This document shows, piece by piece, positions 1 to 64,000 of a DNA stretch of 64,000 bases (position 1 is its first letter; every line of letters starts with the position of its first letter). The stretch comes from Ascidia mentula (Eukaryota; Chordata; Ascidiacea; Phlebobranchia; Ascidiidae). Location of the stretch: the NCBI GenBank assembly GCA_947561715.1, contig OX387198.1, forward strand, positions 11,656,001 to 11,720,000. The letters are read 5' to 3'. The position numbers were made by a program, and so were the translations under genes. Below the pieces are notes generated by a model. That model was given only the letters and a program-made list of their open reading frames with translations, made no database searches and was not told where the DNA came from.

Positions 1-3000
1 CGAGCGAGTGCGACTGATCTCTTCCAAGCAGCGCTTTTGCAGTTTACTGCCTGCGCCGGCCAATACTCGTTGCGTCACGCTTAGCGCGTGGCGTGCGACC
101 CACGTCACTCCCTATCCGCAAGTTGTGTTGTCGTTTCGCTCCGCATTGGCGTGTTCTGAGGCAAGGGTGTTGACGCCTCGATAACATTGCACACGCGTCC
201 CTGCCCCACGCCACGTTGGAAATCGAAAAAGTGAAAGCCTGTATTGACTGTTTTGATTAGGTCACCGGCATCTTGCTCTTGGATGGCAATACGGATTTTT
301 GTCGACTTTGAAAGCGGTCATTTTGTTTATTTTGGTATTGATTTAACTGCTTCATACAAAAAGAAAGTTTAATCTTCAACGATATGTTTTGTTTTTCCAA
401 CATAAATTTCTTTGAAATTCCGAAGCTTTTCCTATAGGATACGAAAAATACTTTCTTTCCATACAAAAGACTAAAAATACTTTCTCCTGAAGAAAATTAA
501 AAATACCTTCTCTCCTACAGCAGACTAAAAATGCATTCAGGTATATCTTAAAATTAGCAGTTTCAAACCGTAACACCCACAATGCTTTTCGAAACCAACA
601 GTCTTAAATGACAATCACCCCTCTAGGCTTTACTTGGACTCCACAAGACTTTTCAGCAAGGAAACGAAACTGTGACTTATTTCGTTCTTTGAGACATGAC
701 ATTTTATTGGGTTAACCGCACGATAGATTACAGCTCTTTCGAAACCGAAGTTAAATTGTTTAAAACAAAAGCAAAGAAGATCCCAAACTTGTACGACATG
801 CTGCTCTGTCCCGCTTTTTGACACGACATTCTTTTTGCTAAGGGTATTGCATTGGGCGTAACTTTTTGTTTTACTGCATGTCAGCTTAAAATCTTTTTGA
901 TGTTGGTTTTATTTGCTGGTAAAATCGGGAATATTTATCAAAACATGACAGTCCCCCTTTGATTTATCTGTGCCATATGGCGTCGAACGACTTGTTAACG
1001 CCGAGCGAAATCACACCCCGATCTCATGTTTGCATTTTCTGGTCGGACATCGCGCGGTGTTTCGGAAATGGCGCACTCGCGGATTGCGGCCGTTCGGGGC
1101 TGGTGTCCTGCACTCACAGCCCGCCGAAGATGAGAGTGTCACTCGCCGGCGACGCGACGGGGAAGGAAGCAACCGCTGCCGAGCTTATTTGCCCACATTT
1201 GACTAATGACGATCGTGGGCGGATGGCGGCGAACGAATCGTTTGCAACAGGCTTCCATTTTCAGTGGTAAATGATGCGCTGGATCGCGGATACCGCTTGA
1301 CGCACTGATTAATTTGCCCCCTCCCCGCCCTTGCTTGTGCAAACGCAGCTTTTGTGCAACCAAAGCAAGGTGCAAAGAGTGAGTTTGAAGTTTCTCTGAC
1401 CCGCAACGACATATTTGCAACTGAAGCTGACCTTGTATCTTGCAAGATTTCTCACCAAAAACTTCAACAAGCTCTAAAAACAACCTTTGACATTTTCTGT
1501 CACTTTCGTCTGTACGTTTCAATACTTATACCATTTTTCAATTAACGCCGTTCAACGTGGATATATCGCGTGGATAACAAAACAACATGCACCACTATTC
1601 AACATCCACAAGCAAACATGCGCCGTTACATTATCCCTCACCGGAGGCGCTAGTGTTCATAATCGCACCGCAACAAAAACCCTTGCGTCTATGTTCACCA
1701 TCAATCCTATATACGTTTCATACGTTGATTGCATATATTGCGAAAAAACGACTTGCACTGAAATTTTAACACGGTTCACAGTCAACAAGCAATGTAAGAC
1801 GCACGTGGCGTCCCACCCTTCAAGCGACCTTGGTTGGCAATCTCAGTTCGCTGTCGCCATAAATTAAAACCAATCAAGCCCTCGATGAAGCACGAGCGTC
1901 ATTAACAGCATGCCATCGTTTTAATATGAGCTACACAATAGCCGGATGCATGTGAGGCCTAAATTGGTCGCTACAAAGGGCACGTCCGCTGTGAGATCTT
2001 GTTTCGTGCATAACACTTGCTATATACACGCTTATACATAGCCGTCGGTTATGTAACCTGTCCTGATTTGCTCCCGGAAAACTTTGCTTGTTGCGTATAA
2101 TAGTCCCGACAGTATATAGGGAACAAAACGTGCCTTTGTTGCTTATTTGGACTTTCACTTTGCTGAACAACGTTCTGTATCACGACAATAAACTATTTGT
2201 AGTGAGAGTTCCTGTGTCGCCTGACTGGAGCAAGGGGTCACAAGCAGTACACAACAAGGCACGGGACCTTAATTAGAAGCTCCACGTTAATTTCTGCAAT
2301 GAGTCACTCTATATCCATGCGTTTTCCACTTAATCAAAGATATGAAGGGATTTGATTAGTGTAATTGGGTATACAGGCACCAATGCGCTCAGCTTTGAAA
2401 AAGTGACACAATCCGCGGACACGATCCTTATTTGTCTCAGTGTTTTATGCTTCCTGCTCGACTATCACGTTTATTCTAATAATGTAAATTTCCCGTGAAC
2501 GTCTTGAAAGCTGACTGCAAAGTAAGATTTACCGGGAATCTGTAATTTTGTGTTCCAGAATTAAACGTAGAAGTTTTCCAAAACAAATATTTTACGTGAA
2601 AACCATTGAATTAAGCATGACAAAAGCCAAACATATCGATAAGGCTCTACTGCGTATCAACGCTAATTTCAATTTTGGTTCGATTCAACCCAACAACAAC
2701 AACAACAAAAACTTGTTTGTGACCTTTTTTAGAAGTTGATTTACATTTGTAGCAAGAAGTTTAAAAAAAACGTTTGTTAGCAAGAATCTTACCGGAGGAT
2801 TTCCCGCAATTTGATATTTGGGGACGTACTTTATATAAACTCATAATATGTCGATTCACCGGTAATTAAGTCTATTTTCGCAGTGTTACATCAATCACTT
2901 ATTCGTTTCGCTTTTGCGGTTTCTCTAAATCATGTACATGATACTAATAATTTGATAATGGAGAAAACGGCTCTTTTACTAGGTGATCAAATCAGTAAAA

Positions 3001-5458
3001 AACTTTAACACCAAACGTCGGCGTGTACAACTTTGGAACAAAGGGACATGAGTAATGGCACACGGGCGTGGAGATGCCTAATAATATGTATATTAGGCGA
3101 AACCCAGCAGTCTAAACTTTATATGAACCAAGAGTGCCCTGGAAATATACGCTCCATGTTTAGAACATAAGCATTTTCACAAGATTCTAAACTGGGCGAG
3201 ATTTTGATAAAAATAGATTTTCTTTTTATATCTCAATGGATATCTAAGTAATTTGGGAAGTCCCCATGAGCGACACAAATAATTACGAAACAAAGCACCT
3301 ACCAGCCATTAATAACGACTAAGAAAGTGTGAAAATATCGGTGTATAAACTTAGTGCATCAGTTCTGTATTTGGAACCTTCAACAGAAAGGGCGGAAAAG
3401 CGTGTATGTGATACGTGATCAATGGAGTTGATGGACGTCCTATCGCAAGTATTGTTTCACATAAATAGCAGAATACCTGGAAGCCAGAGCTTTATGCAAG
3501 TTTCATGGTGGTAAGGCTGGGTCTTGGTGCTCGTTTGTCGTTTTGCGCAAAACACTTCGGTCGCTACCTATAACGCTTCGTGGTAATGCGAGCGTGGTTT
3601 TAACGTGGAGTATGCAAAGCTTCTGTAGTTTTTTTATAGGCCGGTATCAGCCATTTCCAATTTCCGGACGACAATACCACGAAGCTATGTATGTTTTGTG
3701 TTGGCGCTCTTTGGCAACTTCGAGATTACTTTTTCTTGCATTTCGATTTCGTGTAAACCAGTGCGCGGCCGGCCGCAATGACAGGCAAAACCACTGGAAA
3801 GGAAACGAACGCATTTATTCACGTTCGACCGTACATAGGTTTTACGGCGAAAATTGCGTTGCGGGCACGCGCCTACTTTCCGAGAAATAACTTTTCAACT
3901 CACATCATCGTAATGACAGCTGCTGGAGGCGACGAGGGTTCGTACTCATGCCTAAAATGTGACAGGAGCGTCGCAATTTCCAAACCCCTTCTACGAGCAA
4001 GGACGTGTAAGAGGTTTCCGTCTGCCCTGCGCAATCGACTTTCCACACGTCCGCAGCGATTCCCATTAAAGCTGAAGCTATTGGTTTTCGTGTATTCGCT
4101 TCCCCTTGCGGCTTGCTTCGCGCTGAATTTACGACTTTCCTTTCATTGAAAACAAACGCGCCTTGCGGGTTGGAGATTGTCGCAAACACTAACACAGGCC
4201 GCAGGTTTGCGAAGAATCCGTGGCTTTTCTTGCTAATTGAGCTGTGGAGTGTGTTGGAATTACCGCAGCAGCTTTTCACCCCGAAAAAGATGGAGCCAAT
4301 GCAGACTTATGGTCCCGCATGAATTTTGGAATGCTGAGGTTGTGGTCTGAACGCCGTACGATCGTGATTAAATTGACTAAAAAAGCGATTTTGTTTGAAA
4401 TAACACCAATTTTCCAGCTTGTCACAAAATCGTGGTATTTAATTTAACAGTTACAAGTTCTAGAAAAATGTCTTGGGAGTGAAAATTAATTTCCGTATAC
4501 TGTTTCAATAAATACAGGTTGTGCAACGACTACGAAGCGCCATCCCGCCCATATTCTACCCATGAAACTCCACCCTAAAGCAATGTCACTGAGTTAGACA
4601 CATCCGCTCGCGCAAGGCAAGAAAAATCCCCGGCGTCCGCCCATATACCTCAGTGACGTAACAATCGACGTCCGGGTGCGGGGGGACAGCTGTTTACATA
4701 AGTTGGTTTGGGAAGTCTGGCGGCGTTCCCGTCATTTGGGCTTTCCCTGTGGTAAAGAAGTGTGATGAATGAGGTGTCGAAAGCCCCATACACCTTACCA
4801 CGGCTGCACTAATTCACATAATGGATCACACACGTTCCTGGAAGTCATTGACGTCTGCCGCTGGGATACCCCCATGCAAGCGCGCTCAAATTGTTTATTG
4901 AAGACTCTGGAAAGCAGTGGAGGCTCTTTTTAATTTTCGATGCAAAGGCGAGAATCTCTGGAAAAATATTCCGTTGAAAAAGATGTTCTGAAAACGGAGT
5001 CGAATAGTTGATCCGAATATTCATCACAAATGGCAAATTGCATTAGGAATCTCAGCATAAGCGCTTCAGGCGTTTATTGGGAGTAAGAGAAAGCATTTCT
5101 GCCTTGGTTTAATCTCTACTAAAAAAGCGAAAATCTCAGGGATTAAAAATGACGTTTGAGGAAAAACTGCACTTGTTATTTAAAATGTTCCAGATAAGCC
5201 GTACCGAACAAACGTCAGGTGCTACGTAATGGTCAGGTAGTTGAAAACAAAATTTCTGTTGGCGCGTGGTTGCATGCAACATAACAAATATAACATCTCA
5301 AAACACACAAATAGTGAAGCAGCTGCGAAAACAAAAATGAAGATTACCCAATACACCGGTACAACCTCACCTAATAACCAAGAATTACAATAACTGACGT
5401 TTTTTCTCTACCACATGTGCCTGTGCCCCGCAAGCCTTCGTCCGTTTTTGGTACGACA
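1..5458. other. No gene recognised
   Basis: No open frame here has the look of a conserved protein, and I found no chain of phase-compatible exons on either strand. The open frames present overlap each other in several frames and have no family resemblance. Base composition alternates between AT-rich stretches and more GC-rich patches, for example near 1-200, 1000-1300 and 3750-4150, which could be promoter or enhancer sequence. The right edge is the 3' flank of the minus-strand PP2D1-like gene. I see no RNA gene or repeat array. Confidence 0.55.
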
Positions 5459-8400
5459 TCACGAATAAAATCCCTTCAATAACACAACGACCACTGACAG
5501 ATTTTCGGTGGCCCCCGCCGCCAGAGAAGCTCGGACAACGCGTTCGCTCATAGCCTGGGCCAATTTGCCTCTAGCTTGCACCGCCTTTCGCTCCTTTTCT
5601 TGCTCTTGACTTGCTGTATCAACGCTGCTGGTATGCAGGTCGCTTGCGTCGTGGCTGGGAAGTGGCGAGTCACGTATTCCTATCTAGAAAACCAAGATCA
5701 CAGTTGATAACCTGTATAATATGTAACAATATTCATTGCAACTCATCAGAGCTTTTCCTGAGAAAACACGGGAAAGTGTTTCAATTCTTTGCATCAGTGT
5801 TGTTCGTGTATCATCATCATTGGAGGCAAGGTTTTATTTTCGTTAACTACAACGTTTTCATATCAAGAAAAATGTCACTCAAACAACTTAATCATTTAAT
5901 TTTTTTCCGAAGAAACATCCCCACAGGACAAGTAAAAAAAAACGACCAAAACCGAAACTCCACACACCAAATTATTGACACTTTGCCATTAAAATATTAA
6001 ACTCACCGATGTCATGGACGAGCGATCGTCATCGTCTTTTCCACTCACGATGATAACTTCCTCAATTTCATCACACATCTCCTCGTCCGTCTCCACGATG
6101 CTCGCCAGCATCTTCTGCTCCTGGAGGAGACTCCCCTCTCCTCCAGTATCATATTCGTCTGAATCATTTGCTTTGGAGTCTGGAAGTGGAACAAGGACAT
6201 GTCATGAGTTAAATCTATGCCAGTGTTTCCTAAAATATTTTTGTCCGAGAAACCGTGTAAGGTTATTTAAGTTCATGGAACCCCCAAAAAGGCAGAAAGG
6301 TTTTTCCAAAATTGTCGTGATTTTTTTCTATGTGGCTGGGTATATGCCGTAATAACCAATTTCTGATGTTGAAAATAAGGTAACGTTGTCATAGTTTAGT
6401 GTGTTCGAATGCATCAAGTTGTGTATATGGTGGAGCAAAACACAAATCGTTTGCAGTTTAAATTGCATTTTGCTGTTCATAAAGCCTATTCCGCCTGTAG
6501 ATTGACTTGTGTTCGGGATTCTTAAATTAATAAAAATCAGAAACCCCTTGAAATTGCAGTATTCCTCTTTTATCAGAAACATTTAGATTGGTTATGAGGG
6601 TTTGAACATCGCTGTCGCAGAATGAGATATCACATTATTGTATCAAAACGTAACCTGCGCGACGATGTTTGTAAAGCATTGCCATCGGCAGCGGAAACCG
6701 TGACGACATCGAATCGGGCGTCGTGTTTTTGACGAGGTAGAAAACCTCCTCGACTCCCAGCGCCCTCCACACACTCGCCGTTGCTATGACGATAAACTGC
6801 GAGGCATCGGTAATTCGAGCGGATGCGGCGAAGGGCTCGCTGATGACGCATTTGCGCAATTCAGGGTCACCGTGGTTACCTGAAAACAATTCAGAAGACG
6901 GGTTTAGTACACAAGACGGTTAAAAGCGAAGCGCGAGACATACCCAAGCCACGCGTGGTGGCCAAAACACTGTTAACGGTCAAGGTGCGGCCACTTCTCA
7001 ATATTTTACCGCCTGCTTCCTCCACTCGTGCGCATTCTTCCTCGTTGTGAGGTGTGTGCGACTTCGTTAGAGCGAATGGTCGGTTTTTGTGGCAGAGGTA
7101 AGCTTCTACGTCACCTGTAAGTACATATCGCTCTTTGTTTTTCATAGTGATCCACACAAAAGGAAATTTGGTTAACATGAAAACATGGTAAACGTATTTC
7201 TTCGGGTAAACTCATTCCTAAAACACTTTTCTAATTATGGTCTGTGTTGCCATGCTAACGAATTTCAGGTTATCCCTTTGAATTACGTATGATTGGCTGA
7301 AAGTTCGCAACAACAGAGTTAATTGGCAACGTAATGGTTAGTGGTGTTATGCATAAAGTTATTGTGTCCACATTTTTTCAACTATAGCACTGATGATGAT
7401 GCAAGTTTTATGGTCAGTACGTTTATTAACGGGCACATTTAAAGTAGGGTAAGCAATCACGAAACACTGCGATTTTATGATTCTAGTTACACATATAAAT
7501 TATTACCTGCGTTTGCGAAGTAAGCCCTGCCGCCCGACACACGACTCTGAAGCGACTCTTGGTTGCCACCATGCGGCTGAGCGTCCCCCGATCCATCTGA
7601 AAAAAAATAATTTAAATGTCGAGTCATTAGAGGTGGTATAACGAACATAAAGACTCAAAAATATTATAGAGTTCTGTAAGTAATTTTCACTTGTCGCATT
7701 TGTGCGTTTTACAATGTAGCCTATTAAAGTTTTAGAGTCAGATATAACTTACCGATGGGTCGCTTCTCTTCGTCGTCACATATAACACACGTTGTTGCCG
7801 AACAACCACTCCATCTAACCCTGTGAACACAGGGCGTTATTTCTTAATATATAAAAGTGTTAAACTGCAAATTACGTGTGTTCTGCACAAAAGAAACAAC
7901 TTTTAACATATCAGACACACAGACAGGCGAACGTTGCTTGATGTCACCAATTCATGTCCATGAAACAATATAATTTTGTGTTTGGATTTAAAGGGTAAAT
8001 CAATAAAACTCAAAGATTTTGTGCGCATTGCTTCGAGAAGTTATAACCATGGACCGACTACTTATCTTTGTCGGCGCTACCACGATACAGAGAACAATAC
8101 CCAAAACCGCTTTCCGTGTTTTAATGTTTAGCACAAAGCACAAGGCAGACTCCTGTATGATTTACACAACACGACACAAAAGACAAACGGTGAACCACAC
8201 GCGCCGACAAAGAACCGCATGAATTCGATACCTCCACATACCACGATTTTTCGTCGAGTCCATGCGATAGGTATTCGTCCATTCGCTGGTAAGCCCTGCG
8301 AAACGACCTGATAACATCTCCATGCGGGTCGTGCTGCGATTGTTGGCTTTCTTCCAACTCGCTGGGCACCGTGCCTTTGTTAAACTGTTCCAGAATTGCT

Positions 8401-9628
8401 TCATTGTCTTGTTGAGAGGTCGGAGGGTCAAAATTCCGCCGACTTAGCTCCTCACTAAGGAGCTTATGAAACTGCTGATGTGTGTGATGGGAGGCTGCTG
8501 TGCCACAATAACCGTGGTATAAACCGATGAAACACGACGATCTGCCAGCAGTACTAACTGTCGAACAAGCAAACGTTTATTAACTCATGGTGCTACTGCT
8601 CAATAAAGGCTAGTAGCCGTTTCTAAATCGACTGCGCCTTGCAACTTTTGTAACTAAACCAAATTAAAATCCGATTCAACGGTTTTGGTGTACGGCCAAT
8701 GTTCGATATCTTACAAATACAGTACACAGTATTGTAATGGTGCCAATTTCACCTGGCTGTGTGTATCCACATAAAACCATGGTCTTATCTTCCATGATTG
8801 TTCTGGATTCAATGTTCATTGCTTCACATGTTCCTATGGCAGCTACACTGTTCGGAAGACCATGGGTTGACCCATGGGTCACAGCATTGCTCTTGATGTC
8901 ATTCATTAGTTCTGTAGCAAACAAAGGTTGGACATTTTTGGGAATAACTTTTAGTGGCCATGAAGAACATCTATAAAAACCAATATTTGTAAAAAGTGGA
9001 GAATCTTTTTAAATGTGTCCAACATTGACAGAACCATAAAAATTTAATTTATTTTACCCTCATCGTCGGCTCTAAGACCACCTTCCTTGGTTGTTGTCCT
9101 GACTATCAATGGAGCCAGACAATTACACACAGATTTACCTCTCAGCAGGTCCGATCTCACAACATCAAATGACTCATTCACCCTGAGCACAGGATATGCA
9201 AATATTTTACGGTGACAAAACAATAAATGAATAAGTTTGAGCAATAACATAGAGAAATGTAATTTTAAAAAATAATAAGATAGTAACATTTGGCATTGAG
9301 AAAGCTCATGGAGTCAGGTTTGCGGTTTAGTTAAAACTTATTCCATACCTGTCTATTCTCCTCATTAAATCAGGGTCAGTTGGTTTGTCCTTATATTTTG
9401 AAACAAGTTTCTTAATAATTAATCTCCTTCTTTTCAGGAGAATATCAACAGTCACAGGTGATCTTGAAGCTAAAATAGAATACTAATTATTGTGTGCCTA
9501 TTTTGGGTATATTACTGACCATTTTTGAACTTCAAAACTTGAAGAGCGCTGTGGTGGCTGTGGTGATCACTGAGGTGAACAGCAGGTATAGTGCTTTTGC
9601 ACATGGAACACTTTAAATTCATTTCCAT
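5459..9628 (-). CDS. PP2C-like pseudophosphatase, PP2D1 type (11 exons, 605 aa)
   Basis: Exons, 5' to 3' on the minus strand: 9628-9520, 9469-9349, 9182-9058, 8947-8753, 8557-8242, 7820-7753, 7596-7507, 7114-6944, 6879-6655, 6179-6007, 5683-5459. All phases agree and there is no internal stop. The start ATG follows an in-frame stop. The N-terminus has a Cys-x2-Cys plus His cluster (CSMC...HHSHH), then a PP2C fold: R167-TIMED172, FIGLYHGYCG, RVRWSG-type strand VRWSGCSATTC, GDVEAYLC, NSVLATTRGLG and a C-terminal GATENLSVVVVLL. PP2C enzymes hold two metals through Asp residues. Here the DGH motif reads H198-G-Y, the DGxWD motif reads A433-SVW-R437, and the late Asp of the DN pair is E591. Catalysis is therefore doubtful, as in PP2D1 and TAB1. 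Length is close to human PP2D1 (about 630 aa, from memory). TAB1 is the main alternative; the N-terminal Cys/His motif and TTRGLG favour PP2D1. The biological role is not known. Confidence 0.78.
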
Positions 9629-10121
9629 GTCTATAACCTTAGGTGTTCAGGTGACAATAAATACAACAGTGAAGAACAGTGGCAATAAGTTTGTTTTAAA
9701 CCTAATCTAGGCTACACATTTGTTTTAACTGTACACATTTCAACTTCATAAGTGCAACTACAATGGCTTTAAACATAAAAGTACACATCATTGACACTTT
9801 TCGACATTTAGAATGCTTTGAACTTTTTATAAGTTACAGTATGGGCAGAGTCATAACAAAAACTAAATTTGGTTATAATTTCCTCTGGGCATTTTAGGCA
9901 GTTGATGTTAGGCAAAAATGCAACATTTAGATAATCTCCAAAACATTAACTGGCAAATGAAGAAACTTTCTAATTATACAATTTATAACTTGACTTGACA
10001 CGGAAAAAAAATACACGAAGAACACATGGAACATAGAACACAAGATTACCAGTTTTTTCTTGACACACAAAACATTAAGTCATGTGTTAAACAAATAAAC
10101 TTCAATACTTCAGCTATTGTA
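9629..10121. other. Spacer between two minus-strand genes
   Basis: These 493 bases lie between the stop of the single-exon gene at 10122 and the start of the PP2D1-like gene at 9628, both on the minus strand. I see no AATAAA on the minus strand. It probably contains the 3' UTR of the upstream gene and the promoter or 5' UTR of the downstream one. Confidence 0.4.
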
Positions 10122-10754
10122 TTAGCGCCAAGCTTCCACAGATATATTTCGGCTGTACTGAGGAAAAGTGTCTCTGTAGCGACTGTAGACATTAGCAGGG
10201 ATTGGCTTCTGGGCGTACTGATCCAACTTGGGCTCTTGCTCCAAAGTGTATCTCCAGGACTGTGTCACTTGAGGCTTCAAGTATCTAACAGCATAACCAC
10301 TAAAACGGAAGTGCTTTGGGTCATATTCAGGCAGTTTAAATTCTCCAGAGGCAGAAATGAACTTGGACCAGTCGTCCTTTGTTGAGCTTAGCATGTAGCG
10401 GTTCTTTGATGGAGCAGTGTGTGTTACACCAGCAGGATAATTTGGAATCACCTTCTGCAGTGAGCGACCGGTTTCAGTAATTGTTGTGCCAGAGAGTGGC
10501 TTTCTGGCATTTTTAAAGAAGCTTGTTGATGCATCATGAAAATCTCTTGGGCCACAAGAGGTAGTGGTTCGGCAATGCTCGTCAGACAACATATGGGTGG
10601 CTGTGTCCATGTCCATTCGCCTAAGAGTAGGCAACCTTGGATGGTATAATCCTTCCTTAACTGCTGCTAACATCACACGTCGAAAAGGTGGGTAGTTATA
10701 ATTCATGTGGTATTGCAAATGTGCATTCGGGTGAGGTTTATTTGAGGAATCCAT
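10122..10754 (-). CDS. Unrecognised single-exon protein, 210 aa; possibly cilium or sperm microtubule related
   Basis: An intact 210-residue frame runs from ATG 10754 to a stop at 10122. It is soluble, has no signal peptide or membrane segment, and is rich in Tyr, Pro, Arg and Ser. Short repeated-style motifs such as NYPPFRRVML, YHPRLPTLRR, PNYPAG, FSGYAVRYLKP and a C-terminal SRYRDTFPQYSRNIS-VEAWR ending resemble the low-complexity, Tyr/Pro/Arg-rich style of axonemal microtubule inner proteins (SPMIP, CIMIP and CFAP groups). That comparison is of style only; I could not name a family. Codon choice looks coding and the frame is far longer than chance at this composition. It lies 493 bases upstream of the PP2D1-like gene on the same strand, and a shared male or ciliary expression is possible but unproven. 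Confidence 0.7.
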   Translation of the reverse strand: MDSSNKPHPNAHLQYHMNYNYPPFRRVMLAAVKEGLYHPRLPTLRRMDMDTATHMLSDEHCRTTTSCGPRDFHDASTSFFKNARKPLSGTTITETGRSLQKVIPNYPAGVTHTAPSKNRYMLSSTKDDWSKFISASGEFKLPEYDPKHFRFSGYAVRYLKPQVTQSWRYTLEQEPKLDQYAQKPIPANVYSRYRDTFPQYSRNISVEAWR

Positions 10755-11990
10755 ATTTACAATTTAGGTGTCAAGGCAGTATCTGGTCAGAGTTGGTTTA
10801 TGCAAATATAATTATTTATTTTTAAAACACGACCTGCATGCAACATGATTTAACGTGGTTACGAAAACATTGCAAAATAAAGTCGTTTTGCACATTTAAC
10901 AACCAAATCATGGCATTACCTGATATATTTTAAGTTTATTTTTCAAACGACTTTCTCCTCGGCGTTTAAAAATATATTTTGTGACTTTGATGATACCAAT
11001 AACTGCTCCATTTCACTGTGTTCGTCGTGCTTAAAAGTTGTCTTGCAAATACTGCACGAGCAACGCTTACTGTTTCGCCATAGCAACGAATCTTAATTTT
11101 ACCAGGCCGGTAGAGTAGTAAGTATTTTTGTAATCGAAATAAAAATCGTTATTGTTGATACGTAATTATAATGTTTTATTTTTATTTTTTAAACCAAAAG
11201 AGGAAGACTTTGACGGAAAAAGCTGAAAAGTGATTTGTAGAGGAAGCACGACAATCAATAATGATAATACGTTGCTTTTGCCATTGTAGGGCAATGTTTA
11301 ACACCGCACAAATGCCCACCTTCTAACTTAATAAGTCACCGCCGACTTTTAGAACCGTCAGTCTGTCACCTCGTGTGTTTGTTTTGTGCTAACGACCGGT
11401 CACACTGGTTTGCATTCGTGTTTTAATCCCTCCTTTCCTTTGCTCGGTAATCACCGAGCTGGAGCCCCCACCTATGACAATGCAGCATCAATGGAAGTTA
11501 ATTTTTTTCTTTGTAACCTCGACCCTTTAAAACCTGCAACATTTTCGTCTACAGAAAATCATACAAGGGGCGAGCCAACAATATAAGACATCAACAAATG
11601 CCAGAGAAATAATTAAGCTGCTTGCATAGATTTGGTGTGGGTATTGCATGTTGTTGTAGGCCTACCATATATAAACCAAGAGTTTTGCGAGTTTATTAGA
11701 TAAAGTTTGATTTGTGTTGCTCTAATTATACGTTCCGTAAGATTCAGTTAGAGTGCGCAACGTTTACTTTATGAAAACGACCGAGTCTCATTAATACTAC
11801 ATAGTCATTCAGACCGGTTTTTCAGGAGCTGTCTAACAAAACCAGTTTTGAAGTTGGGTGTTAACAAAATAACGACATTCTTGCAGGTTACGTTGGTATA
11901 GAACCATATTTATCACTGCTGGTCGTTAAGAGAACAAGGGATACACTGTTTTTTCTGTTTTTGAGAGTATTGAGAAAAAACAGCACAACT
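10755..11990. promoter_or_regulatory. Divergent intergenic region
   Basis: This region separates the minus-strand gene starting at 10754 from the plus-strand SOUL gene starting at 11991, so it should carry both promoters. A TATA-like ATATATAAA occurs near 11679. No coding exon was recognised. Confidence 0.35.
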
Positions 11991-13021
11991 ATGGACCTTC
12001 TAGTGTTATCGATACTTATTGGATCGTTGTTCGCCGTTACAGATGCTGGATACTCAGAAAGGCCGACTTGGTTTGAAACCGGGGATGTTCCGGAGGTTCG
12101 TAAAGATTTTATTTACTGTTTGTTTTTTTTGAAATAACAAACTGTGCCTTATTAAACCATAGAACTCTTCATATACAATTCGACGATACAAAGAAGCGAA
12201 CTGGGTCAGAACCAAGGTTTGGGGATTTTCTTTAGATGAAATAAGACGAATTGGGTTTCTGCGCCTGTTTAACTACATATCTGGTCCAGGAAACGAACAA
12301 GGTACTGTTTACTCAATTTTATACCTCTAACATTTTTTTCACATGCTATAGAAGTGCATTTATAAAAACAGTTACTTTGTACAGGAATTAAAATTTCCAT
12401 GACGGCCCCTGTGACAATATCTGTGACCAACGGCGCTTGTTTCATATGTAAGCGAATGTTCGTCATGTCCTTTTACATTCCAACCATCCACCAAGACAAC
12501 CCGCCGCTGCCCAAAGCTGGTTCACCTGTGTACATCGAAAAGATACCAGAGTCCACGTTTTACGTCAGGTAACAATTTCAAAGAATCCAATTTGCTTGAA
12601 AAAACACAGACCCCATATTGTGACAACACTACTAAATATTTCATGTTCAAATCATTTTTATATTTTGCACCATCCCCAAGTAACTTAAAAATTTTTTGGT
12701 CAAAGCAGCATTGCAACTTTCTGATATCCAAACCCACTACCACATATGGTAGAAATGTACTTCGATAACACGGTTTAAAATGTTGAGAATTGCAAGTATA
12801 GTTTTTTTACTTTAAAAGATAAAACATTTTTTTGCAGGAAATTTGTCGGGCTCTATTCCTCGGATGCCAACGTAATGAGGAACGCTTATGTCCTGATGGA
12901 GGATTTGAAAAGCGATGGTGTGAACAACATTAATACAGATTCTATGACTATAGCTGGTTATAATGCACCATCCTATTTCGTGGCACAAAGCAATGAAATA
13001 TGGTTGTCGCCTCTTAAGTAA
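11991..13021 (+). CDS. SOUL/HEBP heme-binding family protein with signal peptide (4 exons, 203 aa)
   Basis: Exons 11991-12095, 12163-12301, 12385-12568 and 12838-13021 join in phase. The SOUL domain covers about residues 35-200: YTIRRYKEANWVRT at its start, then FLRLFNYISGPGNEQ, the family hallmark KISMTAPVTI, VMSFYIP, STFYVRKFVGLYSS, and a C-terminal SPLK. In the family (HEBP1, HEBP2/SOUL) this fold binds porphyrin or heme. Unlike cytosolic vertebrate HEBPs, this protein starts with a hydrophobic leader (MDLLVLSILIGSLFAVTDAG), so it is probably secreted or lumenal. Two cysteines lie close together in ACFICKR. Total length is typical of HEBP2. A polyadenylation signal follows at 13082. The family call is firm; ligand and tissue are not shown by the sequence. 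Confidence 0.9.
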
Positions 13022-13081
13022 ATAATGTTACGGAATCGAAATTATCGAAATTATTGGCAAAAAGTTGTGAATTTTTGTTGC

Positions 13082-13087
13082 AATAAA
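13082..13087 (+). terminator. AATAAA polyadenylation signal of the SOUL gene
   Basis: A canonical AATAAA lies about 60 bases after the SOUL stop codon and is the first one downstream. Confidence 0.7.
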
Positions 13088-14332
13088 CGAAATGACTTGA
13101 AGGTTTCCATAAATACGATTTCGATACAAACCTATACAACAAAACAACAACACAACATATCATTGACTTTGGGATAGTGTGTTACTGGTGTTGCTTCCAG
13201 ATATATTATAAACCTGTTGTAACGACTTTCTGGTCCAACCAAACGTTGATTTTATTTTGCTCATATTTCGCCAGCTTTAGAATGGCGTTTATCAGGGTTA
13301 TGGCGCGGCACTAAAACATCTCATGAAAATCTATAACCGCTAGAAAAGGGGAACACGACCACACCGCTTGCAGCGTGAGGTTTACTGTTCCCGTGTAAGG
13401 ATTTTAAGGCTTAGTTAAACCACCAAAGCTTTGCAAGTAAACATTGTGCGGAAGAGATAAAGGCATTTCCTGTGTTATACAATCGAACAAGGTAATATTT
13501 GTAAACGAGACGAGTTTTATCCAAGCTTTTACGCCACAACGACAATTTAAAATTGCGGCGAAGGCCACCCACTTGTCTTGCACTATACTTACTGCAATTG
13601 AATTTGCATTTGTTTTATATTTTTGTGCTTTGGATCTTACGAGCATTTTACAAGAAAAACAACGAAATGAATTAACGAGACTCATGAACATACTGCACGA
13701 AAATAAATGTTATTTTGAAGCGCCTCAATGGTTTTACCCTTCAACATAAAGTGCACAAAGTTTTCCATGTGATGCAATGATTGTTCTTCGGAAATTTCAA
13801 ACCATTGTGGAACAACGTAACGTTTTCCCTTTTCCACAAGTTAGTATCGATGTAGTTGCACGTGTCAGGGAAAATGAACCCAAATCAAAAGAAGCAAAAC
13901 ATAATTCATAAATTAGCAAGAAAGTTAACTTAATATTTTGCAAACAAGCCTTGAATTTATGCTTGCATCACAATAGTGGTGATCCGTAAATATTAGATTT
14001 TCCGGATCTAATTTAGGTTGAGAGTTTCGGTTTTTCAGTTGTAGTGATCCGTAAACGATGTTGCCTGAATAAATTACAGCAGCAGCGTTTCAGTAAGTGC
14101 AAGATAATGCAGTTCATAACACAGGCGCATGTTTTTCAGGGCAGGATTATTGTGTTGAATTGGACATGAAGTACAACGTCCTGAAGGGCTCAAAACATTG
14201 GCGTCTGGGACGGAATGGGTTATTAAGAGATTTTCCAACTGAAACCACGCAATTTTTTTCCATACAGATTCACTAATACCTACAAGCATTCCATCCAGGC
14301 CAATATTCGCAAACAAACGTCTCTGTGATTAC
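13088..14332. other. Intergenic, no gene recognised
   Basis: Two opposing open frames near 13404-13749 overlap each other and match nothing I know. The motif GTGATCCGTAAA occurs twice (near 13979 and 14045), upstream of the pentraxin promoter. Nothing else stands out. Confidence 0.4.
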
Positions 14333-14339
14333 TATATAA
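14333..14339 (+). promoter_or_regulatory. TATA box of the pentraxin gene
   Basis: TATATAA lies 105-111 bases before the pentraxin start codon. Transcription would begin roughly at 14360-14370, giving a 5' leader of about 75-85 bases. Confidence 0.6.
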
Positions 14340-14443
14340 GAGGCCGAGAAATCGGGTCCGCTCTTATAAACTATTTGTGGACAACAATCGGTGAGAACAA
14401 GTTGATCAACGACATCGAGCATCAGCGCAACCAAGCAAAGAAG

Positions 14444-16162
14444 ATGACCTGTGTATTTACTGTTGTTCTGCTGTGCTCCATTGCTACTGTTGCCGTAGCG
14501 CTACCTACGGCTCTTAACGAAGGCATTACCCAAAATACCGATGCATCATGCTTGAACAGCTCGATTTACGAAGGTAAAAAACTATTTAATTTTATATCTT
14601 TTCGATTTAGAGTTGTTGTGATTTACAGAGGAAATCAGCCACTTGAAGGAGAATGTTCAACGCTTGAGCAACGCCCTCGCCATGTCTTACCCCAAACCAA
14701 CAACACCTTCCCATCGTAAGCACAATGTTTGTAACTTTGTAGAATTTTGACGTTCAATTAATTTGTACCTGTTTGAAAAAAAGTAATCATAGTTAATTCG
14801 CACTTTTTGGTTGGTTTTGTATTGTATAACGTAAAGTGCTTAGATTTCTTTAATATGTACACATATATATATATTATGGCAAAAATTCAATCATTTCTCT
14901 CTGAAAAAAACCCAGGCAGCTACATATTACAATGTGATCGTGCAGAGCATTTGGCCTGTTTACATGACTTTTTTTTATCAAACGCGATTCTGAACAGAAT
15001 GCCGACTGACCCAACTATTGTTTCCGCGTCACAACCAAAGGAATGACATCGTAACGTACAAACGATATTTCCCACGCCTCACCTCTGGGACCCTGTGTTT
15101 GTGGGTCTCCGTGGACGACTTGTCCTTGCTGGTTGCGCTCGTTAGCTACCAGTCGCCCAACAACGTCAATAGCATTTTGTTGGAGCTGATCCCGCCGACT
15201 ACTTTCAGATTGGTCGTACAAGGTTCAATTGTGGATCACACGTTCCCGATGAGAGAGGCTGAAAAGGTAAAGTCCGCATTGCTTTTAGGCTAAACGGTAA
15301 CGCGAAAATCAACAAGATTGATTCAAAATAAGATTGGAAAATTTGAACCTGATGATCCGAAGCAAAGAATACAATTTTTTTATAGTACCATGTGTGTGCC
15401 TGGTTTGATTCGGTCCAACAGACCTCAGGCGTCTACATCAACGGGGAAGATATCGGCACCAAGGGATATTCAGGTGATGTAGTCGAGGGAGGTGGAACTT
15501 TCCTCATTGGACAGGACCAAGACCGTAATGTGGACGGTGGATTCCATGCCGACCGCTCTCTTAAGTAACATTTTCTACGATATCTTTTATCAAAAGGGCT
15601 ATAAAAAAATTTTTTTACCTTGGGGCCACTTGAATTTTTTAATACGACTTGATAATGCGCACATGTGTAAAATTGTGGTTTTATACTAAAAGAATATCCT
15701 GCAAAAAACGTTTAATAAATTATGAATATATAAATAAAGAAGTCACACAGATTATATCAGAAATATATTTTACCAAAAAGTTTTTAGGGGTAATTATAGG
15801 CTAAATTAGCCTGTCACATTTTCGGAAACTTAGGCCTTTAGCGAGGTCAACAGGCCCTTTTTCAGCAAATGTTTCTCAACTTTTTTGCTACGGTGACTAA
15901 TGTTCGAATTCACGAAGAGAAAAGGCGTTAACAATGTCAAAAGTTTTCTAACATTGTGCGCAACATACGTGTACATCCACACAGGGGCTCCGTCGACAAC
16001 GTGATGGTCTTTCCTCGCGTTCTCAACCACGACGAAGTGGAACGCATGAGAGTCTTGTGCGTGTGCCCTGTTGATCACGTGCTCTTCATGTCCGTCGATC
16101 GCGTCGAGTTTTCCGGTGAAACTTCTTACATCATCCCCTCCCAGTGCCCGGCCGTGGCCTAA
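14444..16162 (+). CDS. Secreted pentraxin (5 exons, 280 aa)
   Basis: Exons 14444-14573, 14629-14715, 14998-15266, 15386-15564 and 15985-16162 join in phase. I chose the ATG at 14444 because it starts a signal peptide (MTCVFTVVLLCSIATVAVAL). A short helical stretch follows (EISHLKENVQRLSNAL), then the pentraxin domain from about residue 77: LLFPRHNQRND, FPRLTSGTLCLWV, VNSILLELIP, Y163-HVCAW168 (the family H-x-C-x-S/T-W site with Ala at the Ser/Thr place), VYINGEDIG, LIGQDQDRNVDGGF (calcium-loop region) and VDNVMVFPRVLNHDEV. The two conserved domain cysteines (LCLW and HVCAW) are present. Pentraxins are secreted, calcium-dependent pattern-recognition proteins of humoral immunity. An in-frame upstream codon at 14375 would hide the signal peptide and is less likely. 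Confidence 0.9.
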
Positions 16163-16293
16163 AAAGGGATGTGGCTAATTTCAGTACCCCATGACACGGA
16201 AAAGGAACTGATTTGACTAATTTGTGTATCCGCGTGCTTTAGTAGCCTATACTAATAACCCATTGTATCAACCAACACACTTTGTATCTCGCT

Positions 16294-16299
16294 AATAAA
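16294..16299 (+). terminator. AATAAA polyadenylation signal of the pentraxin gene
   Basis: AATAAA lies about 130 bases after the pentraxin stop. A second copy is at 16370-16375, so alternative 3' ends are possible. Confidence 0.6.
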
Positions 16300-16733
16300 T
16301 ACTACCAGCTTATATTTGCCGTCTGCAAAGAACTATAGACGGGTTCCTCAAGCGAAAACTTCTGTGCAATAAATCGTTTACCAAAGAAAATTTCCGTTTA
16401 ACTTGTACGCTGGAAAGGTGCATAAAATTGATCGCAAAATGCAAAGTTTGCAACGGCTAACACTATGTATTTATCAGGTTGTATATTCGGTCGTTGTTCA
16501 TAGGTCCATATGGTGGTTGTGTAAATGTGCTGAACTGGAATGGAAACAAATAAAATTAGCAAAATTGCAATTGCATAATATTTTTTTTAAAGCGGCTGTT
16601 TTTGCCGAAAATTCCGAGATTACATCACTATAGCTTACCGTTGTTGCGTAGGTTATATCGCCTTAAATGAGTTTTGAAAATACGTGCCAAGTTTACCGAA
16701 TAATTATGAGCTGATAACTGATATATAAGCTCT

Positions 16734-16740
16734 GTTTGTG
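16734..16740 (+). repeat. Target-site duplication, left copy
   Basis: GTTTGTG directly abuts the left terminus of the 2.06-kb transposon. The identical partner is at 18804-18810. Confidence 0.75.
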
Positions 16741-18803
16741 CATAGAATACTAAAACATGGAATGGAAACTCCGCTGAAAGTGCGCCGTCACGCATGAGTA
16801 ACACTTTACGCGAAATTAAAAATGCATTGGGTTAAATGCGATTTTGGTGCTTTTTAAGGGGCTTAGAAACCCATTAAATAGAACAAAATTTAAAACTTTT
16901 TTTAAAAAACAATAAGTTTGGTCCCTCGTCTTTTGAAATATGTGGATGATTTTGAATAAATCGGGTCACATCATTTTTTACGGCGATTTCCTGTCTACTA
17001 CCTTTTGGGTCAAAATATGAACAAATAATTGCGCGCTTTTGCTGTTTGCAAGCATTGGGAGGCTAAATCGAGTAATATTATCAACTACTATGCTTGTTAT
17101 GTAAAATCAACTACTTGCTAATTATGTTTTTTTCTCGGACAGTATCTCTGCACACAGTAATGCGGTTGTTTGGGAATATTTATTTTGCAAAAACAGGGCA
17201 TTTGACAAACGATAGTATGGCTGCTTTTTTCTGCGATTCCTGTATCTTGATGAAGATGGAGAGGAAGATATTATAATGAACCAAATTATTAAAATCAGGA
17301 AATACCTAGCCAACACCATGTTCATACTGCTGAGTGCAAATGTTGCCAGTAAAGTCCAACACAAAACAACATTTTTGTGCATAATATGGGTTTAAAAAAG
17401 TAAAGCCTTGACATAATATATGTTGATTGCTTGCAAATACTCAAGGACAGTGGGAATACTTCCAATGTAAACCAACTATAACTTGTATATAAGTGTTTGC
17501 ATACGAGCAAATTCTGAAAACTTTCATCTTTTTCTTCAACATGACATGTTTCTCTCAGAAGCTTTTTAATACATATCTAAATCAAATTCTGTTGTGTTTT
17601 ACTTAAAACTAATCTGCGAAGAAAAAAAATGACTAGTGAAAAAGGGTATTTTTAATATATAAAGGTCCAATTTGGCTGAAACAAAAGTCAATTATGTTTA
17701 GTTCAACAAAACATTACATATTTTCAACTGTGTCATAAGCATTCAACCAACTGTTATGATAAGAGTAAAAAAATATACTTCTGTTATGTGTGCAATAGTT
17801 TGACAAAAATGATTTCCATCCAATTTGATTTGTTTTCTTCTCAGGGATATTAGACTAATCAACACTTAAAAGTCGAACTTTCGGACAAAAATGCCAATAT
17901 ACAACCATATATTTACAATGAAATCAAATAGAAAACTCAGTGATGTGTGGGAAAAATGTTTAAAGTAGATTACTAGTACAACAAAAGCAAGTTCATTAAT
18001 ATTCACAGAGCATCGGCTCATATGTGGCATGAATTGCTCAAAACCAATGGAATATAAAAAATGACACAAGAATTTATTTAATTATGTCAATATTGTTTAG
18101 ATAGTTACAAGTTACCACTATTTATTTATTATTTAATATTATTTGCACAAAAGATATAAACGGCCAGATTTAAGTATGGTTAACCAAGTGAATACAATCT
18201 TTAAAATTAAGCAGCAAAATTTGACCCCATTTTATCTGGTTTACAAAGGCTACAATCTGACATTTTGGGCCAAAAACTACTTCATGTAGTACTGTACTAT
18301 CTGTCCAACATATATCTTTACAGAAAGCGGAGTTATGAAACATTTTGATACATACCCAATAATGACTGCAAATATGTGACCTCTGGGTCAGACTGTTTTG
18401 TTCAAAAATTAGGTTTCTGAATCCCAGGATTGCTTTTTAGGCAAATATGCAAATCTAAAACATTACGTCATCACTTGAATGACGTAATTACATGTCTTAC
18501 GTCATATTTGAGGTTGACGCGAAGACGTATTAACAATTTTTTAGTCTGTAAGGTGACTTGTAACACACGGTCAAAAAGTGCATTATAGCGCGTCATAATT
18601 AAAATCATCCACATATTTCAAAAGATTAAGGATGAAACTACTTGAATTACATTTAAATAAATTCTTGTGGTTACATTAACTTAGACTTTTTCGCCGCCGA
18701 AAAACGCCAAAATCGCATTTAACCCAATGCATTTTTCATTTTGCGTAAAGTGTTACTCATGCGTGACGAAAAGAGTTTCCATTCCATGTTTTAGTATTCT
18801 ATG
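16741..18803. mobile_element. Non-autonomous DNA transposon with ~110-bp terminal inverted repeats
   Basis: The left end (16741-~16850) and the right end (~18705-18803) are inverted copies: CATAGAATACTAAAACATGG on the left, and the reverse complement of the right end reads the same. Similarity continues inward through CACGCATGAGTAACACTTTA and ATGCATTGGGTTAAATGCGA. A second inverted pair lies inside, at about 16930-16953 and 18601-18624 (core ATATGTGGATGATTTT). The element is flanked by the direct repeat GTTTGTG at 16734-16740 and 18804-18810. The interior (about 1.65 kb) is very AT-rich with no transposase-like frame. The 7-bp duplication (8 if one base has drifted) fits hAT-like or related cut-and-paste families; I cannot name the family. 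It sits between the pentraxin 3' end and the IVD1 promoter. Confidence 0.85.
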
Positions 18804-18810
18804 GTTTGTG
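18804..18810 (+). repeat. Target-site duplication, right copy
   Basis: GTTTGTG directly follows the right terminus of the transposon and matches 16734-16740. Confidence 0.75.
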
Positions 18811-18959
18811 CTAATAGTTAAGTTGGAAACGTGTAATGTTTATATTTCTATAGTTTTTTAACGTTTATGGCGGCGCCCGGAACTGGTACATGTTATAGAT
18901 ATTACCTGTCCATTGCTGCTGCATTTGTTTTTGTTTAGCTGCGGCATTTCTTCATCGTT

Positions 18960-21900
18960 ATGGGGTCGATTCAAGTAATGTCGAGATTTTTTTCACGACC
19001 ATCGCTTTCAAGATACGCAGTGCAATGCTTGAAAAATAAATCATCATCTGTTTCAATTATAACAGCCAAAAACTACAGTTCGTCGGTTCCCATCGATGAC
19101 GATCTTCTTGGTTTTACCGAAGAACAAAAACAGGTGTTTTTTTTGTTCCGAATGTGCTTTAAATATTAAAAGCAAGTTCAAAAAAAGCTAAAATACAATC
19201 ATTTTGCCAAAGAAGTGGTTGAGATATGTTTCCAGTAATGCAACTATATCCATACTTTTAGTTGCGAGACAGCGTTTCCAAGTTTCTGAAGGATGAGTTA
19301 ACCCCACTCGCTAATGAAATCGACCGCACCGATGATTTTCCACAAATGCGTTCCTTTTGGAAGAAATTGGGTGACATGGGCTTGCTGGGAATTACAGCCC
19401 CAGGTGAAATGAATTTCTTTCTTTGCCAATTTTTATATATTCTATTTATTTTGTAAAACTGAAAAAAATCCATTGTAGTTGAAGATGGTGGCGCTGGACT
19501 TGGAATATTTGAGGCTTGTATTGTCATGGAGGAAATGTCACGATCAAGTGGAGCTATTGCTTTAAGTTATGGGGCCCATTCATATCTCTGTTTAAACCAA
19601 ATTGTTCGACATGGCAATGATGAACAGAAAGCTAGGTACTTGCCGAAGGTATTTGAAAATAGATTTCATTATTGAATGATTTTGTTTTACACTGATTTAT
19701 TTGTTTTCTCAGTTAATTTCTGGTGAGTTGGTCGGTGCTCTTGCGATGAGTGAGCCTGGCTCTGGATCTGATGTGGTTTCTATGAAACTAAAAGCTGAAA
19801 AGAAAGGTGCAAAAAATAAGCTAAAGAACTTTTGTAAACTTTTGCAACTGCATGATAATAAATCAAATGAGGACATATGGAGTTTTTTTTGAAAAGTTTC
19901 TTCCAAATTCACTAACTTTGTCCCACCATGCTAGGAGATTACTACATTTTGAATGGAAATAAGTTTTGGATCACCAATGGCCCGGATGCAGACACGTTGG
20001 TTGTGTATGCAAAAACAGACCTCAGTGCAAATACCCATGGCATCACAGCATTCATAATTGAAAAAGGCATGGAAGGATTTTCCACTGGGAAGAAACTTGA
20101 CAAACTTGGCATGCGAGGTTCCAGTACTGGAGAACTGATCTTTCAAGATTGCAAAGTGCCTGGTAAGTGTACTTCGAATAACATCACTGTGTTGCATGTA
20201 TTTACTTGTAAAACTTTTTTTTATACTTTTTTCCTAATATGTAGTTATGGCTGAAGATTGCATGACTGTAAGGTTTATGCTTCTCACTTGTCATACATGT
20301 GCTTGTCATAAATTGATAATTTTGTATAGTTAGCAACATATTGGGAGCAATAAACAAGGGAGTGTATGTTCTGATGACTGGCCTTGATCTAGAGAGACTT
20401 GGTGCTGCAGCTGGACCCGTTGGGTAGGGTTGTCTGGGCCTCTTTTGCTTCTTACTTTCTATCAAATAATTAACATGTCAGCCCAAAACAATTCTGTTCT
20501 GGAAAATTCGTTCTGGTTCACCCGAGTGCAATTATGTTTCTGTTGTAAACAAATTGATGATTAACCATGCCAATATGATTAAGCATGCCAATAGTATATG
20601 AAACGTCACTTAAAAAAGTTACGTTTTTATTGTGCCAGAAGAACAGACTATTAAATTGGTATTTGCAATTTATGTATAGTCATGTTTATTTTGTGCTTCA
20701 TTACTTTTCAATGCATTTCGATGAAATTTTCTGCATGTTCGAATTTAATTTTTTCATATATACTACACAATGGTTGTATATGGTAAAAGTGTTTTCTTTT
20801 TTGTGGTCAGGCTGATGCAAGCTATTCTTGACATCGCATTTCCATATGTGCACGACCGCAAACAGTTTGGGCAAAAGATTGGTGAATTTCAGGTTTGTTT
20901 CATCAAAGACAGTTTTGTTTGGTGGAAAAATATTCTAAGAAAAGAAAACGATATTAACTGGATGGTCAAATGGTGCATTGTTTTCACAAGTTAACCTAAA
21001 GTTTTGGACACATTTTATTTCCATGACAAACTGCGTGACCTATTAGCCAATACGGTGATATAAAAACAAATTACGGTATTACGCAAGTGAATTCGTTCCT
21101 AACAAGCGGTTAACACTGTAAATATCTCCCAAGAAAAGGTCATTTTTGTTTTGGGTGTGCACATTTAGTCAGAGATGTGAAAGTTGGGAACCACCGAGGT
21201 ATACATTTCATATTGCTATTGTGTGTACGATATGTAATGATGCACTGATTCGGTTGTAACAGAAAAAAAAATGTGTTTATGTTTGCAGCTAATTCAGGGA
21301 AAGATGGCAGACATGTACACAACCTTAAGTGCATGCAGGTCTTACATGTACACAGTGGCACGAGCATGCGACAATGGATATTTCAATAATCGCGACTGCG
21401 CTGGGGTAATCTTATACACTGCAGAGGCAGCCACCAAGGTAGCACTGGACGGAATTCAACTACTGGGTAGGATTTATCTCAGTATTTAAAATTTGTGTTT
21501 TCCAGTGGTACCATTTTTGGTTCGTGAAGTGTAAATCAATGACAAGTTGCCCAAAGGTTTTAAACTGAGCAGCTAGTTATGGAAAAATAAAACACCACAA
21601 ACAGTGTATTAAATTATTTTTGCTATTTTTAAGGACAACAAATGATATTAAATGCAAATACTGACAATAGAATTCATCTAAAATGAGAACTTTGTTGTTG
21701 CCGCGATCGCCCATTCCCATTTACCGTGTAATACGGAATCTTTCTTTAGGGGTTTTGTCATAATGTAAAAGTCCCCATTGATAGAAACACAGCTGTTTTT
21801 ACAAGGATTTAAAAAAAATCTTTTCTTATACTGTGAAGAATACTTCTGCATATTTGTGTGCAGGTGGGAACGGCTACATCAACGATTATCCGACCGGCAG

Positions 21901-21997
21901 GTTCCTCAGGGACGCCAAATTGTACGAAATTGGAGCCGGAACAAGTGAAGTTCGCCGCTGGCTGATCGGTCGCACCTTTAACGAGCTTTTCAAATGA
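18960..21997 (+). CDS. IVD: Isovaleryl-CoA dehydrogenase, copy 1 (9 exons, 431 aa)
   Basis: Exons 18960-19133, 19262-19403, 19479-19648, 19713-19806, 19935-20162, 20330-20423, 20811-20892, 21289-21466 and 21864-21997 join in phase. IVD is a mitochondrial matrix flavoenzyme that oxidises isovaleryl-CoA to 3-methylcrotonyl-CoA in leucine breakdown and passes electrons to ETF. The Arg/Ser-rich start ([17 protein letters not shown]) fits a mitochondrial presequence, and mature sequence begins near [14 protein letters not shown]. Seen: acyl-CoA dehydrogenase signature E176-PGSGSD182, [38 protein letters not shown]291RL (the Glu that serves as catalytic base in IVD), [52 protein letters not shown]. 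Length is close to human IVD. Exon 6 encodes [10 protein letters not shown] where family members and copy 2 have [11 protein letters not shown] polyadenylation signal is at 22146. Confidence 0.93.
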
Positions 21998-22145
21998 GTG
22001 GATTGAGATCAATGTTTTTTTGTCTAATTTTTGTGAAACTTCACGTTGCTGCAATCCCAAACTTATGAAACACTTTCCATTCAATCTTTAATTTTATCGT
22101 GTTATTTCTTGTGAAATAAGGAGAACTGATTTCCTAACTATATGC

Positions 22146-22151
22146 AATAAA
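22146..22151 (+). terminator. AATAAA polyadenylation signal of IVD copy 1
   Basis: AATAAA lies about 150 bases after the IVD1 stop codon. Confidence 0.6.
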
Positions 22152-22636
22152 TTGTTATGCATGCCTCCTACCTCTGAGAGAGTGGTTCCTCAGCTTCTCT
22201 CATTTTCGGCACCCCTTTAAATGTTTATCTTGCATCCAATTTTGCACCTTCTAATATAGAGGTCTTAACCGAACCTAAATATTCCGTCTCTCCGCATTCC
22301 TCAGGAATAGGTCCCGCACCGCTCTTATGACATGTAAATGTGTAATCTGCATTTTTCATGTTATTTGGACGGGGCGTGAAATGCGTGACGTCCGAATAAA
22401 ATACATGTCGAGGTCAGGTTACATATATCTGATCCCTATTCTCACAAAGGGACGTGTATTCGTACAAGGGAGTTTACCTCCGTGAATTTTCCTAATTTTC
22501 TACCGTTTTTGCGTGTGATTTGTGTTGATCTGGTGAAATTCAATGTGTACAGCTGATGTTTTTCAACATGCAATTTTCGAAAAATGAAATTATTCGTATG
22601 TAATGTTTCTTTAAAGTCTGATAGGATGGGAAGATA

Positions 22637-22811
22637 GTTTTCGCCAAACTAGAAATCTGTGCGAATATTATCGCTACGATTTCATGTAGTATTTCAACTC
22701 CAATATATAACAAAAAATAACAGGTGGTTGCCCTGTTCACACCTAATCATTAAAATTCGCACAGATTTCCGTTTTACACAGACTTACATGTGGGTCAGGT
22801 TTGGCGAAAAC
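22637..22811. repeat. Interrupted inverted repeat
   Basis: GTTTTCGCCAAAC...GAAATCTGTGCGAAT at 22637-22666 returns inverted as ATTCGCACAGATTTC (22755-22769) and GTTTGGCGAAAAC (22799-22811), with about 29 extra bases splitting the right arm. It could be a decayed small element, or a hairpin, lying 17 bases before the MITE. Confidence 0.5.
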
Positions 22812-22828
22812 TTTGTGACCCGGTGTAG

Positions 22829-23232
22829 TACCGTATTTTACGGACCATAAGGCGCAACTTAAATCCTTTTTTTTCCTCATAAATTGATCGTGCGCCTTAT
22901 AAGCCGGTGCGCCTAATGTATGGATCAAGTAGTGCTTTATTGCCTAAACTCAAAACCAGTACCGATACTATTTATAAATAAACCACCGTCTTACACAATA
23001 AACTACGGTAAAAGCAACTAGCAACTGTGATATTCATACTATTGTGACTTGCTTACATTTATTACGTAACAAGTTTTTGTTTAATGAGCTTTATACGGTA
23101 ACCCATACTCCTTAAAATACGTTGCGTTCTATAGCCCGGTGCGCCTTATGTATGAACAAAAAACTAATCAAAGCAATTTATTGACAGTGCGCCTTATAAT
23201 CGGGTGCGCTTTATGGTCCGTAAAATACGGTA
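22829..23232. mobile_element. MITE-like DNA element, 404 bp
   Basis: The ends are 28-bp inverted repeats differing at one base: TACCGTATTTTACGGACCAT running into AAGGCGCA on the left (22829), and the inverse ending at 23232 with AAAGCGCA. Inner copies of GTGCGCCTTATAA and CCGGTGCGCCT(T)ATGTATG lie near both ends (about 22888-22922 and 23135-23205), giving a folded, subterminal-repeat structure. There is no coding frame. Ends in TA may be a TA target duplication or part of the repeat; no longer flanking duplication is seen. Similar GGACCATAAGGCGC-type ends occur in DNA elements of many animals, but I cannot assign the family. It lies about 150 bases before the IVD2 start. Confidence 0.75.
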
Positions 23233-23385
23233 ATATTTTCCGATGGGATAAGCTGGAGAAAAATAAGATCAAGTTAGGGTATTTACCACGTAACGCAAGA
23301 CGATCCGCACTACCTTATGTAATTACGATATCCGATTATTGCACTTGTTTCTGTAGACTAGTCGATGAATTTTTGTATTTATACC

Positions 23386-26383
23386 ATGGGGTCAATTAAA
23401 TTATTGTCGAGAACTTTTTCCCGCTTACGGCGTTCAAGTTACGCTGTGCAAAGTTTAAGCAATAAAGCACCATCTGCAATTACAGCCAAAAAGTACAGTA
23501 CGTCGGTTCCCATTGATGACGAACTTCTTGGGTTTACAGAAGAACAAAAACAGGTTCCTGTACTTTTATAATATTAGTACTACTCTTGAGGATGCAACTA
23601 CCATTTTTAAGACGGATTGAAGCAAAAAAATAATTAAAATTCATGCAACAACAATCATTTAAGTGATTTTTACAAAAGTCACAGGAAATTCTTTTTATGA
23701 AACATTAATATTTGTTTTGCATAAATGATATCTGTGTATACCTTTGTAGCTGCGAGACAGCATTTCCAAGTTTTTGAAAGATGAGTTGACCCCATTTGCT
23801 GATGAAATTGACCGCACTAACAATTTTCCACAAATGCGATCCTTTTGGAAGAAATTGGGCGACATGGGCTTGCTGGGAATTACAGCCCCAGGTAAAATAA
23901 ATTGCATGATTAAAGTGATTTTTTGATTCAGTATTATTTAGGTTTAATTGAAATAAAAAAAATTTCATTTGACAATAATCCACCCTTTACTACCACTGTT
24001 ACTGATGGTCTTTAAAATTACTAGTTGAAAAAAAGCAATTATTTTGTAGTTGAAGATGGTGGCACTGGACTTGGCATTTTTGAACATTGTATTGTTATGG
24101 AGGAAATGTCACGGTCAAGTGGAGCTATTGCATTAAGTTATGGGGCCCATTCAAATCTCTGCATAAACCAAATTGTTCGACATGGCAATGATGAACAGAA
24201 GGCCAAGTACTTGCCGAAGGTATTTTGAAAAGTTAATTCCTTTTTAATTTAATTATTTGTACATTTCATAAAGTTGATTTCTGGCGAGTCAATTGGTGCT
24301 CTAGCGATGAGTGAAGCTGAATCTGGATCTGATGTGGTTTCTATGAAACTAAAAGCTGAAAAGAAAGGTAATATATTGGGCTGTTGTAACCTTTTGCGTA
24401 TATTTTTAGATCAACAATGAAGTGCTGCTATTTTTGACACCAATATTTTGATAATAATTGTTTGTATTTGTCCCAACATTGTAGGGGATTATTACGTTCT
24501 AAATGGAAATAAGTTTTGGATCACCAATGGCCCGGATGCAGACACATTGGTTGTGTATGCAAAAACAGACCTCAGTGCAAATACCCAAGGCATCACAGCA
24601 TTCATAATTGAGAAAAACATGGAAGGATTTTCCACTGGGAAGAAACTTGACAAACTTGGCATGCGAGGTTCCAGTACTGGAGAACTGATCTTTCAAGATT
24701 GCAAAGTGCCTGGTAAGTGTACTTTGAAAGACATGATTTTGACTTAAGATTTACCACTTAAGTATTAGATTGTTTGCTTCTTGCTTTTCACGTATTGGCA
24801 TGACATGAGTCGGTAATTTTATGCAGCAAGCAATACCTTGGCCTTGATCTAGAAAAAATTGGTGCTTCTGCTGGACCTCTTGGTAAGGTTTTTTTGGGTC
24901 TTCTTCTTATTGCTGTCCCTTAATTTATCCAAATGCACAAAAAAAACACATTCAGAAAATCCTGCTTGGGATAGAATTTCAAACCTTGTTTTAATGTTCC
25001 TGTTGTCAATATCTGAGTTGCTTACTCATGCATTTGGAGCAATTGACCATATTTATCATTTTTTGTCATTATTTTGATTAGCCACACACACGCTGGGAGC
25101 ACTAAATAAAGGTGTTTATGTGTTGATGAGTGGTCTGGATTTGGAGAGGCTTGTTTTGTCAGCTGGACCTCTTGGGTAATTTCACAAAATTTTTCAGAAG
25201 TTTACTGTGTATTGGTTGCTTTGGCTGATTAATATTTTGTAGCATTCAAATTCAAATCTGCAATCTTACATTTTCATCTCTATTTAGTGTTCTGGCAATT
25301 TTTTTCTATTAATTTTCTGCATATTTTAACAAGAAATCTTGCCACACTAACTCACAAATGCAGGTTTAGAAATTTGCACAAGCTTCTTTTTTGTAAACAG
25401 GCTGATGCAAGCTGTTCTTGACACCGCATTTCCATATGTGCACGACCGCAAACAGTTTGGGCAAAAGATTGGCGAATTCCAGGTTTGTTTAATCAGTTTT
25501 TTGAAGGTGTATAAATGGTACAAATTCTGTAGTCTGGAAATGTATTATTATTGTTATTAAGTTTGTCCTATTAATTCAATATCTAAATTAAATATCAGTT
25601 TTGATTCTTTAAAAAATCAGGTAAATTTTAAATACCATTTTCAAAGCCTACACATGTATACAAAAATGTTGATGCTTATCCAAAAGTCACTTTAATATAA
25701 CCTCATTTTTTATTGGTTACAGCAGCATTTCTGAAAAGGGTTCCATAAAAAATCCTAATGGTTCCTTGAGCTGCTAGATAATTTCAAGCAACATTTATGA
25801 CTAAAAATTTCAATTTCTCCATGACTTTGTACATAAGACCATTGTGGTAAAAAATGCTGGACATCAACAATAAAAATGTGTTTATATTTGCAGCTAATTC
25901 AGGGCAAGATGGCAGACATGTACACAACCTTAAGTGCATGCAGGTCTTACATGTACACAGTGGCACGAGCATGCGACAAAGGATATTTCAATAACCGAGA
26001 CTGCGCTGGGGTAATCTTATACGCTGCAGAGGCAGCCACCAAGGTAGCACTGGACGGAATTCAACTACTGGGTAGGGTTTATAAGAATGTTAGTGTTTAT
26101 GAAAGTTTGTGACATTTTGGCTGTGTTTACCTTGAAAAAAGATGATGTATTTGACTATTTGTGTTACTTTCGGCTGATAACGATACATTGGAACTTTCCC
26201 ATCTTTCAAACCCATTTGCTGATTATTTAACTTTACATTTTGTGTGCAGGTGGAAACGGGTACATCAACGATTATCCGACTGGCAGGTTCCTTCGCGACG
26301 CCAAACTGTACGAAATTGGAGCTGGAACAAGTGAAGTTCGTCGGTGGCTGATCGGTCGCACGTTTAACGAACTTTTCAAGTGA
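23386..26383 (+). CDS. IVD: Isovaleryl-CoA dehydrogenase, copy 2 (9 exons, 429 aa)
   Basis: Exons 23386-23553, 23750-23891, 24050-24219, 24274-24367, 24485-24712, 25082-25175, 25401-25482, 25894-26071 and 26250-26383 join in phase. Every exon except the first equals its copy 1 partner in length, and all intron positions match, so the pair is a tandem duplication. The reaction is the same as for copy 1. The catalytic-base motif is GLDLE289[10 protein letters not shown]. The acyl-CoA dehydrogenase signature reads E174-AESGSD180, where copy 1 and most relatives have EPGSGSD; it still fits the loose signature E-x2-[GSAN]-G-[ST]-D. Exons 5 and 8 are nearly identical to copy 1 even at silent sites, while introns have diverged. 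Intron 5 holds a damaged additional exon 6 at 24827-24882. A Ser/Arg-rich presequence is present. Confidence 0.93.
24827..24882 (+). pseudogene. Damaged extra copy of IVD exon 6 inside IVD2 intron 5
   Basis: The stretch aligns with exon 6 of IVD1 (20330-20423): AGCAATACCTTG then GCCTTGATCTAGAAAAAAT and GGTGCTTCTGCTGGACCTCTTGG, with about 37 bases missing in the middle. Its acceptor (TTTTATGCAG) and donor (GTAAGG) still look usable. If spliced after exon 5 it would hit a TAG within nine codons, so it is either dead or a poison exon. The working exon 6 follows at 25082. Confidence 0.7.
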
Positions 26384-28057
26384 TTGGATTGAGCTCAATG
26401 TTTTTCACCACATTTTATCATATAGAATGGCTTTGCAATTGTAGCTGAAAATTGCTTGAAGCCCAAATACGTTAAAACTATGCTGATCAATGCTACCTGA
26501 TATTCGATCGTGTTTTTTCGCGCTTTACCTTGACTAAATGCTTTCGTGTTGTCAATGGGCTTTTTCTTTGATACTCGGACAGGTTTTTCTGGGAACGCCA
26601 AAGGCATCTTTTCCATTTGGCTAAAAAATAGTGTATCCAAAACCACACGATTTAATTTTCTGGGCTTTACTGAAACGCACGGAAACAATTCTACCGAACA
26701 GGAAACGCATAAAAAGATAGGAAAACGAATGGAAAATGAAACTTTTGTCGAGAATGCGGCGGGCGGGCAATGAAAGACGCCGTTGAATGCAGTGGAGATG
26801 GGTGTGGGCGGCAGCTAACGGTAAACTGCTTTCCTTGGACAGTCGGGGTTCATTTGTACACGGCAGCGGCTTGAGAGTTTTACAAAACGAACTGTCGAGG
26901 GGCAAAAACAAGACATGCAACTCCGGCGGTTGGTTTGAACAAAAAACAAACCGTTGTGACAACAACTCTAGTTTACCAGTATGCGGGATTTTTCCCAAGG
27001 AAATATTTGTACGGATATAAAGAATACGAATTGTTTCTATTATCTTAAGGCGACGACTGTTAAGTAACTTCGTGTACGGCTCACCAGTTAGTGGTAAACA
27101 TTAGTGTTGAAGCAAAAAGACTTAAGGTTAGGGGTAAGTTAAACTAATTTAATAGCTTTGGAATTGTATGTTTTACCGTGCATGGTTTAAATCCCCTGTC
27201 GTTAGCGGCCATGCTTGTACCAGTGTGAGCTCTAAGTCTTAAACTTTCGATTCTATACACCTTGTAGGAAGGAACGACGAGGCGGGAGCACCAGAGTTCA
27301 CGAGTGCAACAGACGCCCGATGCGGCCGGTCGCGCGGACAATACTGCAATGTGCGCGTCACGTCGCATACGTTTGTGTACTATAAGTGTGGCGGTTCCAA
27401 TAGGTAGGCAATGGAGAAACACTTTCGACTGGTACCACTTGAGAAACGAGCTCGTCGCGGACGCGCCGCGGGCTTTTGTACTACGATCGTCCACAATGAA
27501 GGCGGTACCCATTTCAGCGCACTGCAACGCTGCTTCAAGTCAAGATATGCGGGAGGCAAAGGTTAAACGTCAGGATAAAAAATGAAACTTATTGGTCTGA
27601 AGCAATTTCTAACGATAAAAGTTAACAGCGACTGGATGTCATAACATCGGCGACTGATCCAGCTCCAATAAAACGCGGGACATAAATAATAAGGCCGATG
27701 TTGGCCTATAGCAGAAGTTCAAAGCAACGACGCTGAGAGAAAGAAATATTACTGTCGTAGTCAATTTTGGTCCCAACTGTTTGCATCACAGGCATAATGT
27801 TCTGCTTCATATCGTTCTGCGTCTTGCCGAGAAACTTTACAAAGACGGTGGGTGAAATCTCAAGGATCAAATCGACACCACCGCTTGCGGCGCAAAAGAG
27901 GAAAGCGCAGTGGTTGACGTCACAATGCTCAAGAGCGCAACCCTGTGTGTATTGAAGATCAGCTTGCGAGTTGATGAGGTAAAAGGCGCCGCGCTCCGAA
28001 CGCCACTTCGTCTCACAATGTGACAACGCAGGAGGCAGACGTCATCATCGCGCTTCG
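26384..28057. other. Shared 3' flank of IVD2 (+) and SPRED (-)
   Basis: The two genes converge here. Several open frames on both strands (for example around 27144-27585 and 27706-28026) overlap each other, match no family I know and probably lie in the SPRED 3' UTR. I see no AATAAA clearly placed for either gene. Confidence 0.4.
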
Positions 28058-31000
28058 CTAATGGCGACCGACTTGGCCGCCGCCGGGGCTGTGGCGCTGC
28101 GGAACCATGCTCTCGTGACGCCCTCCGCAGCAATGGCACCAAATTCCACATTTGTGGCATGATTTTAAGAGGGGGTAGAGACAAAGACACGGCACGAAAA
28201 CGGAGAGAACGCCCAGCAGAATCCAACGACGCCAACGCGTGCCTCCGCGACAGGAACAGGGGTTGTCCGTGTGGTCAGTCTGCGAGTCGGGCAGGCACCG
28301 ATGGAGGGTCCCCCGCGCACACGAAAGACAGCTGGCGCGATTTATACACACTTCAAACGCGTCCTCGGGGGCAGACGGACAAGAGCCGGGACTGTTTTTG
28401 TCGTGATTGAACATCGCCTGACAGTATCGACACTTGGAGCGCTCCCCCAAGTCCTCCTTTTGCTTCCCGCGCTTTTCGTCGTAACTGGGTTTGCTCATCA
28501 CCGACGGGTGGCGCATGCCTTTCTGCGTGTCCTTGAAGCCAAACGTGGGACTGGTCTGGTAGGCGAGACTGTTGACGTGGTGCTCTGGCGACGTTTCGTC
28601 GAAGCTTTTGAAAAAGTAGTTTCCGCTACCACAGTGCGACACAGTCCTCGAGGGCGTGTATCTGTAGCTCGGGTACTTGACGCCGTGTTCCTCGACCGAG
28701 CGGTTTCGGTGGGACCCGGGGCTTTTTGACGACGCAATCTGCACGTAAGAGTTCGGCTTCGTCGGCTGCAAGTCTCTTTGTCGCTCCAAGTGGTCGAGGT
28801 TGGGTGTTTTCGTCCGCCGCCCGCGGGAGCCAGAGTCGTGCCGATTGCGGGACCGGTGTCGGCGCGAGGGCGTCACTGCAGTCCGGCCGTTGTGCGTGAC
28901 GTCATTGCCGGGGTGGGGCGGCTTCTCGGGATCCTGTTACAGAGGCAAATATGGTCAGGGTTTCGATGTAAAGGCAATGATGGATTACTGTTCATCTCGT
29001 GCGTAAAATGTGGACGTTTACATTTCAATAAAAACTGTGCAAAAGTAAAAACATAATATCATTTCTTATGCATCAAGCAAAACTTTCCTGACTGCTTCAA
29101 CTGAAAATAAGAGTCGACCAGTCAATATTAATGTTCACTGTGGAGAAAACACAGCACCTTTATAATTTCCCCCTTCAATGGCACTTGCGGGAACGTGAAC
29201 GCTTGCGGGGCGGTCGACACGGGAGGGCGCTGCGGCGCGTCAGGTGTCGGCAGTTTGGGAGGAATGTGTGGCAGAGGGGACGGTGTCGGACCCCCCCTGT
29301 GGGCGCGTCCGGGTATCGACGAGGAGTGACGTCGCACGGGCGGGTTCGACGCCGTGGGCGGTGACGTCGTCGTCTGTTGCCATGACGACGTGGATAGGGT
29401 CTGTTGTCTGTATTGCGCGGGCAGAGTGGAGAGGGAATGACAGCAGTGGGGTTTCGTGTGTCGTCGTGACGAGCTCGAGGACGACGAGGTGTGAGAAGAT
29501 GTCGACTGAGTTTTGATCCGAATCGAATCCTCGGTTCTACCTCCGACTGACGCAGGCAGCGGCGAGCTGGCGGGCGAGGCCTGAGGGCAGAGGTTTTTCC
29601 GTCATGAATAAGTAATGGGATGAAGCGGAAGCGCACATATAAATACGTTAAGTATGCATGTTTAATTAAACATGCGCTACATTGTCTTCCAAAGACATTG
29701 AGCCAAAAAATACGTCACAGACAAAAGTCGTCCGTTTCTTCGGTGACAATTTAAAATAAAAGCGACCTTGAAAATAGGCCACGGTGTTGCCCTTAGTGGT
29801 GGATAATGATAATGGAGTAAAGGTTTCTTTTCTAGGCGCTGTATGCAGTAAATATGTTAGCCGAACGGTAAAAGACGTGGACTTACCGATTGCGGATCAT
29901 CAGAAGTTGTGCTGCTTCCACAACTCATGTTGTTCACGGCAACTGAAATGTAAACACAGGATTTAAACATTTAGCAAAGGCAACCATACAACTTAGCATG
30001 CAGTTTTACCCAAAATTGTACCACGGGGGCACACATCGCACAACATATTGGTCATTTGCGTAGGTAAAAAATCATTTGACACTATATGATATATCCAACG
30101 TGGTACACATAGACGCGCATTTTGAGCCTAAAGTGAAGCCATGACACACATTCTGCTTTATGAAGGGATTAGAAAAGGTCCATAGAATATAGTCTTTCGA
30201 TCTCGGGCATAATTTTCGAAAGCGCACTTGTTTTCGACAAATACGGGTGGTAGTTTTTTTGTTTGCGATTCGGCTCTTAAATTGATCGCGTGCTTTGTTT
30301 CCACGCCGCGTGCGAGAAAGGAAATAACAAGTCTTAATCGGACGTGAATCACCCGCCTGCCCACGGGAGATCACCACAACACAGTGAAGGGAGGGCGGGA
30401 GAGTTCAGTTCACACTCAAATCAAAACCGCGAGAGGAATTCCACTCTTTGGGATCCCTGACGCAAAACAACAGACTCCAAAGCTGAGCGCGAGTCTGCAC
30501 TGCTCAGGCCTGCGACCGAGCAACTGAGAGGTTTGCTGATAAGCGGCCAAGATGACCTTATCCAAGGGCCTGCGCATCCATGTGAATGCGCCTGGAGCGC
30601 CTCGTTCCCAATGCCATATAGGGCGAGGGCACGACCGCCCAGTCGCAAAACAAGTGCGGGTAATTACGCGGGCGATTAAAACAGTTTGCGTCGGTGAAGT
30701 AGATCAAATGCCTCGACAATCGTTTGTAAAATGTGTGCTAGGACCTTGTTGAGAGGATCCTGTCGCTTGGCAGTGCCTAATATACGGGAAAGGATCAACA
30801 TGGGAACGTGTACTTTACAGACCCCCGACCAAATCCTTCACTGAAAAGCCGGAAAGGCGAGCCGCAGTGTTCATCCAAAGTACCTAACCATATTTAGGCG
30901 CAATGTTGTTGGCCAGCTGGTGTCAGGCGTCAGACGAGTTCGGCCGAAATTTTGTCATGTCCCTATGTCGGCGTTCATATACAGGTTAAGTAAAGTGGAA

Positions 31001-34000
31001 AACGGACTCTGGTGGGTCAATGCTGCAGTGTGGTCGCGGTCCATGTCGACTTACCAGCAGCACCGCGCGAAGCAAAATCCGAGAGGCCGCGAAGAATTAA
31101 AGAACGCAACATGGCCGACAAAAAGCGTCGGTGTGCTCTCCGACACACCAGAACAAAAAAGAAGGCAGGCTGAGGTAAAAGAGACCGGATAAACGAGGCG
31201 CTCCTCGAACGACGACCTGTCTTCGTCGGTGCTTCCTGTTTAGACTTTGGCATGCTGTCATCGCTAATCAATTGGACGCGAGGCGCGGGCTAGTGATGGC
31301 GTCCGGTTGTGTCGGCGAAGGCTTGTCAAAAGGGCGGAAGCCAGCTGCCGCATCTGCCCGAAAAACGCAGATTTTGACGTCCCTGCTCTTTGTTATTGTC
31401 GACAACGGGTGGCACGGAGGGAGAATATTGGTGCAATAAGGAATCAAGGAAATGCCTTGTTGCTGCACGTTTAATCTTGTTTATGAGACGTTTTACAGTC
31501 TTTTTTGCATGTGTACTCCCTTGGAGAAAAGCCATTTAAAAAGGTCGATATTAAATGTGAACTACAGTGAACTAGAATTAGAACCATGTTTGAACCGCAA
31601 AATTGATGATTTTCAAAAAAGTGCATTTTCTATGCAAAAATAAACCCAAATTTTCATTTGCAACACCGAAATGCACATAAGTCCGCGACAGACAAGGAAA
31701 ATGAATACAGCTTTAAAGCAACTAGAGGAAATCGCCTCACGACACTTTACGCTCGAGTGCGCGCCAACAAATCAGCAATGCGTAACGAGTGCGGAATTTG
31801 GGTTAAACGTTCTCCGCAGGGCAATTTAGGCGCATTGCACCACAAGCTATCGGGCGTTAAGATCAGCCCGGCGCGTGGGGCTTGTCAAGTTCGACGCAAA
31901 GAGGATCTTCGTCAATTATAGCATTTTTGAATTATGGGGTTTTCTACATTGGAGGCCCTTTGATTTGTCGGACAAACGAAATTTTAACACGTGAAATTGC
32001 AACCTTTTTGGACGAAGGCGAAATATGCGATAAGTTCTGTCTTGAGAAGGCGGGGTTGAAGCAGCATAAGTTATAGGAACCTCACGATGCGAAAATGTCA
32101 ACTCAGTATTTTTGTTCAATGCTCGAAATGGCTGAGAACGTTCGTTACCATATATACTATAATACGTGGAAAGTGGATGCTGTACATCCATTCCGTCCAT
32201 ACGCAATCGGTCAGCTTATTAGTAGAATTCGCGATTAAGAAACATCATCAGCAAACAAACCCGGTAACATACACAAAACACAGCTTGTTGTAAACAAACA
32301 GCTCTCCGGGAGTTGGAAGGAGTAACTGCGCCCGAGCAGGATACGAGGGGTCCGGGTGGTAATCAGGGAAGACGTGATCGGAAACAGTGCATCCGTTGGT
32401 ATACGAGTGTTTAGACGGTCTCTTATACACGCCGCTGATGGCAGTCTAAACCGTGTGGCGATCCATCCAGCGCACAAAGGCTGTGCCCAAAGCGATGTTT
32501 GCTGTTACTGGTTGAATCGAGGGAGTTGTTTTCGGTTGGAATTAAATTTCACATTCGCACTTTGAACAGCACGAAGGCACAAATAGAACTTATTCCCAAG
32601 GCGCACAGTTTTCACAATACGTCATTTAAGCGGTTGTATATTTGGGCACGTGTTTTATGTTATGCGAACAGTAAAAAATCACGATCCCAATCTTATTTGA
32701 AACACCGGTGCTTTGTCGCGGCGGTAATTGTACCGTTCAAAAGTCAACTTTTCATATTTAAGAGGAAACTGGTTCAAACGGCACTTGGGTGCCGTCAAGT
32801 TTAAAATCTCAATGTTAAAAGCGAAGTGCATCACATACGTATACCCGAGATTACGATCAAATACGTGACTGCCTCAACATCAAAAAGTTTCCGAAAGTGT
32901 CACCTACATTAAGAGGTTGATTTCTGGCTGACAAGTTTCGGACAAACTACTTCAAAGCCACAGCGATTAAATCCAACCCTCTTATAGAGCAGCCATAAAC
33001 GGGTGATCAGCAAACAACAGGTGTACCGTTAAGTAATCCATAAAAATGGAATTAACGGCCAAGGACGCAAGTCAAAGAACAAAGGTCGCGAACATGGTGC
33101 AATTACCGGGCCGCATTTGCTTTGGGAACTTCTAACCCGCAGGCCCCGGAAGGGAACGTTAAGTTTACTGCGCGAACACTGCGGTGAGCAAACAGTGGAG
33201 CTGGTTTGGGCGAGCGGAGGGCGCCGTGGTATACGAGAGTCTCTCGGAAATGCACAATGACGACTGCAAACCACATCCCGTCGAAAGCGCCGTTCGAGCG
33301 CGGTGATTCATTGCGTACGGAAAGAAGAGCGCAGCGCAGTAAAGCAGAGAAGGGTCTACATCACGTAATACCACCAGAGTTGACACTTTTCCACCTTAGT
33401 GTCAAGCGGCTTCTCACCACAAGGAAAGGGGGTTGTTTGCGGTTAAATAGAATAACGGGTAATTGCAAATCGAATCGTTCGAAAAAGGTTTCAATGCCAC
33501 CGAAAGGGAATAGATCGTCACGATAACACCTGGATTCGTTTTTTGTTCGAATTTTCGTAGTACAACTGATAATCCCAAAACCGAACTTCCAAGTTCATGT
33601 AACGAAACTCGCACATCGGAGAAAAGGATTCGTACTCATTCGTCCTTGCTAAATTGAAGGGCGTATAGTCCTTGTCTTTTTAATGTACGACATAAGCCGG
33701 GCGAGGACACAAGCGGCCACAGTATCCGACACAGGCCCAGCTGACTAACGACGCAGCAAAACCGCAAACCGTTACGGGGTGACAATCTTCCGCCCAATAC
33801 CAACCACATTCACATGCTCTATCATTGCACTGTTTATAGCTCGCAAGCTTAAATCGACACCCTTTGCCTTCGAGAGAAAAAAGTCCTATCTGTTTTGATT
33901 AAGGTGTGTTGTAGTGGGAGTCTCAATTTTATTTCTATTCTTTTTGGGTGTTAATTTTTGTTTGAAGATGTGCAAATTGACTGTACGACCCCAAAAGGTT

Positions 34001-37000
34001 AATGATTTATGCACCGCAATGGTTACCAAAGCACCATACATACACGGCCATTATGTGACTCCTTAAAACATTATTTTCATACCACAAATCAACATAAACG
34101 TGTATACACGAAGCTTACACCCCAATTCGGTCCACTTTCAGATAGCAGCAAGGTAAACACTACTGCGCAGTGGAAAAACCCCAATAACTGGGTTGTGAGA
34201 AAAGCATGTTTGCCCAATTGAGCGGCGCAAACAACCGTGTTGCTGCTGCTGCTGCTGCTGCTGCTGCAGAGCGGGACGCAGAACAGACATAGCTGCCACG
34301 CACGCAGTGAATGTGAATGGAGAAGGAAACGGACATTTCCAGGAGCTTCAATGCCGGGCTAACGAGCGAGGATGTTGCATCACACGGGTCGGCTTGCGGA
34401 CGTTATATTGCTGGAGTATGTATTGCGCAAAGCCAGCTAAACACATGAAATGGAGCGTGGTCGCCACACACTCGCTTAACGGGTTAGTTTAAATGGTAAG
34501 CGCGCCCTGTCCCTGCTACTGCCGCTGCTGCAGCATTTAATGAGGACGGATGCGGTCGCTTTCCATTCTCCCATACAGCGCCTTGTCGCCACTTAATGCG
34601 GTCGACAGTGTTGGCAATGGAAATGTTATAGGAGTGACCGTGGGTCTTCACGTTGTGGATAATAATTATACAAAACGCGATCATTGGAAAGATAAACTAT
34701 AAAATAAAAGCCAAAACGTATACAACAGACATCGCAGCAAGATTAATGTTGCTATTTTGGGACGTTTTTGAGGTATATTGCTGTTTAAAGTATTGTACCG
34801 TGATCGACCTCCGATGTCACTAGCAATGGCACAGTGACGCCAATCTAATCCAGCGCACACAAAAAGGTTTCAGGAGTGTCTATTCAACATTCTTGTGTGA
34901 CAGCAATAACCCGCTGGTTGGCAAACCGTTTTAATGTTACAGGACCTTGCAAATTCAAACGTTATCACTGTAAAAAAACATGTTGGTTCACATTTATCCA
35001 GCAGACAGAAAAAAATACTCGTTTTGTGTTGAAAAGCGAAGAGTTTTTCAAATTAAAACCATGTGGAGAGTTCGTTTTCCAAATCGAGCGTCAAAGGCAA
35101 CAAGAAAAGTTTCAAAGTCATACCTTTGTCGAGGTTTTCCAGCGCAACCCGAATGCCGCGATCGAATGAGCGCGCGTCAGCCGTACCGTTGAAAGCCAGT
35201 CCCATCCTCTGATTTCCGATCATCCAGTAATGAAAGATGGCGTTCGCTTTAGTGAATGGCATGTGGCATGGAATGAGAGAGTCCAGGGTGATCTGTTTAC
35301 GAGAAACATACGATAAAAACCAACTCGAGAAGATCGGCGTGTTGATAATGCAATAATTCGCAACGTTATGTTCAGGGGTGACGGCGGTAAATGCAAGTTT
35401 ACGCAGCAACAAAATTACAGAAAAAAAATTTAAGACCCGACCAACTTTAAAATAGTCAACACTTTTGCTTTACTGTCAACTTACAATTGAGCAAGTTTCA
35501 TTTTTTATTCGCTGCTTTAACAGTGCACACCTCGTGTTTAAAGGCGAATTACGAATTTTCGTTTCAACCCAGCACTTGAGCAATTCAGCCTAGCGGTCAC
35601 GCACCAGCGGAAAAACACATTTATTTACATTTCGTGACGGGAATTTTTCCAAAATAAGTATTTTTTTTTAATTTAGGCATGTAAATCCCGAAGGCGTCGA
35701 ATGACTTAAAGCTTAGGAACGCTCGCTTCGCAGAAACGGGACCTATTGACACGTTCGCTGAGCGAGTTTCAAAGAACACACACAGAAAATACTCGAATTA
35801 CAAATGGCGCCGGATGAAGAAGTCACCATGCTTCTTAGAATGAAATTACCGCCTGTGCTTCCTGATACAGTTAAAGTGAAACGGGTGATATTTACGTCAG
35901 AGATCGCTGCTATGTTTAAGCAGAATTCGGACAACACGTTTGACACGCTTCAGTTGGAGTGCAAACACTCTTTCGCATTTGCATGTTGCTTTTATTTTTA
36001 GAATTGCCCAAATTTTCCTATTAGATCAGGGAGTATTTATGGTCGGCTAACGTTACATACCAATTAGTCTTAACTGCATGATAATTTTGAGGTATACTCA
36101 TCAACTGTTTAACCTAGCAACCCAACGTATGTATATTTCATTTACACCGTGTACCTTCTACACAACGTGGCGTCCAAGTACGCTTATCAACAGTTTTAAG
36201 TTGCGTATTGTATTCGATAAAATTGGGTTTTGACACAAAGGTTGAAATGCATTGGGATGAACCCGGGCCGACCATCGCGGGCCACAAGGCCGGAGATGTG
36301 GCGGAAAACCTGTCACTCACGGAGACAGCTTCATTAAAGCCGCGACGCCGGCTGTCCCGGTAACTTAAAAATAAAGCGAGACCCCTGGGAACACGTCGGC
36401 AACAGGATACACTGAAAGTGCGATGCGCTGAGCGCGCGACATGCCTACAAAGGGAGAAAGGGCTAATTGCCTTCCGCCGTCGGGCGTCCCAGAAACGTCT
36501 TCCATACCCGAAGTTCAGTTGCGCCAAACGGGCGATTTTCCGTCGATAACCGTCGCTAAATTGCGATGGCATTCGCGGGGCGCCGATCAGAAAGCCGTAA
36601 TTACTCAAATTCGGGCAACGCGCGGAATGCTCGCGCGCCAATTCGACTAAACCGAGGGGATGGTGACGGATCTGGAGCGGATGCGGTGCATCCCGGCGCT
36701 TTGTTGGAAGGGGGCACGAACCGGGAAGAATTAAATGTCGGGGATGGGGAGAATTGCTGTTGTGGTTTCACGTCCGACTGACAGTTCTGTTCAAGTGATA
36801 ACAACGGGGCTTTTGTATACAAATTGCCATGAACTTGTGATATTTACACGGGACTGCGTTAACAAGCGCCAGGTTTTTATGTGGATGGAAGTTTAGAGGT
36901 TTATTCTAAATCTCCTTTGGTCGGATGCCGCAGGTACGCAAACGCGAGTGTAATAATCATCTTTTTTGATTTTATTTCTTGATTGCCTTTGTTTGATTTG

Positions 37001-40000
37001 AGGAAGCGTGCTCCGGATGTTTGTCTATATTGCGCTTATGTTTTGTTTATGGTTATACATGGGACCGTTCTTGAATTATTCAGGAGATGGCGAGGCTATG
37101 AACTATCGTCGCCGGATTTACCGTCGACGGCATCGACGGAGAACACTTGTTTTCGGTCGAGATGATATTTTCTCCCAAGTACTGCTGTTCAGCAAAGCGG
37201 AAGCTGCAATCTTATCCACGTGTTTTTAAAATAGGCGAAAAATAAAGCAACGTGCTTCTATTGTGGCGTTTACGAGAGCCTTCATTGTACAAAAGGGCAA
37301 GGACAGCAATAACAAGTTGGTTGGCTGAATGACGACTTCAATAGATCGAATTCTCCTGTGCACATTTGCGGTTGACGTTGAAAGCAACACTTGGTTTGTG
37401 CGGGACGGTGGCTGCGGGCCATACACTGTTTAGCTTTTACAGGGTATATGGGGTTCAGACAGGGTCATTTTAAATAGTGAGCAGGGAGAAAGGCGTGAGT
37501 CACAACACTGAAAGCATGGTGTGGGTTTTCAAGCGAGCAAAACGTTGTTTAAGGTCGTTTGCGGGCATTTTGAATATTTTGCATGGAATTCGAGATGCGA
37601 AACGGAAATTGATTAAAAAAAGGTTGGAAATTGCCGATTTGGTATCGAAATGTTAAATTTAAACGCCATATTGGGTTTCAAGAAATAATGACAAAATTTG
37701 AAGATGTGAATAATTGCACGTTCAACTCGTCGACATACACTCAAAGCACACATACATTTTGCATTTTAATTTTCAGGATGCTGGGTAAAAGCAGCGTTAA
37801 GTTAAGTAAAACAGTCTATTTAAGAGATTTCAAGTTTTGTGATTTCGAAGGTCAGAATCTTCCCATTGCAAATTTTGGTCCAATATCAAAACTACAAAAA
37901 CTTTATCTTTATTTGAAAATAACTTGGTTTATCAACATTAAATTATACCAGAATGTCGACGCTTACCACTTTGTCCTGAACCCTGTACGCATAGAGTCGG
38001 TATTCGGAGTGGACCACGTTCTCATATATTGCCACCTTGCTGTAGCCAGCTCCGAGGTAGGGAGTCCAGCCTAGTTCACCCCTGATCATAACAGTTGCCT
38101 CCACCCTCACGATGGGGCGCTCGCTGCAAAAAAACGAAAAAAAACGTTATTTGGACGATGTAGAGACCCCTTGTTGGAATGAATATGAATTTCATTGCGT
38201 TACTGATTAAATTGTCCAAAGCTTCAGTGATTTCATACCCAGACCTTCCATTGCAAACCGCAGCTAATATAGGACTTGTGCACAGTTGAATGCAAATGAT
38301 CAAATGCTATGCGCATGTTACCATTTTGTAGTAAAGCAAAAACCTTTTAGGCCCAAAAAAGCTACACCCTAGACATCAAGTTTAACCTTGCACATTTACA
38401 AACACCAACCCAGGATTATACGAGAACGCCAAGTATCCCAAAACATTGGGTAATTCATCAATCAGCAGTGCAGTAAAAGCAACTCGTAGGCAAAAACACG
38501 TTGACATAAATCACGGTCAAAACGCCGGTAAAGGTCACTCCGGAACGGATGCGCGCTTCATGACGACTATTACCGGTGTCCTGTCATTGTGTCAACGTTT
38601 CAATGATCACGTCACCGGGGCAAAGTTTAGACTCGGTAGATAGGTGCTGCCAACTTTGTTTTGGAAACAGTGTTTCCAAAAGTTTTTTTAGAATCGGGGA
38701 CAAAACAAAGTGAGTTTTCTCTAAAATAACAGGTTGGATTGCTACTTCCATTTGCAACCATTTTGTCTTTGCATCAGCAAGTATCTTTCTGGTTTGAAGA
38801 TATGCGGTCTTACTACCGAAGCGGCTGCAACACTGCTTCAATATTTCAATCTGTCCACCACAAAAAATACTTTTAAAGAGTTTGGAAAAGGTATTTTTTA
38901 AGCCGAGAAAAGGCTTTTTAGTCGGTATTTGGTTGCGCCGTGTGATCGTACATCACCCACCTCTTGCAGGTTGACGTCATTTCACGTGATTTGTTACCAC
39001 TATTGCTTGTTGGAAAGTCAAGGCAAGCTTAGGAAAAGTGATTTCCGCGCCTGCTAGCTCCGACTTGGGGGGCGGATACCAAGGAGCCAAGCCAAATTTG
39101 GACAGACAAAGAACCCGACGGATGTGCGGAAAGGGAGATCATAACGACCAGCACGATATACATTAGCAAACCACACCATCAACCGCCGCTGTGGATAGGC
39201 TTGGTGGGAAATCCAGGCATTTCCAACGGCGCGTTTATCACTTTTCATAGTTTAAAAGCCCGGTTTTCGACAAGCCAAAGATAAAGTCCATTTACGCATT
39301 TGGAAATATTTACAGTGGTTTTAGTTTCACCTCCCAATGGGTTCACTTATTTCTGACAAGGGCGTGCTTATAGTGATCCTAATTTTTTTGGTAACTTTTC
39401 ATTATGGTCTATTTTGATAAACTGGCCAGATTTTTAATTAAACACGCTGGATTTTAAAGTAGCGAACAAAAAAATAACGTGAAATGCACAAAACCGCGCA
39501 AGCAAATCAAACGTTCAAAGGCTTACATTGTAAACGAAGCTCTTCAAAACAGGGTTTTGCGTAGGGCGGAGGCATTAGTAACGTCCACCAACTACCACAA
39601 TCGTCACAGTCTAAGGGCAAGCAACCACAAACGACGGAAATTGTTCGTTGCCGTTCTCACGCGCTCTAACTGAAACTGGGCACCGGTTATGCGTCACTTG
39701 CCGTACCGGCGAAAGTGTGACCGCTGTAATGTTATTGTTTGTTCTGAGGTCCTGCCTTGGTTCTACAGGACGCGAGGTCGGGTCTGTGGTCTTCTTAGAG
39801 CTGAACAAACGGGAGGTGAGGTATTGCGCAGTTCCGCAGTTAAACCACACTATTATAACGACCGCACATACACACATACGCCTATTTGGGTTTTGCTGGG
39901 AGTTTGAGATGACGAAAGAATAACAAATGGTGGGGACTTACATCATAAGGATAATATCAATTTAACGTACATGAATCAAACTATGCCAACACAGGGTTGT

Positions 40001-43000
40001 GTATTTTGTTTCAAACATTGGTTATCAGTTAATCACCGGAAGCCGGGGGTTACTTCATACATTGTTGCATGGTTAGACATCGCCGAGTAATATTTTTCAA
40101 GGAGATTACGTCCGCCCAAAGTGAAGATTTCCGCGTTTATAAGGCACAAAATCGCGACGAATGTACACACGACACGCCTATAGACGTACGTAGGAACATA
40201 AATCAGTGTTTGCGGCGGACGCTACGTCACGGAAGACTGAATTCGCGGCTTGGTGCGATTGAAAATCAACGAAGCAAATATCCTCCAAGATGATATAGCA
40301 CCATTGTCAGCGTCCTACCATTCCACAGGCCCACGCGACGACAAGGGCATCCCAAATCGATAGCAGCGTACAAACAAACCCACGCAAAATTTCCGTTTGT
40401 TACATATAGGGTGTAATCGCACAAACACCACGCAGTGCCTACGCACAAAACAATACCTTCCACGCGAACACTTGGAAAATGACTGTGCTGCGTTATGGCA
40501 ACAAAAAATTGTAATGATAACCAATAGGAACGTTGATGTTCATATCTCCAATGCCATGTTGCACTGGATGCTGTGTTCACAGAACTTCTTTGCAAGAAGA
40601 GCGTTTGTTGCAAGACCCGACCGAAGAAAGCAGAAACAAAACACTTTTAGAAAGAGCATCCAATTGCATCCATTTGAGCAAAGTTATACACTAATAACCC
40701 TAATGCACAACATGTTTCCAGAAAATACCAACAACACCACCCCCACCCTTTTATCAATCGAGTGTGACAGGTCGACGAAGGCAGAATACCCCAATGTGAA
40801 TCGCGATCACGTTGACAGGTGGGGGAGGTTATTGCATTTCGTCATCGCGCAAGGGCCGATGAGTAAGCGAAACGCGGCAGTCGGTCGTGCGTCATTGGGG
40901 AAGGTGAGCCCCGGTCGTTGCCACCGATCCGTTGACGAATTCCCGAATACCGGCAGCGCGTAAAGAGCTTATTTACATCACCAGTGGGTTCTGTAAATAT
41001 CGTGTCTTCCGGAGAAGATTTTATGAAGTATTGAAATCCCTTTGGAATCTGATGTTCGCGCAAATTAGACGGATTTTGTATCGGACAGTCAGGGCAACTT
41101 TTTGGCTTAGGGGGCCATAAATGATTTGAAATTTGTCTGGCGGGGTAATAGTCCTCATGAGTACACAATAGACAAAGAGTTTTACGAACCAATTTATTTC
41201 AATTGGTTAACACACAAAAGCTGTGACCCAAAAATTCCACAATAAAAAAAGTTAATATACCATTTTTTTGAAGAAGCACTAATTTATATCAACATGTGGT
41301 GGGTCGGATTAAACCGTAGTTTGTTTAGGTCTGGTTTAAAAGCAAGTGAAAATGACAGAGATGTACTGAATAGCTAACAAATGCCGTGTACGCCTTAGTC
41401 GTTGAGGGTAAAATGATACCCAGTAACGAATCTGGAAAAGAATAAAATTAACGAAAGTAGTATCAGTCAAACTTTCGCGCGCGATACAAATAACTAGGTA
41501 AAATTTACGTCACAAAGCCACAAAAGCGACACCGCAACGACCAAGGCGTAAGGGGGGTACACGACGTATTTAACAATCCATTACACCTCTGACGCGTCAA
41601 CGGCTAACCAAACAGTCGTAAAAGAAGACCGGAGATGGCGCAACCTTTCCAGGTGATTTCGGGCAGAACATACTTGGCGAGGGGCCAGTTACCGTAGCAA
41701 GATGAGCACCGGTGTTGCCAGTCTTAGCAGTCGCTGCTAGTCCAAACACAGGAAATCTTCCCGGCGAGCTTCGCGCACTGTCGGGTGACAATGGTCACAC
41801 CGTATGTAGGTGAGGGTTAAACATGCCAATTAGACTTGCATGTGTGTACGTATATCTTGCCGCGACTTGCACAAAAGGGCGTTTTTTTAACGTGTGGCGT
41901 AGAGTGGGCGAAAGATCACAATACAAACCATTGGGATGTGGAAAATCAATAAGAGAGACATCTGCATGCTGTGTCCGATAATTTGCAATTTTCTTTGGGT
42001 GCCTCCTACGTCGTGTTGACAAGCCTCATCTATGTGTCCATCAAAACAGTTCCTTTCGGCAAGCGTGTGGTAAACGTCAATATTCCATGCAATGCCAACC
42101 ACACAATTTCATATAAACGACATTTCCCCTCTTAACGAAAAATGGACAAAATCAATCAAAAAATGTAATTGTTGTCGATCGTGGCTGGCTGTTTTTTTCG
42201 ATCTGGCAGCTTTTGCAATTTGCCACCTTCGCAACGTTAACGGATTGAGAAGAGGTATATATGTCCGTGGAAAGTCCCTCATTTTAGGGCACACGCCCAT
42301 TATGCGTTGGCGGCTACGGGAAGTCGGCGGGGCCAGCAAATATTTGTCCGGGAAAAGCAAACGACCTCGCCGGGCTGCGTTGTACCGATATATGGCTGTT
42401 TGAGCAGCTTGCATCACTAGATAGACGGATGTAAAGCGCAGGTGACAAGTTACGTCACTTGCGTAAACGCTATACCTTTTATGCAGGACAATCGCACCAC
42501 GAAATAGGCTGGGTTACCACAAGTTATCATTGCATGATGACCAGAGTCGCAGAATGTGGACAAACAAATGACACCGTACAAGGATTTGGATCGTCATTAA
42601 GGCACCACATCAGGCGATATGAACGTTGTGAAATGCCGGCATTCAAACTGGGAAAGACAAAACCAGTGTTTGAATGACACACACTGTGCTATTATTTCAG
42701 ATTGAAATGATCACCATAATCCACTATTCTGAAAATGGGATCTATAAAAGTGTCATGCAGCCCAGCGTCAGTATGCACGAAATGAATTTACAGATTAATA
42801 AAAAATCTCCGCAATAATTGTCTTCTGGCGTTTCTGAGCGTTTAACTACGCACTTGAGTGACGATAACCAATCACATGATGATCAAACCGGCCAATCAAA
42901 TACGATTCTTCAGAAAAAATCAATGAATTTGCATCAGAGGCAAATCATAGATGCCTCGTGCGTCAGCACTCCCATCACTATTTGGTTTGCCATGTCACAA

Positions 43001-45296
43001 TATTAGTTTCTGATTACAGCGATGCCCGACACTTCCGGGCGGCCATCGAGGCGAAACTGCGGTTTTGCAATCGCGCGACTCGCTGTCAACGACTTTATAC
43101 ACGTGTAGCAACCTCGCCAAAAAGCCATGGGTCATGTTCGGCAGATGCTGTGGCTGGAGGCCTACACACAGAAAGCACTTGTTTTATTTGGAGGCAGCAC
43201 CGGAACCGGTCCATGGCAATTCGATAAACGCAGCGAATGATACAAGAAGCCGGCAGCGTCAGCTTAAAATAGCAACAGTTATTTGATCTGGCGAGGCTTA
43301 AAGGTTGCCGAACAGCAAGCGGCTTCGGACATCCGGCTCGGATAAACTTATGTCTTTTAGCGGAGAAAAGGGCAGAGACCGGCAGTATCTATTGTCGATC
43401 GAATATGTAAAGAGAAAGCAGCAGTTGTGGAGACTTTGAGCTCTATTATCGCTGTTGAAAACAACTTATTTATATATTCGGTGAGATTTCGGAAACAGAA
43501 AGCGGCAACATTACATCATTATGGCACAAGACCAAATGTCATTCACCGTTAGATGATAAAATGCCAAGTAAGTCCTAAAGGATAGACTGCGTCTTTTGTT
43601 GCGTTGGCAGTGATACAGCACAACTGTACCATTGCGCTTCTTTTCTGGAAAGGTCATTTGCCTATACAGGGTAACAACAAGCGCGCCCAGACCTTTTCAC
43701 CCAATCAGAAACTGCGACAACGACAGCAGACGATCGCGAATCGCGCTTTCCACGAAACCAATCACATCAGAGGCTGTCGTGACTCCAATTAGCCACAATT
43801 ACGCGGCCTCATTTGCGAAACCAAACTTCTCTGACGCGAAAGAAGTGGGGACGCGAAAGAAGTGGGGACGTAAAACAATTGCGCGGCGGCAGCGGATTGG
43901 TTGCATACGGCCAAAGTGGGAAGTCAGCATCCTCAGCGCCGAAGTGTCAACAACAATATCCTGTCGTTTTACATTCGGTCGCGCCCTTGCGCAAAGTTCA
44001 ACACCCGCCAGCAGCGACAATCTCCCGTCAACCGTCGGCTTGCCACAGCAGCAATGTGGTAAAAAGAGACCGCTTCCCGCCCTATTGGTCATATTGCGCG
44101 CATGCGAAACACATGCACACGCTCTGTTACACCAGACGTGTGTTTAACCGCCAGCTGACACTTTTAATTACAGTACTATAATTTCATCAAGTAGAAGAGG
44201 GTTTTTTCTGTGTCATACGCCACACCGCATTTTTAGTCTGGAAAATGCAACCTTCATAATACTGTCCTGTGAGGTTTCTGTGTGGAATATCACGTCATGA
44301 ATTATGTTTGCATCGACAATTTGAAAAATTTAAACTTAACGAAACACAAAGTCATGATTTTATTACTTGTCATATTTTTGCAAATAACACCCGAAGCAAG
44401 TGCAGAACGCAATCATCAACCCATATATTGTTTCAACGTACAGTCACCGCAATGCTATTTTGCTGACTGTCGAGCGTTATTTCAATCGCCTCGAACCAAA
44501 TCGGGTTTCCATGGATGCCACGGCCAGGACAGTATGTCCGATAATGTGTGCAGAGTTTCTATTGTGTGTGGTTCACGTCCCGCCGGAGGCGACAGGCGAT
44601 GATTCCCACGTTCGGCTCGACTTATTACACGAAAGATTATCTCACGGTGTGCGTGTGCTGATTGCAAACACGTCTTGTGGACCGGGACGCAGGAAAAGGA
44701 GGTTGTCAGTGCAACGTACAAGCGGGGAACCGGGGATGGACTGAATCAGGAAGGGTCGTGCACGTGTTTTCACAGATAAGGGAATAGGACGGCACTCGAA
44801 TGTCACGACACGCGTGTATAGGTTACGTATACACAGGAGAATGCCCTTGTCCTGTGTTGGCCATTAAAAGCCTTTTGTCCGTATCTCACATTTCTGCGCA
44901 ATGACCAAGGACGTTGTGGCAAATTATTATTTATGGTAGAAAGAAAGAAAAAAGGAAAAAGCCGTCGCTTTTGCCCAAGCTTAATATGCACCACAACGCA
45001 CGCAGGCTTTTCTGTTTCACAGGACTATACCTTCAAGTGCAAAATTTAATTGGGATATTCATATTTTTGCACCCACGTGTACCTGTCAGCGTCGTGGATC
45101 ACGAGGCTTTACCTCACAGAATACGTTGCGCTATACATGCAGTGAGTACAAATATCATTAAATTAACATTTTCCAAACTCAAATTTTTGAATTTTCATTT
45201 TTAAGAATTCAACGCATAGTACACAGGATTTACAAGACAAACATACTCCACTTACTTCCATTCTATTCGTAAAGCCTCGTTGGCCCTGTTGTCCAT
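28058..45296 (-). CDS. SPRED: SPRED-family Ras/MAPK inhibitor (6 exons proposed, 573 aa)
   Basis: Exons on the minus strand: 45296-45256 (proposed), 38123-37967, 35292-35124, 29942-29887, 29580-29158, 28933-28058. The EVH1 domain spans exons 2-3: IVRVEATVMIRGELGWTPYL, then NAIFHYWMIGNQRMGLAF and ADARSFDRGIRVALENL. The last exon holds the Sprouty domain from C450: CRYCQ, CINRASCLSCARG, NPCSCRGG, WILLGVLSVFVPCLCLYPLL, CHKCGIWCHCCGGRHE. SPRED proteins sit at the membrane through the Cys-rich domain, bring neurofibromin by EVH1 and damp Ras-ERK signalling. The 423-base exon 5 adds a Ser/Thr/Pro-rich linker, so the protein is longer than human SPRED1 (444 aa). A possible KIT-binding-like segment (VKYPSYRYTPSR) precedes the Sprouty domain but is not certain. 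The first exon is an inference: ATG, 41 bases, a GTAAGT donor and the exact phase needed. Confidence 0.88.
29943..35123 (-). other. SPRED intron 3 (5.2 kb)
   Basis: This large intron lies between the end of EVH1 and the linker exons. It has no recognised exon and contains a short TGC repeat at 34241. Its size, much above the 50-500 bp typical of other genes in the window, fits regulatory content. Confidence 0.5.
34241..34267 (+). repeat. (TGC)9 microsatellite
   Basis: Nine uninterrupted TGC units lie in SPRED intron 3. On the transcribed (minus) strand this reads as a GCA/CAG repeat. Confidence 0.9.
35293..37966 (-). other. SPRED intron 2 (2.7 kb)
   Basis: No SPRED exon is missing here by phase. 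A plus-strand frame at 35804-36001 looks coding in style (see findings). Other open frames match nothing known. Confidence 0.45.
38124..45255 (-). other. SPRED intron 1 (7.1 kb, if the first exon is right)
   Basis: Frames such as 40397-40963 (+) and 43632-44147 (+) overlap open frames on other strands and have no family likeness. A 17-bp direct duplication (GACGCGAAAGAAGTGGG twice) is at 43833-43866. Otherwise nothing is recognised. Confidence 0.4.
43833..43866 (+). repeat. 17-bp tandem duplication
   Basis: Two adjacent perfect copies of GACGCGAAAGAAGTGGG, followed by GACG. Confidence 0.85.
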
Positions 45297-48200
45297 TGTA
45301 CCAGCATGGCACGCGGGGCAACGTCGGGTCTTCGAAATTCCTAGCTAGCTCGCAAGCGTTTTCTCCATTGTTCATCCAGTGGCAATCCTAAAGTGCTTCG
45401 TCTATGTCTATGTCTGTATATTATCCCTTCGCTGGTAGTAGTGTAGCTTTGGGTTTATCCAAATTCCATCGGTACAAGCAGCAGCGAATGATGGCAGACG
45501 ATCTCTTTATGCTTACGTGTGTAATGATGACAATCTACCAGCTATTCAAAGAGATGGCATTTGATTAATCCACTATCCACATACATTTTAAACCGGGTCA
45601 TTTGGCACATCGCCTAACCAATTACAAATTATTTGAACATACAAAAGTAATCCCAGCTACTTTACAGAACAAATACAAAAATCTAATTCTAAAAAGACAC
45701 ACCAGTATTATAGTGTGTTAGTAATATTTAGTTAACATGTTAAAAAACAACAAGGGTTATCACAAAAGGCTGAAATCTAGCCAACAAAGAATGTTGTTGC
45801 ACACATTTTACAACTGTCTGAATTTAGAATGTAACACGCAGACACACGCGATTCCGCTATTTTAGCTTTCACAACTGCATGACAGTTAGACACGACCTGT
45901 TGTCATCCCGGCCAGCCAGGCCGTGTGATGCCGCCCTGTCAGCCATTTCCCGACGCAATGGACGGCGTAATATTGACTTTCGGCCAATACAGAAAAGAGG
46001 CACGCGCTTTCATTCATAAAATTAGAAGCTAGGGAGTTTTCTGGTCGACAGGCCGAGGCCGCGTGTGCGCTGTTGTTTCTGCTTATTAGCCTGTGTCACG
46101 CTGCACACGTGTGTCTGAGAAACACGTTACACGCTAAACGCAACCTCGGCTAGACACTGTTCTTAAATGCTGAATAGTCTGCACAATACCCCACGAAGAA
46201 TAATCAAGCTTGAGGAACGCCTGTAGTTTCAAGATTAACATTCCGAGTTCAACGAACGATTTCAAACGGAGCAGTTTTCCGTGTTCTGGGCATATGTGAT
46301 AACATACACTACATCAGCTGTGCGAAATGTCTAAAAACTGTCCTGGGCATATGCATATTTAGCAACAAATCCCCGTGCCACATTACATTTAGCGCAGTGC
46401 TTTCGACAGCACACAGCAGCATGCAGATGCATCAGTAGTTGCCCGTCGGCATTACACCGCTCAATAACAGCGTTTAATAGCGTCGGGTCTGCGTGTCGAC
46501 CATGTTTCCCTGGGGCAATGCAGAGCGGAAGCGGCGAAGTGAGGAACCTAGCACACGGCGAAAGAGAGGCGCGTATCTTCGAGCTAAGCTGCCATTTTCG
46601 ACGTCTTATCTGAAGAACGCGTCCAGGGCAAAAGGCGGGTCGGAAAAAATCCGTCAGCGATTTTGAGATTAGGCTGGAGAGATTTGTCAGCGGCGGCGCG
46701 CGCAAAACAGCGAGGCCCGCGAAGCAAACCGCGCCTGTGAACGAAGGGAACGGCACTAAAGCGTTTTAAGCACGCTGCGGATGTCCAATGGGAAGCATGA
46801 CATCACAAAGTGCGTATTGTCTTGTCGCTACGGGGACAACGCCTTCGCACAGTCGCACGACTTGTCATGGGAGCGCAGCCTAAAACGTGGAAGTTTACGT
46901 TGTCGCTGATGGACATACGACTCCTACGACCGGGAGACTTGCCATGCGACTGGCATATGCCCCGCCAAGCTTCTGCGTACGGAGTCGCCAGTTGTGGCCT
47001 AGATGGCTAACAGTATACTATATGCAAATGCTTTGTCATCGACGAAAATAATCGGTTTCAAAGGCATGGGCCAGCTTCTAAAACTTAAAATACATACAAA
47101 ATAATAATTGATTTTCTGTAAGTTCCTAATTGTTGATTAAAATTGTATGAACTGAAGTCGTGGCTCATGTTCTAAGCTCATCAGTCTGGCAAGGAACAAA
47201 AGCGCGCGGTAATTAGGGGCCGCGCTGTCAGTTGGGCAGGAAATGAAACCGACAATAAATGATAAGAAGATCCAAACCTCCAATTACACGAGCCAGAGCG
47301 ATCACGTGACTAAGGCATGGAGAGTGCTTAGCCTAAAGGTCGTGAATGCGCTGAGCTACAAACAACGCCTTGCATGACTGAAGTCGAATGGCGGAATAAC
47401 AAATAACTGTGACACATTGAACCTACATTATCCGTGCTTGTTTGTGTGTTTAGTGCAGATTTTTGAGTAAAAAGTCGCTTGCCACCTTTCCATTGCTTTA
47501 AAAGGAATTAGTTCATTTTTTCTACAAATAATTAACCATTTTTTAGGAAATTAATTAGCCGCTTCGTGACAGAGCAGATATTTGAAATGCTTGTAACATT
47601 TAACAAGGCAGACACCTAACACCGCATAAAACGTTAGAGCTGAATCGTCTTTTCTTTGGAGAGACCACATTGGCAAATTGCAACCTCCCTAAAGGTACCT
47701 CAATGATGACTTAATCACAAGTGATAAAATCAATCCACTGCGCCCTTTACAACGAGAAGAGCAAACAGCCGCATCAACACATTCCATCGTCTCCAGCTGC
47801 CAGTCAAGCACCCAGTGCCGTTGGACATATTGAGTTTCTGTTAAATCGCAAGAGACCCAGTGGTGACTGATATTCGAGAAATGGAAGGAATACACGGCAG
47901 GGATTACGCAAACCTTATGACGTATAAAACTCGCCTTGTCCCATGGCACAGGCGTGTGAACTATGCTGATCTTGCCACCGGCCACGTCGTTTTCGTATTT
48001 CATTACACGTTCAATCAACAGAAAATGTTGAAACAGCATCAGATTATGATGAATAAAATATGGTTTCAATAAAATAATTAAATGAACTTATTTGTCGCGA
48101 ACGCCATTCGCCTTTAAATACGACCGAATTACTAAACGTTCAAATGAGAATCATGTTTCCCAGATTGGAAGTCTATAATATTTCAATGTATGTTCAATGG

Positions 48201-51200
48201 TTTGTTTTAACTGGCGTATTACCAGTCGTGGGTGATGACCGTCACGTAAAGACGGCTCAAAATTTACCCTTTATCACAAATGCGTTGAATATTTAAAAAC
48301 TTTAGCCAAAATTTACAAATGAAAAAAAGCGTTGGTTTATGCCACTTAAGACCAAATTGATAATCATATCTAATCGCACAAGGTCTGAAAAGGCTTTAGA
48401 ACATTCTGTTTCATTCCGCTTGTGGTGGTTGACCAGAAACTTCCCAGTAAAACGGAAAAGCAACTGTAAACAGCTTCAATACGTCAACACGTTGTGCGCG
48501 TTTTTTAAACGCAGGTCGAAGCGAAAAATATGAATGAGCGCGCTGCAGGTCGCGACCGCGCATATTAACAGCCGACGTCGAACCACGACAGAAGCACGCT
48601 GTGTAAGCGGTTGTGCATTGACACCAGCCACCACAAATCTGACACATTGAATTAGACGCAAATGTTTAAAGGTTTATGCGGCGCTTGCTAAACACCTGCA
48701 CTTCAACTAAAATTAAACTTAATTGACGCTAAATTTGGAACCTTTAATAATAAAGTCTGCTTAAGCTATCAAAACAGTTAGTGTATTAATGGGTTTATTG
48801 TATAAAAGAAACGGCAGATACAAAAATGTTTACGACCAAAGCTTGGAAGTAGGTTCCAGTCACTTTTCGCAATGGAATGTAAACAGGGTATAGCTCGAAA
48901 ACACAGGGACTCAATCCTGAAGTGGCATGGCCTGAAAGCCAGACATACTTTACAAAATTCAGATGAGTCGGTTGCAATCACCGACGAGCAAGGTTACACC
49001 GCACGAAATTGCCTTTTTGATTTACGTCGTATCGCATTACGGTACTGGGTTGAGGAGGGGCGAGGCTCGAAAACTGGCTTACATCGCAACAAGAACCCCA
49101 TTGTTTCGATTCAGTACCACGCCACTCAAACAGCCGCCTTCCTGGCTTCCTACAGGCCCATTAAAAAAGCTACAAGCACCCTTGAAGTTCGTGCTCTAAG
49201 AGCCAGCACCATAAGTTCGGCGAGCGGACAGAGTTTCTTGCTTCAATGAAACGTGGGAGTTTGTGTACGTGGGTCGAGGAAACCATTGGTTTTCATGTAA
49301 ACATTTAGGTTCAGGAGCCGACCGAATTCACCGCCAAATATGCGTCCCTTCTTACAATCGCTATACCAGGTTTGAGGTAGCACGAACTCCCAAAACCACT
49401 GAGTTTTTATTATGTAATATTTCACAGAAATCTACACATGCAATATGCCCAGGTTTTCCTGTATGGCAAGCTCATGTAACGTCAACGTCCAGAAACCAAC
49501 CGGCAAAAAGAGTTTGAAACTCAGTAGGCTATCTCCCCGTCACGGGCAGAGCCACAAGCGCCGAAGCGAAGCGGCGGAGGATTTTGTGAATGCGCGCAAG
49601 GGATTCGCCCGTCGATCACGTGGTTTGCCTGCTATCGATCAAACATCGGTCTGCTTCCGGTGGGTCGCCAACAAAGCATGCATAATTCAGGTACGTTTTG
49701 CGCTGAGCGAGGGTGGTCGGTAGAGCCCAAGTGCCACCGTGTCCTATTCCACATACGCCATATGTGCAATTTCGTGACACTAAATAACATTTTAAGTTTG
49801 GTTGGTAGGGTTAATAGCTGTTGCATTCATGCTATCTTATCTAATTTATACGCATTTGTAAAATTGCACCCAAATCATCAGTGCAAATTTAACTTAGAGT
49901 AGAACATAACATCATCTATGGAGGACATCTCAAACTGCAGAAAAATTCCCCCTTCTGCAAAAAACCACAAGTGCAGAAAATCACACACAGCAATCAGAGT
50001 TTGGTCAAATTCTACTTGTTGAACTATCATCAACAACCAGCATACATAGAAAAGGATGTGCATATTCTATATTTAGCTTAGGTGATGATCTAATGTTATT
50101 GTTCGACAGAAAGTTGCCTGATATGAACACCAGCAACCTACAAAAGAAAAGGACATGCTATTAATAAATTTCTTTGATAAATTTTGTCACTTGGATGCAA
50201 ATTAGAGGAGACAAAATATTTTTTCAAACACATTTTATCGGTGACTCTATTAAAACATGTTTATTATGTTTCAACAACAAATGGGCAAGCATAAAATGCA
50301 ACTTTACAAAATGCAAATTTCGGTATACCCCTAATTGTAAAATATGTTTATGAATACAGTGCTTGTCATACTTCATTTAAGACACATTCTACTGGTCCAA
50401 AAAATATTTTTGTGCATGGAATCATTGTAATTCAGATTGGCTTTCTAAAAATATAAACATGTATTTTGCATGTCATGCAAAACATCCTTCTCAATAAATA
50501 AATTGAATACATATAATTCAATTAATAAATCAACTCACAAACTACTTGCACTGATGTAGTTAAAGCTACATGCCAAAAGGTCTCATGAGGTGTGAACTAG
50601 AGTTTTGTTCCAAGCAACTAGGACACACAAACACAATGCCAATTATTTCACCCCATGTTGTTAGGAAGGCTGTAGCTTTATACACAATCAATACTTTCAA
50701 CTCCAAACTACTACACACTTCCACATGAAAGGTTTAATAGCCTTTGTGTACAATAAAGCAATTTACACTTGAACGGCTTCAATCGAACCAGATCAAACAC
50801 ACTTGATGAATCAGCAACAACTGAATAAATCCGTTTTCTTCAGAAACACTACTGTACATATGATCAACATGTAAACTAGTGTAGTACTACAAGCCATACA
50901 CGCTTCCATGTTCGAGCACATGTCTTACATCCGTTATGGCAAGGGCGACATGCTTGGGCAAGGCTTGGTTACATCTCTCTCCAATAAACTAACCTACCAC
51001 AGCTCCTTCTGCAAAAACGTTTGCCGCTTATTTCTCATATCTGTGTGCCGAATGTTTGTGCCGTAACGCCCACCTTTTTCGTTGCGACAAACACACGCAC
51101 TTAAATCCGCCTAAATGGCGACTGTCGTGTCTTCGCAAACTCGAAGCTCCGCGAAGTAGTGCGATTTTTTTTCAATGGGCAAATGTGTAGGTGTGGGAAC

Positions 51201-52103
51201 AGCGCACCACACAGCGAAGGAAAGGGAGCGACAGCCGTTCTCTCGTTTGCGAGCCGCTGACAATAGAGAAACAGCTCCGAGGGCCCAGCACAATGACAAC
51301 GTAGAGCAGCTCGTTTTCAAACCGGAGATGATACGAAGCGCTTCGCTGCGTTTCCAAGTGCTCGACTGTGTCCAAACGACGCGGCGTGTTTTAGTTTTAA
51401 AGCTCGAAATTATCGGACCTGACGACTGCTAGTGTGTCATTTAATTACTGTAATTACCGCTTATCCTCTCATGAAGATAATTGTTCGCCTTCGTTGCGTT
51501 AATATCAAACCGGAATACAGAACGTGTTTTGCGGTTTGTGAAAAATATAGACAGGTTCTGCTTCACATTCAAGCTAGGGCAGAATAAGGGAAACTGATTC
51601 ACAGCAAATTGTTGGCGAACAATACCTTTTTATAGTTGAGTAATCTTTTGCTGATCGTTGCAAATACTTACCGAGAGAAAATAGGGTGCATGTAAATATA
51701 TAATATACAAAAGTATCTGGTTTTTGAAAGATATAAGTAAATAATACATCGAAGTGATGGTATTAAAATACGAAAAAACACCGCATCACAGTTTACAGTT
51801 TGAGATCCCCTGCGTCAAAATTTGCTCCTTAATTATTGCCGTAAACCGCACTTTATTATCGGTTGGCAACACGGGTCCATTGTCCCCCTACACGTCATCC
51901 TAATCTATCGTCTTCAGCTTTATTATTTATTTTCGTTTCAAGACACCAGCAAAATGAACCGTATCCATAAGCGCGCGCAAACTTCTAGAATTTTACGCAA
52001 CAGCAAAGGTGGTGATGCAATACCATGTTAACCACTGAACATGGTCTTACAGGCCGTTTGAATAAACTGCAGAAAGTCCATTCAAAAAAGGCATTTGAAT
52101 TCT
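45297..52103. other. SPRED upstream region and intergenic, no gene recognised
   Basis: This 6.8-kb stretch lies between the proposed SPRED start and the selenoprotein L 3' end. It should carry the SPRED promoter and 5' UTR. A GC-rich patch at about 46430-47000 and another near 51100-51420 could be promoter-like, while 49900-51000 is AT-rich. Open frames here overlap one another and match no family. Confidence 0.4.
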
Positions 52104-52104
52104 A

Positions 52105-52119
52105 TTTATTAATTTTATT
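52105..52119 (-). terminator. Two AATAAA polyadenylation signals of the selenoprotein L gene
   Basis: On the minus strand AATAAA occurs at 52119-52114 and at 52110-52105, about 350 bases after the stop and about 65 bases after the candidate SECIS. No AATAAA in that direction lies between them and the stop. Confidence 0.6.
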
Positions 52120-52180
52120 TGCGAGGAGTTAATTGCACAGTCGAAAATTTACGTCAATGGCGAACAGCTCGTTTGGCCGA

Positions 52181-52227
52181 ATCCTGTTCTTCACTGCCCA
52201 CTAGCGGCTTTGTTGAAAAACATTCAT
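52181..52227 (-). promoter_or_regulatory. Candidate SECIS element (form 2)
   Basis: In the 3' UTR, the minus strand reads ATGA, then a helix strand TGTTTTTC that pairs with GAAGAACA (8 bp, one G-U, possibly one more A-U), then GGAT. ATGA and GGAT supply the tandem G-A/A-G quartet of eukaryotic SECIS elements. The apical part has an unpaired A-rich AACAAA and a small GCC/GGC stem, as in form 2 SECIS. The helix is shorter than usual, so this is a candidate judged by eye only. Confidence 0.55.
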
Positions 52228-52465
52228 GTGTACGACAACTTCTGCAACACCGACATAAATTCACAAACAAAACTTGGTCAATTTTGTTACGAAGTTTGCT
52301 ACAATATTGCCTAATAAGGGTTTAATGTACACTTTAAAACGATTCTGGTCAGTAGAAACAGTAACTAAAATAGATTAATGCAATAAAAAATGGGGAATGC
52401 ATCTGAGAAAAAAAAAACATAATTAATGCGGCACTGGAATACATTGCATATATGATCAGCAAATT

Positions 52466-53819
52466 TTACTCTTTTTTTAATGTATTAATAATCCCTTGAA
52501 TGCTTGGGCGATCTGAAGCATCTTGACTTCGGTAAACCATTGAAAACACTGCACCATCACTTCCAAGTTTTGACAAAATAAAATCTCCACCTAACTGTGT
52601 GAAACATAAGGAGATAACATTTACCCAACATTTCTGTAAAGCCTTTTTAGCTGTATTGTCAATGAAAACTAAGATGAATAGAACTTTTGTCATTTGTACA
52701 ATTGCATCATATCCAGCAATGCCAGTTATATTTATGAGCATTCACTTATTGTCTTACTTGTTGTGGATCGTCCTGGATATCCGCAAACATCTGTGGAATA
52801 GTTTCATTACGTGCCATTGCAGCACCATAGTAAGAAATTGCCTCTGTGTGGTATGCCTAAAATACAAAACAAATAATACTACATTACCTTTGTATTGGCA
52901 AAAAGAGCAACAAAACTACACAATTCAAAAAATGTCATACCTTGGCAACAGAGCGTGGCAAACCTAAAGCAGAATATACTTTGCGATCGTTATCAATATA
53001 AAGCGGGAAAGGGTGATTCATTTCAGCCAACCACCTTTCAGCACCTTCCTTAACACCAAAAGTCACGAGCACAACAGAGCATTTCAGACTGGCCAGGTCC
53101 GACTGAAATCACATAACAACTCTTCAGAAATCAAATATTTAAGGTAAATTTGTGGAAAAAACTCACAAACGCTGCTTGGAGCTCTTTAATGTGGGTTCGT
53201 CAAGGTAGTCAAGCAAAATGCCGGAGTAGTATGACTAGACAATGTTGACTGTCACCAGCAAAGAAAACGCTGTTGTCCAAAGCAACAACTTGATCCGATT
53301 CAGCATCAACAACTTTAAATTTATTTGGAAAAGAATCACCATTTGTAAGTTGGGGTCCAGAAGAAATGCCGAGAGATACAGCTGCATCAATTTCAACTAA
53401 AAATTTATTCCACGATTCCTACAATGCAAACATAACATTGGTCAGCTTGGGCAAATGTTTGTAGACAATGTGCAACTTTTATAATTGCATGGTCATGGTG
53501 TACCTCAAAGTCAAGAAAATCCTGCACAGCATCTTGTACATCCAGGTTTCTATATGATTCCACCCATTTGTTTTCTACTGCTTTTCTGCTTGGTAAGTTT
53601 AAATCTAAACACAATTGCTTGTACAAACCAAGCAGTCCCAGTAGGACACCAAGCTTTTTTTCAACAAATATATCAGTGGATGGACAATCTAAAATAATAA
53701 ATGTGTCAAGAATGAGTTTACACTAAGCAAAAACATTTACCATTTAGGACGCCTTTGGCATTTTCTAAAACACTGCTTCCCTCTTTCACAAATTTGCTTA
53801 AGGCATCAATTAGAGGCAT
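52466..53819 (-). CDS. SELENOL: Selenoprotein L-type thioredoxin-fold protein with U-x-x-U motif (6 exons, 301 aa)
   Basis: Exons on the minus strand: 53819-53741, 53688-53504, 53418-53167, 53102-52941, 52856-52758, 52594-52466. Read through, the only in-frame stop codons are two UGAs at 53211-53209 and 53202-53200, giving HFA-U158-LP-U161-RTHIKEL, exactly where peroxiredoxin-like (AhpC/TSA, PRXL2) relatives carry C-x-x-C after a VLLRHF-type strand. Downstream are SLKCSVVLVTFGVKEGAERW, FPLYIDNDRKVYSALGL and GGDFILSKLGSDGAVFSMVYRS, the rest of a thioredoxin-like fold. The N-terminal 90 residues are helical (ALSKFVKEG, KKLGVLLGLLGLYKQLCLDL). Selenoprotein L is known to form a diselenide in a U-x-x-U motif and occurs in aquatic animals. 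A candidate SECIS and polyadenylation signals follow in the 3' UTR. Alternatives (pseudogene with two matching Cys-to-stop changes) are unlikely given open frames and intact splice sites elsewhere. Confidence 0.85.
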
Positions 53820-54051
53820 GATTGTAACAGTAAATTACATTGTCTACATGTATTGGTTTTGATCCAATATATCTAGTAAACATCACTTATCAGGCCAAGG
53901 CAAAAATAATTTGAAAACAAAAGTCTTTCCACATAGTCAAAATCAAACTGAAAAAGCGTAACAACATTTTCATAAGATATAAATAGTTTAAAACTATTTA
54001 AACTTTAAATACTAGAAAACAAAAGCATTTTTTGCATTTAAGAAATCTATT

Positions 54052-54477
54052 TCATTCATTGTTTTGGGATGTATTTGTGGGTACTTCTTTTTTCTTGGTG
54101 CCAAACAAATCATCCCAATCAATTTCTTCTCCAGTCGAGTTCTTGCCAGGTGGAATTCTTGGCATAAGGCTTTGCATTTTCGCAGTAAATTCATTCAAGT
54201 TTTTTACTCCCAGCAATGCACACACAGTGACACAAAACAGGGAAAATCCACCCACTGAATATGCAGTGGCACGCCCAAGGGCTCTTATGGCTAATCGACT
54301 GCCACTTTCCATGTTTTTTATGTTATGGTTACTTCCATGCACTCCTTCACTTGCATCTGCTCTTCTTGCTTTAGCAAACATCATGCCAAATCCACTAAGA
54401 AATGCGATTCCTGTTGCTCCAAAGATAAACCCAGCACTCTGCAGTGGTGTTGGCCCTTTCTTCGCTTTGTCTTCCAT
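54052..54477 (-). CDS. TMEM242: TMEM242 (141 aa, single exon)
   Basis: The frame has two membrane segments, about residues 15-34 (GFIFGATGIAFLSGFGMMFA) and 72-92 (AYSVGGFSLFCVTVCALLGV), joined by a loop with SRLAIRALGRATAYS. It ends with MQSLMPRIPPGKNS and an acidic-to-basic tail. The pattern ALRALG...Y...G...F...ALGV...F..KMQS..P.IP matches human TMEM242, which is also 141 residues. TMEM242 is an inner mitochondrial membrane protein that helps insert c-subunits and assemble ATP synthase. It lies 232 bases upstream of the selenoprotein L start on the same strand, with no AATAAA visible between them. Confidence 0.85.
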   Translation of the reverse strand: MEDKAKKGPTPLQSAGFIFGATGIAFLSGFGMMFAKARRADASEGVHGSNHNIKNMESGSRLAIRALGRATAYSVGGFSLFCVTVCALLGVKNLNEFTAKMQSLMPRIPPGKNSTGEEIDWDDLFGTKKKEVPTNTSQNNE

Positions 54478-55601
54478 GTCTACACCATTACAATCGCCAT
54501 TGGAAGTTACGATAAAACAGTGAAACCCTACCTTCTTTTAAAAGATCAAAAAGCAACAATAAATACAGGTTCTGCTAGAAAAATGTATTACTGACAAGCT
54601 AAAAACGCATAGGGTATTTCGTGAAAAATGGTTTTAGACACCTATATGCACTTTACTATGCTACCTGCTATGCATACTGTTGTAGACGTGAAAGTTTAAG
54701 TTATATTTCTTAAATAAGTGAATAAATTCATTCAAATTTCTCAAAAAACTATTACGGACACAGACGATGAATTCTCACCGGAGCGGCATACAGGCAAGAA
54801 TTGTTTTTACCGGAACGCGCTAAAATAACATCAGAAACGTTGTACCCGTTTCCCTACCTAAAAAAACAAACTGCATAGTTTGCAAAATGCGATCGATGAA
54901 GGTTACCTTGGGTTAAGTCATACGCATGAATGCACAAAGCATTGAGCGCGAAAAACCATATAAAAGGAATGCCTAAAAAATAAATACCCCAACCAGGGTA
55001 TGTCTTTCAGAACCCTTCGAAGATGAAAATGAATGCTCTTTCGTGTTCACCCTTACATCTTCCTTGGCGTATATTCATATTTAATTCTGGTTTGATTTCG
55101 TAATATTTTGTTCGTCAATGCGTTCACTTGGTAGAAACAGTTCATAACTGCGTTAAACACCTCTTGGGTTTTCAACAGGCAAAGTTAATAATTTGGCTGT
55201 AATTGTGTAACATTGCATCCATCCTCTCATTTAGCCTTCCGTAAGACTCATTGCGCCTGCGCCATCAGGGTTATTGCAGAATGGGTAACCATCCCAATTG
55301 CTACCAATTCCATTTGTGCCAAATGATAAAAAGTCGCGTTGTGTTCGTTGGAGTGCGATCCAGCGGGATTCTTCATGAGGGTATCACCATTAATTACATG
55401 GACGCATGACCACAAAAGGTTTTATCGATGCCCATTTTACATAATATTTATGCTGTTGACTTATGTTGCAGTTTTTATAAGCAAAATAAAATGCTTCAGG
55501 AACAACGAATTTTTTGAAACCTGATGATGAGTGCCAAGAAACAGCACATGAAAAATCATGTACAAGCGTCGTTTAATTAGAGAACCCACCGACGCAGTAC
55601 T
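54478..55601. other. Intergenic between PUM3 and TMEM242
   Basis: Both genes are on the minus strand. The right part is the PUM3 3' flank, the left part the TMEM242 promoter or 5' UTR. No further exon was recognised. Confidence 0.45.
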
Positions 55602-55607
55602 TTTATT
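55602..55607 (-). terminator. AATAAA polyadenylation signal of PUM3
   Basis: On the minus strand AATAAA lies about 43 bases after the PUM3 stop codon. Confidence 0.65.
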
Positions 55608-55649
55608 GCGAACAAGTGAATATCAAAAACGGATACAAAAAAACGAGAT

Positions 55650-58600
55650 TTAGGATTCCAGTTTTTCCAAAAGTATTGTCGTGGATTTAACGCTTTCGTT
55701 GGCCTCCAAAGTCGCACGATATTTTTTCAACAAATCTTTGCTTGCGGTGGAAACCTCGTCATCCGAACTCCCGACAAGCCTTAAAAACAAAATGTATTTT
55801 TAAAATATCGTATACGTGGAATGAGGAGCAAATATGTAAACGAAAGCTTACGCCAGCAGCACTTGTGCCCCACGATTGCAGCCACCCCACGTGGCAATTT
55901 TTTCATCAGCTATTTTGTCCAAAAGTCGTTTGGAAAACGAGGACTCTGCAACAACACAATATTCATCAATTTCGTCTTGATTTTTTTTGCGGCAACTATA
56001 TTTGACTAACCCCGTGCGCTGTTCTCCTGGTTTGCTTTAGATTCTGTGTTGACAATCATTTTTATTAGGAGATGACCGCACTGGTCCTCAATGATGTGTA
56101 GCTGCAGTAAAAAGGAACATTTAATATACAGTTTTAACTTAAGATTAAGTAACATTGCCTAAACTTAAAAATAATAGCACAGGCTCAGATTAGATCTCAG
56201 TCAATCGAACGAAATAATTTTGCAAAACACGAGGACACGTCACTAAATTAATTTAAAAACTCATTTTATTTGAACATTGCAGTTGTAGGTTCAAGCGCCC
56301 TATAATAAAACAAAAATTAATAACCTATATCCGCCCAAAGGTGGCAGCCTACTGCACGTAAAGGGAATGTACAATGTACATAAAATGGGCAAGTAAACCT
56401 TACTATTAAACAAAGTAAAGTTTATACGATTTTTAAAAACGAGACTACCTTTCCGTCCTCGCCAGCCTGACCGGGCACAAACTCTTCGTCTGCTAGATCT
56501 AAAAGTCCCTCCACGAGGGATGACGTGTCGCCACGGCAATGGCAGATGGCCGCCTCCACTACGACGAACAAAGACCGGTCGAATACAAACCTCTTTAGGT
56601 CCTGCTTTAGAAAATCTATTATTCCAGGTGAGGCAGCCTCCGAAAGCTCGGTGTATCGTTGGTTCATCGCCTTTTTGCTGGAATGGCAGAAAACCACGTG
56701 GGGTTAATGGAGGAGCGCAGCTATTTGAAAGTCAAAACACAACTATAATAAACTCGTTGTTTTAGTTTATATGGATTAAGTTAGGTATCCTAATCTAACC
56801 TATGTTGTAACCCTTCTAGCACAATTTTGTTCAGACACTAATGCTCGGATTTAAATGTCAAGTTTCATGAAAACATCGCAGGTTTGCACAAAAGGTTGAG
56901 ACATACATAGTTCATAGCTGGGGTTCTTAATTATGGGTGCGGGGATGGAAATCATCATGGGTCGTTATGTAAATAATGAACTACACATCTATAAAAGTAG
57001 GGCATGTAAAAGCTGAGCAGAAAAGGGCAGTCAACAAGGACAATGGTTAAGAAACACTGGTTTAAATGAATTTTATATGTCACTTGTTTCACCAATCAGA
57101 GGCTTTCAAAGGGAACATATTTCAGATTTCCGCTAAGGTTGAGTAGTGATGGTTCAATTAAAGGCATTATTTTTGCAGATATAAATTCAGCATTAGGCAA
57201 AATGCCCTGTCTTCTATCTTTCAACATTATATGTAAAAATACCTGGTGGGGTTGTCGTCTCCTTTCGATAAACTTTTGACCGTCTCTGGAAGGAAGTGGG
57301 ATGAGTTACGTGGAGAAATCAGATAGAGAATCACTTTTCTTCCATATTTGTTGTCAATCAAGGCATTGAGGTCCTTTACGATGGGCTGTATATGATGAGA
57401 CACACAGAAATTACCAAATTAATACAGACTATTGGAAAAGATTTACATTTTGAAGGACCAAAGATGCTATGTCTTACCAATATCTAAACAATGCTAACCA
57501 CAACCACTACATTTTTTCTTTTAAATATGTTTATGTATACTTTGGAACACAAGAATGTACTTGACCCGTTGTAACTTATGTAATTCACAAAAAATGAGCA
57601 TTTTTATAAGGTTGGAAATTTTTTTTAGAATTTAGATGCTTACATTGATCAACGCTTTTCTCAGAAACACTGTGTCATCAACACAATCAAATGCTGTAAG
57701 CAATGGAAGATGTCCATACTGTTCACAGCTGAGTTTAATGACAAATTCCTTCATTGATTTCACAATAACCTGAAAAAGTTGGAAACAGAACAGATCTAAC
57801 AAGCACTCATCTCAAATCTGTCTACTTGCTAATACATACTTTCCTGTCTTTCTTGGTGCCATTCCACAAGCAGTTCATAGTTACATGAGCACCATCCCTT
57901 GTATGCATTAAATGAACCAAGGAATCGCGCAGTAGTTCTATTAATTCCTACAACGACAATCCAGAAGACAGATATAAGTTTAAAATGTCATAAAATGCAA
58001 CACGAATCAGCATGTGCTACTTATGGCCATGTATACCTTACATTTAATCAGGTTAACTTACTGTTTTAATTTCTTGTATGTCGCAGTGTTCAAAGAAGTC
58101 AAAAAAAGCCTTGTGAATGATAGTGTGAATAACAACACTTTTTCCAACCAATGGAACAAGGGAGTCTTTGAAACACTTCAGAATTGATTCTTTTTTATCT
58201 GGCTGTTGTTCAATGACTTGTGCTAGAGTTTCTGTATCCGAATTCTACAAAAAAACATGTGTTGTGCACTCCTGTGTTATGACATCTCCATGTCTTTTAG
58301 TTGAGAATAATAACTACACAAAGCTGCAGACTGTCTGCAGCTTTGCAATATTATGGCTTTTTTTGCACATAAATAACTACACAATCGCACAAAATAAACT
58401 AGATTTCTTATCAACTGTGGTTTACATGCAATGCAACTACGTTGGTGTACTTTTAAACTGCATATACGATCAGGCAACATTCAAACTCACTCTGCACATT
58501 TGAAAAACTTTTCCATAGAGCTGAGAAATCATGTTGTGTCTTTGTGGAGCAGTAGCATAGTTGTTGTAAGCATATTCAACAATGGCTGCTGATTTAGAAT

Positions 58601-59531
58601 GCCGAATAAGCTTATACGTCTTGTCTTTAAAGCTCTGCATAATATACCCTCTTTCTTCAGCAGTTCTGTTTAACAATAGAATTATAACTTTGACCAATAA
58701 CAAATTATCACATAGAAAAAGTTAAGCGCACCCATATTTCAGCATTTTCCAAACTATATTCTTCGCATAACCATCTTTGCACATGTGCACAATGTGATCG
58801 TTGAGCTCCTGAAATATTTCATCTCTCTGTTCTTTGTTGCCTTGTTTAAGGCAGGTCTGCAGCACTCTGCTTGTATCATGAGCGTATGCCAAGTTGATGA
58901 GCTAAAATACAGTGTGGTAAAAGATTTTTTACCCAGAAGCCAATGTGAATTTGTGACATACTGTTTTTTCATGCTCCCTAACAGTGTTCATCAGTTCTTG
59001 CACCAGGGCACTTTTTTCCTCGGCACTTAATTGACTTTTTTGAATGCGCAATTTTTCCCATATCTTTTTGGCTTTAATTGACAGTTCAAATGCTGGATTT
59101 TGCTTTTTTCTGCAAAAAATACACCTCAAAAAGATTGAAAAGTATTTTAATTTACTACTTATGATACGAACCTCACAAGTTTTCTTTCCTTTCTTGATTT
59201 TGCAGTTTCTTTTGGCAGTGGCTTGCCTTTGACTGGTGTATTGCTTTTGGACTTCAAAGCTGCTTTTCCCTTTTGAGTGGAATCCTTAGGCTTTTTTGGT
59301 TTAACGTCACCTTTAGGCTTTTTCTTGGGAACCAGGTCAACTTTTTCTAGAATTCAAATTATAGATAGAGATAATCACATTTCATAAAATGAATTGAAAC
59401 AACCGAAAATAACTCAAAAATGCTGTGTTTACCTACTGCAACAATCTGTCCAAAAACGGGAGATGTTTGAAGAATAAAAACATTCACTTACCTTCGTTGG
59501 CACTTCGTTTTACTTTTGCTTTATTCGTCAT
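55650..59531 (-). CDS. PUM3: Pumilio homolog 3 / Puf-A (13 exons, 603 aa)
   Basis: Exons: 59531-59492, 59346-59172, 59109-58962, 58901-58732, 58665-58491, 58244-58062, 57947-57840, 57769-57644, 57385-57243, 56677-56449, 56101-56011, 55945-55852, 55779-55650. All phases agree. The N-terminus is very Lys-rich (KVKRS, KKKPKGDVKPKKPKD, KSRKERK), suiting a nucleolar protein. Then come KKIWEKLR, the Puf-A-type pumilio repeats (AYAHDTSRVLQTCLKQG, HSKSAAIVEYAYNNYA, HTRDGAHVTMNCLWNGTKKDRK, CEQYGHLPLLTAFDCVDDT, DNKYGRKVILYLISPRN) and the CPL-type C-terminal region (TWGGCNRGAQVLL, TTILLEKLES). PUM3/Puf-A and yeast Puf6 bind nucleic acid without base specificity and act in ribosome biogenesis. Human PUM3 is 648 residues. 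The gene is head to head with ALKBH6. Confidence 0.92.
58320..58344. repeat. Perfect 25-base palindrome in a PUM3 intron
   Basis: AAAGCTGCAGAC and its exact inverse GTCTGCAGCTTT are separated by one base. It lies in PUM3 intron 5 (58245-58490). The flanking motif ATAACTACACAA occurs on its left and again about 35 bases to its right. Confidence 0.85.
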
Positions 59532-59873
59532 CTTTTTCGCCTTTTAGAAGAACTATTAATGACCAGCAAAGTGTTTGTGCACTCACTATTCAGAAATATT
59601 GGAACCTACTTACACCACGTGAAATTGTGGTGTTAATCCGCTACAGTAAGAGCAACTTCTGATGAACAATTTACAGTCAACAAAGCTCAAATCATACTTA
59701 TTTCTAAACGAAATGAACACGAGAAAATATAAATATAGATATATTTTCAACAATTAATCAATAAGTTTACACAAAATAATATTCCCGTCCGTTCTGTTGA
59801 GGATATTTGGTATTGGTAATTTCCCAAATTCGTGGGGAATCCCCCTGCTGACAAGACTGAACAATTATTTTAA
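59532..59873. promoter_or_regulatory. Bidirectional promoter region PUM3 / ALKBH6
   Basis: Only 342 bases separate the two divergent start codons, so the 5' leaders and promoters must share this space. It is AT-rich with no clear TATA in a strong position for either gene. Confidence 0.55.
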
Positions 59874-61082
<1,209 letters not shown>

Positions 61083-61476
61083 TTTCATTACCCTTTTTCT
61101 AGTATTTTATCTATTGTCATTGTGACATAACACGCAAAGTGAATTCAGTTTTCTTTGTTGTCGCAAATTCAAAGTTAGAAATTTCACAGCAACAGCATGC
61201 AGAAAATGTTGGCAGTAATAGTTTACAAAAAAACTTGAACTTGATCAAACACTACACACAAGAGAGCTTCAATTTCAACCAAACAAGAAAAGCTTTGTTT
61301 AATGTGAAGCTGGTAGATACGTACCTTAACAAGTTGTAAAATTCATACATGGTGTAACACACACAAGGTAATTAGAGTCTTAAACTGCGCAGCAAGAAAT
61401 AATTGACAGCAATGAGGTTTGCATGATTCCCTCCGATTTCGCATTCACGATACTTACAAGAACAAAAAAAAAGTAA
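61083..61476. other. Tail-to-tail spacer ALKBH6 / Dicer
   Basis: These 394 bases hold both 3' ends. An open frame at 61139-61339 (+) has no recognisable features. No clear AATAAA is seen for either gene. Confidence 0.4.
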
Positions 61477-64000
61477 TCAACAATAACTGCTCTTGAGGAA
61501 GCGGAGAGCCCTCCGAGCGGCCGCTGATTTTGCAATTCGGTAACTTCTGCCCACGCCCTTAAATCTTCCCTTGCCGATAATTTCCACCGTGACCCGAACT
61601 TTGCCGTCGAACCGTTTTTCCGCACAACTGCAATGAAACAAAATTGACATCAAAGCCAAAGAAACGTTGCACACTAATTAGCAGGAGTACTGGTTAACGC
61701 TTTGACCACAAAACAAGATATAGGTAAGTTACTTTAGAAAAACTTGCTCCGCACCATTGGCCATAGCCCCTCACAAATGTCTAAGTTACATATAAGTGTG
61801 TTTGCACAGCGGATCGACGTTGACTAAAAAGTACCACAAAAAGCTAGTCCATCGCTACCAACTGCACTGATGAAACCGTAATCTGTTGTGTGCGCTACTG
61901 CCTGTAGGTGAATGATCATATTATAGCTCTTTTTCTTCAGTATGTTTGTTTTTGTCTAAATATCTAATTTGAGGCTGAAGTTTCATTTGGCTGAAGTTTC
62001 ATTTGGCGTTCAGCATACCTTAATAATGTTAGCATCACAAGGTGATGTTTCAAATCAAACACTTATGACCCGCGTAAACCCATAAAATATTTGGTCCACA
62101 CCAAAATATCTGGCTGGCTACGCCACTGCTATGTATATCATCATCGCACGAAATGTTACATTTTAGGAAACTTTAACGGGATTTCCAAACAATCAACGTT
62201 TTTACCCAAACATTTCATCAGGCATTATTTTACTTTCAGTATCATCTCCACTGTAGGTTATACCCAAAGGGTCGAATTACCTGAATTTCGCCGTTTCCGG
62301 CTCCATTTCGAGAAGTTCCCGTACAGGAGACCTCGGTACGCAAGAACTGAATTTCTCTATGAGAGGAAGCATCATAGGAGAGTAGACGTCCCATACTGCC
62401 GCCAAATTCATGCCACTGTCCATGTAGATAGCACCAGCCACAGACTCGAATATATCCCCCAAAGCTTTCGGCACCTTGAGCGGAAAAAGGTTGCATTTAA
62501 AACAACACAGGAACAAATCTATTGCTTACATTGTGCCGTGTTGCAAATTTGGTAATGCAACCTGGCATCAAATTCGTACGATTCCAGGGTTTAATTCGAG
62601 TTTTTCAAATATCGATGTTATCAACACTTAAGCAAGTAGTTATAAGCACGAGTCCGCAATATTTATACCATACCGGAAGCGAGAATTTCGGTATTCCGTT
62701 CCGACGCGATAGTTTCAAAGTGACTGTTATTCTAACTTTGCTGTGACCAACCCCAACTCTTTAACACTAAATACCTCCACATCTTCTGTCTCGCCATCTT
62801 CCTCTTCATCACAGTCGAAGAAGTGGGAAGCCCCACCATCCGCAGTGGACTCCTCGTTCAAGATGTTAGTTTCGCCGTAATGTCTCATCAACTGTGTGTC
62901 CATTCCCTGCGTTTCCTCTTGTCGCTGTTGGTAAGCAACGAACTCCTCGATGATGCGTTGCAGCTCCGGGGAAATAGACTGAAAATAGAATGGTTTTGAA
63001 AATGGAAAAACGCATCCGACTGCGATTTAAGTGAGAACTTTCGCCTTTTTTACACAAAGGATAATAAAAGGTGTCTTTCGGTTCCATACAACATAAATTT
63101 ATGATCATCGTTAAAGTTAAAAAAACAAATCCTAACAATTCAGTGTTTCCCACAACAAAATTTCCAAAGCAGTGCTTCCTCAAAAAATTCTAACACAGTG
63201 TTTCCAAAAATAAAATTTCCAATACAGTGTTTCCGAAAACAAAATTTTCATTGCAATGTTACTTAATAATATTCATATGCAGCGTTACCTTAAAGTATTT
63301 GTGAAAATTATATCTAACGGCGAGCGACGCAAATATCGTGTTATTGACGAGGGCGGACCGGAGATCTGTTAGCGCTCCCGGTGAATGACGTCGTTCATCA
63401 TGGAAAAGATGACGTGTGATGAGAAAATCAAGCACAGCATCACCGAGAAACTCCAGGCGCTGATAACAATCTACAAATAGATTTGTTGCAAGTTTAGTAG
63501 GAATTCAACTACACAAAAATGAAAGATTTTAAGTTTTAAGATGGTAGAATAACAGTTTGACTTGGTTTAGCCCGCAAGGTTTTCAAGTTTACTGACAGTT
63601 CTCGTGACTGCCTTTAGCTTTTTGGTTTTGGAACGATTTTATTGATACTAAAAATAATATATGTAATTCAACCTACAGGACCTGGTTTCAGGTCATAGGA
63701 TTTTGTGTAAGCGTTAAAAATAGTGAAAATAGAATTACAAAATACATTTGCAGTAAAGTTTAAACACATATTGGCATTATATGACAACAAGTCCATTATA
63801 ATAAATACTACACTGTATGACCGCCATTATTACCTGTAACGGTGTTATAGTAATACGAGGCGTGAGTGAATGCTTGGAGAAGGTAAGCTTTGTTGTTAAA
63901 TGTGTAAGAAATGCGTCGCTCAAAGCCGCTTAAGTGATGGAGAAGTTGGTCCAGTGAACGTTGGTAACGCGGCTCCACGTTCAACAACTGGTTTGAAGGC
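61477..64000 (-). CDS. DICER1: Dicer, C-terminal part (5 exons seen, continues past the window edge)
   Basis: Exons on the minus strand: 64000-63834 (partial), 63470-63289, 62978-62775, 62474-62281, 61627-61477. They encode RNase IIIb and the final dsRNA-binding domain: [41 protein letters not shown] (the E-x-x-GD metal-binding signature), [41 protein letters not shown] (second acidic set, D and E), [18 protein letters not shown], then [20 protein letters not shown] and [20 protein letters not shown]. Dicer cuts double-stranded RNA to microRNAs and siRNAs. An acidic insert ([16 protein letters not shown]) sits between the two signature halves, as in vertebrate Dicer. Catalytic residues are intact. 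The helicase, PAZ and RNase IIIa parts lie beyond the right edge. Confidence 0.96.
61973..62004 (+). repeat. 16-bp tandem duplication in a Dicer intron
   Basis: GGCTGAAGTTTCATTT occurs twice in tandem in the last Dicer intron. Confidence 0.85.
63141..63262 (+). repeat. Imperfect ~29-bp tandem repeat in a Dicer intron
   Basis: Units begin CAGTGTTTCC (or CAGTGCTTCC, CAATGTTAC) at 63141, 63170, 63195, 63225 and 63254, each followed by an A-rich tract and AAATTTCC. The array ends about 25 bases before the donor side of the 63289-63470 exon. Confidence 0.7.

Follow-up and report, generated by a model that had tools for sequence, protein, structure and literature searches.

The founding paper on selenoprotein L (SelL) is reportedly that of Shchedrina et al. 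(2007). SelL contains a diselenide bond and has been found in fish, invertebrates, and marine bacteria (PMC2397514; here and below, statements from the literature refer to excerpts of the papers cited), and diselenide bonds in SelL have been identified experimentally (PMC11007844). Its two selenocysteine (Sec) residues, two residues apart, are both inserted with a single SECIS element, and among vertebrates the excerpt places the protein in fish only (PMC3316567). Invertebrate occurrences include Amphimedon, Trichoplax, Nematostella, Capitella, and Branchiostoma, and amphioxus also has a selenoprotein W (SelW) with two Sec (PMC3473315). A study from 2010 knew the SelL of the tunicate Ciona from ESTs and, according to the excerpt, had not located it in the then-current Ciona genome data; Ciona SelW1 has one Sec (PMC2874816). 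Among the open-licence matches listed, PMC2874816 was the only one whose title pointed to SelL in a tunicate, which does not prove absence. A U-x-x-U form is listed for a prokaryotic peroxiredoxin (Prx)-like oxidoreductase (PMC13188914), and ocean metagenomes have yielded a Prx-like 2 family with U-x-x-U (PMC2398784).

Here, we describe a gene in a 64,000-nt stretch of the Ascidia mentula genome (contig OX387198.1, positions 11,656,001 to 11,720,000; the window) that is almost certainly a tunicate SELENOL gene, in which two UGA codons would both be read as Sec by means of one SECIS, giving a U-x-x-U Prx-like oxidoreductase with a diselenide redox pair. While the family, an uncommon one, is already known, the complete exon map of a tunicate SELENOL, the SECIS candidate, and the species are new, against a tunicate background in which the 2010 study had Ciona SelL by EST but not in genome data (PMC2874816).

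Gene structure and in-frame TGA codons

SELENOL lies on the minus strand and comprises six coding exons, with GT-AG boundaries at every intron. Exon 1 (53741..53819) opens with an ATG at 53819 and is followed by a GT donor; exon 2 (53504..53688) is flanked by an AG acceptor and a GT donor; exon 3 (53167..53418) carries both in-frame TGA codons; and the frame translation continues through exons 4 (52941..53102), 5 (52758..52856), and 6 (52466..52594), the last of which terminates in TAA (52468-52466). The joined frame of 906 nt consists of 301 codons plus this stop codon, and its only internal stops, across all 301 codons and six exons, are the two TGAs, located at 53209..53211 (minus strand; residue 158) and 53200..53202 (minus strand; residue 161). 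Both are predicted Sec codons and stand opposite Cys residues of aligned relatives. Beyond the second UGA, the frame and its homology extend for 140 further codons across three more introns. The translation and the GT-AG introns bear out an earlier note on this DNA, which had proposed six phase-compatible exons encoding 301 residues; the joined frame agrees with its placing of the only internal stops at residues 158 and 161, and the interval it had claimed, 53167..53418, is exactly exon 3.

If two stops fell at random among 301 codons, exactly positions 158 and 161 would be struck in 1 of 45,150 cases, an arithmetical figure that does not yet include the requirement that both stops be TGA. A search of the own genome (195.8 Mb in 79 contigs), in which the best candidates were scored, returned six matches with E ≤0.001, all of them SELENOL exons. 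Standard annotation is expected to end the gene at residue 157 or to split it.

Two other open frames were noticed in the window, both on the minus strand. The one at 54052-54477 matches DUF1358 (PF07096) and is presumably TMEM242; the one at 10122-10754 matches sperm microtubule inner protein 8 (PF22574, 5e-38).

Domain matches and the redox site

The predicted protein matches the Pfam family AhpC-TSA_2 over residues 168-280 (E 1.1e-11; 45.5 bits versus a cut-off of 27), as well as Pfam AhpC-TSA. In NCBIfam, a single model matches when hits up to E 1 are admitted: NF040769, SelL_rel_redox ("SelL-related redox protein"), which covers residues 144-297 with E 9.7e-33; the score of 113.2 bits lies below the curated cut-off of 120 in a profile library built for bacterial and archaeal genomes. 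Among chains of known structure, the top match is prostamide/prostaglandin F synthase (9us9, E 0.0067), whose CxxC aligns opposite residues 158 and 161.

The own genome also contains a Cys-type AhpC-TSA_2 paralogue on contig C69, which we take to be PRXL2B. It reads LRRYGCPVCR where SELENOL reads LRHFAULPUR, and its fuller stretch, LRRYGCPVCRWLAKNL, corresponds to LRHFAULPURTHIKEL. The paralogue is a separate gene, and the redox-site Cys characteristic of PRXL2-type proteins is replaced by UGA at both positions of SELENOL. Both the 9us9 and the C69 alignments confirm that the UGAs sit where Prx-like relatives have C-x-x-C. The comparison with AhpC-TSA proteins that the earlier note had proposed as a check thus gives a match above cut-off, and instead of the other residues at both positions that it had named as grounds for rejection, the aligned relatives have Cys or Sec at both.

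Bacterial U-x-x-U relatives

Scanning of bacterial and archaeal genomes with the DNA pattern YTNMGNCAYTTYGSNTGANNNNNNTGAMG yielded 70 loci, 13 of which align to SELENOL across 145-179 residues (E 2e-29 to 2e-18). Because U-x-x-U is present in the pattern hits by construction, residues 148-167 were masked, and 13 of the 70 loci were still homologous (E 4e-19 to 8e-8). One further locus, L040, aligns but was excluded from the 13 because its frame stops shortly past the motif. Twelve of the relatives are from Chloroflexi bins (SAR202, Dehalococcoidia, and others; L032, L053, L069, L073, L065, L030, L068, L080, L090, L070, L041, and L046), which may be marine, and one, 38% identical to SELENOL, is from a groundwater Acidobacteria bin (L044). 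An alignment was made of exon 3 of the window with 12 of the 13 relatives, L065 being omitted because of ambiguous residues. All three bacterial relatives tested against NF040769 pass its cut-off. Ordinary annotation is expected to end these SelL-like genes at their first TGA. The presence of UGA at both sites in lineages so distant from a tunicate counts against two chance stop mutations.

A domain-based search for related loci produced 25 pattern matches, none of which was confirmed, and a phage search with SELENOL found no match. The plasmid search returned seven records, all Thermus peroxiredoxin-like proteins (~27%). Four pattern hits in viral contigs, whose frames are 21 to 110 residues long, were rejected as chance: apart from one match of 4 residues, what aligns is limited to the surroundings of the motif (9 to 31 residues), and the best E is 3e-4.

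Selenocysteine machinery and other selenoprotein genes

Tunicates are marine, and the own genome contains the Sec machinery expected of a host of selenoprotein L: a tRNA-Sec scoring 79.3 bits, with anticodon TCA according to ARAGORN, exons of SepSecS (contig C72), and domain III of eEFSec (contig C70). At C67:14573566-14614697 and C71:16682881-16838509, clusters of hits score lower with the tRNA-Sec model (37-47 bits); they may be ordinary tRNA genes that have been amplified, or repeats derived from tRNAs.

Four SECIS elements of the same genome served as controls. Of the four sub-threshold Rfam SECIS hits, two follow TGA-bearing glutathione peroxidase (GPX) matches at a distance of 400-500 bases: at L100, a GPX frame with an in-frame TGA was read with the SECIS downstream of it, while the GPX match beside L022 has a TGA and also a TAG. 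The third control (L023) is preceded by a frame whose last residues are GCUG, presumably that of thioredoxin reductase, and the fourth, from a core-motif scan, follows the SELENOW gene (L111). The GPX gene at L100 and SELENOW thus each combine an in-frame TGA with a SECIS.

SELENOW itself (L111; G000:C52:6508339-6511557, minus strand; start at reverse-complement base 1483) has in-frame TGAs at residues 12 and 15 (FUGGUGYKPKY), making it a second U-x-x-U protein, with one SECIS ~575 bases past the start. Further likely selenoprotein genes of this tunicate are L100 and L101 (GPX with in-frame TGA), L109 (SELENOT-like), and L023. In a mitochondrial COX1 stretch on contig C79, AGA/AGG codons occur in frame 17 times, once upstream of the gene as it was read. 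This usage agrees with the mitochondrial code of ascidians (table 13) and so marks the host as a tunicate; many of these codons presumably stand at conserved glycines (GGFGNW, GTGW, GGGDP, PGFG, VGMDVD, and PTGVKVF).

A candidate SECIS in the 3′UTR

A core-motif scan placed a predicted SECIS core at 52181..52227 on the minus strand, where a hairpin ~240 nt 3′ of the SELENOL stop codon displays the layout of the four own-genome SECIS. Its parts are an ATGA, a 9-bp helix II, an AAA loop 12 nt past the ATGA, a small apical helix, and a GGAT. Just 3′ of it, the sequence reads AATAAA twice (52119-52114 and 52110-52105, minus strand), possible poly(A) signals. No Rfam family matched at gathering score in the 64-kb window, and the Rfam SECIS model RF00031 had no match at the SELENOL region with E up to 10.

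A scan by loose rules of our own had given 270 matches in 128 kb and was replaced, being non-specific, by the layout common to the four controls: ATGA, exactly 12 nt, AAA, a helix of 10-11 bp, and a GA partner. The controls fit this layout by construction, and the limit used for the search, a helix of at least 9 bp, is one below their 10-11 and was chosen with the candidate in view. On both strands of the window, the layout occurs once, as the candidate in the SELENOL 3′UTR, which is still the sole hit when the limit is relaxed to 8 bp; ATGA-N12-AAA by itself is found at 24 places. Of 20,000 dinucleotide shuffles of the 362-nt 3′UTR, 2 produced a layout hit. In the own-genome loci L001-L025 and L100-L113 (123,400 bases, overlaps included), the layout hits are the controls and the candidate only. 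The layout is an incomplete detector, because it has no hit in five TGA-bearing loci of selenoprotein families (L101, L107, L108, L109, and L110), the last of which has one candidate SECIS by a looser scan.

The candidate does not stand out by its folding energy (z -0.27, equalled by 73 of 200 shuffles), and that of the controls is also modest (z -0.57 to -1.66). In a MAFFT alignment of the four control SECIS, the 3′ arms came out misaligned. The 3′UTR SECIS expected of a selenoprotein L gene is predicted here.

Discussion

The gene model, its homology, the SECIS-like element, and the genes of the Sec machinery are observed. From these, and by analogy with characterised SelL, we infer that Sec would be inserted at residues 158 and 161. 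The ribosome would decode both UGAs as Sec, steered by the one SECIS in the 3′UTR and served by the tRNA-Sec, SepSecS, and eEFSec of the own genome. The product would be a thioredoxin-fold, Prx-like (AhpC-TSA_2) oxidoreductase with U-x-x-U in place of C-x-x-C, and its two Sec would cycle between selenols and a reversible diselenide, the redox activity of SELENOL likewise being drawn from the characterised proteins. The identification as a U-x-x-U selenoprotein L, which the earlier note had put forward, gains support from AhpC-TSA_2, from NF040769 (under its cut-off), from the bacterial U-x-x-U relatives, and from the candidate SECIS.

The two in-frame stops could also mean that a Cys-type PRXL2/SelL-like gene has turned into a decaying pseudogene through mutation of both its Cys codons to stops. 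A pseudogene would have to have kept 301 codons in six exons without any other stop or frameshift and with intact splice sites, to have acquired UGA both times and on both members of the redox pair, and to lie upstream of a SECIS-like element of the own-genome layout, while bacterial relatives have UGA at both corresponding sites; we give it next to no credence. That two chance stops on both redox cysteines are implausible, as the earlier note had argued, is upheld by the 1 in 45,150 figure together with these bacterial UGAs. Decoding might instead be partial, with one UGA alone read as Sec or frequent termination at the first, and yield mainly a single-Sec or truncated product. By general knowledge, it is demanding for one SECIS to serve two Sec three codons apart; yet both Sec of SelL are described as being inserted by a single SECIS (PMC3316567), and the aligned relatives have Cys or Sec at both positions, which makes mainly partial decoding improbable.

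The protein could also belong to a separate U-x-x-U Prx-like family that resembles fish SelL without being orthologous to it. In favor of this are the NF040769 score under the cut-off and the comparison with fish and Ciona SelL by description rather than by sequence. Against it, the sole NCBIfam match is the SelL-related model, two Sec two residues apart are the motif of SelL (PMC3316567), and SelL has been reported from Ciona ESTs (PMC2874816), so that we consider a separate family very improbable. A broader extension of the SELENOL reading draws on the U-x-x-U of SELENOW versus the one-Sec SelW1 of Ciona (PMC2874816): SELENOL and SELENOW might form a two-protein diselenide system, perhaps sharing a reducing pathway that land animals lack, and animal SELENOL might ultimately descend from a bacterial U-x-x-U gene. 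We regard this extension as unlikely, if somewhat less so than the alternatives above.

As a tunicate SELENOL, the gene offers a small, well-bounded case in which to study how one SECIS can serve two Sec codons only three codons apart. It also connects animal SELENOL with the U-x-x-U relatives of Chloroflexi. The earlier note had called SelL an established but rare family of aquatic animals. Established it is, but the Chloroflexi and Acidobacteria bins, together with the marine bacteria of PMC2397514, do not fit a confinement to aquatic animals.

Of the known systems, 9us9 shares with SELENOL a redox pair at matching alignment positions; its pair is C-x-x-C in contrast to U-x-x-U, and the overall similarity is weak (E 0.0067). 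The bacterial U-x-x-U genes and NF040769 have the domain, both Sec positions, and the LGGDF and DRP motifs in common with SELENOL, whereas identity in the aligned part is 28-38% and the bacterial frames have ~45-90 residues ahead of the first U (start codons not being assigned) compared with 157 in SELENOL. From selenoprotein L itself, no difference is evident where the animal SelL are set beside the present gene by description, not sequence: like them, it comes from an aquatic animal and combines a Prx-like domain, a U-x-x-U with two predicted Sec, and one SECIS, here a candidate, in the 3′UTR.
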